This document shows positions 1 through 64,000 of a stretch of DNA of 64,000 nucleotides, piece after piece. Position 1 is the first letter of the stretch; each line of letters opens with the position of its first letter. The position numbers and the translations under genes are program-made. Below the pieces are notes generated by a model. That model was not told the origin of the DNA. It did not search any database and saw nothing but the letters and a program-made list of their open reading frames with translations. The stretch comes from Bacteroidota bacterium (lineage in GTDB: Bacteria > Bacteroidota > Bacteroidia > JABDFU01). The stretch lies in contig JACPDY010000023.1 in assembly GCA_016183775.1 (NCBI GenBank), positions 62,001 to 126,000 on the forward strand, read 5' to 3'.

Positions 1-1253
1 ACGGACAAGCAGCTCAAATAGCTACCGGTCTGACTGCCGGTAATTACGTCGTTACTATTACGGATAATAATGGTTGTACCGCCAGCCAGGCTGTAAACAT
101 TGTACTTCCTAAGGGACCCGCGGGAAATGTGGTAGGCACAAATATTAATTGTAACACTGCTGGGGGTGCCATAGTTGCACTTAATAGCGGAACTCCTCCG
201 TTTACCTATACCTGGAGTAATAGTCAGACCGGTCCCGTAATTACAAATCTTTCAGCAGGTACTTATTCGGTTACTGTTACTGATAATAAAGGATGTACAA
301 TGACGAGGTCGGTCAGTATCACCGGTTCGATCCCCTCTTCGGCCACATTTACGCAATCGCCGGGTGGAACAATTTGTATAGGTACGGCTGTAACCTTTAC
401 TAATACGGGTACAACAGGCACTTATGCCTGGAATATTTCTCCTTTAAATCCGGCGGTAAGCGGAACAACCGTAAATTTCTCTTATACATTTTTAACGGCC
501 GGAACATATACCGTTTCGCATTCTGTTACTACAAGCGGCTGTTTAAAAACGGTTACATCAACCGTTACCGTTGTCAATTGTTCTAATCCGACAGTAACCG
601 CTGCCGGCAGTTCAATGTGTCCGGGTTTCTGTGCAAATGTTACTTCAAATGCCATTGGTGGAGTTGCTCCCTATACTTATTCGTGGAGCAATGGTGCTAC
701 AACACAAAATGTCAACACCTGTCCGGTATCAACTACTATCTATACGGTCACTATAAGAGATGCGACCGGGGAGACCGCCACTTCTACTGCAGCCATAACA
801 GTCAACCCGGCCGTTACTGTTACAGTTGTTGCAACAAATATCAGCTGTAGTGGTGGCGTTGGGTCGGCGGACGCTGTTGTTGGAAGCGGCAGCCCGTCCT
901 ATAGTTATAATTGGAGTAATGGACAATCTGCCAAAATTGCGACGGGGTTGATGGCAGGGAACTATACTGTTACTGTAACCGATAGCAAAGGGTGTATAAA
1001 AACTTCGGTCACCACAATAACGAATCCCCTGCCCTTAACAGGACAATTTACCAAAGGGACTTCCAATTGTGCAGGATGTGGCTGCAAAGAATGGTTAATG
1101 GTAAGTGCCACAGGCGGCACAGGTCCGTACAATTATTCATGGCCGGATGGATATGTGAACAGATATAAAAATCAGCTTTGCCCGGGTACATACAATGTTA
1201 ATATTGTAGATAAAAACGGGTGCAGCGTGAGTATTAATTTGAGTACTCCCTAA
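1..1253 (+). CDS. SprB-repeat surface protein, C-terminal part (cut by window start)
   Basis: The reading frame is open to the first base, so this is the C-terminal end of a larger exported protein. About 415 residues are visible. They contain several SprB-type repeats (pattern YTWSNxQT...GTYSVTVTDNKGC), a PKD-like stretch starting near the SATFTQSPGG motif, two more SprB-like units, and a terminal Cys-rich module with GCGCKEWL and WPDGYVNRYKNQLCPG. The whole region aligns by eye with the C-terminal third of the next gene, so the two are tandem paralogues. SprB repeats occur in long surface adhesins of gliding Bacteroidota. No YPNP-type T9SS sorting domain is visible; the chain stops right after the Cys-rich module. 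The next gene starts 8 bases downstream, which suggests co-transcription. Confidence 0.85.
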   Translation, partial: GQAAQIATGLTAGNYVVTITDNNGCTASQAVNIVLPKGPAGNVVGTNINCNTAGGAIVALNSGTPPFTYTWSNSQTGPVITNLSAGTYSVTVTDNKGCTMTRSVSITGSIPSSATFTQSPGGTICIGTAVTFTNTGTTGTYAWNISPLNPAVSGTTVNFSYTFLTAGTYTVSHSVTTSGCLKTVTSTVTVVNCSNPTVTAAGSSMCPGFCANVTSNAIGGVAPYTYSWSNGATTQNVNTCPVSTTIYTVTIRDATGETATSTAAITVNPAVTVTVVATNISCSGGVGSADAVVGSGSPSYSYNWSNGQSAKIATGLMAGNYTVTVTDSKGCIKTSVTTITNPLPLTGQFTKGTSNCAGCGCKEWLMVSATGGTGPYNYSWPDGYVNRYKNQLCPGTYNVNIVDKNGCSVSINLSTP

Positions 1254-1261
1254 TTATTTTA

Positions 1262-4200
1262 ATGTTAATTGCTATGATGAGAAACATTATTCATACTCTG
1301 CTTGGTTTGTTAATTGCAGGAAGTTTTTTTGCGGCCGGCAATAAACCCATTGACCCGGATTTAAAAAACAGGGCAACTGATTTTATAAAAAATAAGCCGG
1401 TTAAGTTTGTTGAAAATAAAGGGCACATGACCGATATGAATGGGAGCCCCGTTCCCTTTGTTTTGTTCAAAGCGGAAGCACCGGGTATGAATTTTTATAT
1501 TACCGAGAAGGGTCTGACTTATTGTTTCTTTGAAGCGGATGAAGATCGTGAGATGGAGGTAGTAGAACCAAGTAAAACATATGATAGAGAGCGTCGCGAA
1601 GTGAAATGGACGCGAATCGATATGGAGCTTAAAGGAGCTTCGATCAAAAGAGAAAAAGTAGTTTCAGAAGGTCGGTCAGAATATTTTAATCAATATTTTT
1701 TAGGGAATTGTCCTAATGGAATATCTGATGTACATAGCTATAATAAATTAACTATTCAGGATGTGTATCAGGGTATTGACTGGGTGTTTTACAATTCAGA
1801 TGCAAAGGGATTTAAATATGATTTTGTAGTTCATCCCGGAGCAGATCCCGATCAAATTAAATTATTATACCGATCGAAGAAGATACTCGATATCAATGAG
1901 CAGGGCAATATTAAGATTAATACATCTTATGGTAGTTTAACCGAACAAGCTCCTGTAAGTTATATTGCGGAAAACAAAGAAAACATCCCCACAATTTTTG
2001 CAATTAAAAATGTAAATAGGTGTACGCGAGGTAAAACAGACGATGGTTATGAAGCACTTGTTAAATTTAATTTGGGCGTGGAAGCAGAAAAATTAAAATC
2101 CCAGACAATAATTATTGACCCGCAATTGGTTTGGTGTACAATTTTCGGAGGAAATGACGTGGATGGATTTACAGCTTTTGATTGTGATGCCTCAGGCAAT
2201 TTATTTGTAACAGGTTATACGAATACAAACCCGGGTTTCCCGGTTTTAAATGCAGGATCATATTTTCAGGGACCTGCCGGAGGAGGAGGCGATGCATTTA
2301 TTCTAAAATTTTCTGCTACTGGTACATTGATTTGGCGTACATATTATGGCGGTAACGGTATCGACCATCCTTTAATGGTGAATGTTGACATTTTTGGTAA
2401 TGTATTTGTTGTTGGACAAACAACTTCAACAAATTTTCCGGTTCAAAATGCCGGTACGTATTTTCAAGGGACACTAAGCTTTCAAGGGCCATCAGGTTCA
2501 GACGCATTCATATTGAAATTCAATAATGCCGGTGTCAGGTTTTGGGCCACTTATTTTGGAGGATTATCCAGTGAAGTTGCTTATGGTTTAGCTACAGATG
2601 CTTCCGGAAATATTTTTGTTTCGGGCTGGACTGCTTCTGCTAACTTTCCTACAAAAAATGCAGGAACATATTATCAGTCAGGATTAACCGGGCTTAATCT
2701 GTTTATTTTAAAATTTGATAATACCGGAAATCATATTTGGGGAACCCAGTATCCGGGCGCTCAGGCTGATGGTTCAGCAATTGCAATTGATAATTCGGGC
2801 AATGTATTTATTGCCGGTGTTGGTACCATTGGTCTTGATACCTTCAATTCAGGAACATTTTTTCTAGGGGCACCCCCCGGAGGTGGAAGGGATTTGTTTT
2901 TTTTAAAATTTGACAATTTGGGCAATCGCCTTTGGGCAACTTATTATGGGGGAAGCGGAACAGAGGATATTTCCGGCATAGTGTGCGACGGATCAAATAT
3001 ATTTATCAACGGCATCACAACTTCCGCAGATTTTCCTCTACAAAATAGTGCCGGAAGTTATTACGACGGCTTACTTAATGGTTGGAGCGATGGATTCATT
3101 CTTAAGTTTGATAACCTGGGAAATAGGATATGGGGAACCTATTTTGGAGGCAATAATGATGAGACAAGCGTTTTTTTTGGCGGAAGTAATCATAGTGTTT
3201 TATCTACTAATTCAGGTGATTACGACAGAGCTGAAGTAGATGACTGCGGAAATGTTTATGCAGTGTTCGAAACAGATTCTCCGGATATTTCTACAATTAA
3301 TCCCGGATGTTCAACCTATTTTAAGGGAACAATGAGCCGCAGTGATATAGTTATTGCCCGCTTTAGCAATGCAGGTGTGTTGACCTGGTCAAGTTATATC
3401 GGTGACGGTAATTTCAGGGGCCCAATTGCTATTTCTCCCATAGATGGCCAAACTCTTTTTGTTGGCGGCGAAACATATGGAGCGCTTCCTTTTGTTAATC
3501 CAGGCTCAGGAGCATATTTTGATAATAGTCCCAATGGAAATGATGATTCCTTTATTGCAAGGTTTAATCCAACCATTCCGACATATACGAAATCTAAAAT
3601 TGATCCGACAGGATGCAGTGTTTGTAATGGTTCTGCAACTGTCAATGTAAGTAATGTTTGTGCCGGTTCAGTTCTTAATTATGTGTGGAGCAATGGAACT
3701 CAAACACTTTTAACAACAAGTACGTCAAATACTGTTACCGGACTTTGTCCCGGAAATTATTCAGTTACCATTACTGAAACAGGTTGTAATGCTACCAAAG
3801 GGATTCAAAGTTTTACCCTTGGTGGCGGAGCTGGCAACCTCACATTAAATAATACAATAACCAATACTTCATGCAAAGGATTGTGCAATGGGAGTATTGC
3901 AATAAATCCTACAGGAGGCGTAATGCCATACACATATGTATGGAATAATTCTCAAACAATAAATGCAGCAACAGGACTTTGTACCGGTTCCTATTCTGTT
4001 ACTGTAACAGATGTAAATAATTGCAAATCGGTACAAGACTTCAACGTTACAGAGCCTTCTGAAATAAATGTTGGAGTCATTGCTCAATGGGTATGCCCTG
4101 CAAATTTAGGGTCGGCTACTGCACTTGTTTCAGGTGGAAGCCCGGGGTACAATTATTTGTGGAGCAATTTGCAGACAGGTTCTATTGCTTCAGGGCTGGT

Positions 4201-5434
4201 TACAGGAACTTACACAGTAACTATAACTGATTCAAAGAGCTGTATCAAAACAAGTAGTGCCTCTGTTTCTGTTATACCTATGGTAATAACAACATCATCC
4301 GGTAATATTACCTGCACACAAGCCGGAAGGGCATCAGTAACTGTTACCAACGGATTAGCTCCTTTTATATATACATGGAGCAATGGTGGTGTAACTTCGG
4401 CCATAAATGGATTGGCCGCAGGTGGGTATACGGTTACTATTACTGATGGCAATGGATGTACAGAAACGAGATCATTTACAATAACAGGAAGTAGTTCGGC
4501 ATCGGCTACATTTACACAATCCCCTGGCGGCACTATTTGTATGGGGACAACGGTAAATTTTACCAATACCGGTTCTACGGGAGCCGGCTCACCTTATAGC
4601 TGGTTAATAAACACAATACCCACAACAACAAGTGTTACTGGTACAACGGCAAATTTCTCTTATACTTTTTTATCAGTCGGGACATACGAAATTCGGCATA
4701 TTACCACGAATTCCGGCTGTACAGCCTCGGAGTATAGGTATCTTACTGTTGTAAATTGTTCTTCACCAACAGTAACAGCAACAGGTAGTTCGGTATGTCC
4801 GGGTTTATGTGGTACAATAAGCTCAACCGGATCGGGTGGAATAGCACCATATACTTATTCGTGGAGTAATGGTGCCACAACACAGAATATAAGTCCTTGT
4901 CCGGTATCAAATACTACTTATACGGTAACAATAAGAGATTCCGGGGGAAATACATCAAGTTCGACAGCAGTTGTAACAGTCAATCCTGCGATAAGTGTAA
5001 CAACAACTCCAACAAATATAACCTGTAACGGAGGAGCAAACGGAACTGCTCTTGCAAACCCCGGCAGTGGTACACCATCATATACATATAGCTGGAGCAA
5101 TGGCCAAACTGTACAAGCAATTACGGGCCTCTCTGCCGGTAATTATACTGTAACAGTGACCGATAACAAAGGTTGCATAAAAACTGCAACTGCAACTATT
5201 GTAACGCCCGCTCCTTTAGGTGGGCAGTTTGCAAAGGGAGCTGCCAATTGTACCGGCTGCGGCTGCAAAGAATGGTTAGTGGTAAATGCCACAGGGGGCA
5301 CAAGTCCATATACTTATCTTTGGCCGGATGGTTATGCGAACAGGTATAAAAACCAACTTTGCCCCGGAAATTATAACGTGAATATTAAAGATAAAAATGG
5401 TTGCAGCGTGAATATTAATCTGAGTGCGCCGTAA
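1262..5434 (+). CDS. Large exported protein: DUF7948-type N-domain, SBBP beta-propeller repeats, SprB repeats
   Basis: This is a 1390-residue secreted or surface protein. A signal peptide begins at Met1 or, more likely, at Met5 or Met6 (MMRNIIHTLLGLL). Residues about 45-300 match the DUF7948-type domain that precedes beta-propeller repeats (FVENKGH; YQGIDWVFY). Residues about 300-790 hold SBBP-like repeats of the form DASGNLFVTGYT...DAFILKFSATG..W.TYYGG. From about 800 there are SprB repeats, one PKD-like unit and a closing Cys-rich module (GCGCKEWLVVNATGG) nearly identical to the end of the upstream protein. Adhesion or gliding-related surface display is the family expectation; the ligand is unknown. 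No canonical T9SS sorting motif is seen at the C-terminus, which is odd for such a protein. It converges on mutY. Confidence 0.85.
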   Translation: MLIAMMRNIIHTLLGLLIAGSFFAAGNKPIDPDLKNRATDFIKNKPVKFVENKGHMTDMNGSPVPFVLFKAEAPGMNFYITEKGLTYCFFEADEDREMEVVEPSKTYDRERREVKWTRIDMELKGASIKREKVVSEGRSEYFNQYFLGNCPNGISDVHSYNKLTIQDVYQGIDWVFYNSDAKGFKYDFVVHPGADPDQIKLLYRSKKILDINEQGNIKINTSYGSLTEQAPVSYIAENKENIPTIFAIKNVNRCTRGKTDDGYEALVKFNLGVEAEKLKSQTIIIDPQLVWCTIFGGNDVDGFTAFDCDASGNLFVTGYTNTNPGFPVLNAGSYFQGPAGGGGDAFILKFSATGTLIWRTYYGGNGIDHPLMVNVDIFGNVFVVGQTTSTNFPVQNAGTYFQGTLSFQGPSGSDAFILKFNNAGVRFWATYFGGLSSEVAYGLATDASGNIFVSGWTASANFPTKNAGTYYQSGLTGLNLFILKFDNTGNHIWGTQYPGAQADGSAIAIDNSGNVFIAGVGTIGLDTFNSGTFFLGAPPGGGRDLFFLKFDNLGNRLWATYYGGSGTEDISGIVCDGSNIFINGITTSADFPLQNSAGSYYDGLLNGWSDGFILKFDNLGNRIWGTYFGGNNDETSVFFGGSNHSVLSTNSGDYDRAEVDDCGNVYAVFETDSPDISTINPGCSTYFKGTMSRSDIVIARFSNAGVLTWSSYIGDGNFRGPIAISPIDGQTLFVGGETYGALPFVNPGSGAYFDNSPNGNDDSFIARFNPTIPTYTKSKIDPTGCSVCNGSATVNVSNVCAGSVLNYVWSNGTQTLLTTSTSNTVTGLCPGNYSVTITETGCNATKGIQSFTLGGGAGNLTLNNTITNTSCKGLCNGSIAINPTGGVMPYTYVWNNSQTINAATGLCTGSYSVTVTDVNNCKSVQDFNVTEPSEINVGVIAQWVCPANLGSATALVSGGSPGYNYLWSNLQTGSIASGLVTGTYTVTITDSKSCIKTSSASVSVIPMVITTSSGNITCTQAGRASVTVTNGLAPFIYTWSNGGVTSAINGLAAGGYTVTITDGNGCTETRSFTITGSSSASATFTQSPGGTICMGTTVNFTNTGSTGAGSPYSWLINTIPTTTSVTGTTANFSYTFLSVGTYEIRHITTNSGCTASEYRYLTVVNCSSPTVTATGSSVCPGLCGTISSTGSGGIAPYTYSWSNGATTQNISPCPVSNTTYTVTIRDSGGNTSSSTAVVTVNPAISVTTTPTNITCNGGANGTALANPGSGTPSYTYSWSNGQTVQAITGLSAGNYTVTVTDNKGCIKTATATIVTPAPLGGQFAKGAANCTGCGCKEWLVVNATGGTSPYTYLWPDGYANRYKNQLCPGNYNVNIKDKNGCSVNINLSAP

Positions 5435-5444
5435 AGACCCTCGA

Positions 5445-6494
5445 TTATTTTAGCGAATCTTTTATATATATATCAACCAGCCGTGGTATGGCATAGTTGT
5501 TAAATCTTTTTTTATCGACAACTAAGTATTCGTTCGTGATTTTCAGTGATCTCTTTGTTTCCACTTCCCAAAATCTGGCGAAAATATTCTGGTGACTGAG
5601 TACATGCTTATATGTTTTTGAAACCGATCGAATCGTATGATCATATTTAGCTAATAGCTTTTCCCATTCAGCGGTTTTTAATAGAGCTTGCTCATTTAAT
5701 TTAATTTTTGTTTCAATAAGCGGAAAATCATACAGGTTTTTCCAGATATCGCTTCCGGTACGTTTTTTTATTACAATATCGTTCTTGTGTCTCAATACAA
5801 TGTAATTAAAGTATCGGTCGCGAACTTTGGTTGTTTTTTCTTTTACCGGGAGTATATCGACTGAATTTTTACTGTAAGCCAGGCAAATACTGTTAAATAC
5901 ACAATCAGCGCAATCAGGATTTTTCGGTTTGCACCAGGTAGCTCCAAACTCCATCATGGCTTGATTAAAAAGAGCAGGTTGTTTTTTATCCAGCAATTCA
6001 TTCGCTAATTCATAAAATTCCGCTTTCCCTTTTGTAGAATCAATAGGTGTTTTAATCCCGAACACCCGGGCAAGCACACGAAACACATTGCCGTCAACAA
6101 CAGCATGAGGCTGATCAAAAGCAATGGAACTGATCGCGGCGGCTGTATAGGGACCAATGCCCTTTAATTTAATTATCTCTTCGTATGTTTCCGGAAATTT
6201 CCCTTTTTGTTTTAATGCAATGTGTTTTGCTGTTGCATGTAAGTTGCGCGCCCGCGAATAATATCCAAGTCCCTGCCAGAGTTTCATTACACGCTCTTCC
6301 GGTGCAGCAGCCATTTTTTTTATCGTCGGAAATTCTTTAATAAATTTCAGGTAATAGCTCATGCCCTGATCAACACGCGTTTGCTGTAAAATAATTTCCG
6401 AGAGCCAGATAAAATAAGGGTTACGAGTATTGCGCCAGGGCAAATCCCGTTTGTTCTTGTTGTACCAGGAAATAATAGTTTTTGTGAAATCCAT
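5445..6494 (-). CDS. mutY: A/G-specific adenine DNA glycosylase MutY
   Basis: MutY removes adenine mispaired with 8-oxoguanine or guanine, the committed step that prevents G:C to T:A transversions. The 349-residue length is normal. The catalytic Glu lies in SEIILQQTRVD (E33). The helix-hairpin-helix is LKGIGPYTAAAIS (110-122), followed by the catalytic Asp in AVVDGNV (D134). The four Cys ligands of the [4Fe-4S] cluster are C188, C195, C198 and C204 with the expected x6-x2-x5 spacing. The C-terminal NUDIX-like domain that recognises 8-oxoG is present but diverged. The gene lies 43 bases downstream of recJ on the same strand, so the two repair genes are probably one transcript. Confidence 0.97.
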   Translation of the reverse strand: MDFTKTIISWYNKNKRDLPWRNTRNPYFIWLSEIILQQTRVDQGMSYYLKFIKEFPTIKKMAAAPEERVMKLWQGLGYYSRARNLHATAKHIALKQKGKFPETYEEIIKLKGIGPYTAAAISSIAFDQPHAVVDGNVFRVLARVFGIKTPIDSTKGKAEFYELANELLDKKQPALFNQAMMEFGATWCKPKNPDCADCVFNSICLAYSKNSVDILPVKEKTTKVRDRYFNYIVLRHKNDIVIKKRTGSDIWKNLYDFPLIETKIKLNEQALLKTAEWEKLLAKYDHTIRSVSKTYKHVLSHQNIFARFWEVETKRSLKITNEYLVVDKKRFNNYAIPRLVDIYIKDSLK

Positions 6495-6537
6495 GCGCCA
6501 TCACCCAACCCTTTCCAAAGAAGAGAGTTTGGTTGTA

Positions 6538-8274
6538 TTACATAAATTTAATGTCCTTTACATTCAGTTGCAGGGTGGTCTTCCCATTCCACTCATGTTC
6601 TTCAATAGTATAACAAACATTAAATGGTTTACGTTGATAGATATCGTTAAATAAATGTCCCATTCCAAAAGCGATCGCGGCGAATGTTTCCTTTGGATCT
6701 TTAGCATCCTGTATGTTCATTTTAAGATGGTTGTTCCCGACGATACATATATTGCCGGAGTCAACAACATTTGTTGTTAAAAATACAGGTGACATATTGC
6801 CGGGTCCGAAAGGAGCCAGCTGCTTAAGTATGCGCAAAAATTTCTGATTAATATCATTAAACTTTAGTGTGTCATCAATCTCGATTTCAGGGATGAGCAT
6901 ATGATCTTCAATAGTCGCGTTCACTACCTCTTCAAATTTATTTTGGAAGGCAGCAACATTTTCCAGCTTGAGTGTCAATCCGGCCGCGTATTTATGGCCA
7001 CCAAATTGTTCAAGTAGTTCGCTGCATGCTTCTATTGCTTTGTACACATCAAAGTCTTTAACTGAGCGGGCCGAGCCGGTGGCCATGCCATTGGATTCAG
7101 TAAGCACGATTGTAGGACGGTAATATTTTTCAATAAGTCGTGACGCAACAATTCCGATAACTCCTTTATGCCATTCGTTATGAAAAAGCACTGTTGTTTT
7201 ACGATCGATCAGGGCATCATTGTTGTCAATCATACTCAGGGCATGCTCGGTGATCTTTACATCAAGATCGCGTCGCTGTGTATTTGTAATATTTATGTTT
7301 TGCCCGGAAAGCAGGGCAGAAGCGCTATTGTCAGATATTAAAAGCTCAACCGCTTTTTTTCCGTTTTCTATGCGTCCCGCAGCGTTTATACGGGGACCTA
7401 TAATAAATACCAGGTCGCTGACGGTAAGTTCACGTTTGATATTGGCCAGTTCGAGCATGGCTTTAAAACCGGGACGGGAATCACTGTTGAAACGTTTAAG
7501 TCCGTAATAAGCCAATACACGGTTCTCGCCTGTAACCGGAACAATATCGGCAGCAATACTTACAACAGCCAGGTCTAAATAAGGCCCCAACTGTTCAAAA
7601 GGCAAATTGTTTTTAACGAGGTAAGCCTGCACTAATTTTAATCCAATGCCGCAGCCTGATAATTCCTTAAAGGGATAATTGCAATCGCTTCTCTTGGGAT
7701 CAAGTACCGCAATGGCTTCAGGGAGTTCTCCCCCGGGACGATGGTGGTCACAAATAATAAAATCAATATTGCGCTGATTGGCATACTCAACTTTATCAAT
7801 TGATTTTATCCCGCAGTCAAGCGCAATGATAAGTGAGTAACCGTTTTCTTTTGCCCAATCAATTCCCTTGAAAGATATACCATATCCTTCGCCGTAACGA
7901 TCGGGAATATAGTAATCAATGTTTTTATGAATGTTTTTAAAAAAAGTAAATACCAATGCTACAGCTGTAGTTCCGTCAACATCATAGTCGCCATAGATCA
8001 ATATCTTCTCGTCTTTTTTAATTGCAGTTTCTATGCGCGCAATGGCTTTGTCCATATCCTTCATCAGGAGTGGATCATGCAGGTGAGTGAGTGAGGGGCG
8101 AAAGAAATATTTGGCAGTATTATAGTCTTTAATGCCGCGTTGTGCCAGTATATTTGCCAATGTGGCATCAACACCAAGTTCGGCGGTTAATTTACGGATG
8201 ATAGCTGTGTCTGCTTTCTCTTTTATTTTCCAGCGTTTGTTGATGGTAATAGTTTTTGTATTTGCTTCGATCAT
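6538..8274 (-). CDS. recJ: Single-stranded-DNA-specific exonuclease RecJ
   Basis: RecJ is a 5'-3' single-strand DNA exonuclease used in recombination and in base-excision and mismatch repair. The 578-residue product has the DHH phosphoesterase motifs: DYDVDG at 96-101, LDCG near 153, and the namesake DHH at 176-178 (ICDHHRPGG). The DHHA1 domain follows with HKGVIGIVASRL, ATGSARS and the GGH signature (FGGHKYAAG). All metal-binding motifs are intact. It starts with ATG and sits upstream of mutY on the same strand. The gap to the upstream MORN-repeat gene holds an octamer-phased inverted repeat. Confidence 0.97.
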   Translation of the reverse strand: MIEANTKTITINKRWKIKEKADTAIIRKLTAELGVDATLANILAQRGIKDYNTAKYFFRPSLTHLHDPLLMKDMDKAIARIETAIKKDEKILIYGDYDVDGTTAVALVFTFFKNIHKNIDYYIPDRYGEGYGISFKGIDWAKENGYSLIIALDCGIKSIDKVEYANQRNIDFIICDHHRPGGELPEAIAVLDPKRSDCNYPFKELSGCGIGLKLVQAYLVKNNLPFEQLGPYLDLAVVSIAADIVPVTGENRVLAYYGLKRFNSDSRPGFKAMLELANIKRELTVSDLVFIIGPRINAAGRIENGKKAVELLISDNSASALLSGQNINITNTQRRDLDVKITEHALSMIDNNDALIDRKTTVLFHNEWHKGVIGIVASRLIEKYYRPTIVLTESNGMATGSARSVKDFDVYKAIEACSELLEQFGGHKYAAGLTLKLENVAAFQNKFEEVVNATIEDHMLIPEIEIDDTLKFNDINQKFLRILKQLAPFGPGNMSPVFLTTNVVDSGNICIVGNNHLKMNIQDAKDPKETFAAIAFGMGHLFNDIYQRKPFNVCYTIEEHEWNGKTTLQLNVKDIKFM

Positions 8275-8282
8275 TGTTTTAA

Positions 8283-8367
8283 GTTAATGAGTTATTAAGT
8301 TATTGGGTTATAAGGCTCGCGGGTTAATTGGATTGAGCATAAATAACTTAATAACCCAATAATTGAA
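8283..8367. repeat. Octamer-phased inverted tract between recJ and the MORN gene
   Basis: Bases 8283-8314 are four 8-mers of the form GTTAnnnn (GTTATTAA and GTTATTGG among them). Bases 8344-8367 are three complementary 8-mers (TAACTTAA and TAACCCAA among them). The arms give a perfect 14-base inverted match (8291-8304 with 8342-8355) and an alternative 12-base match in another register (8300-8311 with 8351-8362). The right arm ends three bases from the stop codon of the MORN gene. The same words recur at 12562-12616. Confidence 0.75.
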
Positions 8368-8370
8368 ACT

Positions 8371-9132
8371 CTACTTCACCACATCATTCTTATATTTTAC
8401 CTGTTTTACTTTGCCGGCCTCATCATACTCTTTCCACAATCCTTCTTTTTTTCCGTTTACATATTTGCCGATATTTTTGGGTTTGCCATCTTCATAATAC
8501 TCAAAATAATCTCCTTCCAATTCATTGTTTTTATACGTTCCTTCTGAATTGATATTACCGTTCCTGTAAAATGTTTTCATTTTACCTTCAAGTAAACCAT
8601 TTTTGTATGTGTATTGAATGCTTTTTTCACCTTCAAGGAAGTACCAGTAGGTTATACCTTCACGCAGGTTGTTAACATAATTTCCTTCTTCCTGGATTTT
8701 GAAATTTTCCTGGTTATAGAGTTTTTTTACTCCGTTAAGTTTGCCATTACGATAGACGGCTACCCATTTTGCATGTCCGCCATTTGCGTAAATAACTGAG
8801 GTGCCATCCAGTGTATCGTTGGCATAATTTTCCTGTTTTGTAATATAGCCGGTGCGGTCAGTTTCAATACTTGGTCCGTTCTTTCTTCCGTTGATGTAGC
8901 TGTCCGTTCTGCTGATCAATGGAGGATCAGTACCTGGGTGATAACTAAGCCAGGCTCCATTCTTCTGGGCGTTATAATAATTTCCATACCACTCCAGTCC
9001 GTTAATGATCTCCTTCCATAGACCTTGTTTTTTACCTGCTGCATCGGTTTTACTTGTATCGCCGCTTACAAAATTCAGGGCTGATGCTGATATTGCAGCA
9101 AAGCAATACATAGAGACAAATAGACGTTTCAT
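8371..9132 (-). CDS. Exported MORN-repeat (YwqK-type) protein
   Basis: This 253-residue protein has a signal peptide (MKRLFVSMYCFAAISASA) and then a chain of MORN-variant repeats of about 22 residues, e.g. YRNGKLNGVKKLY, YKNGLLEGKMKTFY and YVNGKKEGLWKEY. Proteins of this type are commonly labelled YwqK-family antitoxins, but that name comes from Bacillus and here the repeats are periplasmic or outer-membrane. MORN-like sheets usually act as scaffolds or bind lipids or proteins. No partner toxin is next to it. The function is unknown; the repeat identity is clear. Confidence 0.8.
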   Translation of the reverse strand: MKRLFVSMYCFAAISASALNFVSGDTSKTDAAGKKQGLWKEIINGLEWYGNYYNAQKNGAWLSYHPGTDPPLISRTDSYINGRKNGPSIETDRTGYITKQENYANDTLDGTSVIYANGGHAKWVAVYRNGKLNGVKKLYNQENFKIQEEGNYVNNLREGITYWYFLEGEKSIQYTYKNGLLEGKMKTFYRNGNINSEGTYKNNELEGDYFEYYEDGKPKNIGKYVNGKKEGLWKEYDEAGKVKQVKYKNDVVK

Positions 9133-9210
9133 ATTACTTTATTTTAATATTTTTTCATACAAATATGTCAATTTTAGAGTGGTTTTACAATACTCCGAAC
9201 GGGGAAAATA

Positions 9211-10257
9211 TCAGAGCCACTTCTTACGCTTGAAATAGAAAAGAAGCGAGATTATAATGGTAAGCATGACGGCCCACACTCCTATATAGCCCCATGGAGA
9301 GCGGAGTTCAGGCATATAGTCAAAGTTCATTCCGTAAACACCGGCTATAAAGGTTACAGGAACAAAAAGGGTTGTAATAATGGTCAACACTTTCATTATC
9401 TCATTCATTTTGTTACTTACGCTTGAGAGATATATATCCATCATACCTGATAACAGATCCCTGAACGTTTCAACAGAATCAATAACACGTATGGTGTGAT
9501 CGTGTACATCGCGCAAATATATGGCGGTAGAATGGATGATAAGTTTAGTTTCGCTTCGTTCAATATTGTTGATGAGTTCCCGCAACGGCCAAACAACTTT
9601 TCTCAGGTATATCATTTGCCGTTTCATGTGGTGGAGACGGGTAAGGGTATGCCTTGTGGGCTCACCTATCAGCTCTTCCTCCAGCACTTCAATGCGGTCA
9701 CCGATTTTTTCGAGAACTGAAAAATAGCAATCAACCACCGCGTCAATTAAACAATAGGCTAAATAATCGGCAGCGAATTTCCGGATACGCCCTTTGCCCT
9801 GACGTATACGGGTTCGTATAAGGTCAAACGCATCTCCGCCATGAATCTCCTGGAAAGAAATAACCGTGTTGTTCTCAAGCAACAGAATACTCAACTGTTC
9901 AGATTGCAGATCACCATTGTAATAAAGCATTTTCATTATTGAAACTACATAATGATCGTAGTCTTCAAATTTGGGCCGCTGATCGGTATTTACAATATCT
10001 TCCAGGGTAAGAGGATGTATATTGAACAGCTTACCGATACGTTCAATAAGAGCTACATCGTGTATACCATCCACATTGATCCATTTCACCATATCGGGTT
10101 TAATATGGATCATGCATTCATGAATGTCAAAAAAATCTTTTTCAATAAGTTCCTGTTCGTTGTATTCAATGAGGGTGATCTTGACCTTCTCAGGATGTTT
10201 TTCGCCTGAGTATACCGGAGTTCCGGGAGGCAAACCTTTTTTATGATCTGGGGTCAT
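9211..10257 (-). CDS. corA: CorA-family magnesium/cobalt transporter
   Basis: CorA is a pentameric inner-membrane channel that takes up Mg2+ and also passes Co2+ and Ni2+. The 348-residue protein has the family layout: a long cytoplasmic alpha/beta funnel, a stalk helix (GEPTRHTLTRLHHMKRQM region), and two C-terminal membrane helices separated by the YGMN selectivity motif (GMN at 309-311). The positively charged C-terminal tail KRKKWL is also typical. The ATG at 10255-10257 opens straight into the domain. It appears monocistronic; the 312 bases upstream carry several small palindromes. Confidence 0.96.
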   Translation of the reverse strand: MTPDHKKGLPPGTPVYSGEKHPEKVKITLIEYNEQELIEKDFFDIHECMIHIKPDMVKWINVDGIHDVALIERIGKLFNIHPLTLEDIVNTDQRPKFEDYDHYVVSIMKMLYYNGDLQSEQLSILLLENNTVISFQEIHGGDAFDLIRTRIRQGKGRIRKFAADYLAYCLIDAVVDCYFSVLEKIGDRIEVLEEELIGEPTRHTLTRLHHMKRQMIYLRKVVWPLRELINNIERSETKLIIHSTAIYLRDVHDHTIRVIDSVETFRDLLSGMMDIYLSSVSNKMNEIMKVLTIITTLFVPVTFIAGVYGMNFDYMPELRSPWGYIGVWAVMLTIIISLLFYFKRKKWL

Positions 10258-10569
10258 ATCAACGAATTGTTTCTGCCTGACCGCAGGCAGGAATTTGTAC
10301 TAATTTACGAATAAAAGGTGCGTATATTTTGAAATTTTACAGTATACCATGGCTACATAAGTTTGCGGAAGACAAACTGGCCAACGCTGCTGGTATAGCC
10401 GGTTCTAATTTCGTTTGCGACGCAAACTCAATAAGTACCGGCATATTAAAGAACTAAATATACCCATGCTTGCGCATTTGCAAACCGCTTACCCCTCTCA
10501 CTTGCGCACTGGCATATACACAGAGGGGATTTTAAAGTCCTCTTTCTTTGGAGAGGATTTAGGTGAGAC
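10258..10569. other. Intergenic region with three dispersed-type palindromes
   Basis: No gene is supported in this 312-base gap between rsmI and corA. It holds CTGCCTG/CAGGCAG at 10273-10290 with a 4-base loop, a near-perfect palindrome GTTTGCGACGCAAAC at 10413-10427, and a hairpin TCCTCT/AGAGGA at 10538-10557 followed by ATTTAGGTGAG. The first resembles the stem inside the tract near 54285. The last resembles a TTTGGAGAGG-type dispersed repeat that I recall from other Bacteroidota genomes, which is memory and not a search result. Confidence 0.6.
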
Positions 10570-11238
10570 TTATTTCTTCCCTTCTACAACAATCACGATC
10601 TCGCCTTTAACAGTTTTACTCTTAAAATAATCTACCAGTTCCTGCAATGTTCCGCGTTTCGTTTCTTCAAACATTTTTGTGAGTTCACGGGAAACAGAGG
10701 CTTTGCGTTCAGGTCCAAAAGCAATGGTGAATTCTTCAAGTGCTTTTACCAATCTGAACGGAGATTCATAAAAAATCATTGTGCGTTCTTCTTCTTTTAA
10801 ATTGTTCAATTTGGTCTGGCGTCCTTTTTTCTGTGGCAGAAATCCCTCGAAACAAAAGCGCTCGCTGGGTAAACCGCTGTTCACCAATGCCGGCACAAAG
10901 GCTGTTGCCCCCGGTAAACACTCCACATCTATTCCGGCTTTCAGGCATTCACGAACGAGCAAAAACCCGGGATCGGAAATGGAAGGTGTGCCGGCATCAC
11001 TTACCAATGCTATTGTTTGCCCTGCTTTAATGCGTTCGATCACCTGTTCTACCGTTTTATGTTCGTTATGCAGGTGGTGCGATTGCAATGGTTTTTCAAT
11101 TTGATAATGGCGAAGTAAGTTGCCTGTTGTACGCGTGTCTTCAGCCAGGATCAGATCTACCTCCTTTAAAATGCGTAGTGCCCGAAGTGTTATGTCTTCG
11201 AGATTTCCGATGGGCGTGGGGATTATAAAAAGTTTCAA
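10570..11238 (-). CDS. rsmI: 16S rRNA (cytidine1402-2'-O)-methyltransferase RsmI
   Basis: RsmI 2'-O-methylates C1402 in the decoding centre of 16S rRNA using S-adenosylmethionine. Family motifs are intact: IPTPIGNLEDITLRAL at the N-terminus, EDTRTTGNLL, ALVSDAGTPSISDPG, the PGATA loop and FYESPFR. At 222 residues it is shorter than the E. coli enzyme because the C-terminal extension is missing. The start is unusual. An in-frame TGA lies two codons upstream and no ATG or GTG precedes the conserved LFIIPTPIG block, so TTG at 11236-11238 is the only usable start. That TTG lies inside a heptamer-repeat tract (11230-11257). Confidence 0.93.
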   Translation of the reverse strand: MKLFIIPTPIGNLEDITLRALRILKEVDLILAEDTRTTGNLLRHYQIEKPLQSHHLHNEHKTVEQVIERIKAGQTIALVSDAGTPSISDPGFLLVRECLKAGIDVECLPGATAFVPALVNSGLPSERFCFEGFLPQKKGRQTKLNNLKEEERTMIFYESPFRLVKALEEFTIAFGPERKASVSRELTKMFEETKRGTLQELVDYFKSKTVKGEIVIVVEGKK

Positions 11239-11257
11239 GTTTCAGGTTTCTGGTTCA
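11230..11257. repeat. Heptamer tract overlapping the rsmI start codon
   Basis: Three consecutive 7-mers of the form A(A/G)GTTTC occupy 11230-11250 and a diverged fourth follows to 11257. On the minus strand they read (T)GAAAC(T/C)T and supply the TTG start of rsmI. Seven-base phasing may continue weakly to 11284, just before the M28 peptidase stop codon. Confidence 0.75.
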
Positions 11258-11284
11258 ACACCACAAATTACGAATTTAGACAGA

Positions 11285-12508
11285 TTACTTTTGCAAGTAT
11301 TCTGTAAAATCAGTCAACAGCCTGAACACATCTTCAAATTTAGTAAGAGGCAATGTTTCCGGCTTGTCGTAAATATCATGGTAGGCTTTTATACCTCCAA
11401 GTGTGTAAATGAAAAAGCATTTGACACCATTTTCGGAAAAAAAATAGTGATCGCTGTTGGTGGCCTTGCCTCGTATTTTTATTTGAGGCAAATATTTTTT
11501 TCCCTCGTTGATCTTTACAAACTCATCAAATTCGGGTTTAAATACAGCACCGTTCACTACAGTTATACCCTCATCGCCTGTGCCAAGCAGGTCGAGGTTG
11601 ATGAGAAATTTTATTTGTTTTAACGGGAACAAAGGGTGCTCAACATAATATTTTGAGCCGAGTAAACCTGCCTCTTCCGCGCCAAAGGCCATAAATGCAA
11701 TGGAATATTCTGGCGGGTGTTGTGAGTAATAGCTGGCCAGGTTAAGCATCAGCGCGCATCCGCTGGCATTATCATTCGCGCCGGGGAAATAAATATTTTT
11801 GCCCATGTGACCCAGGTGATCGTAATGTGCTGAGAAGACAATAAAGCTGTCGGGGTATTGTGTGCCGGGGATATAGCCAATTACATTCTGTGTTGGATAA
11901 TCCCTGATCATTTTGTTTTCAATATTTATTTTCATTTTTTTTGATAATGAATCAAAGGCTGTAGTAGAGATATGTAACATTGGAATACGACTGGAAACAG
12001 TAGCGATATCCATGATAAGCTTGCCTTTTTCAATGAATAGAAGCAGGCAATTGCTGCAATCAGGAGTAATTTGTACGTTTTCCTTTATCACAAAAGCGAC
12101 GCGTGATTTTTTTCTGGAATTTGATCCTGTGAAATCCGCTGCGGAAACATTTTTAATTCCGAACGATCCTTTTTTGCCGGCACTCGTACCTCCAATTATA
12201 AAATCTTTGCCAGGCCTGAGTTGTTTTCCGTCAATTGAAACAAACATTTTACCGGGAAACGTGTTTATGTTTAATTGGAAGTTCTGGAAATAGTTTTGAC
12301 CCCAGAACTTCAACTTAAATTTTTCAAACTCTCCGGCCAGGTATTTTGCCGCGATTTTTTCCCCGTGGTTTACATACCCGCGCCCATGCATGGAAGGGGA
12401 AGCAAGAGTATCAACAATCTTGCGGGCATACTTAATATCCTGGGAAGAAAGAATCTGAAGTAAGAAGTAAAAAGTAAGAAGACAGAAGTACCTTGGGAAG
12501 AATTTCAT
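11285..12508 (-). CDS. Secreted M28-family metallopeptidase
   Basis: This is a 407-residue zinc aminopeptidase-type enzyme with an N-terminal signal peptide of about 22 residues. The M28 metal ligands are visible: H228 (AHYDHLG), D246 (GANDNASG), the catalytic and ligand Glu pair E278/E279 (GAEEAGLLG), D306 (NLDLLG) and H354 (NSDHYFF). The family cleaves N-terminal residues from peptides, usually in the periplasm or outside the cell. The signal peptide's hydrophobic core (residues about 6-20) is encoded by a heptamer tract, AAGTAAG-type words at 12451-12492. The peptidase domain shows no truncation. Confidence 0.93.
   Translation of the reverse strand: MKFFPRYFCLLTFYFLLQILSSQDIKYARKIVDTLASPSMHGRGYVNHGEKIAAKYLAGEFEKFKLKFWGQNYFQNFQLNINTFPGKMFVSIDGKQLRPGKDFIIGGTSAGKKGSFGIKNVSAADFTGSNSRKKSRVAFVIKENVQITPDCSNCLLLFIEKGKLIMDIATVSSRIPMLHISTTAFDSLSKKMKINIENKMIRDYPTQNVIGYIPGTQYPDSFIVFSAHYDHLGHMGKNIYFPGANDNASGCALMLNLASYYSQHPPEYSIAFMAFGAEEAGLLGSKYYVEHPLFPLKQIKFLINLDLLGTGDEGITVVNGAVFKPEFDEFVKINEGKKYLPQIKIRGKATNSDHYFFSENGVKCFFIYTLGGIKAYHDIYDKPETLPLTKFEDVFRLLTDFTEYLQK
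12451..12492. repeat. Heptamer tract inside the M28 signal-peptide coding region
   Basis: Six consecutive 7-mers fill this segment. Four of them begin AAGTA (AAGTAAG occurs twice, then AAGTAAA and AAGTACC). On the coding strand they give Thr/Tyr/Phe/Leu codons that form the hydrophobic core of the signal peptide. The segment stays in frame with the conserved peptidase downstream. Confidence 0.75.
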
Positions 12509-12561
12509 TCTGATGGTGTAGTTATTCGGTACAGTTCATTGATAAACATAAACTACCTGAA

Positions 12562-12616
12562 TAACTTAGTAACTCATTAACTTAATAACCCATAACTAAT
12601 AACTCATTAACCAAAC
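12562..12616. repeat. Octamer tract between the M28 peptidase and the next gene
   Basis: A run of TAACnnnn words (TAACTTAG, TAACTCAT, TAACTTAA, TAACCCAT) with one 7-base slip reaches to within two bases of the stop codon at 12619. The same words occur as the reverse complement at 8283-8314, so the two sites are copies of one element type. Confidence 0.75.
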
Positions 12617-12618
12617 AA

Positions 12619-13185
12619 CTACTTCAATTTCCGCTTAACAATGTTCATAAATTTTTCAACCACCAGATCATCATCTTTCCACTTGTAAATTTCTTTGATG
12701 CTGTTTAAGAACGATTCGGCTTCAGTAAATGAGGTATAATTATTCAATTGGTTAACGGCTGCTGTATATTCATTCGTAATGCCTTCAAACAGTTCATTTA
12801 TAAATTGAAATTTTTCATTGATACCAATAGCAGTATGGATATCAGCAATGGCATCGACCTTTTTATCAGTTATTTTTTCCGCTTTTTGAGCAACTTGCAT
12901 TACGGGTTTTGGGCTGATGGCTGCTCCAAACAGATCGGTTTGAACATTAGGTGTAGCAGAGGTTTCAGGATCTGCTGCCGGGGTTTTATGATCCCTGGCA
13001 CCATCATGACTTTTTTCATTCAGGAAATGAAGAATTATAGCTTTTTGATGCAGTTTTTCGATCTTGTTTACAATTGTTTCGAGTTCAAGCTGTGGTATAT
13101 GATCGTGATCGAGGGCATTATCAAAATGTTCTTTGATGTTAGCGATAAGGTTTTCAATATCTTTCCTGATTTGATTTTTATCCAT
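12619..13185 (-). CDS. Conserved Bacteroidota protein of unknown function
   Basis: This is a 188-residue cytoplasmic protein without signal peptide or membrane segment. The N-terminal 70 residues are charged and helical. A low-complexity linker (about 70-95) follows. The C-terminal part contains IADIHTAIGINEKFQFINELFEG and continues into a helical tail. I recognise this IGINxKFxFINELF pattern as recurring in uncharacterised Bacteroidota proteins, but I know of no assigned role. The upstream neighbour is divergent (MmcQ/YjbR-type). Confidence 0.75.
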   Translation of the reverse strand: MDKNQIRKDIENLIANIKEHFDNALDHDHIPQLELETIVNKIEKLHQKAIILHFLNEKSHDGARDHKTPAADPETSATPNVQTDLFGAAISPKPVMQVAQKAEKITDKKVDAIADIHTAIGINEKFQFINELFEGITNEYTAAVNQLNNYTSFTEAESFLNSIKEIYKWKDDDLVVEKFMNIVKRKLK

Positions 13186-13240
13186 AGTTTAGAACTGAAA
13201 TTATACAGCTAAATATACAATTTTTTTCAGGGTTATCACA

Positions 13241-13603
13241 ATGAACATTGAGGAGATACATAATTACTGCATGGACAAAAGAGAAGTGACGGAAGGAATG
13301 CCTTTTGGTGATTCGGTAGTTGTATATAAGGTAGCGGGGAAAGTGTTTTTACTTGTGAGTCTGGATGAAACTCCTTTGCAATTTAATGCCAAATGCGATC
13401 CTGCAAAAGCCATTGAGTTGCGTGAGCAATATGATTGTGTTCACCCTGGCTACCATATGAATAAAAAGCACTGGAATACGATAAAAGTCGACGGATCGGT
13501 AAGTGATAAATTATTAATGGCATGGATCGATCATTCGTATGATATGGTTGTAACTGGACTTTCCAAAAAAGATAGAATGAAGCTGCAGGATGCCGGACAA
13601 TAA
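13241..13603 (+). CDS. MmcQ/YjbR-family protein
   Basis: The 120-residue protein matches the MmcQ/YjbR family (double-wing, CyaY-like fold): MPFGDSVVVYKVAGKVF near the N-terminus, then LQFNAKCDP, and the HPGYHMNKKHWNTI block. Members have been proposed to bind DNA, but no specific role is established. It is a single gene, divergent from the gene at 12619-13185, and the 55-base gap must hold both promoters. Confidence 0.88.
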   Translation: MNIEEIHNYCMDKREVTEGMPFGDSVVVYKVAGKVFLLVSLDETPLQFNAKCDPAKAIELREQYDCVHPGYHMNKKHWNTIKVDGSVSDKLLMAWIDHSYDMVVTGLSKKDRMKLQDAGQ

Positions 13604-13670
13604 GAACAGGGACTTCATATTATCGTTACTATCCTGCGTGCTTCATTCAGTATCTTAAACTGCATTTTCT

Positions 13671-13921
13671 CTATGCCATTCTCCAATGCGACGGTACCCA
13701 ACGGGCTTGCCCGTAACGGTTATATCTCCAATGGCCCTCTATCCATACCCTGTGTGGACGGCATGCGCTGCGATAAACAGGACCTGGTATGATAACGGGG
13801 TGCGGAGTGACAATAACTCCCAGGTGCGGCCTGCAATGCCTGTGACGTTGTGCATTAGCGTTTTTACAGTTGCTGTGCCAAGCATTAAGCCCAATATCAG
13901 CATTAAAATTTTTGCTTTCAT
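13671..13921 (-). pseudogene. Frameshifted small secreted protein, YXWGXW/WVPGHW-type repeat
   Basis: The ATG at 13919-13921 opens a good signal peptide (MKAKILMLILGLMLGTATVK). In that frame the chain then becomes nonsense-like and stops near 13739. In another frame of the same strand the sequence gives ANAQRHRH, then VIVTPHPVIIPGPVYR, then VWIEGHWRYNRYGQARW and PSHWRMA, ending at the TAG at 13671-13673. That is the usual pattern of small Bacteroidota periplasmic proteins rich in W-x-G-H-W motifs. One extra A in the AAAAA run near 13880 would fuse the two frames and restore an ANAQ signal-peptidase site. The gene is therefore either a one-base-deletion pseudogene or a sequencing error in a homopolymer. 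Confidence 0.75.
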
Positions 13922-13974
13922 ATGTATTGCTCTTTATTGTGTTCTGATTATTAGACGCAAAATGAAAGCCAGGG

Positions 13975-14007
13975 TTTAATGGTTCATCAACAAATTTTTT
14001 ACCTTTA
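13975..14007 (+). promoter_or_regulatory. Candidate Bacteroidota promoter for the DUF502 gene
   Basis: TTTA at 13975-13978, a 21-base spacer and TACCTTTA at 14000-14007 resemble the Bacteroidota -33/-7 boxes (TTTG and TAnnTTTG), with one mismatch in each. The ATG lies 25 bases downstream of the -7 box. Confidence 0.45.
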
Positions 14008-14032
14008 CTATCGTTGATATAGTGATGTAAAA

Positions 14033-14626
14033 ATGAAAAGAATAGTTCGATATTTTATACAAGGTATATTAACCGCAGCGCCGCTGTTCATTACCTTTTA
14101 CATAATGGCTCTTTTGTTCAATAAAGTGGGTTCTGTACTGCATGAACTGGGAATTACGATCCATCCCTATATTGATTCTTTAATTGGCTTTTTTGGCGTT
14201 ATTGTCCTCGTTATTTTGATTGGGATATTAGCTTCCAGCCTGGTGTTCCAATCCATTATGCTGGTGATCGACCGTACTCTTGTGCGCACCTCTTTTATAA
14301 AAACAATCTATTCCTCTGTTAAGGATCTGCTTTCGGCATTTTTGGGCAGCAAAAAGAAATTCGATAAGCCGGTATTAGTGCTTGTTAATAAGGAAACGGG
14401 TAACCAGCAGCTTGGTTTTATCACACAAACCGACCTGAAGTACCTGTCGATCTCCGAAGGCAAGGTGGCGGTGTATATGCCCCATTCTTATGCTTTTTCG
14501 GGGGTTTTATTGATAGCGCCTAAAGAAAATGTAACTCCGCTAAATGCCGGATCGTCCGAAGTAATGAAGTTTATTGTTTCGGGCGGAGTTACAGATATAG
14601 ATGACCATAATCAACAAACAAAATAA
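14033..14626 (+). CDS. DUF502 inner-membrane protein
   Basis: The 197-residue protein has two N-terminal membrane helices (about 8-30 and 50-85) and a soluble C-terminal domain with the DUF502 pattern: GILTAAPLFITFYI, SFIKTIYSSVKDLLSAF, a GFIT strand and VAVYMPHSYAFSG. The family is widespread and its molecular role is unknown. The next gene begins three bases after its stop, so the two are co-transcribed. Confidence 0.88.
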   Translation: MKRIVRYFIQGILTAAPLFITFYIMALLFNKVGSVLHELGITIHPYIDSLIGFFGVIVLVILIGILASSLVFQSIMLVIDRTLVRTSFIKTIYSSVKDLLSAFLGSKKKFDKPVLVLVNKETGNQQLGFITQTDLKYLSISEGKVAVYMPHSYAFSGVLLIAPKENVTPLNAGSSEVMKFIVSGGVTDIDDHNQQTK

Positions 14627-14629
14627 ACC

Positions 14630-15274
14630 ATGCGAAAACTACTGATCACCTTGTTAAGTGTAATGACGCTTACAGAACTTATTGCACAAAAAGTTACGGT
14701 TAAAGAATCGGGCGATGCACTTGTAACCACCATTTATGAAACCGAACAGGATGATATAACCAAAGACTGGAAATCGTTAATGAAAAAGTACGATGCCAGA
14801 GTTGACGTAAGCAAAAATAAAATAGAGGCGAAAGATGCTGACATAAAGAGCTTGTCGAGCGGAAAATTTAATGTGACCGCAACCATGGAAAAAATAAAAG
14901 ACGGGGAAGTTAAATTGGTTGTAGTGTTTGATCCTATTGCTACAGCCGAATCAAAAACTCCGGATCGTTCATCGTACATGAGCGGGGCGAAAGATATTGT
15001 GAAAGACTTCGCCTACAAGCGCAGCAGTGAATCGGTTGGCGAGCAGGTAAAAGACGCGCAAAAGGCATTTGACAAACTCGAAAAGCTGCGCGATGGCCTG
15101 GTGAAGGAAAATGAGAACCTGGCCGGTGATATTGAAAAATACAAGAAAAAAATAACCGATGCCGAGCGCGATATTGAAGTGAACAAAAGTAAAATAGAGG
15201 ACAAGAAAAAGGAAGTTGAGGCCCAGAAGAAAGTGCTGGAGGCGATTAGTGATAAGCAGAAGGAGTTGAATTAA
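14630..15274 (+). CDS. Exported coiled-coil protein of unknown function
   Basis: This 214-residue protein has a signal peptide (MRKLLITLLSVMTLTELIA, cleavage before QKV). A small beta-rich region (20-110) follows with VTVKESGDALVTTIYE and FNVTATMEKIKDGEVKLVVVFD, then a long charged coiled coil (about 135-214) with repeated E/K/D heptads. It probably resides in the periplasm. No known domain is recognised. It sits directly behind the DUF502 membrane protein, so a shared envelope role is possible, but that is inference. Confidence 0.75.
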   Translation: MRKLLITLLSVMTLTELIAQKVTVKESGDALVTTIYETEQDDITKDWKSLMKKYDARVDVSKNKIEAKDADIKSLSSGKFNVTATMEKIKDGEVKLVVVFDPIATAESKTPDRSSYMSGAKDIVKDFAYKRSSESVGEQVKDAQKAFDKLEKLRDGLVKENENLAGDIEKYKKKITDAERDIEVNKSKIEDKKKEVEAQKKVLEAISDKQKELN

Positions 15275-15398
15275 TTGTTTAAGTAATTGATATGCGCTGT
15301 GAAGTATCGCTTTATCACTCCAAATGGATTTAGCGTGCATAATAAAAGATATGAGAAAATAATTTTAATTTAAATTGGCACGAAACAGTTAATATCAA

Positions 15399-18284
15399 TC
15401 ATTCTACTACAACTTTTTTACTCAACAATCTATCATTACCCGATGCCCTTATTAAATAAACACCGCGCGGCAGGGGTTCACTGCTTTCGATCAGAAACTC
15501 TGTTTGGCCGCTATCTGAGGTCATCAAAACTTTTGAATAAAATTCTTTGCCCATTAGATCATATAACACAACCAACACAGGGACTTCCTGCCTCAGACCT
15601 GAAAGTGTAAGAGCGTATTTATCATTATCGGATAGCTTTACAGGGTTTGGATAAACCGAAAATTCAGCTTTACTGTTAGACTTAAAATCTACAGGTATTA
15701 TGTTTGAATACGAGTATTTTCCATCGAAATCAGTTTGCTTGAGCCTGTAATATGAGGTGCCATTGTATGCCCTCTCATCAACTGCGGAATAACTTAATTT
15801 ATGGCTGCTGTTTCCGGCACCTTTAACAATAGCAAATGATTCGAAATTTATTCCGTCTTTTGATCTTTCCACAGTAAAATAATCATTATTGGTTTCGCTG
15901 GCGGTCACCCATGAAGTAAAAACTTTTCCATCAGAACCTGTTGCATTAAATGAGACCAATTCTATCGGCAACAGGGTATTTGTAAACTTAAATATGGTAC
16001 CGATATTCCCTGTTCCTCCCGTGTTTGTCATTCCATATAGATAATGATTATAAAAAGTTACTTCGCTATACGGATAACGGCCATTTGCGGTACCATCAAA
16101 ATCGAATAATTTAGTATAGCCTCCTCCCCCGAGGTCGTACTGAAAAAGTACACCATAAGCACTCGTTCCTCCTAGCTGGGTCATTCCATACAAAACATTT
16201 CCTACCAAAGTAAATGATCCCATTGGAGTAGAGCCATCGGCAGCGCCGGTAAAATCATATAGTTTTGAGTATTGTGAACCAATTGCCTGGGTAAGATCCA
16301 GTTTAAAAATACAGCCAATATTTGAAACTCCACCTAACTGCGTCATTCCGTATAAGTTTGTGCCATTCAGCAGTAGTGTTCCCCAAGGATTAGCTCCGAT
16401 AGCAACTCCTGCAGTCCCTGTAAAATCGAGTAACTTGGTATATTGTGAACCGATAGGTTGGGTAAGGTCAAGCTGAAAAACAGAACCCTTTGCTGAGGCT
16501 CCGCCATTAAGTGTCATTCCATATAACTTAGTTCCTGAAATTGTTAACGCACCTCGCGGATTGCTGCCATTAGCGGCCCCGGTAAAATCAAGCAATTTCG
16601 TATATTGTGAGCCTACTGGCTGTGTAAGATCCATTTGAAATACACACCCCAGGTTACTGGTCCCGCCATCATAAGCCATTCCATATAACATACTCCCCGA
16701 ACGTATCAATGAACCCCGACAACTGCTGCCATTCATAGTCCCCGTATTACCATTAAAATCAAGCAATACCGTGTAACCGGTACCATCAGTATTTACCTGG
16801 AATATAACACCCTTCCCATTAGCTCCACCAAACCGGGTGGTGCCATACAAAATGGTTCCATCCGCGGAAGGAGTTAACGTTGTAAGCGAACCACTTCCGG
16901 GTGCAGCTCCGGTATTACCCGTAAAATCGAGAAGATTGGTATACACTCCACTCGCCGGATCGTACTTAAAAATACACCCTGCCGCGTTCGAGCCACTGCT
17001 ATTTGTAACGCCATAAAACACATTTCCAACCAATGTTAAAGCTCCAAAAGGGCTGCTTCCATTAGGTGCCTTGTTAAAGTCGAGTAATTTGATATAACCG
17101 GTACCATCCGTATTCATTTTTGCAAGAGTGCCCTGATTGCTCGCTCCTCCGATAGCTGTTATCCAGAATAACTCGGTTCCAATAAGCTTTACAGAGCCCC
17201 ATATCCAGTTCCCTTCTGAAACGCTTGCTACCAGATCATGAAGGCTTGTGAACTCTGATCCCGGAGCTGCTCCAAGATCATACTTAAAAACAGTACCTCC
17301 ATTACCCGAACTTTGGAAAGCTCCGCCATAATTTGTGGTACCATATAATACGTTTCCTGAAACCTGGAAATGACACAAACTCCGGTCTGGTCCAGGTGGT
17401 CCTGTAAACTCTTTTAGAATGGTATAACTGCCACCGGTAGTATCAATTGAAAAAATTACTCCAACACCTGAAGCTCCTCCAAAATAAGTTGATCCATATA
17501 ATGTATTTCCTATTAAAACAACTCCACCATTTGGATTGGACCCAAGTGCAGATGTCTGATCATGTAATTTGGTAAATCCGGTTCCATCGGTTAATATTTT
17601 GTAAACAACACCTAAGCCGGAAGTTCCTCCATTATAGGTTGTTCCAAATAACGTACTGCCATAAATAGCTAATGTGCCAATTGGCCCCTTACCATTAGTG
17701 TTATCAAAGTCCCGCAGTTTTGTATATCCTCCTCCACCCAGATCATACTTGTATAAAGTTCCGTTATTTGTGGCACCCCCTGTATAAGTAACTCCGTAAA
17801 GTACGTTCCCCGAAATTATCATTTGTGTCCAACAATTCCGTCCTTCGAAATTCGGGGTGTTATTATTGAAATTATACAATACCGTATATCCCGTACCGTC
17901 CGTGTTAACCTGGAAAATAGTACCATGTCCGATAGTGCCACCTGAAGTAGTTGCTCCATACAATATGCTTCCCGAAATGGCTAAACCTGAGTTACAGCTT
18001 CCGCCATCCGTTGTTCCATTAAAATCATATAAACACAAATATGATGTACCATCTGTTTTTATCCTGTAAATACCTCCGGCTCCATACACGCCCCCGGATG
18101 AAGCGGTTCCATACAAATAGGTCCCATCTGTAACCAGCTCACCATACCTGGGAGCCTTTAAATAATTGTCTGCCTGAAAATCATACACCTTTGTAAATTG
18201 GGCGGATGCATTATAGGATATGCTACCAAAGATAAAAAGGCAACAAAAAAAATGAATACCAGCACCAAAATTCATTTTCTTCAT
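15399..18284 (-). CDS. T9SS-secreted GloVer tandem-repeat protein
   Basis: This exported protein is built from about 14 tandem copies of the TIGR03803 'GloVer' repeat (core LYGMTxxGGxSxxGxIF), each joined by a strand such as YTKLLDFTG. After the repeats comes a domain with SYYRLKQTDFDGKYSYS, then a T9SS type A sorting domain (SVYPNPVKLSDND, ending LLSKKVVVE). The frame is open further upstream, but the start chosen is the ATG at 18282-18284, because it opens the signal peptide (MKKMNFGAG, ending ASAQ). An ATG at 18308 is a less likely alternative. The repeats probably form a beta-propeller. The substrate or ligand is unknown. Confidence 0.9.
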   Translation of the reverse strand: MKKMNFGAGIHFFCCLFIFGSISYNASAQFTKVYDFQADNYLKAPRYGELVTDGTYLYGTASSGGVYGAGGIYRIKTDGTSYLCLYDFNGTTDGGSCNSGLAISGSILYGATTSGGTIGHGTIFQVNTDGTGYTVLYNFNNNTPNFEGRNCWTQMIISGNVLYGVTYTGGATNNGTLYKYDLGGGGYTKLRDFDNTNGKGPIGTLAIYGSTLFGTTYNGGTSGLGVVYKILTDGTGFTKLHDQTSALGSNPNGGVVLIGNTLYGSTYFGGASGVGVIFSIDTTGGSYTILKEFTGPPGPDRSLCHFQVSGNVLYGTTNYGGAFQSSGNGGTVFKYDLGAAPGSEFTSLHDLVASVSEGNWIWGSVKLIGTELFWITAIGGASNQGTLAKMNTDGTGYIKLLDFNKAPNGSSPFGALTLVGNVFYGVTNSSGSNAAGCIFKYDPASGVYTNLLDFTGNTGAAPGSGSLTTLTPSADGTILYGTTRFGGANGKGVIFQVNTDGTGYTVLLDFNGNTGTMNGSSCRGSLIRSGSMLYGMAYDGGTSNLGCVFQMDLTQPVGSQYTKLLDFTGAANGSNPRGALTISGTKLYGMTLNGGASAKGSVFQLDLTQPIGSQYTKLLDFTGTAGVAIGANPWGTLLLNGTNLYGMTQLGGVSNIGCIFKLDLTQAIGSQYSKLYDFTGAADGSTPMGSFTLVGNVLYGMTQLGGTSAYGVLFQYDLGGGGYTKLFDFDGTANGRYPYSEVTFYNHYLYGMTNTGGTGNIGTIFKFTNTLLPIELVSFNATGSDGKVFTSWVTASETNNDYFTVERSKDGINFESFAIVKGAGNSSHKLSYSAVDERAYNGTSYYRLKQTDFDGKYSYSNIIPVDFKSNSKAEFSVYPNPVKLSDNDKYALTLSGLRQEVPVLVVLYDLMGKEFYSKVLMTSDSGQTEFLIESSEPLPRGVYLIRASGNDRLLSKKVVVE

Positions 18285-18498
18285 AGTATTCGCAATTTTC
18301 AAGTTCATAAACCACTTGTTATACGATTCGGCCAATAATATAGTTTCATTAAACAATGGTATTTTCCTGGCTTCCTTGTTGGAATCCATCATATTATTGT
18401 TCGTCTTTTGCTTGTTTTTCACAATGTCGAATAATAATACGGCGCAAAAGCGATATTTGGGGAGACTTATACTTGAGTCCAACTTCGGACAATTGCAC

Positions 18499-21400
18499 TT
18501 ACGTATTCGAAACTATTTTCTTGATAACCACTATTGCCATATCAATTGTTTTAATATTTTCAAAAGTCAGGGTAAGTTTATTATTATTTTCTTTCATTCT
18601 GCAAATTTTTGGATTTTGTTGCACATATTTTAAAACTATATGGAAAACAAGGCTTTGATAATAAGGCGAATTCTGTTTTGAAATAAAGTGACCGACCAGC
18701 TTATTATTCTTAAGTATTATTTTCTCAAAACCGATCTGAAGTGCCGCCCAACGCAAACGCACAGTATTTATTAATTCCATTGTTTGGAGGGGAACGGGAC
18801 CAAAACGATCCTTCAATTTATTCTCAAATGCAGCAAGGTCATTTTCAATTTTGCTATCATCGAGTTCACGATACAAACCAAGCCGTTCTGTAATATTGCT
18901 CACGTAACTATCCGGAATAAGTATTTCAAGGTCGGTATCGATCTGGCAATCTTTTATAAAGTTTTGAGAGGCTGGAGACGAAGGACCAGGAAGAGAAGAG
19001 CCTGTATCCCCTGTATTTCCCTTGTCCTTCATCCCCTGTCCCTCCTCCTTCACAGAAATCTCTTCCCGCAATTCCTCCATAGCTTCGTCCAGTATTTTCT
19101 GGTACATTTCGTAACCGATCTCCGTAATGAAACCGCTTTGCTCGGCACCTAATAAATTTCCGGCACCTCTTATATCAAGGTCGCGCATCGCGATCTGAAA
19201 ACCACTTCCCAGGTCGGAGAACTCGGATATGGCACGCAAACGTTTCTGAGCTTCACTCGTCAGCACTGAATGGGGCGGAGCAAGCAAATAACAAAATGCT
19301 TTTTTATTGGAACGACCCACCCGGCCACGTAATTGGTGCAGATCACTTAACCCGAAAGTATGAGCATCATTAATGATCATTGTATTGGCGTTTGGTATAT
19401 CGAGCCCCGATTCAACAATGGTGGTTGATATAAGTACATCATAGTCGCCATCAATAAAATGCATCATTGCTTCTTCCAGTTTATCTCCATCCATTTGCCC
19501 GTGGGCGGTTAACGCCCTTACATTCGGACATAGCTTATTGATCAGTAATTCGATCTCGGCAAGAGTTCCAACACGGTTATGAATAAAGAACACTTGTCCG
19601 CGCCGCGAAACTTCATACATAATTGCGTCGCGAATCAATTCATGGTTGAATGAATGCAATTCGGTCTGCACAGGGTAACGATTGGGAGGCGGAGTATTAA
19701 TAATAGACAGGTCACGCGCTCCCATCATCGAGAATTGCAATGTACGTGGAATAGGAGTCGCCGTCAGTGTCAGGGTATCCACATTCGTTTTGATAGTTTT
19801 CAGTTTATCCTTAACTCCGACACCGAACTTTTGTTCTTCATCAATCACCAGCAAGCCCAGGTCTTTGAATTTTACATCCTTACCAACTATCCTGTGGGTG
19901 CCTATAATAATGTCGATCTTACCCTCGGCGAGTTTCTCCAATGTTTCTCTCTGCTCCCTGGCCGACTTAAAACGATTTATATAATCTACAGTGCATGGCA
20001 TCCCTTTCAGTCGGTCTGAAAATGTCCGGTAATGCTGTAAGGCAAGTATTGTTGTCGGAACAAGCACTGCCGATTGTTTCCCATCAATTGCTGCTTTAAA
20101 AACAGCACGTATGGCGATCTCCGTTTTTCCGAATCCAACATCACCACAAACTAATCTGTCCATAGGTGCCGGATCTTCCATATCTTTTTTTACATCACGT
20201 GTGGCTTTAAGCTGGTCCGGGGTATCTTCATAAATGAAGGATGCTTCTAATTCGTTCTGCAGATAATTATCCGGTGCAAAAGCAAACCCTTTTTTTGCTT
20301 TGCGTTCAGCATATAATTTTATCAGGTCGAACGCGATCTCTTTAACTTTCCTCTTTGTTTTTTGCTTCAGATTTTGCCAGGCATTACTTCCCAGCTTGTC
20401 TATCTTGGGAATAGCGCCTTCTTTCCCTCCGTATTTTGAAATACGATGCAGGGAATGTATGCTTACATACAAAATATCATTGTCCCTATATACCAATCGG
20501 ATCGCTTCCTGCAACTTGCCATTCACTTCCATTTTTTCGAGTCCGCCATAACGACCGATGCCATGATCAATATGTGTGATATAATCACCCGGATTAAGTC
20601 CCTTTATCTCCTTCAGGGTAATCGCTTCATTGGTTTTACTGAAAGCATTCTTTAACCGAAAACGGTGATAGCGTTCAAATATCTGGTGATCAGTATAGCA
20701 GGCGATTTTATTCTGCTTGTCAACAAAACCCTCATGGATGGAAAAATCAGCTCCTTCCCAGTTGCTTTGAACAGAGAGAGGATCAGAGACTTCGCCTTTT
20801 ACAGCAATGTCTTTAAAAATATTGTGTAATCTTTCGGCTTGTTTTACAGTATCGAAAAATATGATGTTGCTAAATCCGGTTTTGCCTTTTTCATCAAGAT
20901 CAGCCATTAATAAGCCGAAATTTTTCCTAAAGGCAGGCTGAGGAGAAAGGTCATACGTAATGGTCAGATCCGCATTCAGGTAAAATCGATTACCAAATTC
21001 TACCGTTGAAAAAGCAGATACCTGCTTAATGAATATTTCCCGATCAATAAACAATTCTGATGGCGGGAGCTGATCAATCAATGCTTCGAGCTTTTCAAAA
21101 GCGCCTGTGGCCCGCTCAACCTCTTTATGAATTGTCTCAGAAATAAATTCAAGGTCATTCAGCCACAAAACTGTTTCAGCAGGTATATACTCTAAAAAAC
21201 TTTGCCTGCTCTCTCTGAGCAATTTAGTCTGAATATTGGGAACAACATTTATTTTGTCCAATTGTTCAACAGACAACTGGCTAACAGTGTCAAATGACCT
21301 AATGGATTCAACTTCATCCCCCGATAATTCTACTCTATACGGATCATCACTTGAAAATGAAAATACATCTATAATCCCGCCCCGTACAGAAAACTGTCCG

Positions 21401-21936
21401 GGCTCAACAACATAATCAACACGGCTGAAACCATATTCTAACAACACATCAATTACAAAATCAACCGACAACTTTTCTCCTTTCAATACCTGGAGCGTAT
21501 TTTTTGAAAGATGTGACCGGGTCACTACTTTTTCAGCAAGTGCCTCAGGATATGTGACAACAACAACAGGTGCACAGGCATCTTCAGATCGCTGCAAGAG
21601 ATGATTTAACACTTCCGCCCTCAATAAAATACTGGAGCTATCGCCCTGTGAATGTTCATAAGGCTTACGACCTGAAGAAGGAAAAAATAAAACAGATTCC
21701 TTACCAAGAATATTTTCAAGATCATTTAAAAAATAGGCGGCACCTTCCTGATCGGGAAGTATACATAAATGGACCTTTTTTAGTTGCGCGGCAACGGCTG
21801 TTAACGCAAATGAAGGAAAGGAACCCACCAGTCCTTTCAATTGGACATGAGCATTCCCAGGCGATCTTAACTTTTCAAGGATCTGTAAAGTGTTATCACT
21901 ATCAAAATAGTTCTTAAGCAGCTGCTCTAACTTCAT
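18499..21936 (-). CDS. mfd: Transcription-repair coupling factor Mfd
   Basis: Mfd displaces RNA polymerase stalled at DNA lesions and recruits UvrA. The 1145-residue protein has the full layout: UvrB-like N-terminus (FFPSSGRKPYEHSQGD), the RNA-polymerase interaction region (GDYITHIDHGIGRYGGL), then RecG-like helicase motifs GDVGFGKTEIA, the DEEQ box (VIDEEQKFGVG), TATPIPRTL and QLRGRVGRS, then the C-terminal TRCF domain (CQIDTDLEILIPDSYV). Residues about 961-988, just before the TRCF domain, are a low-complexity Gly/Ser/Pro insert encoded by heptamer-type DNA (18974-19055). All catalytic motifs are intact. Confidence 0.97.
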   Translation of the reverse strand: MKLEQLLKNYFDSDNTLQILEKLRSPGNAHVQLKGLVGSFPSFALTAVAAQLKKVHLCILPDQEGAAYFLNDLENILGKESVLFFPSSGRKPYEHSQGDSSSILLRAEVLNHLLQRSEDACAPVVVVTYPEALAEKVVTRSHLSKNTLQVLKGEKLSVDFVIDVLLEYGFSRVDYVVEPGQFSVRGGIIDVFSFSSDDPYRVELSGDEVESIRSFDTVSQLSVEQLDKINVVPNIQTKLLRESRQSFLEYIPAETVLWLNDLEFISETIHKEVERATGAFEKLEALIDQLPPSELFIDREIFIKQVSAFSTVEFGNRFYLNADLTITYDLSPQPAFRKNFGLLMADLDEKGKTGFSNIIFFDTVKQAERLHNIFKDIAVKGEVSDPLSVQSNWEGADFSIHEGFVDKQNKIACYTDHQIFERYHRFRLKNAFSKTNEAITLKEIKGLNPGDYITHIDHGIGRYGGLEKMEVNGKLQEAIRLVYRDNDILYVSIHSLHRISKYGGKEGAIPKIDKLGSNAWQNLKQKTKRKVKEIAFDLIKLYAERKAKKGFAFAPDNYLQNELEASFIYEDTPDQLKATRDVKKDMEDPAPMDRLVCGDVGFGKTEIAIRAVFKAAIDGKQSAVLVPTTILALQHYRTFSDRLKGMPCTVDYINRFKSAREQRETLEKLAEGKIDIIIGTHRIVGKDVKFKDLGLLVIDEEQKFGVGVKDKLKTIKTNVDTLTLTATPIPRTLQFSMMGARDLSIINTPPPNRYPVQTELHSFNHELIRDAIMYEVSRRGQVFFIHNRVGTLAEIELLINKLCPNVRALTAHGQMDGDKLEEAMMHFIDGDYDVLISTTIVESGLDIPNANTMIINDAHTFGLSDLHQLRGRVGRSNKKAFCYLLAPPHSVLTSEAQKRLRAISEFSDLGSGFQIAMRDLDIRGAGNLLGAEQSGFITEIGYEMYQKILDEAMEELREEISVKEEGQGMKDKGNTGDTGSSLPGPSSPASQNFIKDCQIDTDLEILIPDSYVSNITERLGLYRELDDSKIENDLAAFENKLKDRFGPVPLQTMELINTVRLRWAALQIGFEKIILKNNKLVGHFISKQNSPYYQSLVFHIVLKYVQQNPKICRMKENNNKLTLTFENIKTIDMAIVVIKKIVSNT
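18974..19055. repeat. Heptamer-type inverted tract inside mfd
   Basis: A purine-rich left arm (with GAAGGAC at 18980-18986) and a pyrimidine-rich right arm made of 7-mers such as CTTGTCC, CCTGTCC and CTCCTCC (19021-19055) form a hairpin; GAAGGAC pairs exactly with GTCCTTC at 19024-19030. The words resemble those at 32594-32628 and 49286-49313. The tract encodes a Gly/Ser/Pro-rich linker and keeps the mfd frame. Confidence 0.65.
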
Positions 21937-22035
21937 CCGGGCGCACTGCTAAAATACTATATTTATATCATTATTATCAGTAAAAACAGAAAGCCCTGAT
22001 AAATCGGGCTCCCGGTATATTGGAAAAACTCAGGT

Positions 22036-25000
22036 TTATTGAATTACTATCACCTTGCTCTGCCTCTTCTCTCCTGCAGCGACTTCCACAAAATATAAAC
22101 CAGGAGTGAAACGTTCATCTATATTCAGCTCAACAAGACGGACATTGACGATTTTTTTTGCGGTTATTTCTCCACCTAAAATATTATATACTTTTATTTC
22201 ACCTGATGATTCATCATCCAACATATCTCCTAGATCAATTGAAAGCATGTTATTTATTGATATGGGATTGGGATATATAAGCATATCCGAAGAAGGATTC
22301 CTATTTATAACAGAATTTTCAAAAGAATCCGGATTGCGTTGATGCGCCACTATTTGGTAGCCTCCTGCAGTTGTTACCGTACAAATAGCACCGAAATTTC
22401 CCCAGGTGCCTCCAACATATGCCCTCACTTCGACATCATATGTGGTTCCAGGTAAAAGTCCGGAAAACCAGCCCATATAGAAATCAGTGAGTCCGCTGGA
22501 GCGTTGTTTTGTTTGAGAGTATGCCAATCCGGAATTAGTAACTCGGTATTCATAATTACTCGCACCGGGAACCTGATCACAATACAATGCCTGAGCAAAA
22601 CTGGAAACACTACTTCCACAATAAGAGCTTGCAACCTTGGTGGAAAGTATAGATGACATTGTAATTGTACAAACGGTACCAAAAGATCCCCAAGTGCCTC
22701 CAACATAAGTACGAACATCGACATTATATGTTAAACCATATTTTAATCCCGGTACAACAAGGAGGTTAAGATCGGTCAGGCCACTTTGACGTTGAACAGT
22801 CTGACTGTAGCCCGTACCTGAATTTACAAAGCGATATTCATAATTTGAACCTCCACTAACCTGGTTACAATATATCACCTGATTAAGTGTAGTAAATGTG
22901 GTACCACAATAAGTACTTGCCAATTGTGTTAAAGGTACCGAGGATATTGAAATTGCACATACATTTCCAAAACTACCCCATTCTCCTCCAACGTATGCAC
23001 GAACATCAACATTATAAGATAATCCATATTTTAAACCTTGTACTGAAAGCAGGTTAATGTCATTCAGGCCGCTTCCGCGCTGAACAGTTTGGCTATAAGC
23101 GGTACCGGAATTTACAAAACGATATTCATAGTCCGAGGCTCCGCTTACCTGATCACAATAAATCACCTGATTCAATGAAGAAAATACTGCCCCACATGAA
23201 CTCCCTGATAACTGGGTAGTTGGGAACGAAGGTGTAGTTACTGTGCAAACAGTTCCATAACTACCCCATGAACCTGATACATAAGCACGAACATCAACAT
23301 TGTAGACCGTTGCATACGATAGACCTGCAATAGCAGCAACATTGAAGTCTGTTAACCCACTTCCACGTTGAACAGATTTACTGAAAGCCAATCCCACGTT
23401 TACAAAACGATACTCATAATCCGAAGCTCCTGTTACCTGGTCGCAATAAATTAACTGATTAAAATTACTAATCGTAATTCCACAATACCCGGCTGAAAGG
23501 TTGGTTATTCCTACCACGCATCCGGTATTATTCACAGTAGCTGAACCTGATTTGACACAACCTTTATTATCTGTAACTGTTAAAGAATAAGTAGCAGCGA
23601 CAAGACTACTAATATTAGCAGAAGTTGCCGAATTCTGCCATGAATAAGTATAACCTGGTGTTCCACCGCTAACCGAGCTGGTTATAGACCCATCACTTCC
23701 ACCACATGTGCCTGTGTTGGTTGGAGTAAGTGAAACACTTAATGCTGATGGCTGCGAAACAACCGCGGTTGTAGTAACAGAACATCCCTTGTTATCTGTA
23801 GTAGTACAGGTATAGGTGGCCGCTGCAAGACTTGCAATAGTAATAGCAGTCGAACCGGTGCTCCAAGAATAGGTATATGGGCTTGCTCCACTACTGGCAG
23901 AAACAGAAGCACTTCCGTCACTGCCTCCATTACAGGAAATATCTGTAGTGGAAGACGACGCTGAAGGATTAATATTTACAGTTATATAATTAGTAACAGT
24001 TTTGGTGTCGCTGCCATTTGAATTTGTGGCCATTAATGAAACCGTATAAGTTCCTGCTGCATTATAAGTAATACTAGGATTTTGCAAAGTTGACGTACCA
24101 GGCGTACCTCCACTGAACGTCCATGCCCATGAAGTGGGTGTATTTGTACTTTGATCAGTGAAACTTACCGATCCACCGGCACAAACTGAAGTTTTATTGG
24201 AAGTGAAATTTGCTACCGGAGGAGTTCCGCAACCCGGGTAATTTGTCATTGCTGTACCGCAGGCATTACCCGCCGTACTCCTGCTCTGAACATCGTTGCC
24301 CCCATTCAGATCGTTCGTACTAAGGGAACGGTTTGAGGTACCATTAGAGATAGCATAATGCATAATGGCTCCGGCATTAATTACGTGTCCCAATTGATGA
24401 CCATGACCCAGTTCGTGAACTGCAACGGTTTCAAAATCATACTCATTTGTTGAAGGCAATGCAGTTCCATACTGCCAGGTTCTTGGAGTAATATTACTTC
24501 CATTGTCAAATATAATATCCAGCTCATTCACGTACCAGTCCGAGCCGTCACAGGAAGACCAATAGCTGTAACATGTTCCTAAAACACCCGCTCCCAGGGC
24601 ATCATTGTCATCAAAGGCGATAACATTAGTTCCATCACTTGAATGAGCACTTACAGATGTTGTTGAACCTATTGTCCAGTTAACACCTGTATTGCAACGC
24701 CAGGTATCAAAGGCTCGTATAAAACTTGCTTTTGCCGAAGCGTTTCCATCAAACGCCGTATGCATTTGCCATGTATAGCCCCCGCTTCCATTATCGCTTA
24801 CATGATGTGTTTTATATTTTTGCGTTCCCGTGCCCGGATCATAGGTCGCGTTAAGTTCCGAATAACTGATCGTTAATGTTGAGCCGCTTGTTCCTGTCCC
24901 GCTTTGATTTACTGTTATAGTTCCGGTACCTGCATTTGATGGCACTTCAACAATGATCTGAGTATCGGACCAGGATATATACTGGGTTGCTATGGGATTA

Positions 25001-25737
25001 ATATATGTACCGCCTCCATCGTTTCCATTTTTAAATCCAACAGTCCCGGAACCCCTTGTTGCTCCAAATCCTGTACCATTAATTGTTAACTGCGATTTGG
25101 TACCCGCTGTGATAGTAGCGGGACTAAAATTTGTAATACTGGGGCCCGCCATCAATTTGGCCGAATTGTTAAAATAAATATCAAGGCTGAAGGACTGAAT
25201 TATTTTAAAAGCCTGTTGCGTTTGACTTTCAATTACCTTGTATACTTGTTTATCTATATTGTCATATGATTTAAATCCGTCACCTGCCCTGCCGGAGATT
25301 TGATCATACTTTATAAATCCCTGAACGCTTGCATAGGTATTATAATGCGGGAATATATTATTTTGATAGGCCGGAACAGGCAATGTATTTGAAACACTTG
25401 TAAACACCCCTATATCACCTACATTCAACTCCAGCCCCGGCTCAACCGTTATCCTGTCAAAGCCCACAATTCCGCCTTCAGTAATTATGTTAATGCTTGT
25501 TGTGCTGAGTGAGCCTTTAAAAATCTTATATACCTCAAGGGTATTCATCGTATATATCATACTATGCCTTGCATTCCAATAGGATTCCTTAGAAATAACT
25601 TTACCTTCTATGATCAGATCAGATGCATTAGCACGATCAGCAAGTGAAACCTCTTTTAATAAGCATTGTGCGTTCAGTATTTCTGCAACAACCGTAAGCA
25701 AAATAAACGCAATTTGTTTTGTAACTGATTTTATCAT
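22036..25737 (-). CDS. T9SS-secreted metzincin-like metalloprotease with PKD, SprB and four Cys repeats
   Basis: This 1233-residue protein has a signal peptide, an N-terminal domain, an IPT/TIG-like domain (about 200-290), and a metalloprotease domain with HELGHGHQLGH at 441-451 and a Met-turn candidate AGAIMHY (M459). A PKD domain (FTDQSTNTPTSWAWTFSGG), two or three SprB repeats and four tandem repeats of about 86 residues follow. Each of the four has three conserved Cys (xCG, YCxQV, VCT) and EYRFVNSG and YNVDVRAYVGG motifs. It ends with a T9SS sorting domain (LIYPNPISINN, ending SKVIVIQ). The zinc motif is a variant: the usual Gly at position 8 of HExxHxxGxxH is Gln448. It is probably a matrixin-like secreted protease. 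Confidence 0.88.
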   Translation of the reverse strand: MIKSVTKQIAFILLTVVAEILNAQCLLKEVSLADRANASDLIIEGKVISKESYWNARHSMIYTMNTLEVYKIFKGSLSTTSINIITEGGIVGFDRITVEPGLELNVGDIGVFTSVSNTLPVPAYQNNIFPHYNTYASVQGFIKYDQISGRAGDGFKSYDNIDKQVYKVIESQTQQAFKIIQSFSLDIYFNNSAKLMAGPSITNFSPATITAGTKSQLTINGTGFGATRGSGTVGFKNGNDGGGTYINPIATQYISWSDTQIIVEVPSNAGTGTITVNQSGTGTSGSTLTISYSELNATYDPGTGTQKYKTHHVSDNGSGGYTWQMHTAFDGNASAKASFIRAFDTWRCNTGVNWTIGSTTSVSAHSSDGTNVIAFDDNDALGAGVLGTCYSYWSSCDGSDWYVNELDIIFDNGSNITPRTWQYGTALPSTNEYDFETVAVHELGHGHQLGHVINAGAIMHYAISNGTSNRSLSTNDLNGGNDVQSRSTAGNACGTAMTNYPGCGTPPVANFTSNKTSVCAGGSVSFTDQSTNTPTSWAWTFSGGTPGTSTLQNPSITYNAAGTYTVSLMATNSNGSDTKTVTNYITVNINPSASSSTTDISCNGGSDGSASVSASSGASPYTYSWSTGSTAITIASLAAATYTCTTTDNKGCSVTTTAVVSQPSALSVSLTPTNTGTCGGSDGSITSSVSGGTPGYTYSWQNSATSANISSLVAATYSLTVTDNKGCVKSGSATVNNTGCVVGITNLSAGYCGITISNFNQLIYCDQVTGASDYEYRFVNVGLAFSKSVQRGSGLTDFNVAAIAGLSYATVYNVDVRAYVSGSWGSYGTVCTVTTPSFPTTQLSGSSCGAVFSSLNQVIYCDQVSGASDYEYRFVNSGTAYSQTVQRGSGLNDINLLSVQGLKYGLSYNVDVRAYVGGEWGSFGNVCAISISSVPLTQLASTYCGTTFTTLNQVIYCNQVSGGSNYEYRFVNSGTGYSQTVQRQSGLTDLNLLVVPGLKYGLTYNVDVRTYVGGTWGSFGTVCTITMSSILSTKVASSYCGSSVSSFAQALYCDQVPGASNYEYRVTNSGLAYSQTKQRSSGLTDFYMGWFSGLLPGTTYDVEVRAYVGGTWGNFGAICTVTTAGGYQIVAHQRNPDSFENSVINRNPSSDMLIYPNPISINNMLSIDLGDMLDDESSGEIKVYNILGGEITAKKIVNVRLVELNIDERFTPGLYFVEVAAGEKRQSKVIVIQ

Positions 25738-25755
25738 AACAATTCTTTGTTAAAT

Positions 25756-25836
25756 ATCCTCCCCCTTTAACGAAACTGACAGAAAAGGGTTACAATAAAA
25801 AGAACTAAAAAGGAAATAATTCTGAGGGGGGAGGAT
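25756..25836. repeat. Ten-base inverted repeat upstream of the metalloprotease
   Basis: ATCCTCCCCC (25756-25765) and GGGGGAGGAT (25827-25836) are exact inverted copies 61 bases apart. They lie just upstream of the metalloprotease start on the minus strand, in the 169-base gap to the lipoprotein gene. A leader structure or a binding site would fit; nothing shows which. Confidence 0.6.
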
Positions 25837-25906
25837 TTTGACCTAATTATGACGCCTTATCCTGAAGAATAACGAAAAAACACCTGACTCACCTAAAACC
25901 GGATCT

Positions 25907-26770
25907 TTAATTGTTTATAATTTTATTCCTCACCTCGATTACTTTATTCAATAAAGAGGCAAGCTGATGCAGGTCGACAGAACACTTTACCGCAATTTTA
26001 CCATTACCAGAATCATCATACACCACGCTAATAGCATTAAATTCTTTTTTGATGCTCATCAGTTTCACAAGGAGGGCAACCGTTTCAGGTTTTTCTTCAG
26101 TATATTGGAGCAGCTCAATAATATTCTCTAAAAATAATTTCTGCTGACCGATAAGATTGCGCAACACCCTGTTTTCAGGTATTTCCTTGAAATGCAGGGA
26201 GAGGTATAATCCTTCAATATAGCTGCCGCTTAAAATATACATCCCGATCTCCTCCCGCTTATTGGTCTGGAAATATTCATTCGCCTGGCTGTATGACTGA
26301 AGAATAATGTGATACAAAGAATCCTGCTTCCGGATATTATTCTCAAAACGTCTTACGGTTTGACCACTTATGCCACTTGAAATACCCAGATCCTGAACAA
26401 GTGATTCCATTATTTTAACATAGTTCAATGCTGTTTGATGCTGCTCATAAACCGTGGCATAACCCAGATCGATCGTATATATGCCCAGATTAAGAGCCCT
26501 TAAGTAATGTGATGAATACACTGCCGCCGCCTTTTTTGAAGGCATCAATATTTTTTCGTTATACTTAAGATCCTCGGTCTTGAGTAATGTAGCGACCTGC
26601 AGTGGAGCCGGCAAAGTAAATACACGCAGGTCGTTGGAATCCAGACGGGGACCGACAGACGAAGTTGAATCGGATGTGCCTGCACCATCTTCAGACTTAC
26701 TGCTTTTGCAGGAAAACATAGTGCAGACTGAAATGGCAATAAAAAAAAGAGGGAATATCTTAACCTTCAT
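25907..26770 (-). CDS. Conserved lipoprotein of unknown function
   Basis: This 287-residue protein has a lipoprotein signal peptide with the lipid-modified Cys in TMFSC (about residue 21) and a short Ser/Asp/Gly-rich tether. The mature part is mostly helical, with the segments FTLPAPLQVATLLK and ALNLGIYTIDLGYATVYEQ. I recognise that combination as recurring in uncharacterised Bacteroidota lipoproteins. The ATG lies 8 bases below the stop of the upstream T9SS gene, so the two are almost certainly one operon. Confidence 0.8.
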   Translation of the reverse strand: MKVKIFPLFFIAISVCTMFSCKSSKSEDGAGTSDSTSSVGPRLDSNDLRVFTLPAPLQVATLLKTEDLKYNEKILMPSKKAAAVYSSHYLRALNLGIYTIDLGYATVYEQHQTALNYVKIMESLVQDLGISSGISGQTVRRFENNIRKQDSLYHIILQSYSQANEYFQTNKREEIGMYILSGSYIEGLYLSLHFKEIPENRVLRNLIGQQKLFLENIIELLQYTEEKPETVALLVKLMSIKKEFNAISVVYDDSGNGKIAVKCSVDLHQLASLLNKVIEVRNKIINN

Positions 26771-26778
26771 AGCTGAAA

Positions 26779-28662
26779 TTATTTTACAAGTAATTTTTGA
26801 GCGTAACTTTCTTTTTTGTTTATACCGCGGACAATATAAACCCCGGGAGTAAGATTGTTCTCGGTATCGATCTGAAAGTTGAACGAACCCTTATCATCAC
26901 GATATGGTATTTTAGAATATACCTTATTTCCTGCGGCATCAATCAGTTCAACATTGATCTCAGGATCCTCCGCACTTATACAATCAGTTAAAGCTACCGT
27001 ACATTGACCTGCGCAAGGATTCGGAAATACTTTTAATATGCAACCGCCGCCGGGTTGTTTTTCATAATAAACAGCGACCATTTCAAACGTCTCATTCTTC
27101 CCGTCAAAATCTGTTTGCTTTAAACGATAATATGAATTTCCCTCATACGGACCATCATCCACAAGTGAATATGTTTTTTCAGAAGAACTATTCCCTGAAC
27201 CTTTTACATGACCTATATCTTCGAAAGTTGCGCCATTTTTACTCCTTTCAATTGTAAAATAATCGTTATTCACTTCCGTTGCCGTTTTCCAATTCAACTC
27301 TACTTTTACTTTATCAACCAGCCTGGCATCAAAGCTGAGAAGTTGTATGGGTAGCGGCGAGCTTGCTTTATTTTTTGTACCTAAAGTATAGTATCCGTCA
27401 CTGCTCAACGTCACTCCGGTAAAACTGATCTGATCCCCCGCTATTGATGAACCGACAGCTAATTCGGTCCAATTACCGGCCTGACCCGCCCTGTATAATA
27501 ACACATAATTTGCAGGGGTTGCAGGAGTTGCAGACATTCCGCCTTCACTCATATCAAATGTAATATTGGTCGCACTTGCAGGCGCACTTGTTTCTGTTAC
27601 ATCAAAATACCATATTCTTTCCCACCGCGCGTTATCACTGCCACTCATCCCGCCAATATCACTTGCGTTAACAGAATTAGAAACCGTCTTATGTCCTGCA
27701 AATAAATAATCGCCATCACCAAAATTTGCACTTTGGGCTAAATGCAAGCCGGCCGAATATGCTGTTGCATATGTATTGGAGGCATCCATCCGTCCTATTC
27801 CTGTCACTTCCGAATCATAATCACCATTTCCAGCTATATCACCGGAATATTTATCATTGGAACTAAGCGCAATGTTATACTTGCTCGACAGGTAATTATC
27901 TGCAACTAACCGCTGTGCTGTATTTGCAGCGAAATTAAATGCAAACACCTCAGCAATATCCCCATTCCAGGTTTCCGAGCCTTGCCTTCCAACACCAAAA
28001 TCCGACCACGACTTTAAGGTTCCATTATATGCAGCGGTACCTGAAATAGCATTATTCACGTATTGTTTTATGTTTGTTCCGTCATACACAGTGTTAATGA
28101 TGTAAAATGTTCCCGGGCTCAACGTGGTAACCTTAGTAAGGTTCCTGGGAATACCATCAGATTGAACTCCTCTCCCCCACACCTTGCCGGTATTTTCAAC
28201 CCAAAGCCCAACAGATTTATCAGGACCTATTGTAGAAAATGCAAGGCCTGCAGGCGAACCCTGTACTATTCCAGGATTCGCAGAAGGCAAAGAGGAATAT
28301 TGAACAACTGCCCATAATGACAGTGTTGAGCTGGAACTGACACCTGTTGAAAGCATACGATGATTACTGGCCGCAGTAAACCGCAATACAGGAAGAGTTG
28401 AATTAATAATATTCGCCTTATAGACAGGTTCTTGCCCTGCACCGGCCGCCGCATTCTTTATATTCCCCGATTGATCGTTCCAACCACTAACAGCAGCGCC
28501 ATCAATAGTTGTGGAAGTGCCTGCATTGGCTTTTAACCATATAACATTGGTGGCGGCGTTCCCAACACCACCCGGCCCTGTTTGGGCATTGACATATTGC
28601 GCGGTAAGTAATACAGAAGCGAGGATCATCACTTTTGTATTAATAAGTATAGGTTTTATCAT
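26779..28662 (-). CDS. T9SS-secreted LamG/DUF8202-type protein
   Basis: This 627-residue exported protein has a signal peptide ending near QYVNAQTGP. A concanavalin A-like (LamG) domain covers about 30-260 (VIWLKANAGTS, SGWNDQSGN, WNGDIAEVFAFN). A DUF8202-like region follows (NDKYSGDIAGNGDYDSEVTGIGR split by a short loop, GDYLFAGH). Then come a beta-sandwich region, the SYYRLKQTDFDGK segment shared with other T9SS cargo, and a sorting domain with KVFPNPCAGQC and the C-terminus YAQKLLVK. A carbohydrate-binding or adhesive surface role is the family expectation. It leads an operon with the lipoprotein below and is divergent from uvrC. Confidence 0.85.
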   Translation of the reverse strand: MIKPILINTKVMILASVLLTAQYVNAQTGPGGVGNAATNVIWLKANAGTSTTIDGAAVSGWNDQSGNIKNAAAGAGQEPVYKANIINSTLPVLRFTAASNHRMLSTGVSSSSTLSLWAVVQYSSLPSANPGIVQGSPAGLAFSTIGPDKSVGLWVENTGKVWGRGVQSDGIPRNLTKVTTLSPGTFYIINTVYDGTNIKQYVNNAISGTAAYNGTLKSWSDFGVGRQGSETWNGDIAEVFAFNFAANTAQRLVADNYLSSKYNIALSSNDKYSGDIAGNGDYDSEVTGIGRMDASNTYATAYSAGLHLAQSANFGDGDYLFAGHKTVSNSVNASDIGGMSGSDNARWERIWYFDVTETSAPASATNITFDMSEGGMSATPATPANYVLLYRAGQAGNWTELAVGSSIAGDQISFTGVTLSSDGYYTLGTKNKASSPLPIQLLSFDARLVDKVKVELNWKTATEVNNDYFTIERSKNGATFEDIGHVKGSGNSSSEKTYSLVDDGPYEGNSYYRLKQTDFDGKNETFEMVAVYYEKQPGGGCILKVFPNPCAGQCTVALTDCISAEDPEINVELIDAAGNKVYSKIPYRDDKGSFNFQIDTENNLTPGVYIVRGINKKESYAQKLLVK

Positions 28663-28816
28663 GATCTATTTTTTAGCCTTATGCGTTAAAAAAAATAACT
28701 ACTACCCTTATAACATATCTCACAAATATATTATTTTTTTGACAGTTAAAATGGCTGAAAATCAGTTAGAATAAGGAAATCAATATGATCAAATATTCTG
28801 AAATGAGAACCTTTAG

Positions 28817-28824
28817 TAACTTTA
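28817..28824 (+). promoter_or_regulatory. Candidate -7 box for uvrC
   Basis: TAACTTTA differs from TAnnTTTG only in the last base and ends 7 bases before the uvrC ATG. If real, the transcript would have essentially no leader. No convincing -33 box is seen. Confidence 0.35.
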
Positions 28825-28831
28825 CATCTCA

Positions 28832-30628
28832 ATGAATAAAAGTGACCGAATACAATCCATTCTTCAATCACTACCTGACAAGCCGGGCATTTATCAATAT
28901 TATGATGAGGAAGGAAAATTATTATATATAGGCAAAGCCAAAAACCTGAAAAAACGAGTATCCTCTTATTTTAACCGTGACCAGCACGAGAACAACAAAA
29001 CTACGGTGCTGATTAAAAAGATCAGCGACATCAATTTCATTATTGTCAGCACAGAACTGGATGCTCTTTTGCTTGAAAACAGCCTGATAAAAAAACATCA
29101 GCCGCGCTATAACGTAATGCTGAAGGACGACAAAACATATCCGTGGATATGTATAAAAAACGAACGCTTTCCCCGCGTATTCTCAACCCGTACACTCACA
29201 AAAGACGGCTCTGACTATTTTGGCCCCTACGCTTCGGTAAAAATGATGAACACTGTACTCGAACTTATTCACAAACTTTATCCTTTGCGGAATTGCAGCC
29301 TTAATTTAACGGAAGAAAATATCAGGAAGAAGAAGTTCAAGATTTGCCTGGAATATCACATAGGAAATTGCAAAGGACCCTGTGAAGATCTGCAGAGCGA
29401 AGAAGAGTACAACAACAATATTGCGCAAATAAAAACTATTTTAAAAGGAAATATTTCAGCCGCTGTAAAACAAATGAAAACGCTGATGAATACCTACGCC
29501 GAAAATCTTGAATTTGAAAAAGCTCAACTTATAAAAGAAAAAACTGACCTGCTCGAAAAATACCAAAGCAAATCAACTGTTGTAAGTCCGACCATTGAAG
29601 ATGTTGACGTATTTTCCATAGTTACTGATGAAGGCCATGGCTATGTAAACTACCTGAAAGTGATGAATGGAGCCATCATACAGGGTCATACGCTTGAGCT
29701 GAAAAAGAAACTGGATGAAAGTCCTGAAGAACTTCTTACTTTGGCTATAGCTGAATTACGCTTACGCTTCAAAAGCGATTCGAAAGAGATTATTGTACCG
29801 TTTGCGCCGGAACTGAAATTTGACGGTATAGAATATACCATGCCTCAACGCGGTGATAAACGTCAGTTACTGGAACTTTCTGAACGCAATGCACATTACT
29901 ACCGTAAAGAAAAAGAACGCCAGGAACTATTAGTGGACCCCGAGCGCCACACGAAACGAATCATGCAGCAGATGATGAAAGACCTCCGGCTGAAAGAAGA
30001 ACCGCACGTAATAGAATGCTTTGACAATTCCAACATACAGGGTGCATACCCAGTCGCGGCAATGACCGTTTTCAGGGAGGCTAAACCCAGTAAAAAAGAT
30101 TACAGGCACTTTAACATTAAAACAGTTGAAGGTCCCGATGATTTCGCATCAATGGAAGAAGTGATCTACAGGCGCTACAAAAGGCTTATCGATGAAAAGC
30201 AGCCTCTCCCACAGTTAATAGTTATTGATGGCGGTAAGGGACAACTCAGTTCGGCTGTAAATAGTCTTGAAAAACTTGGTTTAATGGGACAAGTCGGCAT
30301 CATAGGAATTGCTAAAAAACTGGAAGAACTCTATTATCCCGGCGACTCAATTCCAATGTATCTCGACAAAAAATCCGAGACATTAAAGATCATACAACAT
30401 ATTCGTGATGAGGCTCATCGCTTCGGAATCACACACCACCGCAAGCGCCGCTCAAAGGGTACAATTAAAACAGAACTCACTCAAATACCCGGCATAAGCG
30501 ATAAAACCGCCGGCAAGCTGCTCAAAATATTCAAATCGGTTAAAGGGGTTAAAGAAGCGGATCTGACTGACATTTCAAAAGCAATTGGGAAGGGAAAAGC
30601 ACAGTTAATAAAAAATTATTACAAATAA
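28832..30628 (+). CDS. uvrC: Excinuclease ABC subunit C (UvrC)
   Basis: UvrC makes the two incisions on either side of a DNA lesion in nucleotide excision repair. The 598-residue protein has the GIY-YIG nuclease at the N-terminus (PGIYQYYDEEGKLLYIGKAK), a Cys cluster (CLEYHIGNCKGPCE), the UVR motif that binds UvrB (NLEFEKAQLIKEKTDLLEKY), the RNase H-like second nuclease (ECFDNSNIQG; IVIDGGKGQL; HRFGITHHR) and C-terminal helix-hairpin-helix repeats (ELTQIPGISDKTAGKLLK). With mfd and mutY/recJ nearby, the window is rich in repair genes, but they are not one operon. Confidence 0.97.
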   Translation: MNKSDRIQSILQSLPDKPGIYQYYDEEGKLLYIGKAKNLKKRVSSYFNRDQHENNKTTVLIKKISDINFIIVSTELDALLLENSLIKKHQPRYNVMLKDDKTYPWICIKNERFPRVFSTRTLTKDGSDYFGPYASVKMMNTVLELIHKLYPLRNCSLNLTEENIRKKKFKICLEYHIGNCKGPCEDLQSEEEYNNNIAQIKTILKGNISAAVKQMKTLMNTYAENLEFEKAQLIKEKTDLLEKYQSKSTVVSPTIEDVDVFSIVTDEGHGYVNYLKVMNGAIIQGHTLELKKKLDESPEELLTLAIAELRLRFKSDSKEIIVPFAPELKFDGIEYTMPQRGDKRQLLELSERNAHYYRKEKERQELLVDPERHTKRIMQQMMKDLRLKEEPHVIECFDNSNIQGAYPVAAMTVFREAKPSKKDYRHFNIKTVEGPDDFASMEEVIYRRYKRLIDEKQPLPQLIVIDGGKGQLSSAVNSLEKLGLMGQVGIIGIAKKLEELYYPGDSIPMYLDKKSETLKIIQHIRDEAHRFGITHHRKRRSKGTIKTELTQIPGISDKTAGKLLKIFKSVKGVKEADLTDISKAIGKGKAQLIKNYYK

Positions 30629-30698
30629 AGTGGCCTCCTGTTGATTCTTGTGTTATATTAGTTGTGGTGATAAAATGGTGTGGCTTAAACTGTTATTC

Positions 30699-31355
30699 AT
30701 GAAGAAATTATTACTCTGTATTACTCTTTCAATTACCGCATTCAATCTCTTTCCACAAGTAAAGCAGGATACTGGTTTCCCACCTGCACTGGGTATTCCC
30801 AACATTAATCCCGGCTTACTTTTTTTTACAGCCAAGCCGGCATCTGATCATGTACTTCTTAATTGGGCAACCCTGAATGTGGTCGACAATAGCTATTTCA
30901 CCCTTGAGCGCAGCGCCGACTTCGAAAATTTTGAGGCGATCAAACGGGTGAATGGAAGTGTTAAAAGTTCCGCAACCCTTAACTATGAAACAATTGACTA
31001 TGCGCCGCTATCAGGTGTTTCCTATTACCGTTTAAGATTAACCGACTTTGAGGGAAAACACACATACTCTGATATTCCAAGTGTTTTATTTCCATCACTC
31101 GGCAATATGGTTCTGTTGCGCAATCCTACCAGCGGAAATTATATCCTTGATTTTAAAACTACAAAGGACAAAGAAGATAGTTATACAATTGAAATAGCGA
31201 ATGCACTGGGCCAGGAAATATATAAAGAAACACTTACTGCTTTTGCAGGTCGCTATAACAGGGAAATTGACCTTGTGAGTTATGGAAAATCAGCTTATAT
31301 CATATCTATCTCCAACAGTACGGAAAAAGTTGCCAAAAGGGTGGTTGCCTATTAA
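30699..31355 (+). CDS. Small exported protein with T9SS-like C-terminal sorting domain
   Basis: The chosen ATG at 30699 opens a signal peptide (MKKLLLCITLSITAF, cleavage near FPQ); upstream Mets in the same frame would place it internally. The mature 200 residues contain a fibronectin-like segment (HVLLNWATLNVVDNSYFTLE, SYYRLRLTDFEGKHTYS) of the type that precedes sorting domains. The tail has LLRNPTSGNY, ANALGQEIYKETL and AKRVVAY. That tail resembles a T9SS type A domain, although the usual YPNP is RNP here. There is no separate catalytic or binding domain, so the protein is almost only linker plus sorting signal. Confidence 0.7.
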   Translation: MKKLLLCITLSITAFNLFPQVKQDTGFPPALGIPNINPGLLFFTAKPASDHVLLNWATLNVVDNSYFTLERSADFENFEAIKRVNGSVKSSATLNYETIDYAPLSGVSYYRLRLTDFEGKHTYSDIPSVLFPSLGNMVLLRNPTSGNYILDFKTTKDKEDSYTIEIANALGQEIYKETLTAFAGRYNREIDLVSYGKSAYIISISNSTEKVAKRVVAY

Positions 31356-31449
31356 TCTCGATTTTTCACACTTTGTGCTTTATTCTCAACTCCTGACCGC
31401 ATTATTTCCTCTCTTTTAGTGATTTTCAGCGCTTTACAGCAGATATTTG

Positions 31450-31457
31450 TAACTTTG
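31450..31457 (+). promoter_or_regulatory. Candidate -7 box upstream of the TPR gene
   Basis: TAACTTTG is an exact TAnnTTTG match, 81 bases before the chosen ATG. No -33 box with good spacing is seen. Confidence 0.4.
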
Positions 31458-31538
31458 CAAAGTCATTTCCCGTTTTAAGTCTTGCAGCCTTTTCATACAA
31501 TGTTATCAGGAAAATTCATATTGACCGGTTTTTTGAAA

Positions 31539-32588
31539 ATGGATTTCGCTTTATACCGAAGGTATTCCATATTCCTTTTCTTTAACCTGATCTGCTTCAG
31601 CATCTGTTCTGCACAAACAACCGAGACCGAGGAACTCATGAAGAAGGCTCACATGCAGGATAGTCTCGGAAACTATAAGGAGGCTATAAAACTTTATACC
31701 AAAGCCGCTAAAATAAATACGGAATTAGCGGCGGCATGGTTAGGTAAAGGCAATGCAAAATACAGTCTTGGCGAAAATAAAAGTGCACTTGAAGATCTCG
31801 CTCAAGCGATAAAAATAAAACCTGATTATTCCGAAGCCTTTACCAAACGTGGAGTCATAGAAGCTGCCAATGGAAATATTAAAGCCGCTATTTCTGATTT
31901 GGATAAAGCAGTTGGGTTCAATGAAAAGAATGTTGATGCCCTGGTTCAGAGAGGCATCATTAAAAGTAAAATGAGAAAAAATCCGGATGCCATCCATGAC
32001 TTCACCGCAGCACTTGAGGTGAATCCTAATTACCTCGATGCCTTTATTTACAGGGGAAAAGCACGTCACGGAATCGGTGATTATCAACTGGCAATGGTAG
32101 ATTTTAATAAAGCCGAGCAAATTGATCCGAAAAATTTTAACCTGCTTAAATTCCGCGGCATTACGCGATTTGAGATACAGGATTACAAAGGTGCCATGCA
32201 CGATTTTGATAAAGCCATTGAGATCAACAATAAGGACCCCGAATTATACACCAACAGAGCTGCTGCCAAAATAAATTCACGCGACAGCAAAGGTGCAATT
32301 GAAGATTGCAACAAAGCGCTTGAATTGGACCCCTATAATCCAATGATCTACAATTTTCGGGGAACCGCTAAAAGCGGTTTAAAAGATTACAAAGGTGCCC
32401 TTGAGGACCTCGATAAAGCCATTAAGCTGAAACAAAACTATTCACAGGCCTACATAAACCGTGCAGCTGTAAAATTTGCTTCAGGCGACAAAAAAAGTTC
32501 CTGTGCCGACCTGATAGCCGCCGATGGGATGGGGAATGCTATGGCAAATGACCTGATCGAAAAATATTGCAATATAAGGGTGCAGTAA
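31539..32588 (+). CDS. Exported tetratricopeptide-repeat protein
   Basis: Starting at the ATG at 31539 gives a signal peptide (MDFALYRRYSIFLFFNLIC, ending CSAQ) and a mature chain of about 325 residues. That chain is nine or so TPR units in register (e.g. GNYKEAIKLYTKAAKIN, DYKGAMHDFDKAIEIN, GALEDLDKAIKL). Earlier Met codons at 31482 and 31500 would bury the signal peptide. TPR arrays mediate protein-protein contacts; the partner is unknown. The last 25 residues include two Cys. A heptamer tract follows the stop codon. Confidence 0.88.
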   Translation: MDFALYRRYSIFLFFNLICFSICSAQTTETEELMKKAHMQDSLGNYKEAIKLYTKAAKINTELAAAWLGKGNAKYSLGENKSALEDLAQAIKIKPDYSEAFTKRGVIEAANGNIKAAISDLDKAVGFNEKNVDALVQRGIIKSKMRKNPDAIHDFTAALEVNPNYLDAFIYRGKARHGIGDYQLAMVDFNKAEQIDPKNFNLLKFRGITRFEIQDYKGAMHDFDKAIEINNKDPELYTNRAAAKINSRDSKGAIEDCNKALELDPYNPMIYNFRGTAKSGLKDYKGALEDLDKAIKLKQNYSQAYINRAAVKFASGDKKSSCADLIAADGMGNAMANDLIEKYCNIRVQ

Positions 32589-32593
32589 AGAAG

Positions 32594-32628
32594 GGGACGA
32601 GTGAAGGAGACGAGGGGCAAGGGAAGAA
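32594..32628. repeat. Heptamer tract after the TPR gene
   Basis: The purine-rich words GGGACGA, AGACGAG and GGGCAAG are phased at seven bases. The stretch shares GGGACGAG, GGAGACG and GGGGCA, in that order, with 49286-49313. A second block (about 32640-32685) has TTGCAAACT and GCCAAT words also found at 49321-49347, so both sites carry the same two-block element. Confidence 0.7.
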
Positions 32629-32720
32629 AAAGAAAGCGGATTGCAAACTGCCAATTACTTTTTGCCAACTGGTAGCTAGTGCGAAGGGAAAAACCTTTTT
32701 TTAGCCATAACTCTCCCTTT

Positions 32721-32751
32721 TTTGTCCTTACTACAAAATCCTGTATGTTTG
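32721..32751 (+). promoter_or_regulatory. Strong Bacteroidota-type promoter for yceI
   Basis: TTTG at 32721-32724, a 19-base spacer and TATGTTTG at 32744-32751 match the -33 and -7 consensus exactly. The start codon is 54 bases downstream of the -7 box. Confidence 0.7.
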
Positions 32752-32805
32752 TCAGAACTAAGGCATAGTTGTTGCCTTGTTTTACTGAACCAATAAAATA
32801 TAAAT

Positions 32806-33351
32806 ATGCGAAATTTTATTTTCTCTCTCCCGGTTTTGGCTTTTGCAACAATGGCAAATGCTCAAATTTACCTGGCAAAAGATTGTGAAATACACTTCTT
32901 TTCAGCGGCCCCGATGGAAAATATTGAAGCCGTTAACAAAGCAGCCAAACCTATTTTAAATGCCGCAACCGGCGACGTACAGGTTAAAATCAACATAAGG
33001 GGCTTTCAATTCGAAAAACCTTTAATGCAGGAACATTTTAACGAGAATTACCTTGAAAGTGATACATATCCGGATGCGGTTTACAAAGGAAAAATCAATG
33101 AAAAAGTTGATTATACCAAAGACGGCGTCACTAAAGTCACAGTTACGGGCAGGCTGAATATGCATGGGGTGGAAAAGGATAAAAATATAGAGGGCACTGT
33201 AACTGTTAAAGGACAACAAGTAATGATCGAATCAAAATTCGTGATTCATATTGCTGACTACAACATTAAAATTCCAAGTGTTGTGGTAAAAAATATTGCG
33301 GAAGATATAGAAGTTAAAGTGAATGCCGCACTCGAACCATTTAAAAAATAA
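32806..33351 (+). CDS. YceI-family periplasmic protein
   Basis: This 181-residue protein has a signal peptide (MRNFIFSLPVLAFATMANA). The mature part shows the YceI lipocalin-like pattern: an early strand with EIHFFSAAPMENIEA, VQVKINIRGFQFEKPLMQEHF, the ESDTYPDAVYKGKI block, a TVTGRLNMHGVEKD strand and FVIHIADYNIKIP. YceI proteins bind amphiphilic molecules such as polyisoprenoids. The next gene begins 13 bases downstream, so the two are probably co-transcribed from the promoter at 32721-32751. Confidence 0.92.
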   Translation: MRNFIFSLPVLAFATMANAQIYLAKDCEIHFFSAAPMENIEAVNKAAKPILNAATGDVQVKINIRGFQFEKPLMQEHFNENYLESDTYPDAVYKGKINEKVDYTKDGVTKVTVTGRLNMHGVEKDKNIEGTVTVKGQQVMIESKFVIHIADYNIKIPSVVVKNIAEDIEVKVNAALEPFKK

Positions 33352-33364
33352 TTTATCCTTTCCG

Positions 33365-34294
33365 ATGAGAGAAAAAATTCTGCTACTTTTTACCTGTATA
33401 AGCTCATTTTCGTTTGCACAACCTGATCTGTTAAGCATGCTTGATTCGGTTTCAAAGCCTGCAGCACGCGAAAAAGTCTTTGCCACGTTCAAAACAACTA
33501 AAGTGATCAACGCGCAATCTACAGAAACAGTTAAAAAACGTTGCCTTGATTTCCGTGTCACACACCGCTTTGGAAACATAGGCGCCAAAGGAGGAGGAGG
33601 ATTCCATACATTATACGGATTCGACGCGATTTCGGATGTCCGCATATCATTTGATTACGGGATCACCGACAAAATAACTGTTGGGATAGCCCGCAGCAAG
33701 CGCCAGGAAAATATTGACGGCACCTTTAAATGGCGCTTTATAGAACAAACTGCTGATAATAAAATTCCGGTTTCGGTCGCACTGTATGAGAATGCTGCTT
33801 TTACTCCTGTGGATAAGGCTGCCTTATATTCCGGTACAATAAATATTACCGAAAAAGCAGCACATCGCTTTTCTTATGTGAGTCAGCTTATCATCGCCCG
33901 GAAATTCAGCCGGTCTTTTTCATTCGAATTGTTACCAACATATCAGCATCGTAACTTTGTTAAAGCGCTTATTAATACGGATAACGGTAAAGAGGAGAGC
34001 AATGATCTTTTCGCTATAGGTGCCGCCGCACGACTCAAGATAACAAAGCGCATGGCGCTGTTGGTTGATTATTACCATATTTTTTCCGACTATCGCACAA
34101 ACAATCCTCAAACGGCTTACTACGACCCATTGGCAATCGGCATTGAAATTGAAACCGGCGGGCATGTATTTCACCTTAACTTCACCAATGCCCTTGGTAT
34201 AATTGAAAACGATTACATTCCCAACACTACCGACAGCTGGAGCAAGGGTGGTTATAAATTCGGGTTCAATATTTCCAGGGTGTTCAATTTTTAA
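33365..34294 (+). CDS. DUF5777 outer-membrane beta-barrel protein
   Basis: The ATG at 33365 opens a signal peptide (MREKILLLFTCISSFSFAQ). The 309-residue protein matches DUF5777: conserved early block LDFRVTHRFGNIGAKGGGG, then DVRISFDYGITDKITVGI, and a series of amphipathic strands ending in phenylalanine (FNISRVFNF), as outer-membrane barrels do. In Bacteroidota it commonly follows yceI; a pairing in lipid or quinone handling has no direct proof. An upstream in-frame Met at 33323 lies inside yceI and is less likely. Confidence 0.85.
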   Translation: MREKILLLFTCISSFSFAQPDLLSMLDSVSKPAAREKVFATFKTTKVINAQSTETVKKRCLDFRVTHRFGNIGAKGGGGFHTLYGFDAISDVRISFDYGITDKITVGIARSKRQENIDGTFKWRFIEQTADNKIPVSVALYENAAFTPVDKAALYSGTINITEKAAHRFSYVSQLIIARKFSRSFSFELLPTYQHRNFVKALINTDNGKEESNDLFAIGAAARLKITKRMALLVDYYHIFSDYRTNNPQTAYYDPLAIGIEIETGGHVFHLNFTNALGIIENDYIPNTTDSWSKGGYKFGFNISRVFNF

Positions 34295-34317
34295 AAACAG
34301 GTTTTCTGTTTTTCCCT

Positions 34318-34325
34318 TAACTTTG
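34318..34325 (+). promoter_or_regulatory. Candidate -7 box for the DUF4271-hemD operon
   Basis: TAACTTTG is an exact TAnnTTTG match ending 7 bases before the ATG at 34333, which implies a near-leaderless mRNA. No good -33 box is visible. Confidence 0.45.
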
Positions 34326-34332
34326 CAGCTGC

Positions 34333-35352
34333 ATGCTGTATATAATTTCTTTTCTTCCCCAACAAGTAGATTCCCTTAAAAACCGTCTCTTTGATATAAA
34401 TGAAGAGACACCGCCTGCTCAGGAAAAAGAAACCGCGGCCACAGCAACTCCCGACACAACTTCAGGTAAAAAAAAGAAAAAAGAAAAAAAGAAAAAGGAA
34501 AGCAGGGAAAAAACAGAAAGTACATCAAAGCAAGAGAAGAACCCACCTGCAAGTCAACAATTAACAAATCAACAATCCACATCACATACGTTCGGTCTTA
34601 AAAATGATTCATTACCATCAACACAACAATTCAACAATGTATCGGTTTTTAGAGGACATTTGCTAAAGCCGGATCAGGAAAGCGATAAGATACATCTTCA
34701 AAATCGTGAGTACTGGGTGCCTTCAGTCATACTATTCTCTTTATTAATTATTGTTTGGGCCAGGAATTCTCATAGCAACAGATTTTCGCGTATAGGAAAA
34801 GCTTTTTTTAATATACGGGAGTTTTACCAGGTGGTTCGCGAAGAATATGCCATGATCAACAGCTTATCTGTTGCAATGGTTACGCTATTTATTCTTACAC
34901 TTTCCGTATTTATTTACCAGATCAATGCCTGGTATTTGATTTTTCCATTAACGCCAACTCCTTTTATTTTCTTTACAAAAATAGTAACAGCTGTCGTACT
35001 GTTTTTGTTGCTAAAACTAATAGCTGTACGTTTGCTTGGGATCATGTTCTTTGGCAAAGCGGAGCAGGTGGCCGACTTCGTTTATAATATATTTCTAATG
35101 AACAATATCAGCGGAATAGCGCTGGTACCCATAGTGATTTTTATGGAATATTTTAATACCACTTCCAAGTCAATACTAATCCCAATAAGCTACATTATAT
35201 TGATTTCCATATATTTATACCGAATTCTGAGAACATTTAGTATTAGCAGCGGGGAAGGAAAGGTTTCTAAATTGTATTTTTTTGCGTACCTTTGCACCCT
35301 TGAGTTTTTGCCCTTTGTTGTGATTTTTAAAATGATCATGAATAGATTATGA
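34333..35352 (+). CDS. DUF4271 inner-membrane protein
   Basis: This 339-residue protein has a long hydrophilic, Lys/Glu- and Gln/Ser-rich N-terminal region (1-130, including a run of lysines near 45-57). Six or so membrane helices follow between about 135 and 335, with the DUF4271 pattern (FREYWVPS-like entry, FYQVVREEYAMINSLS, LLLKLIAVRLLG, FLPFVVIFKMI). The function is unknown, but in Bacteroidota this family sits directly before hemD, as here (35-base gap), so it may have a role in haem or envelope biology. Residues about 74-85 are encoded by a heptamer tract. Confidence 0.85.
   Translation: MLYIISFLPQQVDSLKNRLFDINEETPPAQEKETAATATPDTTSGKKKKKEKKKKESREKTESTSKQEKNPPASQQLTNQQSTSHTFGLKNDSLPSTQQFNNVSVFRGHLLKPDQESDKIHLQNREYWVPSVILFSLLIIVWARNSHSNRFSRIGKAFFNIREFYQVVREEYAMINSLSVAMVTLFILTLSVFIYQINAWYLIFPLTPTPFIFFTKIVTAVVLFLLLKLIAVRLLGIMFFGKAEQVADFVYNIFLMNNISGIALVPIVIFMEYFNTTSKSILIPISYIILISIYLYRILRTFSISSGEGKVSKLYFFAYLCTLEFLPFVVIFKMIMNRL
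34553..34587. repeat. Heptamer tract inside the DUF4271 gene
   Basis: Five 7-mers including GTCAACA, ATTAACA and AATCCAC encode a Gln/Thr/Ser-rich piece of the hydrophilic N-terminal region. Almost the same words occur outside genes at 41213-41250. Confidence 0.7.
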
Positions 35353-35387
35353 AGGCAGGGCGGGCTTTGTAACTAAAATCTATACAG

Positions 35388-36401
35388 ATGAAAGTTAAAA
35401 GTATTCTGGTATCCCAACCTAAGCCCGAAACGGAGAAATCGCCCTATTTCGATCTGGCCCAAAAATATAATATCAAGGTTGATTTTCGGCCTTTTATCCA
35501 CATCGAAGGCATTGAAGCCAAAGACTTTCGCAAGGACCGCATAAGTATTCTTGATCATACTGCGGTTATTTTAACCAGTCGTAGTGCTGCCGACCATTAT
35601 TTCCGTATTTGCCAGGAAATGCGCATCAGCGTTCCTGAAAGCATGAAGTATTTTTGTATCTCCGAGTCAACGGCTTATTACCTGCAAAAGTATGTGCAAT
35701 ACAGAAAACGTAAAATTTTTAACGGCAAACAAACTTTTCATGACCTGGCAGAAGTGATAAAAAAACATCGCGAAGAAAATTATTTATTACCCTGCTCTGA
35801 TATTCACAAAGATGAAATATCTGATTTTTTAGATACTCAGAATATCAGGTATACAAAAGCTGTCATGTTCAAAACAGTTTCAAGCAACCTGCAGGATCTG
35901 AAAAATGTGAATTATGATGTACTGGTTTTTTTCAGTCCTTCCGGGATCAAATCTTTGTTTAAAAATTTTCCGGGATTCAAACAAAATCAAACCAGGATCG
36001 CCGCATTCGGTCCGGCCACGGCCAAGGCTGTTGAAGATGCGCACTTAAAGCTTAACATTTACGCCCCTACTCCCCAGGCCCCATCTATGACCATGGCGCT
36101 TGAGAATTACATTAAGAACCCCAACGAGACCATTGTAGTTCCACCGGTACAACCTGTTCATGACCATCCCGTAGTAAGCATAAGGGCTAAAAAGGTCATT
36201 ACAGTTGAGAAACCTCTGAAGATCAATAAAACCATAAAACCGGTGAAGGAAAAAAAGATCTCAAAAGGTATAAAACTAAAAAAGGTTGCAAAAAAAGTAA
36301 CCCCGAAGAAACTAAAGACATCTAAAAAGGCGGCAAAGCCTGTAAAATCCAGGAAAGCCGGAAAGTCTTCCGGATCTAAAAAAGCAAAAAAAAGGAAATA
36401 A
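35388..36401 (+). CDS. hemD: Uroporphyrinogen-III synthase with a histone-like lysine tail
   Basis: HemD closes hydroxymethylbilane to uroporphyrinogen III in haem synthesis. Residues 1-255 follow the Bacteroidota HemD pattern: KSILVSQPKPETEKSPYFDL, AVILTSRSAADHYF, YFCISESTAYYLQKYV, VLVFFSPSGIKSLF and AAFGPATAKAVEDAHLK. HemD proteins usually end near residue 250-260. This one continues with 72 residues (266-337) of which 29 are lysine (e.g. KKVAKKVTPKKLKTSKKA), resembling histone H1-like basic tails. The frame is continuous, so the tail is a real fusion or extension. It probably binds nucleic acid or membranes. Confidence 0.92.
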   Translation: MKVKSILVSQPKPETEKSPYFDLAQKYNIKVDFRPFIHIEGIEAKDFRKDRISILDHTAVILTSRSAADHYFRICQEMRISVPESMKYFCISESTAYYLQKYVQYRKRKIFNGKQTFHDLAEVIKKHREENYLLPCSDIHKDEISDFLDTQNIRYTKAVMFKTVSSNLQDLKNVNYDVLVFFSPSGIKSLFKNFPGFKQNQTRIAAFGPATAKAVEDAHLKLNIYAPTPQAPSMTMALENYIKNPNETIVVPPVQPVHDHPVVSIRAKKVITVEKPLKINKTIKPVKEKKISKGIKLKKVAKKVTPKKLKTSKKAAKPVKSRKAGKSSGSKKAKKRK

Positions 36402-36483
36402 TATTTCACCTCAATTTCCTGCAAGACTTCTCATCCACACAAACCGCTTATAAACTTTCCAATCCACTCGTAACATTTCAGCA

Positions 36484-36512
36484 TTGGCTCTGATGAATTA
36501 TTACTAACTTTA
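36484..36512 (+). promoter_or_regulatory. Candidate promoter for rnpA
   Basis: TTGG at 36484-36487, a 17-base spacer and TAACTTTA at 36505-36512 loosely match the -33/-7 boxes; the ATG is 17 bases further on. Confidence 0.35.
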
Positions 36513-36529
36513 GTTCTGCAACAGCATTA

Positions 36530-36928
36530 ATGACATACACTTTTAAAAAGGCTGAAAGGCTTGGCAGCAAAACGTTAATTGAAAAACTTTTTAAAAGCGG
36601 GCGTTCTTTTACAACAGATCCATTTCGTATCACATGGCTTGAATTTTCTTTAAATACGGGGCATCCCGCACAGATCGCATTCGCTGTCCCTAAAAAAAAT
36701 TTCAGGCGCGCGGTAGACCGGAATAAGTTAAAACGACGGGCACGTGAAGCCTATAGAAAGAATAAGAGCAGGCTGTATGACAATTTGAAAGAGCAAAGCA
36801 GATCGATAATACTAATGCTGGTTTATATTGCCAAAGAACCTGTGAGCCAGGCGGTCATTGATACTAAAATAAACACGATTATTGATCGTTTGATCAGAGA
36901 GAGAGGAGATGGGAGTACTGTTAAATAA
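36530..36928 (+). CDS. rnpA: Ribonuclease P protein component
   Basis: RnpA is the protein subunit of RNase P and helps the RNA subunit mature tRNA 5' ends. The 132-residue chain has the family core: [40 protein letters not shown] (the RNR-type basic helix) and LVYIAKEPV. The rpmH gene that often precedes rnpA is not here; the upstream gene is hemD. Its last 20 bases overlap yidD, which is the usual coupling. Confidence 0.95.
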
Positions 36929-37142
36929 ATTTTTGAGCATGGTTTTTGTTGGCATGATAAGAGTATATCAGGGTGCCATTTCGCCTTACTTGATGCCGTC
37001 CTGCAGGTACACTCCAACCTGCTCACAGTATGGTGTGGAAGCGATAAAAAAATACGGACCTTTTAAAGGCGGGTATTTAACCTTAAAGCGGTTTTTGTCC
37101 TGCCATCCCTGGGGTGGACATGGACATGACCCTGTACCTTAA
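36909..37142 (+). CDS. yidD: Membrane protein insertion efficiency factor YidD
   Basis: The 77-residue protein carries the YidD signature: [36 protein letters not shown] and the Cys-containing [14 protein letters not shown] end. It is a small membrane-associated factor that assists YidC. It overlaps rnpA by 20 bases in a different frame, so translation is coupled. The gap to the following protease gene is filled by heptamers. Confidence 0.95.
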
Positions 37143-37143
37143 G

Positions 37144-37185
37144 AGGAATTATAAATGAAGAGTTAAGAATTGTAAATTTAAAATC
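37144..37185. repeat. Heptamer tract filling the yidD-ctpA gap
   Basis: Six 7-mers in unbroken phase, five of them ending in AAT (e.g. TATAAAT, TAAGAAT, TGTAAAT), occupy all but two bases of the intergenic gap. Confidence 0.75.
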
Positions 37186-37186
37186 T

Positions 37187-38932
37187 ATGGGTACGCTAAA
37201 AAACATTTTCAAAAAAGCAAAGTTGTGGCTGCTGATAATAGCATTGGCAGGATATGGCATCATTTCATACAGCTTTGTCGACAATTATTTCGAGGTGTCG
37301 AAGAACCTTGATATTTTTGCCACCTTATTCCGTGAACTCAATATGTATTATGTTGACGAAACGAATCCCGGGGACCTGATGAAAAAAGGCATTGACCAGA
37401 TGCTGGAATCCCTTGATCCATACACTAATTACATTCCCGAATCGGACATTGAAGACTACAGATACATGACCACCGGTCAGTATGGGGGCATTGGTGCACT
37501 TATACGTATGCATGGTGAAAAAATAATGGTGGCCGAACCATACGAAGGATACCCTGCTCAGAAATCCGACTTGCGTGCAGGTGATGTGATCATTGAAGTG
37601 AATGGGATATCAACAAAAGGAAAGAAAACAGATGAAGTAAGCAAATTGCTCAAAGGCACACCCAGCACGCCAGCCAAGATCATCCTTGAACGTGAAGGAG
37701 AGAAGAAACCCATTGAGAAAACAGTTATCCGGGAAGAGATCAAAGTAAAAAGCGTTTCCTATTCCGGAATGCTGCACGAAAACATCGGGTACATTAAACT
37801 AAGCGGGTTTACTGAAAATGCTGCCAATGAAGTAAAAGACGCGTTGACCGAACTCAAGAAAAATCCCAAATTCAAGTTCCTTGTATTTGACCTGCGCGGA
37901 AATCCCGGCGGTTTACTCAAAGAAGCCGTTGATATTGTGAGCCTGTTTGTCGACAAAGGGAACGATATTGTAAGCACAAAAGGAAAAATTAAAGAGTGGG
38001 ATAAAGTACACAAAGCTGTTAACCCTCCTGTCGACACCGAAACACCCATGGCTGTGTTAATTAACCGCGGATCGGCATCGGCATCCGAAATTGTATCGGG
38101 CGCATTGCAGGATCTGGACAGGGCGGTGATCATCGGGCAGAAAAGTTTTGGCAAAGGACTTGTTCAGCAAACCCGCCCGCTGAGCTATAACGCCCAATTA
38201 AAAGTTACTGTCGCAAAATATTACATACCCAGCGGACGCTGCATACAAGCGCTTGACTATACTCATAAAAACGAAGATGGCAGCGTTGACAAAGTTCCGG
38301 ATTCATTGATCACCGCTTTTAAAACAGTTAAGAATGGCCGCATTGTATATGATGGAGCCGGCATTGCACCCGATATCGCTCTTGAGCCTGAAAGATATTC
38401 AAATATCGCCGGAAGTTTACTTTCAAAATCACACGTCTTTGATTACGCAACCAAATACCGCATTGCTCATCCGGCTATTTCGAAAGCGACCGATCTTAAA
38501 TTAACCGATGTTGAATATGCTGATTTTGTTGCATTCTTAAATGATAAGGAATATGATTATACAACCAAAAGCGAAAAGCTAATGGATGATTTAAAGAAAA
38601 GCGCTGAAGAAGAAAAAAATTATGAGGCCGCTAAAGCTGAGTATGAAGCGCTGAAAAACAAATTGATCCATAGTAAACAAGAAGACCTGAAAAAACACAA
38701 AGACGAGATAAAACAATTACTGGAAGAGGAGATCGCTTCACGTTACTACTATCAAAAAGGCCGTCTGGAAGCTTCTCTTAAAAGTGACCGTGAGGTAAGC
38801 GAAGCCATTAACGTATTGAATGATTCTGCAAAATATAAAACAATACTTACTACAGTGGAAAAACCTAAACATCCCTTTCACTTCGAAAAATTTAAAGAAA
38901 AAGAGAAAGAGAAAACTACCGGCCAAAATTAA
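37187..38932 (+). CDS. S41-family C-terminal processing peptidase (CtpA/Prc type)
   Basis: This is a 581-residue periplasmic serine protease anchored by an N-terminal membrane segment (WLLIIALAGYGIISYSF). The PDZ domain covers about 85-170 (GGIGALIRMHG; GDVIIEVNGIS; LKGTPST). The catalytic core has the Ser-Lys dyad S298 (RGSASASEI) and K323 (GQKSFGKGLVQ), plus FDLRGNPGGLL. A helical, charged C-terminal extension of about 150 residues follows. Such proteases trim or degrade periplasmic and outer-membrane proteins. In Bacteroidota they often follow rnpA-yidD, as here. Confidence 0.94.
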   Translation: MGTLKNIFKKAKLWLLIIALAGYGIISYSFVDNYFEVSKNLDIFATLFRELNMYYVDETNPGDLMKKGIDQMLESLDPYTNYIPESDIEDYRYMTTGQYGGIGALIRMHGEKIMVAEPYEGYPAQKSDLRAGDVIIEVNGISTKGKKTDEVSKLLKGTPSTPAKIILEREGEKKPIEKTVIREEIKVKSVSYSGMLHENIGYIKLSGFTENAANEVKDALTELKKNPKFKFLVFDLRGNPGGLLKEAVDIVSLFVDKGNDIVSTKGKIKEWDKVHKAVNPPVDTETPMAVLINRGSASASEIVSGALQDLDRAVIIGQKSFGKGLVQQTRPLSYNAQLKVTVAKYYIPSGRCIQALDYTHKNEDGSVDKVPDSLITAFKTVKNGRIVYDGAGIAPDIALEPERYSNIAGSLLSKSHVFDYATKYRIAHPAISKATDLKLTDVEYADFVAFLNDKEYDYTTKSEKLMDDLKKSAEEEKNYEAAKAEYEALKNKLIHSKQEDLKKHKDEIKQLLEEEIASRYYYQKGRLEASLKSDREVSEAINVLNDSAKYKTILTTVEKPKHPFHFEKFKEKEKEKTTGQN

Positions 38933-39029
38933 ATTGCTGCGGATTATGCATTTGCCGAATTACAAATACTTATCTATATCTCACCCGGAAAGTATTTGTA
39001 ATGACTCACAATTTATTTATTCAAAATAG

Positions 39030-39062
39030 TTGGGGGCGTAAATCTTCGATTTCGTAAATTTG
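39030..39062 (+). promoter_or_regulatory. Candidate promoter for the SprT-like gene
   Basis: TTGG at 39030-39033, a 21-base spacer and an exact -7 box TAAATTTG at 39055-39062, 20 bases before the ATG. Confidence 0.55.
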
Positions 39063-39082
39063 CCTTCATTCGTAATCCGCAA

Positions 39083-39733
39083 ATGTTGTCACAGTTAGAA
39101 CGCAACTCATCTATTCTAAAAAAATATATTCCTGAACAGGCCGTATACCCCATTGCTCAATGGATCGTACAGTTTGATTTTAAGCTGAAGATCAAACGGG
39201 GGCGCGCTACCAAGTATGGCGATTACAGGCAGCCAATTAAAAGTTTAAATCACCGCATCACGATTAATCACGACCTCAACAGGTACGCATTTTTAATAAC
39301 ACTTGTGCACGAAATAGCTCATCTTGTTAATTGGAACAAGTATAAAAATGCAGTAAAGCCACATGGACCCGAATGGAAACAGGAGTTTAAACTACTCATG
39401 CGGCCTTTCATGTCAGAAACCATTTTTCCTTCAGATGTATTGCATGCGCTCACACGGTATATGCAAAACCCGGCGGCCTCCAGTTGCTCGGACGCCCATT
39501 TAATGCGCGCCCTTAAAAAACATGACAACAAGCCCGATGTGATATTACTTGAACAACTATCTATCAACGCTGTTTTTAAGACCTCTACTGATCGCTATTT
39601 TATTAAGGGTGAAAAACGCAGAACCCGCTTTTTATGCAGGGAATTACGCACAAAACGCGACTATTTATTCAATGCGATGGCGGAAGTATATTCAGCAGAA
39701 AGCTCAATAAGTCAAACAGGTTATATTAAATAA
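39083..39733 (+). CDS. SprT-like zinc metalloprotein
   Basis: The 216-residue protein has a SprT-type domain with the zinc motif VHEIAHLVNW (about residues 75-84) and a third-ligand region KPHGPEWKQEFKLLMR. In eukaryotes, SprT-domain proteins (Spartan) cut DNA-protein crosslinks; bacterial forms are poorly known. The C-terminal 80 residues are basic and contain one Cys, with no full zinc-ribbon. The HExxH motif is intact, so it could be an active protease. Confidence 0.88.
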   Translation: MLSQLERNSSILKKYIPEQAVYPIAQWIVQFDFKLKIKRGRATKYGDYRQPIKSLNHRITINHDLNRYAFLITLVHEIAHLVNWNKYKNAVKPHGPEWKQEFKLLMRPFMSETIFPSDVLHALTRYMQNPAASSCSDAHLMRALKKHDNKPDVILLEQLSINAVFKTSTDRYFIKGEKRRTRFLCRELRTKRDYLFNAMAEVYSAESSISQTGYIK

Positions 39734-39894
39734 CCTCAAAACCCGCCCCACACCGTTATCTTTTATTAAATTAGCACCTCGTTTGACAAGCTCAATATAA
39801 CCAAACATTCGGGTTAGTTTGTAATTGGTCGATGAGGGCACGAAGGCTAAAAAAATATTTCAGATAAATTATTAACTGTTTAAAAAACTAAAAA

Positions 39895-41187
39895 ATGAGT
39901 TCAAGTGTAATGACAGAGAAGAATGACTTTAAAGTATCGAAGTTGGCTGAAAATATTGTCGGCTCTGAGATCATAAAAATTGCCGCGGAGATAAATGCAA
40001 AAATAAAAGCCGGTGAAAAAATATATAACCTCACCATTGGTGATTTTAACTCCAAACTATTCCCCATCCCTGCCGAACTTAAAAAAGAGATCATAGCAGC
40101 CTATACCAACGATGAAACAAATTATCCGGTGGCTGAGGGGATGCCAGATCTTCGCCAGGCCGTATCAAATCTCCTTAAGATAAGGGGCGGACTTGATTAC
40201 AAACCTGACCAGATCGTGATTGCCGGTGGAGCCCGTCCGGTTATTTACGCCCTTTTCAGGACTCTTGTTGATGCCGATGATACTGTCATTTTTCCCGTCC
40301 CTTCCTGGAACAACAATCATTATACTTATCTGAATGGGGCTAAAGCTATAGAGGTAGAAACAAAACTTGAGAATAATTTTATGCCTACTGCGGCGGAGTT
40401 AAAGCCGCATATTCAAAAAGCTGCGCTGATCGCCTTGTGCTCTCCGTTAAATCCTACAGGAACTGTATTTACAAAGGAAGCACTTGAAGAAATATGCGAC
40501 ATGGTGTTGGCTGAGAATCATCGCAGGGGAAATGATGCCAGGCCGCTTTACATAATGTACGATCAGATCTATTGGGAACTCACTTACGGTGAAACAAAGC
40601 ATTACGATCCTGTTTCATTGCGCCCTGAGATGAAGGATTACACCGTTTATGTTGATGGCATCTCCAAATCACTTTCGGCCACAGGTGTTCGCGTGGGCTG
40701 GTCCATGGGTCCTAAAAAGATCATGGACAAAATGAAATCCATTTTGACACACATTGGTGCATGGGCGCCAAAAGCGGAACAGGTTGCAACCGGAAAATAC
40801 CTTAGTGATCTTAAACAGTACGAAAACTTCCTGCATAATATCCGTAAACAACTTAATGATCGGCTGGCTGGTTTCTATAAAGGATTTCAGGACCTTAAAA
40901 AAGAAGGATTTAAAGTGAATGCAGTTGCCCCGCAGGCAGCATTATATTTAACAGTTCAGTTTGCTCTGCACGGACAAAAAACAGAAAATGGACAAATACT
41001 TGCCTCAACCAAAGATGTTACCAGCTATATTTTAGATGAAGCAAAAGTTGCACTGGTTCCATTTTACGCGTTCGGATCAGCTGACGATTCGTCCTGGTAT
41101 CGACTATCAGTTGGCACCTGTAAGTTAGAGGAAGTGGAAGTTATTATTGAAAATTTAAGATTAGCGTTAAAGAAATTGAAAAATTGA
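39895..41187 (+). CDS. PLP-dependent class I/II aminotransferase
   Basis: This 430-residue fold-type I enzyme carries the PLP Lys at K258 (VDGISKSLSATGVRVGW), a GDF-containing N-terminal segment (TIGDFNSKLFPIP), YPVAEGMPDLR, the CSPLNPTGTVF loop and the C-terminal WYRLSVGT with the substrate-carboxylate Arg. This pattern fits aspartate/aromatic aminotransferase-like proteins; the amino-acid substrate cannot be fixed. It is 161 bases from its upstream neighbour and ends before a 10-base stem-loop. Confidence 0.92.
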   Translation: MSSSVMTEKNDFKVSKLAENIVGSEIIKIAAEINAKIKAGEKIYNLTIGDFNSKLFPIPAELKKEIIAAYTNDETNYPVAEGMPDLRQAVSNLLKIRGGLDYKPDQIVIAGGARPVIYALFRTLVDADDTVIFPVPSWNNNHYTYLNGAKAIEVETKLENNFMPTAAELKPHIQKAALIALCSPLNPTGTVFTKEALEEICDMVLAENHRRGNDARPLYIMYDQIYWELTYGETKHYDPVSLRPEMKDYTVYVDGISKSLSATGVRVGWSMGPKKIMDKMKSILTHIGAWAPKAEQVATGKYLSDLKQYENFLHNIRKQLNDRLAGFYKGFQDLKKEGFKVNAVAPQAALYLTVQFALHGQKTENGQILASTKDVTSYILDEAKVALVPFYAFGSADDSSWYRLSVGTCKLEEVEVIIENLRLALKKLKN

Positions 41188-41191
41188 TACG

Positions 41192-41250
41192 TTGTTGACT
41201 TGGTAATACCCTAAGTCAACAATCCTACAATTCAGCAATTCAACAATTTA
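41192..41250. repeat. Stem-loop plus octamer tract after the aminotransferase
   Basis: TTGTTGACTT (41192-41201) pairs perfectly with AAGTCAACAA (41213-41222) across an 11-base loop, 4 bases after the stop codon. Octamers such as AATTCAGC and AATTCAAC then continue to 41250. The hairpin could end transcription but has no U-run. The words match the in-gene tract at 34553-34587. Confidence 0.65.
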
Positions 41251-41340
41251 GTTATGAAATAGCCATATACCTTCGGCATACCAACCGAAAATGAATATGG
41301 TGTATTCCCTGTGACCTTTAAAGCTAAAAAATATATACAC

Positions 41341-42429
41341 ATGAATAATCATTATTGTATAATAATGGCGGGTGGCGTGGGGAGCCGGTTTTGGCCAATG
41401 AGCCGGACCAATCATCCCAAGCAATTCATCGATATACTGGGAACCGGCAAAACACTCCTGCAGCAGACATACGACAGGTTTCTCCGCATTTGTCCCAAAG
41501 AAAATATTTTTATTGTTACAAATACTGATTACATGAGCCTGGTGACCGAACAACTGCCGGGTATATTACCTGAAAATATTTTACCGGAACCGTCCAGGAA
41601 AAATACAGCGCCATGCATTGCTTATGCCAGTTATAAAATAGCGCAGAAAAACCCGAAGGCTGTGACCGTAGTAGCGCCGTCCGATCATCTGATCCTGAAC
41701 GAGAACGCTTTTGTTGAAGCCATTAATTCCTGCTATAAAAAAGCGGCGGCGAATGATTGCCTGATGACATTGGGCATTACCCCTACCCGACCTGATACGG
41801 GATATGGATACATACAATTTAAAGATCCGGAAATAAAAGAACAGGACCATCACATTAAAAAAGTTAAAACGTTCACTGAAAAACCAGACCTGGAGATGGC
41901 CAGATCGTTGCTTCAAAGCGGCGACTTCTTATGGAACTCCGGCATATTTGTCTGGAGTGTTAAAAGCATTATATCCGCTTTTGAAAACCATTCACCTGAA
42001 GTGGCAGCGACATTTGCCGAAGGAAGATCAAGCTACTTCACAAACACTGAAACAGATTTTATTAAACGTGCATATATCAACTGTAAAAATATATCCATTG
42101 ATTATGCGGTTATGGAAAAAGCGGCGAATGTCTATGTACGTGTTTCAGATATTGGCTGGTCCGATCTCGGCACCTGGGGTTCTCTGTATGAACATATAAA
42201 GCACGATAATAACACGAATGCCGTTGTTGGTAAACAAGTGATGTTGTATGATACAAAAAACTGCATTGTGAATGTTCCGAAAGATAAATTAGTGGTATTA
42301 CAGGGCCTCGATGGATACATTGTGGTTGAATCAGATACCATCCTGCTGATATGCCGAAAGGAAGACGAACAGCAAATACGCGTTTTTGTGAATGATGTTA
42401 AAGTAAGTAAGGGAGATAAATTCGTATGA
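41341..42429 (+). CDS. Mannose-1-phosphate guanylyltransferase
   Basis: This enzyme makes GDP-mannose from mannose-1-phosphate and GTP, a precursor for glycans and glycoproteins. Starting at 41341 the protein has 362 residues with the nucleotidyltransferase signature IIMAGGVGSRFWPMSRTNHP near the N-terminus, FIVTNTDYM, EPSRKNTAPCIAYA, VVAPSDHLIL, FTEKPD, FLWNSGIFVW, SIDYAVMEKA and DIGWSDLGTWGSL. It lacks a C-terminal phosphomannose isomerase domain, so it is the short form. An earlier in-frame Met at 41311 is possible but lies outside the conserved core. Confidence 0.94.
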   Translation: MNNHYCIIMAGGVGSRFWPMSRTNHPKQFIDILGTGKTLLQQTYDRFLRICPKENIFIVTNTDYMSLVTEQLPGILPENILPEPSRKNTAPCIAYASYKIAQKNPKAVTVVAPSDHLILNENAFVEAINSCYKKAAANDCLMTLGITPTRPDTGYGYIQFKDPEIKEQDHHIKKVKTFTEKPDLEMARSLLQSGDFLWNSGIFVWSVKSIISAFENHSPEVAATFAEGRSSYFTNTETDFIKRAYINCKNISIDYAVMEKAANVYVRVSDIGWSDLGTWGSLYEHIKHDNNTNAVVGKQVMLYDTKNCIVNVPKDKLVVLQGLDGYIVVESDTILLICRKEDEQQIRVFVNDVKVSKGDKFV

Positions 42430-42455
42430 CCAAATTAACTTCCATAAACCCCCTT

Positions 42456-42548
42456 AGTATTCGGTAATCAGTAATCGGTATTCGGTGAGATTGTTCAACT
42501 GATTACCTTTTTTACCGATAACTGATTACCGATCACCGAATACCAATT
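42456..42548. repeat. Inverted pair of heptamer arrays between convergent genes
   Basis: Left arm 42456-42490: five 7-mers such as GGTAATC, AGTAATC and GGTATTC. Right arm 42514-42548: five complementary-type 7-mers such as ACCGATA, ACTGATT and ACCGAAT. The right arm ends exactly at the stop codon of the minus-strand gene (42549). The same words occur in both arms in a different order, so several alternative hairpins can form. It may serve both convergent genes as a terminator. Confidence 0.75.
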
Positions 42549-43139
42549 CTACTCCACTTTCCCCTTGTACGCTCCCGAAAAATACACGTCGATCTTTGCG
42601 CCGATAATTGATTGATGAAAATTTATATCAGCGAATAAACTCCCTCCGATTCCGACATCAAATTTTATCTTTTTTATCAACTGTACGTTGGCATATAAAC
42701 CAATATCACTTACAGGTTTATCTTTCGGCTTACTTCCGGTATATTCAAAAAGCACAGAGGTAGAAAGACCACCGAAGTAAGAAAAATTTATACTCATGCT
42801 TTCTGTTCTTTTTCCATAACAAAGATGAAACTGGTAATTATTATAATTCCCGAATTCGTCACCCGAGAGAAACAAACCTAACTGAAAATATTCTTTCGTG
42901 ATATGGAAATTATAGTCAACCCCTCCCGCAAACTGGGCATTTGCAAGTTTACTGTTCTTCGCCACACCTCCTCCCGCACTCAACCAATTATTGTGTTTTC
43001 TGAAAACATTATTACCGATGATGGTATCCTGTTTCCATTCAGGCTCTTCAGAGCGCTTATTTTTTTGGGCAATAGCCGATATTGACAACAGGCAGGCCAG
43101 GCTTGTGTAAAGAATTAAATATTTCCGGTTAACTGCCAT
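42549..43139 (-). CDS. Exported probable outer-membrane beta-strand protein
   Basis: The ATG at 43137-43139 opens a signal peptide (MAVNRKYLILYTSLACLLS, cleavage near AIAQ). The mature 175 residues show alternating beta strands (GGGVAKNSKLANAQFAGGVD, YNNYQFHLCYGKR, SINFSYFGGLSTSVLFEYTG) consistent with a small outer-membrane barrel, and end KIDVYFSGAYKGKVE. I cannot assign a family. It lies between fumC and the guanylyltransferase and converges on the latter. Confidence 0.7.
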   Translation of the reverse strand: MAVNRKYLILYTSLACLLSISAIAQKNKRSEEPEWKQDTIIGNNVFRKHNNWLSAGGGVAKNSKLANAQFAGGVDYNFHITKEYFQLGLFLSGDEFGNYNNYQFHLCYGKRTESMSINFSYFGGLSTSVLFEYTGSKPKDKPVSDIGLYANVQLIKKIKFDVGIGGSLFADINFHQSIIGAKIDVYFSGAYKGKVE

Positions 43140-43181
43140 TCCGATCAATTAGTGCACTCATTTCAGAGAGTTGAGTCAGGG

Positions 43182-44594
43182 CTACATTGAGCCTACCATT
43201 GTTTCCGGTTTTACCCATTGAGTAAATTGTTCATCTGTCAGCAAACCAAGACCGATGGCGGCTTTGCGAAGTGAAGTTCCTTCCTTATGAGCCTTCTTGG
43301 CGATCTTTGCGGCATTTTCATAGCCAATATGTGGATTAAGGGCCGTTACCAGCATCAATGATTCTTCAAGGTGCCGCCTGATTACTTCATTATTCGGCAC
43401 AATACCTATCGCGCAATTATCATTGAAAGAAACACAGGCATCTCCTATCAGCCGGGCCGATTGTAAAACATTAGCGGCTATCAATGGCTTAAACACATTT
43501 AATTCAAAATGTCCGGTAGCACCGCCTATTGAAACAGCCACATCATTACCCATGACCTGCGCGCAAACCATTGTTAGCGCTTCGGGCTGCGTAGGATTTA
43601 CCTTTCCGGGCATAATGGAAGAACCGGGCTCATTATCGGGTATGACAATTTCCCCAATACCACAGCGAGGGCCCGAGCTAAGCATACGTATATCATTTGC
43701 TATCTTCATTAAAGCTACTGCCGAACGTTTTAGCGCGCCCGAAAGTTCAACCATAGCATCATGCGCCGCCAATGCTTCAAATTTATTTGGCGCTGTAACG
43801 AATGGGTAACCGGTCAACTCTGCGATCTTTTTTGCGACCAACACATCATAGCCTTTAGGCGTGTTCAGCCCTGTGCCCACAGCTGTACCCCCCAGGGCCA
43901 GCTCACACACAACTTCCAACGCATTTTTTATTGCACGGATACTGTTTGTGATCTGCTGCGCGTATCCTGAAAATTCCTGTCCTAATGTGAGCGGAGTAGC
44001 ATCCATAAAATGCGTGCGTCCGATTTTTACGATACTTTTAAATTCTCCCGATTTTTTCGCAAGTGTATCGCGCAATTTTTCCATGCCCCTTATAGTAACC
44101 TCACTAACTAATTTATAAGAAGCGATGTGCATAGCAGTAGGATATGTATCATTCGATGATTGCGATTTATTTACATCATCATTGGGATGCAATACTTTTT
44201 TCTCATCGGTAAGTTTGCCGCCACTCAACACATGTGCACGATACGCGATCACTTCATTCGCATTCATATTTGACTGTGTACCTGAACCTGTTTGCCAGAT
44301 CACTAATGGAAATTGGTCATCCAGCTTACCTGTAATTATTTCATCACACACTTTTCCGATCATGTCTTTTTTCTCCGCAGGCAAAACACCAAGCTCACAG
44401 TTAGCCATAGCTGCTGCCTTTTTCAAATAGGCGAATGCATAAATGATCTCCTTAGGCATAGACGCCTCGGGACCAATCTTAAAGTTATTGCGTGACCGTT
44501 CGGTTTGTGCGCCCCAATATTTATCGGCGGGCACTTTTACTTCGCCCATTGTATCTTTTTCGATACGGAAATTTGCTGTGGTTGTTGTTGTCAT
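43182..44594 (-). CDS. fumC: Class II fumarate hydratase FumC
   Basis: FumC interconverts fumarate and malate in the TCA cycle without a metal or Fe-S cluster. From the ATG at 44592-44594 it has 470 residues. Signatures include [21 protein letters not shown]-like N-terminus, [16 protein letters not shown], the H-containing [13 protein letters not shown] and the fumarase/aspartase signature [16 protein letters not shown] few codons further upstream a TTG is in frame, but the ATG is preferred. The length and all catalytic motifs are normal. Confidence 0.96.
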
Positions 44595-44627
44595 GATCAA
44601 ATAAATTGTTCTTAATGAATAAAGGTA

Positions 44628-44975
44628 TTAAATTAATGAATTGACGTTTTCAGGCGGCCGGCCTATGACAGCTTTATCACCTTTCACAATAATAGGGCGC
44701 TCAATTAAAACAGGATTTTTTGTCAGCACTTTTACCCACTCTGTTTCACTCAATTTTTTGTTCTTATATTTTGTTTTATACAGGTCTTCCTTTTTGCGAA
44801 CTATCTCTTCCGCTTTCATCCCAAGTTTTTTCAGCAAGACTTTTATTTCCCTTTCATTCAATGGAGCAATTAAATATTCTATTATTTCAAAAGGAATGCC
44901 CTTTGTATCAATTATGCTGCAGGCTTCACGGCTTATACTGCAGCGGGGGTTGTGATAGATGATTAGTTTGGCCAT
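44628..44975 (-). CDS. ArsC/Spx-family thioredoxin-fold protein (arsenate reductase-like)
   Basis: The 115-residue protein has the ArsC-family N-terminus IIYHNPRCSISREA with one active-site Cys, the EYLIAPLNEREIKVLLKKLG helix, and the terminal IERPIIVKGDKAVIGRPPE motif. Members may reduce arsenate using glutaredoxin or glutathione, or have other redox roles (YffB-like). No arsenic resistance genes are nearby, so true arsenate reduction is not supported by context. Confidence 0.88.
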   Translation of the reverse strand: MAKLIIYHNPRCSISREACSIIDTKGIPFEIIEYLIAPLNEREIKVLLKKLGMKAEEIVRKKEDLYKTKYKNKKLSETEWVKVLTKNPVLIERPIIVKGDKAVIGRPPENVNSLI

Positions 44976-45013
44976 AGGCTGATTGAAATAGCTGATCGAA
45001 TCCGGAATTACAT

Positions 45014-45313
45014 TTACTTTCTTTCCCTCTTTTTAGAAAGCCTCTGCTTACAGTGCGCAATAGATAAAATGACAACTAAATTATGATCGACTACTCTGTA
45101 AACAACCACATACGGGAATTTTTTAATCAATACTTCCCCATTTTCTTTGTATTTGCGCTGATGATTTAAGGGAGATATACTTAGGTATTCAAGATAGTTA
45201 ATCACATTCTCCCTGAAGCGCTGGCCAAGTCCTGCTTGCTGCCGCTCATACCACTCCGCTGCTTCAGATATATCCCGACGAGCCTCTTCTTTTACTTCTA
45301 CTTTGCACTTCAC
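45014..45313 (-). CDS. RelE/ParE-family toxin of a type II toxin-antitoxin pair
   Basis: This 99-residue basic protein matches the ParE/RelE superfamily: KEEARRDISEAAEWYERQQ near the N-terminus, GQRFRENVINYLEYLSISP, and the PYVVVYRVVDHNLVVILSIAHC core. The start is GTG at 45311-45313. It overlaps the stop of the antitoxin by four bases (GTGA), the usual coupling of such pairs. Whether it inhibits gyrase or cleaves mRNA cannot be read from sequence. Confidence 0.88.
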   Translation of the reverse strand: MKCKVEVKEEARRDISEAAEWYERQQAGLGQRFRENVINYLEYLSISPLNHQRKYKENGEVLIKKFPYVVVYRVVDHNLVVILSIAHCKQRLSKKRERK

Positions 45314-45552
45314 TTTTTAAGACGAGCTTTAACATGCTTATTTACTTCGTCTATCGTATAGCTTTTACTCTTACCGCTTTTGTGATTTTCCCATCTACGA
45401 TCAACTTCATCTTTTTGTTCTTCAGTTAACAGCGATGGCTCTGCTTCTACTTTTTCATATTCCTTCAGCATAGCATATACTACTTTTAAAATACGTTCAT
45501 CAGCATTATCTATAATACTGTGTACTTTTTCACGGATTTTTACTGCGGTCAT
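45310..45552 (-). CDS. Antitoxin of the RelE/ParE pair
   Basis: From the ATG at 45550-45552 this is an 80-residue acidic/charged protein (MTAVKIREKVHSIIDNA, then LLTEEQKDEVDRRWENHKSG). This pattern is found in small addiction-module proteins that neutralise RelE/ParE toxins. An upstream in-frame start would add eight residues. It precedes the toxin and overlaps it by four bases. Confidence 0.82.
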   Translation of the reverse strand: MTAVKIREKVHSIIDNADERILKVVYAMLKEYEKVEAEPSLLTEEQKDEVDRRWENHKSGKSKSYTIDEVNKHVKARLKK

Positions 45553-45622
45553 GTTATTACTTTTTACTATTATCAAATTTACAGCTTTTTAACCAATATT
45601 ATTCAAGGCCGGTTAGTCAATT

Positions 45623-46715
45623 TCAATTACTACTCCCGTACTCCATCAAATACGCTTTAATAAAATCATTCAGGTCACCATCCAGTACATCCTGCGCATT
45701 CGATGTTTCATGATCCGTGCGTATATCTTTTACTAATTTATATGGATGTAACACATAGTTACGTATCTGCGACCCCCACTCTATTTTTTTCTTGCCGGCT
45801 TCAACCGCCGCACGAGCTTCGTTGCGTTTGCGCATTTCAATTTCAAACAACTGCGATTTAAGCATGGTCATCGCACGCTCTTTATTTCCACTTTGCGAAC
45901 GCTCTACCTGGCATACCACAACTATACCCGAAGGCTTGTGCGTTAACTGCACCTTGGTTTCCACCTTGTTTACATTTTGTCCGCCGGCACCCCCCGAGCG
46001 GGATGTTTGCCATTCAATGTCTGCGTCTTTAACTTCAATATTTATTTCGTCATTCACCAACGGGTAAACATATACCGATGCAAATGAGGTATGACGCTTG
46101 GCATTCGCGTCAAATGGAGAAATCCGAACTAAGCGATGCACCCCATTCTCCCCTTTCAGATAACCGTATGCAAAATCACCTTCAAATTCCAGCACAACAG
46201 ATTTAATACCTGCCATATCACCATTTTGCCTGTCAACTTCTTTTACTTTAAAACCGTTTTTCTCGCCCCACATAATATACATACGCATCAGCATGCTCGC
46301 CCAGTCACAACTCTCGGTACCGCCGGCGCCTGAATTAATCTGCAATACGGCATTCAACCTGTCTTCCTTACCGCTTAGCATATTCTTAAACTCAAGCTCT
46401 TCAAGTTGTTTAAGAGTAATGCCAAACTGGGTTTCTATTTCCTTTTCGGTAGCATCGCCCGATTTGTAATAATCAAATAGCAGTTCAAGGTCATCAACAT
46501 TTTTGCTGATGCTCTTAAACCCATCTGTCCATATTTTTTTCGAGCGTATGACTTTCAGGATGTCCTCTGCCTTTTTAGGATCATCCCAAAACTTAGGGTT
46601 GAGTGTTTTTACCTCTTCTTCGCGTATTTCTTCCAGTTTCCCTGGTATGTCAAAGATGCCTCCCCAACGCTTCAGTACGTTGTTTCAGATCTTTAATGTG
46701 GTCAAGTGTTATCAT
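45623..46715 (-). CDS. prfB: Peptide chain release factor 2, made by programmed +1 frameshift
   Basis: RF2 ends translation at UGA and UAA. The first frame starts at ATG 46713-46715, encodes 21 residues ([12 protein letters not shown]...) and hits an in-frame TGA at 46650-46652 in the context GGGGAGGCATCTTTGAC. This is the classic RF2 slip site: a Shine-Dalgarno-like AGG, then CTT TGA C. Shifting +1 after CTT continues with [13 protein letters not shown] and runs to 45623, giving about 363 residues, the normal length. The second frame has SPF ([12 protein letters not shown]) for stop recognition and GGQ ([15 protein letters not shown]) for peptide release. Confidence 0.96.
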
Positions 46716-46925
46716 ATGGCGAAAGTAATGAAAAATAGAATTGAACAACCTGTTTTTCACTTTAATTGTCCTTCTCTTACCGATAGTTATAAGAGGAGTA
46801 TCAGACAGACCTGTCAGCACAACCATTTTAGCACAGGCGGAGATGAGGACTTTGTTCAGAATTTCTGAAATAAATCGACCGGATTTTGCTGAATAATTGG
46901 TAAAATTGTACGCCAATTCCGAACC

Positions 46926-47828
46926 GTGTCTGCAGATAAAGTATATTCCCTCGAAAAAGAAGTCCCTGCTATGAGCAAAATGGCTGATTATGTTCAGTTT
47001 GCCAAGCTCCGGTTGTCAAGCCTTGTTGTATTCTCAGCTGCTATTTCATACATCACCGTTGCATCCTCAGTAGATTGGATACGTCTCCTTTGGCTTGTTT
47101 TGGGAGGCTTTTTGATCACAGCCTCCTCAAACGGATTCAACCAGATTATTGAGCGCGATACCGACAAATTAATGACGCGTACTGCAAACAGGCCGTTACC
47201 GCAAAACCGGATGAGTGTGAATGAAGCCATTCTGGTAGCTTCAGTGTTTGGAATTTCCGGTGCATCTATTTTGTTTTTATTCATCAACCTTTTAAGCGGC
47301 CTGTTGGGTATACTAGCTCTTGTATTATATACGATATTTTACACACCATTAAAGAGCAAAACTCCGTTCGCTGTTTTTGTAGGGGCGTTCCCCGGAGCAA
47401 TACCCCCGTTACTTGGCTGTGTTGCTGCAACAGAAGGTACAGGCAGCTTTACTTTTCATGCATGGATTTTATTTTTCATCCAGTTCATCTGGCAGTTCCC
47501 GCACTTCTGGTCCATTGCCTGGGTATTGGATGATGACTACAAAAAAGCGGGATTTAAAATGCTTCCATCGCCCGGCGGACGTGATAAAGCCAGCGCTTTC
47601 CAGATACTGATCTATACTTTATTTTTATTGCCAATAAGCCTTACACCCTATTTCTTCGGCATGATAGGGCCGGTATCATTAACCATTATTACCGCCTGCG
47701 GATTGTTATTTATTTACCAGGCACAAAAAGTATTTAACCAGTTAACTGTAAAATACGCGCAGAACCTGATGTTTGGCTCATTCGTTTATTTGCCGGTTGT
47801 GCAGCTGGCGATAATGATAGGCAAATAA
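46926..47828 (+). CDS. ctaB: Haem O synthase (protohaem IX farnesyltransferase)
   Basis: CtaB/CyoE adds a farnesyl group to haem B to make haem O, the precursor of the oxidase haem. The 300-residue polytopic protein has the UbiA-family Asp motifs: NGFNQIIERDTDKLMTRTANRPLP and DDDYKKAGFKMLPS. A GTG at 46926 is taken as start; the ATG at 46971 (MSKMADYVQF) is a good alternative because the conserved part begins just after it. It leads the terminal-oxidase cluster. Confidence 0.94.
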   Translation: MSADKVYSLEKEVPAMSKMADYVQFAKLRLSSLVVFSAAISYITVASSVDWIRLLWLVLGGFLITASSNGFNQIIERDTDKLMTRTANRPLPQNRMSVNEAILVASVFGISGASILFLFINLLSGLLGILALVLYTIFYTPLKSKTPFAVFVGAFPGAIPPLLGCVAATEGTGSFTFHAWILFFIQFIWQFPHFWSIAWVLDDDYKKAGFKMLPSPGGRDKASAFQILIYTLFLLPISLTPYFFGMIGPVSLTIITACGLLFIYQAQKVFNQLTVKYAQNLMFGSFVYLPVVQLAIMIGK

Positions 47829-47831
47829 AAT

Positions 47832-47907
47832 GGTTTCAGGTTGCAGGTTTCAAGTAAAACCCAACCCGAAACCCGAAACCCGAAACCCGAAACCTGAACC
47901 TGAAACC
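47832..47907. repeat. Telomere-like heptamer hairpin between ctaB and coxIII
   Basis: Bases 47832-47851 and 47889-47907 form an almost perfect 20-base inverted repeat (one base unpaired). Four exact ACCCGAA heptamers at 47864-47891 and a variant ACCTGAA fill the loop and right arm. The element occupies nearly the whole intergenic gap. Confidence 0.85.
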
Positions 47908-47911
47908 AAAT

Positions 47912-48502
47912 ATGGACGCAACACGAATAGAAATAGATGAAGAAATGCGCCAGGCCCGGCGAAAGGCTGCTAAAAATCTTTTGTGGCTGGGTATTGTAGG
48001 TATGGTAATGCTTTTTGGCGGCTTTACCAGTGCTTACGTGGTGCGGCATGAAAAGGGCGATTGGCTCGACTTTACCATTCCTCCCATGTTTTTTATCAGT
48101 ACCGCCATCATTATTGTAAGCAGTATCACTATGAATTGGGCAGTTACGGCGGCGAAAGATGACAACCTGAAAAATATTAAATCAGCTATGTTGCTCACCT
48201 TGCTGCTGGGTATTGCTTTTGCTGCATCACAATACCTTGGATGGAAGAATCTTGTTGAACAAAAAGTTTATTTTGCCGGACGCGAAAGTAACGCATCAGG
48301 TTCTTTTTTTTACATGATCACTTTTATGCACCTGCTGCATTTGTTTGGCGGGATAATAGCGGTAATAGTGGTTAATTTTAAGGCTTTAGCCGGAAAATAC
48401 AGCTCAAAAGATTACCTCGGGATACAACTTTGTGCCATTTATTGGCACTTTTTAGATGCACTTTGGATATATTTATTTCTATTTTTGTATTTAATTCGTT
48501 AA
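47912..48502 (+). CDS. Cytochrome c oxidase subunit III (short form)
   Basis: This 196-residue polytopic protein belongs to the haem-copper oxidase subunit III family: five or so membrane helices, a GGFTSAYVVRHEKGDW segment, MHLLHLFGGIIAVIVV and YWHFLDALWIYLFLFLYL at the end. Subunit III supports the catalytic subunit of terminal oxidases. It precedes a second, longer subunit III-like gene, an arrangement common in Bacteroidota caa3-type clusters. Confidence 0.92.
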   Translation: MDATRIEIDEEMRQARRKAAKNLLWLGIVGMVMLFGGFTSAYVVRHEKGDWLDFTIPPMFFISTAIIIVSSITMNWAVTAAKDDNLKNIKSAMLLTLLLGIAFAASQYLGWKNLVEQKVYFAGRESNASGSFFYMITFMHLLHLFGGIIAVIVVNFKALAGKYSSKDYLGIQLCAIYWHFLDALWIYLFLFLYLIR

Positions 48503-48522
48503 AATTGCATGAGATTTTAACC

Positions 48523-48556
48523 GTCAACTAATAACAGTTAACTAACAACAGTTTTT
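48523..48556. repeat. Heptamer tract between the two coxIII genes
   Basis: GTCAACT, AATAACA, then GTTAACT and AACAACA form four 7-mers in phase (48523-48550), followed by GTTTTT and the ATG at 48557. Confidence 0.65.
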
Positions 48557-49285
48557 ATGTCACACGAAATTACCGGGAATGACGTTGAGCACGGCTGGCA
48601 AGGCGGTGTTTCTCCATTTAAAGCCAGCTACGGAAAATTATTTATGTGGTTTTTTCTCGTTTCTGATGCACTGACTTTTGGAGGTTTATTATGTGCGTAT
48701 GGCTTTATGCGCCATAAATACCCTGATGTATGGCCTATCCCGGGTGACGTGTTTACTCATTTTCCTTTTGTAGAACAACATATACCATTGGCTTATGTAG
48801 GTTTGATGACATTCATACTTATCATGAGTTCGGTAACTATGGTACTGGCGGTTGAAGCCGGTCATCGCAACAATAAAAGAGGCGTTATCATTTGGTTATT
48901 TCTAACCATCATTGGCGGTTTGATGTTCGTTGGTTCACAGGCCTGGGAGTGGTATCATTTTATAGTAGGAACGAACCATGGCGCAATGCGAAATGTATGG
49001 GATCCCGAAGCCGGAAAATTTGTAGATAAAATATTTTATGGCGCTAACCTGGTGACTAACGAATACGGACCTGCGGCGTTCGGTGATTTCTTCTTCTTTA
49101 TTACAGGCTTCCATGGGTTCCACGTATTCAGCGGAGTTATTATCAATCTTGTGATCTTTATTATGGTAGTGAAAGGCGTGATGGAAAAACGCGGCCACTA
49201 TGAAATGGTTGAGAAAGTCGGACTATACTGGCACTTTGTGGATCTGGTGTGGGTGTTTGTATTTACTTTCTTTTACCTTTTATAA
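48557..49285 (+). CDS. Cytochrome c oxidase subunit III (second copy)
   Basis: This 242-residue polytopic protein has the full subunit III pattern: KLFMWFFLVSDALTFGGLL near the N-terminus, FVGSQAWEWYHFI, FFFITGFHGFHVFSGVIIN and the C-terminal YWHFVDLVWVFVFTFFYLL. It is longer than the preceding copy and diverged from it, so they are paralogues and not a split gene. Confidence 0.93.
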   Translation: MSHEITGNDVEHGWQGGVSPFKASYGKLFMWFFLVSDALTFGGLLCAYGFMRHKYPDVWPIPGDVFTHFPFVEQHIPLAYVGLMTFILIMSSVTMVLAVEAGHRNNKRGVIIWLFLTIIGGLMFVGSQAWEWYHFIVGTNHGAMRNVWDPEAGKFVDKIFYGANLVTNEYGPAAFGDFFFFITGFHGFHVFSGVIINLVIFIMVVKGVMEKRGHYEMVEKVGLYWHFVDLVWVFVFTFFYLL

Positions 49286-49404
49286 GGGACGAGGGAAAGG
49301 AGACGGGGCACGAGTGTTCCAAATTGCCAATCGCCGTTTGCAAACTAATGCAAACATAAACGAGAACTTGAAACATATGAATATTAAACTCTAAACTTAA
49401 AGAT
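49286..49404. repeat. Heptamer tract that fills the coxIII-coxIV gap exactly
   Basis: The gap is 119 bases, exactly 17 x 7, from the stop codon of coxIII to the ATG of coxIV. In this phase the first words are GGGACGA-like purine heptads, the middle ones are TTGC/CAATCGC-like and the last are TTAAACT and CTAAACT. The first two blocks match the element at 32594-32685 and the last matches 54264-54319. Confidence 0.7.
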
Positions 49405-49920
49405 ATGTCCGAATTCCACGATGATTATCCGAATTATGAAATGATGGCTCATCACAGCGAAGAAGCCGGAGTTGGCAAACGCAAAAAATTATGGCAGGTA
49501 TTCTGGATTATGTTCGGCATTACTATACTTGAATTGATCGTAGGTTTTAAAGCAGAAGCATGGGGTTTATTAAATGAGCAAAGGGGAACAACCACAGGCT
49601 TGAAAATATTTTTCGTATTCTTTACGATAGCCAAAGCAGCTTTCATTGTTCTTTCATTTATGCACCTTGGAGATGAAAAAAAATCCTTAAAATGGGTGAT
49701 ACTTGCGCCCTATTGCGTGTTCATAGTATATCTTGCAGTTATGGCTTCTGTGGGTGAGGGCGGATATTCACAACCTCACCGTACAGATATGGATCATAAT
49801 GTGGTTGAACAGGCTACCGACCATAAAAGACCAGGCGGCGGAGGCCATCACGATGCTGCTGGAGAACACCATGAAGAAGGCATGAAGGAGCATGGCGGCG
49901 CAGAAGGTGAACACAAGTGA
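49405..49920 (+). CDS. Cytochrome c oxidase subunit IV family protein with His-rich tail
   Basis: The 171-residue protein has three membrane helices (about 30-50, 70-90 and 100-120; FFTIAKAAFIVLSFMHLGDE is diagnostic) and matches the prokaryotic oxidase subunit IV family. After the last helix, the C-terminal 47 residues (from about 125) contain nine His together with Gly, Asp and Glu, e.g. GGGGHHDAAGEHHEEG. A metal-binding role for that tail would suit a copper enzyme next to a copper chaperone, but this is inference. Its stop overlaps the start of the SCO gene. Confidence 0.88.
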   Translation: MSEFHDDYPNYEMMAHHSEEAGVGKRKKLWQVFWIMFGITILELIVGFKAEAWGLLNEQRGTTTGLKIFFVFFTIAKAAFIVLSFMHLGDEKKSLKWVILAPYCVFIVYLAVMASVGEGGYSQPHRTDMDHNVVEQATDHKRPGGGGHHDAAGEHHEEGMKEHGGAEGEHK

Positions 49921-50609
49921 AGAAACAGCATCTCATATTAATTGCAATACTTCTTTTACCTTCCCTCATTTATGTTTTTTTAACAACAGGCAAGCATCAC
50001 TTCATAAACCTGCCTTATTATGGTTCGCGTGAGGCTGTAACAAAAACAGTTAACAACAAAGAGGTCACAGATACAGTTTACCACAGCATCGCTCCCTTCA
50101 AATTCATTAATCAGGATGGCGATACAGTTACCGAAAAAAAATATGAAGATTGCATTTATGTAGCCGATTTCTTTTTTACCACCTGCCAGAGTATCTGCCC
50201 GAAAATGGCGGTCAACCTGGCTCTTGTGCAGGACAAGTTTAAAGATAACGATTCCATTCTGATTTTGTCGCACACAGTAAACCCTCAGCATGACAGCGCT
50301 TCTGTGCTTAAAGCATATGCGCAACTCGTTCATGCCGATCTTAAAAAATGGACGTTCGTTACCGGGACCAAGCAATCTCTTTACGATATGGCTATTAAAA
50401 GCTATTTACTTCCTGCCGGCGAAGATGCGCAGGCCGAAGGCGGTTTCCTGCATAGCGAACAGCTGATATTGGTTGATAAAGAAAAACACATTCGGGGTAT
50501 ATACGATGGCACATCAATGCCGGATGTAAACAAACTGATCGACGACATCAAATTACTCCAGGCCGATTACATTATACAAAAGGCAAAAAAAGTAAAGTCT
50601 CCTTTTTGA
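49917..50609 (+). CDS. SCO1/SenC-family copper chaperone
   Basis: The 230-residue membrane-anchored thioredoxin-fold protein has an N-terminal membrane helix, the CxxxC copper site at C90 and C94 (TTCQSICPKM) and the third ligand H179 (GGFLHSEQL). SCO proteins load copper into the CuA site of cytochrome oxidase subunit II. It starts at GTG and overlaps coxIV by four bases (GTGA). The stop codon is followed at once by two heptamers (GTTCAAA, GTTCCGG). Confidence 0.93.
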   Translation: MKKQHLILIAILLLPSLIYVFLTTGKHHFINLPYYGSREAVTKTVNNKEVTDTVYHSIAPFKFINQDGDTVTEKKYEDCIYVADFFFTTCQSICPKMAVNLALVQDKFKDNDSILILSHTVNPQHDSASVLKAYAQLVHADLKKWTFVTGTKQSLYDMAIKSYLLPAGEDAQAEGGFLHSEQLILVDKEKHIRGIYDGTSMPDVNKLIDDIKLLQADYIIQKAKKVKSPF

Positions 50610-50670
50610 GTTCAAAGTTCCGGGGTGCGAATGATTGCGTGAAAGAAGGGGTGTGTAGAAAGAAAAAAAA

Positions 50671-52653
50671 TTACTTCACAATTATCCTACCCAATAAATT
50701 ATTAAAATAGGATTTGGCTTCGTCCAATTGCTTTTGTTTTTGCTGAAACATTACTATCTCATTCTCATCAGCGGCATCCTTAAGCAGCTTAAGGTTTTCA
50801 TCTATCATACGCTGAATGTATTTAGCTTTAAGCGTATTTACATATTTATAAATAGTCGCCTTTAAGTTTTCTTCCTCAGTTCCAACCAGAATATTATGCC
50901 GGCTCCATTCTGCTAATGTATACGGACTACTCACCAGGTCGATGACTGTTTTACTTACATTAACATCATCCTGGTTTATAAATGAATTCATATTCGGAAG
51001 CTGCCCATTAGTGATACCCACTGAATAACTACTATAGATGAACTGGTAAGCCTGGTTTTTGAACAGGATATTATCCTGAGCGAGTTCATGCAAAATAAGT
51101 TCGGCTGCAGTTATCGAAGTTTCAACTGGCTCCCCGTCTTCATCTTCATTTGTTACGATCACATTTCTATCGCCAAAATTCAGCAATATTCTTATAATAT
51201 TCCTTTCCTGTTGTTCAATTCCATTGGGATCGATGGATTCTTTCGGCACTCCGGTCACCACTTCAGTAGAAGTTACATTTTCAGAAGGACTGTCTTCTGA
51301 TCTGTATTTATCCGACACACGCTTTCTCCTTATTCTGTTAAGTTCATTCAACAGCATCTGCTCGTCCATCTCCATCAAACGGCTGCACTCTTTTATATAT
51401 ACCGAACGATGGATAGCTTCAGGAATAACAGCGATACTTTCAACAATGTCCTTAATAAGATTGGCCCTCTTTATCGGATCGCTTGACACTTCCGAATAAA
51501 GCATCATTGTTTTAAACGCGATAAAATCCTTGGTGTTATCAGCAATAAATTTTTTCAGTTCCTGGTAACTCACCCGTTTGGAAAATGAATCGGGGTCATC
51601 GCCGTCCGGAAACAACAATACCTTTACATTCATTCCTTCCTCTAGGATCATATCAATACCCCTGAAACTAGCTTTTATACCGGCACTGTCACCATCGTAA
51701 AGAATGGTAATGTTTTGCGTATAGCGTTTTATCTGCCTGATCTGTTCTACTGTTAATGAAGTGCCGGATGAAGCGACCACATTCTCAATTCCGGCCTGAT
51801 GCATGGAAATAACATCGGTGTATCCTTCTACCAGGTAACAATTATCATCCGCTATAATGGATTTCTTGGCAAAGAACAAACCGTACAGCACATTGCTCTT
51901 GTGGTAAATGTCGGTTTCAGGCGAGTTAATGTACTTGGCTAACTTTTTATCCGTCTTCAGTATACGTCCGCCAAAAGCAATGGGGCGGCCGGTAACATTG
52001 TGGATAGGGAAAATAACACGTCCGGCGAAACGGTCGAAGGCAAGTTCCGGGTTCCGGGTTCCGGGTTCCAGATTCTCCTGCGTTTTATCAATTGTCAGTC
52101 CTGCTTTAACCAGGTAATCCAGCTTATAGCCTTTACTCAATGCGTCTTTGGTAAAAGCTTTGCGCTCTTCAAGAGCATATCCCAACTGAAATTTTTCAAT
52201 GACATCGTCGCGAAAGCCACGTTCTTTAAAATAACTCAGCCCGACAGAGCGGCCTTCATCGGTGTTAAATAAATTATTTGTAAAATATTTCTGCGCATGT
52301 GTGCAAACTACAAATAAACTCTCGCGCTCGTTCTGGCTTTGCAGTTGCTCAGGTGTTTGCTCTTTTTCTTCAATCTCAATATTGTATTTTCTGGCGAGGT
52401 AGCGCAACGCGTCAGGATAGGTCATTTGGTCATGATCCATCATGAAGTTTACTGAGTTGCCGGCTTTACCGCAGCCAAAACATTTATAAATGCCTTTGGC
52501 AGGGGACACAGTGAATGAAGGGGTTTTTTCGTTGTGAAAAGGACACAACCCAAGCAAATTCGCTCCACGTTTTTTCAGGGTAACAAAATCACCCACCACT
52601 TCCTCTATACGGGCAGCGTCAAAAATTTTATCTATAGTGTCTTTTGGTATCAT
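50671..52653 (-). CDS. dnaG: DNA primase DnaG
   Basis: DnaG makes RNA primers for replication. The 660-residue protein has the CHC2 zinc ribbon (CPFHNEKTPSF...KCFGCGKAGN, about 38-65), the TOPRIM catalytic core (LVEGYTDVISMHQ; LYDGDSAGIKASFRG) and a helicase-binding C-terminal region. Between the zinc and catalytic parts, residues about 192-203 (PGTRNPE and neighbours) are encoded by a heptamer tract (GTTCCGG repeated three times, 52044-52064). They look like an insert in a variable linker just before FDRFAGRVIFPI. Confidence 0.96.
   Translation of the reverse strand: MIPKDTIDKIFDAARIEEVVGDFVTLKKRGANLLGLCPFHNEKTPSFTVSPAKGIYKCFGCGKAGNSVNFMMDHDQMTYPDALRYLARKYNIEIEEKEQTPEQLQSQNERESLFVVCTHAQKYFTNNLFNTDEGRSVGLSYFKERGFRDDVIEKFQLGYALEERKAFTKDALSKGYKLDYLVKAGLTIDKTQENLEPGTRNPELAFDRFAGRVIFPIHNVTGRPIAFGGRILKTDKKLAKYINSPETDIYHKSNVLYGLFFAKKSIIADDNCYLVEGYTDVISMHQAGIENVVASSGTSLTVEQIRQIKRYTQNITILYDGDSAGIKASFRGIDMILEEGMNVKVLLFPDGDDPDSFSKRVSYQELKKFIADNTKDFIAFKTMMLYSEVSSDPIKRANLIKDIVESIAVIPEAIHRSVYIKECSRLMEMDEQMLLNELNRIRRKRVSDKYRSEDSPSENVTSTEVVTGVPKESIDPNGIEQQERNIIRILLNFGDRNVIVTNEDEDGEPVETSITAAELILHELAQDNILFKNQAYQFIYSSYSVGITNGQLPNMNSFINQDDVNVSKTVIDLVSSPYTLAEWSRHNILVGTEEENLKATIYKYVNTLKAKYIQRMIDENLKLLKDAADENEIVMFQQKQKQLDEAKSYFNNLLGRIIVK
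52044..52078. repeat. Heptamer tract inside dnaG
   Basis: Three exact copies of GTTCCGG (52044-52064), one GTTCCAG and one diverged 7-mer lie in frame inside dnaG. The reverse complement, GGAACCC-type words, is one base change from the ACCCGAA/GAAACCC words of the intergenic tract at 47864-47891. Confidence 0.85.
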
Positions 52654-53055
52654 TTGCCTTACCCGGCCTTCCGCCTGAAATGGAGAGGCTTTTTTTAGGG
52701 GGAACTAATTTATTAAAATTAAGTATGCCGCTTATTTAAACTTTTCAACCGTTCAGTAATTTCGGCCATCTGTTTTCACTACAATTATAGCCGGATATCT
52801 AATTATCGCTTCTCAAAACAGCTTCCGTTTCGTTCTCCATATGGAATCGGGAGCTCTTCATTTACAGTAGTATGCCTCTAAATTAGTTTGATCTGGCAGG
52901 ATTTCAGCTAGGTAATTGCATCCAAAGCTCCCAAGGCACCCTCGTTTTTTTTAAAATTTCCAATAGTACGACCTCTTTTTTACGAAATTTATGCTATATT
53001 CATCATAATCAGCCAATTAATAAATATTTTTTATATGTATTCAAAAACAATGTAG
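52654..53055. other. Long gene-free gap with a possible small structured RNA
   Basis: No coding sequence is supported between dnaG and the HU gene. On the plus strand, GGGAGCT (52849-52855) can pair with AGCTCCC (52926-52932) 70 bases on; TGCC and GGCA segments lie inside; a run of eight T follows at 52945-52952. This could be a short transcript with a U-rich end, but there is no strong stem directly before the T-run, so the call is weak. Confidence 0.3.
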
Positions 53056-53063
53056 TATATTTG
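53056..53063 (+). promoter_or_regulatory. -7 promoter box of the HU gene
   Basis: TATATTTG is an exact TAnnTTTG match. The AT-rich stretch upstream lacks a clear -33 TTTG. The leader would be about 40 bases. Confidence 0.55.
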
Positions 53064-53110
53064 CAGTCTTAAAGTGAATTTCAATTGTTTGATTTTAAAT
53101 AGTTTAAAAC

Positions 53111-53422
53111 ATGACCAAAGCAGATATAGTAAACGAAATAGCAGAAAAGACAGGGATCGAGAAGGTTGCTGTTCAGGCTACAGTGGAATCATTCATGAAG
53201 GTTCTGAAAAATCACATGAGCGAAGGCAAGAACATCTATCTCAGGGGATTCGGAAGTTTTATTGTAAAAAAACGTGCTGAAAAAACCGGTCGTAATATTT
53301 CAAAAAACACAACTATTATTATTCCCGCACATTATATTCCGTCGTTTAAACCCGCTAAAACTTTTGCCGAAAAGGTAAAGAAAAGCGTGCCGGTTAAACC
53401 GACTGAAGGCAATAACCAATAA
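53111..53422 (+). CDS. HU-family DNA-binding protein
   Basis: The 103-residue protein has the HU/IHF fold: KADIVNEIAEKTGIEKVAVQ helices, the beta arm with IYLRGFGSFIVKKRAEKTGRN, and IPAHYIPSFKPAKTFAEKVK after it. HU compacts and bends DNA. The DNA-intercalating tip has IIIP instead of the usual short NP-type turn, a variation often seen in Bacteroidota copies. It is followed 5 bases later by a TPR gene and is probably co-transcribed. Confidence 0.93.
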   Translation: MTKADIVNEIAEKTGIEKVAVQATVESFMKVLKNHMSEGKNIYLRGFGSFIVKKRAEKTGRNISKNTTIIIPAHYIPSFKPAKTFAEKVKKSVPVKPTEGNNQ

Positions 53423-53427
53423 AATTT

Positions 53428-54249
53428 ATGTCCAGAGGCCAGATCATAGCCATTATAGGCAGCCTCACCCTATTCGTTCTTTTACTTTTTGCTAATACCC
53501 GGTCCCCTAAGGTTGATAAGACTAAAGTTGCCGAAGCCAACACAGGAGAAAGTTTTGTGAGTATTGTTGATGAAGCCTCTGACAACCTTACAGGTGAGCC
53601 TAAAGCCCGTGTAAGTGAATGGAAAAAAGCTTTTGATCATGCAACCAATCCGCAGAAACTGATGTTATCGGATTCGCTCATCAAAACCTGGGATGAATTA
53701 AAACGTCCCGACATAGCAGCTTATTATGCCGAACAGAAAGCCCTGATTGAAAGCAAACCGGAATGGTGGAACAAGGCAGGTGAACGCTATTACAATGCAG
53801 TTCGTTTCGCGAAGAAAGATGAACACCAACTGCTCTATCAAAATGCTATACGGTGTTTTGAAAAAACGTTAAGTGAACAGCCTGGTAACCTTGACGCCAA
53901 AACAAACCTTGGAGCCTGCTACGTTGAAGGCACTTCCGACCCGATGAAAGGAATAGGACTTCTCCGTGAAGTGATCGCGAAAGATTCAACCCATGTTAAC
54001 GCACAGCTGAATCTCGCCTTTTTCTCGGTTAAATCGGGTCAGTTTGAAAAGGCAATTGAACGTTTTAATAAAGTGCTTGTAATAAAGCCCGATTACCTGG
54101 AGGCTTATCTTTTTTTAGCAGATGCTTATGAACGCACAGGTGATAAACAAAAGGCAATTGCAACACTTGAAAAATATGTAAGTCTGGTGGATGACACAAC
54201 CATTAAAAATGAAGTAAAGAATTATATCAACAAATTAAAACAAAGTTAG
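53428..54249 (+). CDS. Membrane-anchored TPR protein
   Basis: The 273-residue protein has an N-terminal membrane helix (GQIIAIIGSLTLFVLLLFAN) and then three or more TPR units (e.g. NAIRCFEKTLSEQPGNLDAK, KAIERFNKVLVIKPDYLEAY, DKQKAIATLEKYVSLVDD). It follows the HU gene by 5 bases. The function is unknown; such proteins usually assemble complexes at the periplasmic face. Confidence 0.85.
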   Translation: MSRGQIIAIIGSLTLFVLLLFANTRSPKVDKTKVAEANTGESFVSIVDEASDNLTGEPKARVSEWKKAFDHATNPQKLMLSDSLIKTWDELKRPDIAAYYAEQKALIESKPEWWNKAGERYYNAVRFAKKDEHQLLYQNAIRCFEKTLSEQPGNLDAKTNLGACYVEGTSDPMKGIGLLREVIAKDSTHVNAQLNLAFFSVKSGQFEKAIERFNKVLVIKPDYLEAYLFLADAYERTGDKQKAIATLEKYVSLVDDTTIKNEVKNYINKLKQS

Positions 54250-54263
54250 ATCGAGGTACAACA

Positions 54264-54327
54264 CCAAACTCTAAACTATAAACCTGCCTGACGGACAGGC
54301 AAGCATTAAACTTTAAACTTACTTATT
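54264..54327. repeat. Heptamer tract flanking a GCCTG hairpin
   Basis: CCAAACT and CTAAACT precede, and two TTAAACT copies follow, a stem TGCCTG/CAGGCA (54285-54301). The 7-base phase is kept across the hairpin, and the tract reaches to the ATG of the 29-residue protein. Confidence 0.8.
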
Positions 54328-54417
54328 ATGCCAAGCGGTAAAAAAAGAAAACGCCATAAAATGGCAACCCACAAACGCAAAAAACGTTTGAGAAAAAACA
54401 GGCACAAGAAGAAATAA
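54328..54417 (+). CDS. 29-residue basic protein, AURKAIP1/COX24 (mS38/bS22-like) family
   Basis: The ORF encodes 29 residues, of which more than half are Lys, Arg or His (MPSGKKRKRHKMATHKRKKR and a short basic end). It resembles the COX24/AURKAIP1 domain of mitochondrial mS38 and mycobacterial bS22, small ribosomal proteins near the decoding site. Bacteroidota genomes encode a nearly identical small protein. Expression from the heptamer tract upstream is plausible because the ATG follows it directly. It is probably a real ribosome-associated protein. The family assignment is from memory of the motif. Confidence 0.8.
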   Translation: MPSGKKRKRHKMATHKRKKRLRKNRHKKK

Positions 54418-54429
54418 ACAACTGATTAT

Positions 54430-54593
54430 AGCTCCGGATAATTGATTTATATGCATCAATCATCCCGGGGCTCATATAGTCACTCTGTCTTCCTGTACCT
54501 GTTTATACTTCCCCGGGCTAGCACCATGCTTTTTGTTTTGCTATCACTTATAGTAAAGTAACTATAAGCTGCATCCGTTACATCGTAACGGAT
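54430..54593 (+). promoter_or_regulatory. Triple hairpin leader upstream of RNase G
   Basis: Three stems follow each other. The first is an imperfect long stem, 54430-54472 (AGCTCCGG with CCCGGGGCT plus TTGAT/ATCAA). The second is CTTATAGT/ACTATAAG (54547-54568, 8 pairs, 6-base loop). The third is ATCCGTTAC/GTAACGGAT (54573-54593, 9 pairs, 3-base loop). They lie between the 29-residue gene and the TTG start of RNase G. RNase E mRNA in E. coli is autoregulated through leader hairpins, so a similar control is a reasonable guess. Confidence 0.5.
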
Positions 54594-54687
54594 TTCTGAC
54601 AAAACCATCTGTTATCTTGGGTTATTCTGTGGTACCATCCTTAACCAGGATATGGCTTGCCGCTATGTTTAACTAAACTTTAAAAAA

Positions 54688-56241
54688 TTGAACAACGAAT
54701 TAATAATACACTCAACCCCGAACGAGGTTATTATTGCCTTGCTGCGCGACAAACGACTGGTTGAGCTGAATCGCGAAAAAACCAACAATAATTTTTCCGT
54801 GGGCGACTTTTACCTGGGAAAAGTTAAAAAAGTGATGCCCGGACTTAACGCCGCATTTGTTGATGTTGGTTATGAAAAAGACGCCTTTTTACATTATCTC
54901 GATCTTGGTCCGCAGGCGGCTTCATTAATGAAGTACACAAAACTTGCGCAAACCGGAAAGCTGAACTCTTCCGATCTTGGTAATTTCCGTAACGAGAGTG
55001 ACATTCCGAAAGATGGCAAAATATCAAGCATGGTATCAACCGGACAAAACATTCTTGTTCAGATCGCCAAAGAACCCATATCAACAAAAGGTCCCCGCAT
55101 CACATCCGAACTATCAATTGCCGGACGATTTTTAGTGCTGGTTCCTTTTTCAGATAAAATTTCTGTATCGCAAAAAATCACGGAGAACGAAGAGAAGAAC
55201 AGGCTCAAACGGCTGATGCAGAGCATTAAACCAAAAAACTTCGGTGTGATCGTTCGTACTGTCGCTGAAAATAAAAGTGTTGCCGAACTTGATGCCGACC
55301 TGAAAGACCTCATCAACAAATGGAATACTTGCTTCGTTGAAATGAAAACGGCACAACCACCTAAAAAAGTGCTGGGTGAACTTGACCGCACTTCTGCTAT
55401 TTTACGCGACATGCTCAACGCCTCATTCCAGAATATACACGTTGACGATCCGAAGATGTTTGAGGAAATAAAAAGTTATTTACGCACCATTTCACCGGAG
55501 CAGGAAAAAATAGCGAAGCTCTACAAGGGTACAGTACCGATATTCGATCATTTTGATGTTGACAAACAAATGAAAGCGTTGTTTGGCAAAACAGTTACCA
55601 TGAAAACCGGCGCTTACCTCATTGTTGAACATACCGAAGCGCTGCACGTAATTGATGTGAACAGCGGACACCGCGCGAAGTCGGGTTCATCGCAGGAACA
55701 GAACGCACTGGAAGTGAACCTCGACGCGGCTGTTGAAGTGGCCCGCCAGTTGAGGCTGCGCGATATGGGCGGAATTATTGTGGTTGACTTTATTGATCTG
55801 CACTCAGCCGAAAACCGAAAAAAATTATTCAATAAGCTGCGCGACGAAATGCATACCGATCGCGCCAAGCACAACATACTTCCTCCCAGTAAATTTGGTT
55901 TGGTACAGATCACCCGTGAACGTGTGCGCCCTGCAACAAATGTTATTACCGTTGAAAAATGCCCTACCTGCGGTGGTACAGGTGAGATACAAGCAAGCGT
56001 ATTGCTTATCGACCAGATCGAAAACAATTTACGTTATATACTTACAGAACAGAACGAAAAAGAGATCACCCTTTGTGTACACCCCTTTATTGAAGCTTAT
56101 CTGACCAAAGGTCTGTTCACTTCAATTTTTGGAAAATGGAAACGCAAGTACGGCAAAAAGATGAAGATCAAGGCTGTCTCATCCTATCATTTTATGGAAT
56201 ACCATTTCCTTAATAAGGCGGAAGATGAGATAAAGCTGTGA
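54688..56241 (+). CDS. rng: Ribonuclease G/E family protein
   Basis: RNase G/E cleaves single-stranded RNA and matures rRNA and mRNA. The 517-residue protein has the S1 domain at the N-terminus (DFYLGKVKKVMPGLNAAFVDVG), the DNase I-like catalytic part (HVIDVNSGHRA; GGIIVVDFIDL) and the Zn-link Cys pair (CPTCGGTG). The start is TTG at 54688, with conserved sequence (ELIIHSTPNEVIIALL) beginning at once. It lacks the long C-terminal degradosome scaffold of RNase E. Confidence 0.95.
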   Translation: MNNELIIHSTPNEVIIALLRDKRLVELNREKTNNNFSVGDFYLGKVKKVMPGLNAAFVDVGYEKDAFLHYLDLGPQAASLMKYTKLAQTGKLNSSDLGNFRNESDIPKDGKISSMVSTGQNILVQIAKEPISTKGPRITSELSIAGRFLVLVPFSDKISVSQKITENEEKNRLKRLMQSIKPKNFGVIVRTVAENKSVAELDADLKDLINKWNTCFVEMKTAQPPKKVLGELDRTSAILRDMLNASFQNIHVDDPKMFEEIKSYLRTISPEQEKIAKLYKGTVPIFDHFDVDKQMKALFGKTVTMKTGAYLIVEHTEALHVIDVNSGHRAKSGSSQEQNALEVNLDAAVEVARQLRLRDMGGIIVVDFIDLHSAENRKKLFNKLRDEMHTDRAKHNILPPSKFGLVQITRERVRPATNVITVEKCPTCGGTGEIQASVLLIDQIENNLRYILTEQNEKEITLCVHPFIEAYLTKGLFTSIFGKWKRKYGKKMKIKAVSSYHFMEYHFLNKAEDEIKL

Positions 56242-56265
56242 TGGCTGTTTTATTTACTACTCATA

Positions 56266-56478
56266 TTAATCCTGCCAGGTTATAAGCGTGTACTTTCCAT
56301 TATCTTTCAGATCACGATAGCTATACCCGTAGCAAAACAAATATACATTGCCGTTTTTGGCCTTCCAGTAATGGGTGAAATAGTTAAAATCGAATCCCTC
56401 CTTTTGCAATAGCTCCTTTTTTTATCTGAGCTTGTCCGGATAAGGTATAACGTTGTAATATATATACTTCGGTTTAAT
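56266..56478 (-). pseudogene. Decayed small protein gene (nonsense codon, lost start)
   Basis: Minus-strand reading from 56478 gives IKPKYIYYNVIPYPDKLR, an in-frame TAA (56422-56424), then KKELLQKEGFDFNYFTHYW, KAKNGNVYLFCYGYSY and RDLKDNGKYTLITWQD, ending at TAA 56266-56268. This is clearly protein-like over 70 codons. A CAA to TAA change would explain the stop, and the first codon is ATT where ATG is expected. It is a small uncharacterised protein family by appearance. Confidence 0.7.
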
Positions 56479-56507
56479 TTAATCACCTTTCGATTTTTTA
56501 TAAACCT

Positions 56508-57182
56508 TCAACTCTTAATATTTGAAAAAACCAAATCTTCAAGAAACGATACAAGTTTCCTTTCATCTTTGGTTGCTCCAAAATCAGTCAGTGATGGAAG
56601 ATTCTGCATATAAAATTTTTGGGAATGAGCCATTTCTATAATGGTGGATGCTATTGAGTGTGGGTATTTGTATTTCGGATTGTATTCCTTTATGAAACTT
56701 GCAATTCTTGCACACAAATCTTTATACGGTTTAAATAGTTTTGCCTTATTGTCTTCAGTAACATGCTTAGTAAGAAATGACTTAGCGCCTTCAGCCATGA
56801 CAATTTCATTGAGAATTTTTTCATTGATGTATTCTGTTGTAATATCGTCTTCAACATGGGCAGACAATAACTGTATAGCTTTTTTAATTTTTATTTCAGG
56901 ATTTTTTATATTGTTGGTTTGAAATATTAAACGATACTCCTGCCAACTCCAATACCAATCAACAATGTAAATAAGTAAACGATGTTTATTTTCAAAATAG
57001 CGATAAATGCCTGCTTCTGTAGTAGCAATTTCTTCCGCTAACTTTTTAAATGTAAATGCTTCAAATCCAATCTTATGAATAAGGACAATGCTATGCTGTA
57101 TAATTTTCCTTCCTAATTCTGTGTCTTCAGGGTTACGAAGAAACAGCTTTTCATTCATCTTAATCTTAATTGATAAGTCCAT
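56508..57182 (-). CDS. TetR/AcrR-family transcriptional regulator
   Basis: The 224-residue protein has a TetR-type DNA-binding domain (GRKIIQHSIVLIHKIGFEAF, FKKLAEEIATTEAGIYRYFENKHRLL, about 25-75) and a helical ligand domain. It is divergent from the SulP transporter gene, with 105 bases between them. By layout it is the likely repressor of the SulP operon. The ligand is unknown. Confidence 0.9.
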   Translation of the reverse strand: MDLSIKIKMNEKLFLRNPEDTELGRKIIQHSIVLIHKIGFEAFTFKKLAEEIATTEAGIYRYFENKHRLLIYIVDWYWSWQEYRLIFQTNNIKNPEIKIKKAIQLLSAHVEDDITTEYINEKILNEIVMAEGAKSFLTKHVTEDNKAKLFKPYKDLCARIASFIKEYNPKYKYPHSIASTIIEMAHSQKFYMQNLPSLTDFGATKDERKLVSFLEDLVFSNIKS

Positions 57183-57221
57183 TATTTGTTAATTTATAAC
57201 AAATGTAAGTATATTTTTTAT

Positions 57222-57236
57222 GATAGCAATACTATC
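57222..57236. promoter_or_regulatory. Candidate TetR operator
   Basis: GATAG-CAATA-CTATC is a perfect inverted repeat with 5-base half-sites in the divergent tetR-sulP promoter region, 18 bases before the -7 box at 57254. Confidence 0.4.
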
Positions 57237-57253
57237 TATTTAAATATTATTAC

Positions 57254-57261
57254 TACTTTTG
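57254..57261 (+). promoter_or_regulatory. -7 promoter box of the SulP operon
   Basis: TACTTTTG is an exact TAnnTTTG match 26 bases before the SulP ATG. Confidence 0.5.
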
Positions 57262-57287
57262 TCTGAAAATATTTAAAACACATAATT

Positions 57288-58835
57288 ATGAAACATTTAT
57301 TTAAAGAACTAAAAAATGATTTACCGGCAAGCATTGTCGTGTTTTTTGTAGCACTCCCCTTATGCTTAGGCATTGCGCTTGCTTCGGGTGCTCCATTGTT
57401 TGCAGGCATTATAGCAGGTATTACAGGTGGCATTGTAGTTGGCATGGCAAGTGGATCTCCCTTGGGGGTGAGTGGTCCCGCAGCTGGATTAGCAGTCATT
57501 GTTTTAACATCCATCGCTTCCCTGGGCGGTTCTTGGGAAGCATTTTTAACAGCTGTAGTTTTAGCAGGTATCATACAACTTATATTGGGGTATGCCAAAG
57601 CTGGCTTTATTGCCTTCTTCTTTCCTTCTTCTGTTATTAAAGGAATGCTAACAGGTATAGGTCTATTAATTATATTAAAACAAATACCTCACGCATTGGG
57701 TTGGGATAAAGATGCAGAAGGAGATGATGCTTTTATTCAAGCCGATGGAGAAAATACATTTTCTGAAATTTTTAAGACACTTGACTATATAGCCCCGGGT
57801 GCATTGTTAATAGCAGCCATCTCGTTAGTCATACTGATTTTTGGGGACACCGTATTAACCAAAAAACATAAAATATTTGGGATGATAAACGGTCCGCTTG
57901 TAGTTGTTGTTTTTGGAATTGTGATGTTTAATTTATATCAAAACGGAGTACTTGATTTTAGTTTAAACGCAAAACAAGTTGTTGCTATACCAGTTCCAAA
58001 CTCAATTGCAGATTTTTTCAGTCAGTTTACTCTACCTGATTTTTCAGCAATAACAAATTTTGAGGTCTGGAAGATAGCTATTGTATTGGCTATTGTAGCC
58101 AGTTTAGAAACGCTACTATGTGTAGAAGCTACCGACAAAATGGATCCCGATAAAAGAATTACACCCACAAATAGAGAACTAAAAGCACAAGGGCTGGGAA
58201 ATGTAATTTCTGGATTAATTGGCGGGTTGCCGGTTACACAAGTAATTGTCCGCAGCTCAGCGAATATAGCTTTTGGTGGAAAAACAAAAATGTCGGCAAT
58301 CCTACACGGTGTTTTCCTATTAGTAAGTGCTCTTACAATTGGAAGTGTTTTGAATATGATACCATTGGCAAGCTTAGCAGCCATTCTATTCATGGTTGGT
58401 TACAAATTAGCCAAACCAGCTTTGTTTAAACAAATGTATAAATTAGGTTGGGAGCAGTTTATTCCATTCACAGCTACCGTTGTGGCTATTTTGGTCACCG
58501 ACTTATTAAAGGGTATTACAATAGGCGTTCTTTTTGGCATCTTCTACACCTTACGCCATAGTTATCGTAATTCACATCACATGAAAGACATTGCAATAAC
58601 TGAAAAGGGGCAGGAAGTGCATCATCTTGTTTTAGCTGAAGAAGTTTCATTTTTTAATAAAGCAAGTGTTATCCAAGCTTTGGATGCAATACCTAAAAAC
58701 TCAAAAGTTATTATCGACTGTTCTAAATCAAAGTCAATTGCATACGATGTGATAGAAGTAATTCAAAATTTCGAAGACAATTCCAAAACAAGAAACATCA
58801 CCGTTGAGAAAATCAATTTTATAAAACCCACTTGA
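57288..58835 (+). CDS. SulP-family inorganic anion transporter (probable bicarbonate uptake)
   Basis: This is a 515-residue polytopic SulP/SLC26 transporter: DLPASIVVFFVALPLCLGIA at the N-terminus, GVSGPAAGLAVIVLTS, an NRELKAQGLGNVISGLIGGL loop typical of this family, and a short C-terminal STAS-like domain (about 430-515). SulP proteins carry sulfate, bicarbonate or other anions. The carbonic anhydrase gene 29 bases downstream favours bicarbonate, but substrate is not determined by sequence. The gene is visibly AT-rich compared with rng upstream. Confidence 0.9.
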   Translation: MKHLFKELKNDLPASIVVFFVALPLCLGIALASGAPLFAGIIAGITGGIVVGMASGSPLGVSGPAAGLAVIVLTSIASLGGSWEAFLTAVVLAGIIQLILGYAKAGFIAFFFPSSVIKGMLTGIGLLIILKQIPHALGWDKDAEGDDAFIQADGENTFSEIFKTLDYIAPGALLIAAISLVILIFGDTVLTKKHKIFGMINGPLVVVVFGIVMFNLYQNGVLDFSLNAKQVVAIPVPNSIADFFSQFTLPDFSAITNFEVWKIAIVLAIVASLETLLCVEATDKMDPDKRITPTNRELKAQGLGNVISGLIGGLPVTQVIVRSSANIAFGGKTKMSAILHGVFLLVSALTIGSVLNMIPLASLAAILFMVGYKLAKPALFKQMYKLGWEQFIPFTATVVAILVTDLLKGITIGVLFGIFYTLRHSYRNSHHMKDIAITEKGQEVHHLVLAEEVSFFNKASVIQALDAIPKNSKVIIDCSKSKSIAYDVIEVIQNFEDNSKTRNITVEKINFIKPT

Positions 58836-58864
58836 TTTACTAACAATTAAAAAAAACAAAAAAA

Positions 58865-59536
58865 ATGAAAACATTAACTAAAGAAATGCAAACTGCCATT
58901 ACACCTGCTATGGCATTAGATTTATTAAAAGAAGGCAATAAAAGATTTGTAAATAATCTTAAAATAAACCGAAACCTTTTACAACAAGCAAATGAAACAT
59001 CGGACGGACAACACCCTTTTGCGGTAATTCTTAGTTGTATTGACAGCAGAACTTCGGCAGAATTAATTTTTGACCAAGGACTTGGTGATGTGTTTAGTGT
59101 TCGTATTGCAGGGAATATTATCAATGAAGATATTTTGGGCAGTATGGAATTTGGCTGTAAAGTGGCAGGTTCAAAAATCATTCTTGTTTTGGGACACACA
59201 AAATGCGGTGCAGTAAAAGGTGCTTGCGACCACGTAGAAATGGGTAATCTGACAGCACTACTCACCAAAATAAGACCTGCCGTTGATGAGGAACAGACTA
59301 TAACAAACAATCGCAGTTCGGGCAACGCAGAATTTGTAGAAAAAGTCGCTGCCATCAATGTAAAACGAACCGTTAAAGCCATTATGGAACGTAGTCCAAT
59401 CTTAAAAGAAATGATTGAATCCGGAACAATAGGAATTGTAGGAGGAACACATGACATAACAACGGGCTTGGTAACATTTTATTCCGAAACTTTGTTTTTA
59501 AATCACCAATTGATAAATGAGAAAACCGTTGCATAA
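58865..59536 (+). CDS. Beta-class carbonic anhydrase
   Basis: This enzyme interconverts CO2 and bicarbonate. The 223-residue protein has the beta-class zinc site: C58 in SCIDSRTSAE (with the D60/R62 dyad), H111 and C114 in VLGHTKCGAVKGAC. The usual conserved GNI segment (RIAGNIINEDI) is present. No signal peptide is seen, so it is probably cytoplasmic. It follows SulP and overlaps the next gene by 20 bases. Confidence 0.94.
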   Translation: MKTLTKEMQTAITPAMALDLLKEGNKRFVNNLKINRNLLQQANETSDGQHPFAVILSCIDSRTSAELIFDQGLGDVFSVRIAGNIINEDILGSMEFGCKVAGSKIILVLGHTKCGAVKGACDHVEMGNLTALLTKIRPAVDEEQTITNNRSSGNAEFVEKVAAINVKRTVKAIMERSPILKEMIESGTIGIVGGTHDITTGLVTFYSETLFLNHQLINEKTVA

Positions 59537-60233
59537 ACGAATAAATATTTTTTGTGTTATTGTATTTTTATTGAACTATTCATCGTTTGGACAGTCGCCA
59601 TCAGGCACAACCGGTAACTGGTTAATGTGCTTTAAGCAAACACGCCTGAACAATAAATGGAGCATTCATACAGAAGCACAATACCGCAGCTTTGAAATCA
59701 CTCCAAACACCGAACAAATGCTTTTACGTGGTGGCATTAATTATCATATAAACAATTCTGCTTTTACAAGTATTGGATACGCCTATGTTACAAATTATGC
59801 TTTTGATAAAGAACAATTGTCAGGAGTTCAAGTTACAGAAAATCGAATTTGGCAACAGTTTCTTATGCGTAACAATTTAGGAAGATGTTTATTCGAACAT
59901 CGTTATCGCCTTGAACAAAGATGGATACAATCAAACAACAATAACCGATACCTTGACAGGGTAAGATATTTGCTTAGAATCACTGTACCTCTCAATAAAA
60001 AAGAAATAGAAAAAAACACCTTGTTTCTTGGTTTTTATGATGAGATATTTATCAATCTTTCAGCCCTACCATTTGATAGAAACCGACTATACGGAGCAAT
60101 GGGATATCAGTTTTTGCCAAATGCAAATATTCAAATAGGATACCTTGCTCAAACAGTAAATATTACTACAAAACAATATTTACAAGCAGCTGTTTTTTAT
60201 AACATTGATTTTAGAAAAAAAAGAATGACCTGA
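59517..60233 (+). CDS. DUF2490 outer-membrane-type protein
   Basis: This 238-residue protein has an N-terminal hydrophobic signal (NIFCVIVFLLNYSSFG) and the DUF2490 pattern: WLMCFKQTRLNNKWSIHTEA, a RYRLEQRWI strand and alternating beta strands to the end (YNIDFRKKRMT). The family is a probable outer-membrane barrel without assigned role. It overlaps the carbonic anhydrase gene by 20 bases, so it is translated with it. Confidence 0.85.
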   Translation: MRKPLHKRINIFCVIVFLLNYSSFGQSPSGTTGNWLMCFKQTRLNNKWSIHTEAQYRSFEITPNTEQMLLRGGINYHINNSAFTSIGYAYVTNYAFDKEQLSGVQVTENRIWQQFLMRNNLGRCLFEHRYRLEQRWIQSNNNNRYLDRVRYLLRITVPLNKKEIEKNTLFLGFYDEIFINLSALPFDRNRLYGAMGYQFLPNANIQIGYLAQTVNITTKQYLQAAVFYNIDFRKKRMT

Positions 60234-60259
60234 TTTGCAAACAAAAGATACAATTAAAA

Positions 60260-60688
60260 TTGGAAAATTTTAAAAATAACAGCAAGCAAATTTTGATTTT
60301 TGAACAAGGTGGCACCCTTTGGATGAACATTCAGAAAAAATTAGAAAGCAATGGTTATGCGGTTCATCGGGCACAAGCTCTGCTGAAAAAAAATATTCTT
60401 GATTATGTTTCTTTCCGAAATGCTGTTCTCAGGGTGTTTGCTCTCCCAAATGAGAATGTGCCACATCTTGTTATTTGCGACACTGACACCTCACAAAAAA
60501 AAGAACTTGAAGAATTTAAAAAACAATGCAGAAAAAAGAAACTCCCAATAATTTACATTACTTCAGAAATTGATAATAAGATCATAAATGAACGAAAAAA
60601 TAATGCCATTGGCATTTTTAAAAAACCATTCAACAGCGACACTATTATTGAACTTATTAACGAACACTTCATAAATACAGCCATTTAA
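60260..60688 (+). CDS. Degenerate response-regulator receiver-like protein
   Basis: The 142-residue protein starts with TTG and has the layout of a lone CheY-like receiver: a first strand (QILIFEQGG), a candidate phosphoryl Asp in VICDTD, a Thr/Ser strand (IIYITSE) and the conserved Lys-Pro in GIFKKPF. The acidic pair that follows strand 1 in true receivers is only E-Q here, so metal-dependent phosphorylation is doubtful. It has no output domain. Confidence 0.65.
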   Translation: MENFKNNSKQILIFEQGGTLWMNIQKKLESNGYAVHRAQALLKKNILDYVSFRNAVLRVFALPNENVPHLVICDTDTSQKKELEEFKKQCRKKKLPIIYITSEIDNKIINERKNNAIGIFKKPFNSDTIIELINEHFINTAI

Positions 60689-60700
60689 AACCAACAAACT

Positions 60701-61669
60701 ATGAACGCAATTACAAAAACAGATTTTACATTTCCGAAGCAAAAATCATTTTACAAAGGCAAAGTAAGAGATGTGTACAACATTGATGATAAATACCTTG
60801 TAATGATTGTTAGCGACCGTATTTCAGCATTTGATGTTGTTCTTCCAAAAGGAATTCCAAACAAAGGACAAGTGCTTAATCAAATTGCAGCAAAATTTAT
60901 GGCAACCACTTCGCACATTGTTCCCAACTGGATTATAGATGTTCCCGACCCTATGGTTTCGGTTGGATATTTATGCACCCCATTCAAAGTAGAAATGGTA
61001 GTTCGAGGGTATCTTGCCGGACACGCATGGAGAGAATACAAAGCCGGAAAACGTGAACTCTGTGGAGTAAAATTACCTGATGGATTGAAAGAAAACGACA
61101 AGTTCCCCAAACCAATTATCACACCCACAACCAAAGAATCAGTCGGGCATGATGAAGATATTTCCAAAAACGAAATAATCAAACAAGGGCTTGTTTCCGA
61201 AAACGATTATGAGCAACTTGAAAAATACACACACGCTTTATTTGAAAGAGGAACTGACTTTGCAGCCCGCAAAGGATTGATACTTGTTGATACCAAATAT
61301 GAATTTGGAAAAAATAAAAACGGGAAAATTATGCTTATTGACGAAATACATACTCCCGATTCATCAAGATATTTTTATTCAGAAGGGTATCAAGAACGTC
61401 ACGTAAAAGGCGAATCGCAAAAACAACTCTCCAAAGAATTTGTAAGAGAATGGCTTATGGAAAATGGCTTTCAGGGAAAGGAAGGGCAACAAGTTCCTGA
61501 GATGACGGATAATGTTATAAATTCTATTTCTGAGAGATATATTGAACTCTACGAAAACATTACTGGCGATACTTTTATTAAATGTGATGTTTTGCAAGTA
61601 ATAAAACGAGTGAAAGAAAATGTAACGGTATTTCTTAAAAAAGATGAATTGCTCTCAGCCAAATTATAA
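60701..61669 (+). CDS. purC: Phosphoribosylaminoimidazole-succinocarboxamide synthase PurC
   Basis: PurC condenses CAIR with aspartate to SAICAR in purine synthesis. The 322-residue protein has the ATP and substrate motifs: [46 protein letters not shown] split by a short loop, and [14 protein letters not shown]. It is a long form with a C-terminal extension, common in eukaryote-like and Bacteroidota proteins. It follows the receiver gene by 12 bases and is followed by a purE fragment. Confidence 0.95.
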
Positions 61670-61744
61670 TATAAATCATCAAACAAGCCATTTTCAAGTA
61701 TGCACCTAACTAAATATAAATTCACTATTTAAAAACCTAAAATC

Positions 61745-61831
61745 ATGAAACCACTTGTAAGTATCATTATGGGAAGTACATCTGACATGCCCGTTATTAA
61801 TATCAAAACACTACTGAAAAGACATAAATGA
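61745..61831 (+). pseudogene. purE: N-terminal fragment of purE
   Basis: The first 17 residues (MKPLVSIIMGSTSDMPV) match the start of PurE (N5-CAIR mutase or AIR carboxylase), including the GSTSD phosphate loop. Then the sequence diverges to INIKTLLKRHK and stops. About 90% of the gene is missing. PurE makes CAIR, the substrate of PurC. Confidence 0.85.
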
Positions 61832-61912
61832 TTACGAAGGTAAATAAGATAAAAGATTTGGGCATCTTCAAGAATAGCTGCAAACCGTTAGAACCAATTT
61901 TAAAACCAATAA

Positions 61913-62095
61913 ATTGACACGCAACTCTTCATCTCGATAGTTTCTCTCACCTTAACGATTGGGTTCACTTCCTGCAATGAGCAGGTGAAGACTAACGCAC
62001 CTAAAGACACCCACCTAAAACTAAACCCAGAGGGGAGAGCCAGAAAAAAATGGACACCCAAAAAATCACCTTTCCACAGAATTTCCTCTTCATAA
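61913..62095 (+). pseudogene. Fragment of a lipoprotein gene
   Basis: An open frame without ATG (its first codon after the TAA is ATT) reads a lipoprotein signal: LFISIVSLTLTIGFTSC, with Cys at 61973-61975, then NEQVKTNAPKDTHLKL. Then it becomes basic and low in similarity to anything and stops at 62095. It looks like the 5' end of a lipoprotein gene, cut off. Confidence 0.6.
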
Positions 62096-62133
62096 AACGT
62101 ATATTTGGTTGTTTTACTCCCAAAATATAGGCT

Positions 62134-62958
62134 ATGACTATAAGAAACATATCAGAAATAGAACTTCCCTTATTATTAGAAGCCATTTATCAGAAATACG
62201 GCTACGATTTTCGTCAATATTCAGAGGCGCATATCAAGCGAAGGATTATGAACAGGCTCGCTCTTACTCCATTGGTAAGTATTTCCGAATTACAAAATAA
62301 GGTTTTACATGATGAACTATTCGCTTCCCGGCTTTTACAGGACTTATCTATAACGGTAACAGAAATGTTTCGCGACCCTGACTTTTACAAATCTTTGCGG
62401 GAAAAAGTAATACCAATTTTAAAAACTTATCCCTTCATTAAAATATGGCATGCCGGATGCGCTACAGGAGAGGAAGCTTACTCTATGGCTATTATTTTGA
62501 AAGAGGAAAATCTGTATGACCGCACCACCATTTATGCAACTGATTTTAATCAGCATGCCTTAAATCAGGCGAAAGAAGGCGTTTTTTCCAACGAAAAAAT
62601 TAAAGAATATACCATCAATTATCAAAGAGCCGGAGGAAAAGAATCTTTTGCAGATTATTATACTTCCAAATATGACATGGTTATTATGGATCAGTCATTG
62701 AAAAAGAATATTGTATGGGCGAATCAGAATCTTGTTACCGACAGCGTATTCGCTGAGGTCCATTTGATCCTTTGCAGGAATGTATTGATTTATTTTAATA
62801 AAGATTTACAAAACCGTGTGCAAAAACTTTTTTTTGATAGCCTTGTAAACGGAGGTATACTCTGTTTGGGAATAAAAGAAAGTTTACGCTTCTGCGATTT
62901 TGAAGCACAGTATATAGAGGTGGACAAAAAACAAAAAATATTTAAGAAAAAATACTAA
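62134..62958 (+). CDS. cheR: CheR-family protein-glutamate methyltransferase
   Basis: CheR methylates glutamate side chains of receptors using S-adenosylmethionine. The 274-residue protein has the N-terminal CheR helix domain (RRIMNRLAL) and the SAM-binding fold (WHAGCATGEEAYSMA; YATDFN; LILCRNVLIYF). It is not near flagellar genes. The following cheB and a membrane sensor form one module with it. Confidence 0.93.
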   Translation: MTIRNISEIELPLLLEAIYQKYGYDFRQYSEAHIKRRIMNRLALTPLVSISELQNKVLHDELFASRLLQDLSITVTEMFRDPDFYKSLREKVIPILKTYPFIKIWHAGCATGEEAYSMAIILKEENLYDRTTIYATDFNQHALNQAKEGVFSNEKIKEYTINYQRAGGKESFADYYTSKYDMVIMDQSLKKNIVWANQNLVTDSVFAEVHLILCRNVLIYFNKDLQNRVQKLFFDSLVNGGILCLGIKESLRFCDFEAQYIEVDKKQKIFKKKY

Positions 62959-62972
62959 TACCATTATCCCTC

Positions 62973-63569
62973 TTGAATACAGAACAAAAATACGAGGCTA
63001 TTGTAATTGGGGTTTCTTCAGGAGGGATGAACGCCCTGAGGATTTTTTTATCATCTTTACATATAGATTTTAACATGCCTATAATTATTGTACAACATAC
63101 CAGTCCGCATTCCGACAGTACCTGGATAACCTTGCTAGACAAAGGAAATCACCTGACAATAAAGGAAGCTGACGAAAAAGAGAAAATAGAAACAAGAACC
63201 GTATATATAGCTCCCCCGAATTATCATCTATTAGTAGAAAAAGACAGAACTTTTTCACTCAGCATTGATGAACGGGTAAATTTCGCCCGCCCCTCTATTG
63301 ATGTGCTTTTTGAAACGGCTGCAGATGTTTATAAGGCTAACCTGATTGGTGTAATTTTAACCGGTTCAAACAGCGATGGAACAAACGGACTGAAACGAAT
63401 AAAAGAAAATGGCGGTTTAACGATAGCACAGGATCCTTCTACCGCAGAATCAAGTTATATGCCGGCCTCCGCAATTGCTTCTATGCAGGTGGATCATATT
63501 CTTTCCTTAGAAAATATAGCGAAGTTATTATCAAAAATAAATCAACTCCCTAAAACACACACCACATGA
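62973..63569 (+). CDS. cheB: CheB-family methylesterase domain protein without receiver
   Basis: The 198-residue protein consists only of the CheB catalytic domain: the Ser/His/Asp triad is S15 (GVSSGG), H42 (QHTSPHSD) and D135 (GSNSDGTNG). The N-terminal receiver domain of canonical CheB is missing. It starts at TTG and its stop overlaps the start of the next gene by four bases (ATGA). It likely demethylates receptor glutamates in concert with CheR. Confidence 0.93.
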   Translation: MNTEQKYEAIVIGVSSGGMNALRIFLSSLHIDFNMPIIIVQHTSPHSDSTWITLLDKGNHLTIKEADEKEKIETRTVYIAPPNYHLLVEKDRTFSLSIDERVNFARPSIDVLFETAADVYKANLIGVILTGSNSDGTNGLKRIKENGGLTIAQDPSTAESSYMPASAIASMQVDHILSLENIAKLLSKINQLPKTHTT

Positions 63570-64000
63570 ATTTAACTATCAGGACAAAATTATTATCCGG
63601 TTTTATTGTGATTCTTTTGCTGCTGGTTTCAGTTGCGCTGGTTATGACTAATAAATTATCAGAATCCAACGAACGGTTAAACAATATTGTGAATTCGGCA
63701 GGAAAAAAAGTAAGCCTGTCGCACGAAATATTAATAGATGTACTTGATGCCACTCGCCATGAAAAAAATATCATCCTGGAAAAGGATCCTGCTAAAAAAG
63801 AATATTATAAAGTCCGCATTTATACCCCACTGGCTTCCATAGACAAAAAGATACCGGAATTGGAAAGCCTTGTAGATTTCAAGGGGAAAATAATATTAAA
63901 TGAGTTTAAATTTACCTGGCTTGAATACAAGCCCATACTTGATGAAATTATTCTGCTGGCACTAAAAAATGAAAACGAAAAAGCATTTGCTTTATCTGTT
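63566..64000 (+). CDS. Membrane sensor with a four-helix-bundle (MCP-type) domain, partial
   Basis: The ATG at 63566 opens a membrane helix (TIRTKLLSGFIVILLLLVSV) followed by a long helical periplasmic region with charged stretches (NIVNSAGKKVSLSHEIL, LDATRHEKNIILEKD) typical of the 4HB_MCP sensor domain. The window ends at residue 145. The downstream part is likely a chemoreceptor or a histidine kinase; sequence does not tell which. It overlaps cheB by four bases, so translation is coupled. Confidence 0.85.
   Translation, partial: MNLTIRTKLLSGFIVILLLLVSVALVMTNKLSESNERLNNIVNSAGKKVSLSHEILIDVLDATRHEKNIILEKDPAKKEYYKVRIYTPLASIDKKIPELESLVDFKGKIILNEFKFTWLEYKPILDEIILLALKNENEKAFALSV

Follow-up and report, generated by a model that had tools for sequence, protein, structure and literature searches.

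Intergenic DNA in this Bacteroidota genome contains dispersed arrays of degenerate 7- and 8-base words, and these arrays often occur as inverted pairs in which a G-rich word array forms the 5' arm of a hairpin and its reverse complement forms the 3' arm. The inverted pairing is the main feature of the tracts and was missed by an earlier note on this DNA, which had described their periodicity; period and hairpin architecture are what the tracts have in common. We observed the period, the pairing, the polarity of the arms, the dispersal of words, the length and word differences between orthologous gaps, and the likeness of arms within single elements. The pattern suggests slippage and template switching as causes, and we consider it probable that the dispersed hairpin arrays are maintained by 7/8-nt replication slippage together with template switching from arm to arm.

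The window analyzed is a stretch of 64,000 nt (G000:C23:62001-126000) from an assembly of 4.54 Mb in 164 contigs (G000); positions given without a locus name are window positions, and features are on the + strand unless noted. Statistics for G000 were drawn from 758 kb taken as stretches (17% of the 4.54 Mb), which included 65.6 kb of intergenic DNA. Because genes were called by a greedy ORF rule, the boundaries of the gaps are approximate. Lag autocorrelation in gaps was scored against dinucleotide shuffles, and individual positions were tested in 71-base windows against shuffled controls. The comparison set consisted of a same-genus genome (G002, ~86% identical), three further genomes (G004, G001 and G005), and stretches from the class's other families. 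For the cytochrome oxidase subunit III protein encoded in the window, the nearest named records were mostly uncultured Bacteroidota, the best of them 70-78% identical.

Periodicity of intergenic tracts

The phasing described in the earlier note was recovered as an autocorrelation excess at lags 7 and 8, both in the window alone (z=4.1 and z=2.5, respectively) and in the 758-kb sample. In the latter, lag 7 reached z=9.1 and lag 8 reached z=9.2 (15 intergenic tracts vs 2.4 in shuffles). As is characteristic of heptamer SSRs, 7-nt tandem units exceeded expectation and were mainly intergenic (65 tracts at lag 7 vs 3.3 in shuffles), with a weaker lag-7 excess in coding sequence (23 vs 7). The excess was restricted to 7, 8 and their multiples: across the 758 kb, lags 5, 9 and 12 exhibited little or none, and no lag below 14 other than 7 and 8 approached their tract excess. 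The phase had been called strict, which was an overstatement, as 7- and 8-base steps intermingle within tracts.

About twelve of the 17 positions originally listed stood out locally. Nine were strong in the 71-base test (11230, 12451, 42456, 47864, 52044, 54264, 8283, 12562 and 41214) and three were marginal (34553, 37144 and 54306), while the remaining five (32594, 48523, 49286, 49384 and 50610) could not be separated from shuffles once all lags were allowed. Some of the listed positions are not purely intergenic: 52044 falls within the primase gene dnaG, and 11230, 12451 and 34553 are inside or at the ends of listed ORFs.

The gap that had been singled out, 49286-49404, lies between cox3-like and cox4-like genes, with a weak GGGACGA-type start and a TTAAACT end. 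Its tract was among the weakest listed (P 0.02 at lag 7, rising to 0.2 across lags 4-12), being in phase only over its first 28 bases (GGGACGA GGGAAAG GAGACGG GGCACGA) and in the TTAAACT CTAAACT end. Its length of 119 bases had been read as 17 x 7 and as an exact filling from stop to start; this is attributable to chance, since the lengths of tract-bearing gaps are flatly distributed modulo 7 (9, 7, 9, 9, 6, 3, 5), a result that rules out gap length as a multiple of 7. Orthologous gaps carry other words and measure 87 (G002), 56 (G004), 32 (G001) and 172 (G005) bases. GGGACGA-type arrays are also present in G002 and L240, and a tract of this type occupies the G002 gap orthologous to L115:12631, which in G000 holds a GGTTTCA hairpin.

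Hairpin architecture and arm polarity

Inverted repeats scoring at least 12 were found in 53 gaps of the G000 sample and in 0 shuffled gaps. At a score of at least 11 there were 59 hairpins, of which 35 had periodic arms (period 7 in 25, period 8 in 8). The G-rich arm was 5' in 31 of these 35 (31:4); non-periodic hairpins were split 11:9. A strict word search with eight families returned 20 convergent and 0 divergent neighbor pairs. The arms pair in multiple registers, one unit apart, and many tracts have no inverted partner. In G006, which belongs to another family, the same polarity was evident (13:1) with other words (GGTTTCG, TTGGCAG, AGAGTAG). A universal G-left rule was rejected, however, because the polarity seen in G000 and G006 is broken in G103 (8:7).

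Several elements in the window illustrate this layout. The 5' arm at 47832-47851 (GGTTTCA GGTTGCA GGTTTC), detected as a lag-7 tract and as an inverted repeat, is matched by a 3' arm at 47863-47908 consisting of (AACCCGA)x4, AACCTGA ... AACCTGAAACCA (92% matches by TRF), so that GGTTTCAGGTTGCAGGTTTC stands opposite (AACCCGA)n. The 3' arm has a local score of 28, which no shuffle reached, and the hairpin's arms, 12-20 nt long, are 83-100% complementary across registers that mostly differ by 7 bases. A second hairpin, of the GGTAATC/GGTATTC family and located between convergent genes, pairs 33-nt arms at 42454-42486 and 42514-42546 (ACCGATAACTGATTACCGATCACCGAATACC) that are 82% complementary, with a 20-nt core at 95%; its arms are TTAGTATTCGGTAATCAGTAATCGGTATTCGGT and ACCGATAACTGATTACCGATCACCGAATACCAA. 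Both hairpins have orthologues in G002, the first with different words in the same hairpin, the second with both arms shorter.

Octamers form comparable structures. A lag-8 tract unmatched by shuffles supplies the 5' arm at 8278-8304 (AGTTATTA/AGTTATTG family), and the 3' arm at 8342-8368 (AATAACTT AATAACCC AATAATTG) completes a hairpin of 27-nt arms, 85% complementary, in which AGTTATTA/G is opposite AATAACTT/C. The octamer array TAACTTAA/TAACTCAT at 12554-12611 is joined in the orthologous G002 gap by an inverted partner, GGTTATTGAGTTGGTGAGTTATT. At 41192-41248, a TTGTTGACTT / AAGTCAACAA stem (inverted repeat score 10) is followed by an octamer array, ACAATTCA/GCAATTCA, that forms a lag-8 tract; this element is largely gone in G002, where the gap is 37 bases vs 123.

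Two heptamer arrays found by TRF and unmatched by shuffles lie at 11230-11255 (AAGTTTC AAGTTTC AGGTTTC TGGTTC, of the same family as the 47832 hairpin) and 12457-12490 (GAAGTAA). The array at 52044-52069 consists of GTTCCGG x3.7 inside dnaG (ORF 50671-52653, minus strand) at about codon 203. G002 keeps this array with point changes and G004 is without it, a length difference that appears to preserve the frame. Finally, at 54260-54320, an AAACTCT/AAACTAT array is followed by a 17-base palindrome, TGCCTGACGGACAGGCA (54285-54301, missing from G002 and G004), and then by TTAAACT x2.1.

This last palindrome belongs to a separate group of 17-22 nt TGCCTG..CAGGCA palindromes that also occur at window position 10274, L006:3264, L018:14248 and L104:12832. 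Their presence varies between orthologous gaps; in G002, one is inserted at gap L021:5167 and another within a heptamer arm at L021:11972.

Matched stems between genes could also be RNA hairpins (terminators, attenuators or mRNA stabilizers) in which selection keeps the stem and the words drift. The arms are indeed matched to one another, folding of the transcribed strand is strong in 42 codirectional gaps (mean z -5.4), and in G006 the hairpins are enriched between convergent genes (9 of 18 gaps). Yet A.C mismatches outnumber G.U mismatches on the transcribed strand (70:45), and this strand folds worse than the opposite one in 29 of the 42 gaps, which is the reverse of what selection for RNA pairing would produce and makes mRNA hairpin selection unlikely. 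G000 shows no orientation preference (18% of codirectional, 14% of divergent and 12% of convergent gaps), and the hairpins are mostly absent from orthologous cox gaps of named Bacteroidota. We therefore regard selected RNA hairpins as improbable. Intrinsic terminators were rejected on the same mismatch ratio, as the transcribed-strand stem is not favored, and on the lack of an orientation preference in G000.

Word families and their dispersal

The words fall into families, as the earlier note had proposed: pairs of tracts at different loci share an identical word in 5.9% of cases, compared to 0.13% for random 7-mers (~45x). Several unrelated families exist side by side in G000, including GGTTTCA, GTTCAAG, TTGTTAG, GGTAATC, AGTCGGA and the 8-base GTTATTGA. 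Dispersal was borne out as a pattern, with families recurring at unrelated loci. GGTTTC arrays are patchy within the class, where 12 of 295 genomes carry them; G006 gave 203 matches and G000 gave 27, and a reversed control pattern matched nothing in either. Other Bacteroidota share the period with quite different words. The proposal of one mobile or slippage-based class found support in part: slippage and a dispersal pattern are supported, whereas a single origin is not, given the coexistence of unrelated families and the different words in other Bacteroidota.

Word sharing also bears on whether the tracts are independent microsatellites that arose by slippage at random seeds, their inverted partners being incidental. 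Such a reading would agree with the finding that heptamers outnumber the other longer SSR classes in many bacteria (Mrazek 2007, as cited in PMC4679880 and PMC4692102) and with the recurrence of one period with different words among Bacteroidota. It is at odds with the rate of word sharing and with both the inverted-repeat count and the exclusively convergent neighbor pairs; it is already disfavored, and we consider it very improbable.

Alternatively, the arrays could be MITE- or REPIN-like non-autonomous elements, each inserted by a transposase that recognizes the hairpin and only later decorated by slippage. Word families at many loci, their patchiness across the class, and an arm polarity that is fixed within families would all suit mobile elements, as would the clean presence or absence of other short palindromic families in G000 (L118:15419, L006:12088, L115:13987). 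However, no clean empty site with a target duplication was found for the heptamer hairpins among the orthologous sites compared, and these sites tend to carry other words or shrunken arms. Beyond the words themselves the ends are unconserved, with no conserved 16-mer ends among family members. Moreover, the palindromes at the three Y1_Tnp loci that were read, out of eight matches, are short and GC-rich (CAACCCCGAAGGGGTTG, GGCTCCTCCGGAGCC, TTGGCTGAAGCCAA) rather than heptamer arrays, and array-poor genomes have Y1_Tnp genes too. Insertion by a hairpin-recognizing transposase is accordingly, in our estimation, an unlikely though not negligible account. RAYT/IS200 was specifically rejected as driver because Y1_Tnp genes are common in array-poor genomes and the palindromes beside them at the three G000 loci are of another kind; RAYT-driven movement is unlikely.

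The Y1_Tnp (RAYT-like) genes, at L108:13430-14250, L115:7292-7792 and L024:7120-7374, have palindromes of their own, one of them (GGCTCCTCCGGAGCC) in several copies, which represents the classic REP arrangement in a Bacteroidota. Other palindromic families were noted in G000. A MITE-like element of ~150 bases (L118:15419-15580; ends AGAGTTTATATCGATTAA / TTATTCGATATAATCTCT, internal TTTGGTG hairpin) is absent from the corresponding site in G002, which has further copies. Two palindromic families, at L006:12088-12278 (GAATATCGAACAAGGAAT) and L115:13987-14105 (AACGCTGAT..ATCTGCGTT), are likewise absent from G002 (191 vs 14 and 119 vs 20 bases, respectively). CACAGAG/CTCTGTG palindromes are dispersed between genes (L012:16071, L107:15087, L113:15277, L005:14762), and the TTCGACAGGCTCA family is dispersed in the G000 sample (L009:7495, L010:4286, L118:12663).

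Orthologous gaps between species

We compared 53 gaps between G000 and G002, whose flanking genes are ~86% identical. A tract was present in both genomes in 8 gaps, in G000 only in 8 and in G002 only in 6. Words in orthologous gaps of the genus were longer, shorter, different or absent, and the two arms can change jointly. The orthologue comparison leans mainly on G002, a fragmented assembly in which some gaps are hidden by contig ends; arrays may lie behind contig breaks at certain gaps of these metagenome genomes.

Copy number differs between the two relatives in whole units, as in heptamer SSRs: a single 7-base indel separates the orthologues at L109:19029, and the right arm at window position 47829 differs by 35 bases. 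These cases, in which the period is kept, support slippage; several other orthologue length differences are not multiples of 7.

At L109:5564, a GGTTTCA hairpin in G000 stands where G002 has a GGTTCCG/GTTCAAA hairpin. Here arms paired well within their own genomes (scores of 16.5 and 22.5) and poorly across genomes (7.5 and 10.0; shuffle 8.6). Summed over six orthologous pairs, within-genome pairing was higher by a modest amount that came mainly from one pair (172 vs 140.5). Arms of the same element were also more alike than arms of other elements (17.2 vs 13.8; 7 of 10,000 permutations, n=13), in a test in which arm regions were chosen by words alone and not by best pairing. In these unbiased regions, GGTTTC alone reached no more than P about 0.02 (n=9), and GTTGTT alone showed no own-arm effect (n=4). 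An apparent transfer between arms was found at L116:9281, where in G000 AAACAACC forms part of the right-arm unit, which is expanded, and recurs in the left arm as its reverse complement, GGTTGTTT; the orthologue in G002 (L222:3589) has AAACAACC only outside the right arm. This case is a single locus, its direction assigned by parsimony from two genomes.

In named, more distant Bacteroidota, just 6 of 70 orthologous cox gaps contained a tract, with other words, which bears out the earlier suggestion that the tracts are not ordinary conserved spacers. When all gaps of these records were considered, lag 7 alone among the short lags had a clear excess of tracts (8 vs 0.6).

A proposed mechanism

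Under the reading that we favor, slippage with template switching, the tracts would be arms or arm remnants of an element made of n word copies, a loop of ~3-80 bases, and m reverse-complement copies. Both arms being tandem, a strand could self-pair in many registers one unit apart, and a slip by whole units would leave it still pairable. Slippage of this kind would account for a period kept without word conservation. A polymerase that switches template between arms would copy variants of one arm into the other, and such copying would explain why the arms stay matched. Template switching has been reported to make and mend hairpins (PMC8794818) and to operate on E. coli quasipalindromes (PMC7202029). 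Slippage would thus maintain the period and template switching the arm match, neither preserving the word; words would drift and be replaced while period and palindrome persist. Purely local slippage leaves the recurrence of a word at many loci unexplained, which calls for a step of spreading, possibly ectopic copying or a further mobile route. A cellular function would not be required.

A bolder version, which we put forward tentatively, holds that these are self-templating DNA hairpins with no dedicated enzyme, slippage and arm copying keeping the form over long periods and leaving the word free, with fold-back mainly of the G-rich strand. Speculatively, the preference for a G-rich 5' arm could follow from fold-back of that strand via G.T or G.A contacts. 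If true, this would explain the mostly G-first pairing of unrelated words in unrelated phyla, and the form would be inherited, the sequence not.

Relation to known repeats

Convergent G-rich heptamer pairs in Xanthomonas, TAACTGA arrays, and a general bacterial heptamer excess are already known. Xanthomonas campestris and axonopodis genomes each contain 70-75 convergent, stem-loop-capable pairs of GGGAATC heptamer repeats, few of them between divergent genes (Rehm et al. 2015, PMC4692102). Like these, the arrays described here are dispersed, intergenic and degenerate, have the G-rich word convergent, and vary in length and sequence between relatives; the arrangement of same-word arrays convergent with the G-rich word first was found in G000 and not in G103. 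Xanthomonas has one GGG-bearing family, read as G-quadruplex-forming, whereas here there are several families, mostly without GGG runs (the GGG tracts needed for G-quadruplexes are missing from GGTTTCA, TTGTTAG, GGTAATC and GTTATTGA), and the word itself changes at orthologous sites.

TAACTGA repeats, which are likewise short intergenic direct heptamers, occur in Beggiatoaceae, Cyanobacteria and a few Bacteroidetes, the last of which have other heptamers alongside (MacGregor 2015, PMC4679880). Relatives without the repeats have shorter gaps, and indels between Cyanothece strains are mostly 7-nt steps; in BOGUAY, the repeats lie just upstream of starts, with one indirect repeat, and translational regulation was suggested (PMC4679880). 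That system has a single word, whereas inverted pairs are frequent here and no rule of placement upstream of starts was seen. AACTGAC/ACTGACA arrays do occur in G000 (L012:12840), TAACTGA not being the dominant word.

Period 7 is favored likewise in cyanobacterial STRR heptamers. The small dispersed repeats (SDR) of Nostoc punctiforme, reportedly described by Elhai et al. in 2008, are said to be tiny hairpins often embedded in heptamer arrays. The TGCCTG..CAGGCA palindromes inside arrays here resemble them; the heptamer hairpins are longer, periodic and variable. As cited in PMC4679880 and PMC4692102, Mrazek et al. (2007) found an excess of heptanucleotides among long SSRs, with period 7 favored, and proposed slippage, 7 nt being the polymerase contact length. 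Such LSSR surveys, as reported there, counted direct repeats, with hairpin pairing and arm matching outside their scope. REPINs are RAYT-mobilized inverted doublets with conserved 16-mer ends that occur beside RAYT genes (Bertels & Rainey 2011, PMC3116915). They share with our elements the inverted doublet and long extragenic hairpins with compensatory changes, and differ in that the arms described here lack conserved ends and are composed of tandem heptamers, and that the palindromes in the three Y1_Tnp neighborhoods read are of other kinds.

Within the literature searched, most subscription papers being outside its reach, we found no Bacteroidota heptamer hairpins and no description of a single Bacteroidota genome with several coexisting word families, of octamer families built alike, of orthologous word replacement or of arm transfer. 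Heptamer arrays have long been counted in bacteria, but the number seven, the recurrence at many loci and the differences between related species have gone unexplained. The way the hairpins are laid out, their polarity and the joint changes of arms at orthologous sites lead to a concrete, testable mutational explanation, and they advise caution: matched intergenic stems that covary do not necessarily indicate selected RNA structure.
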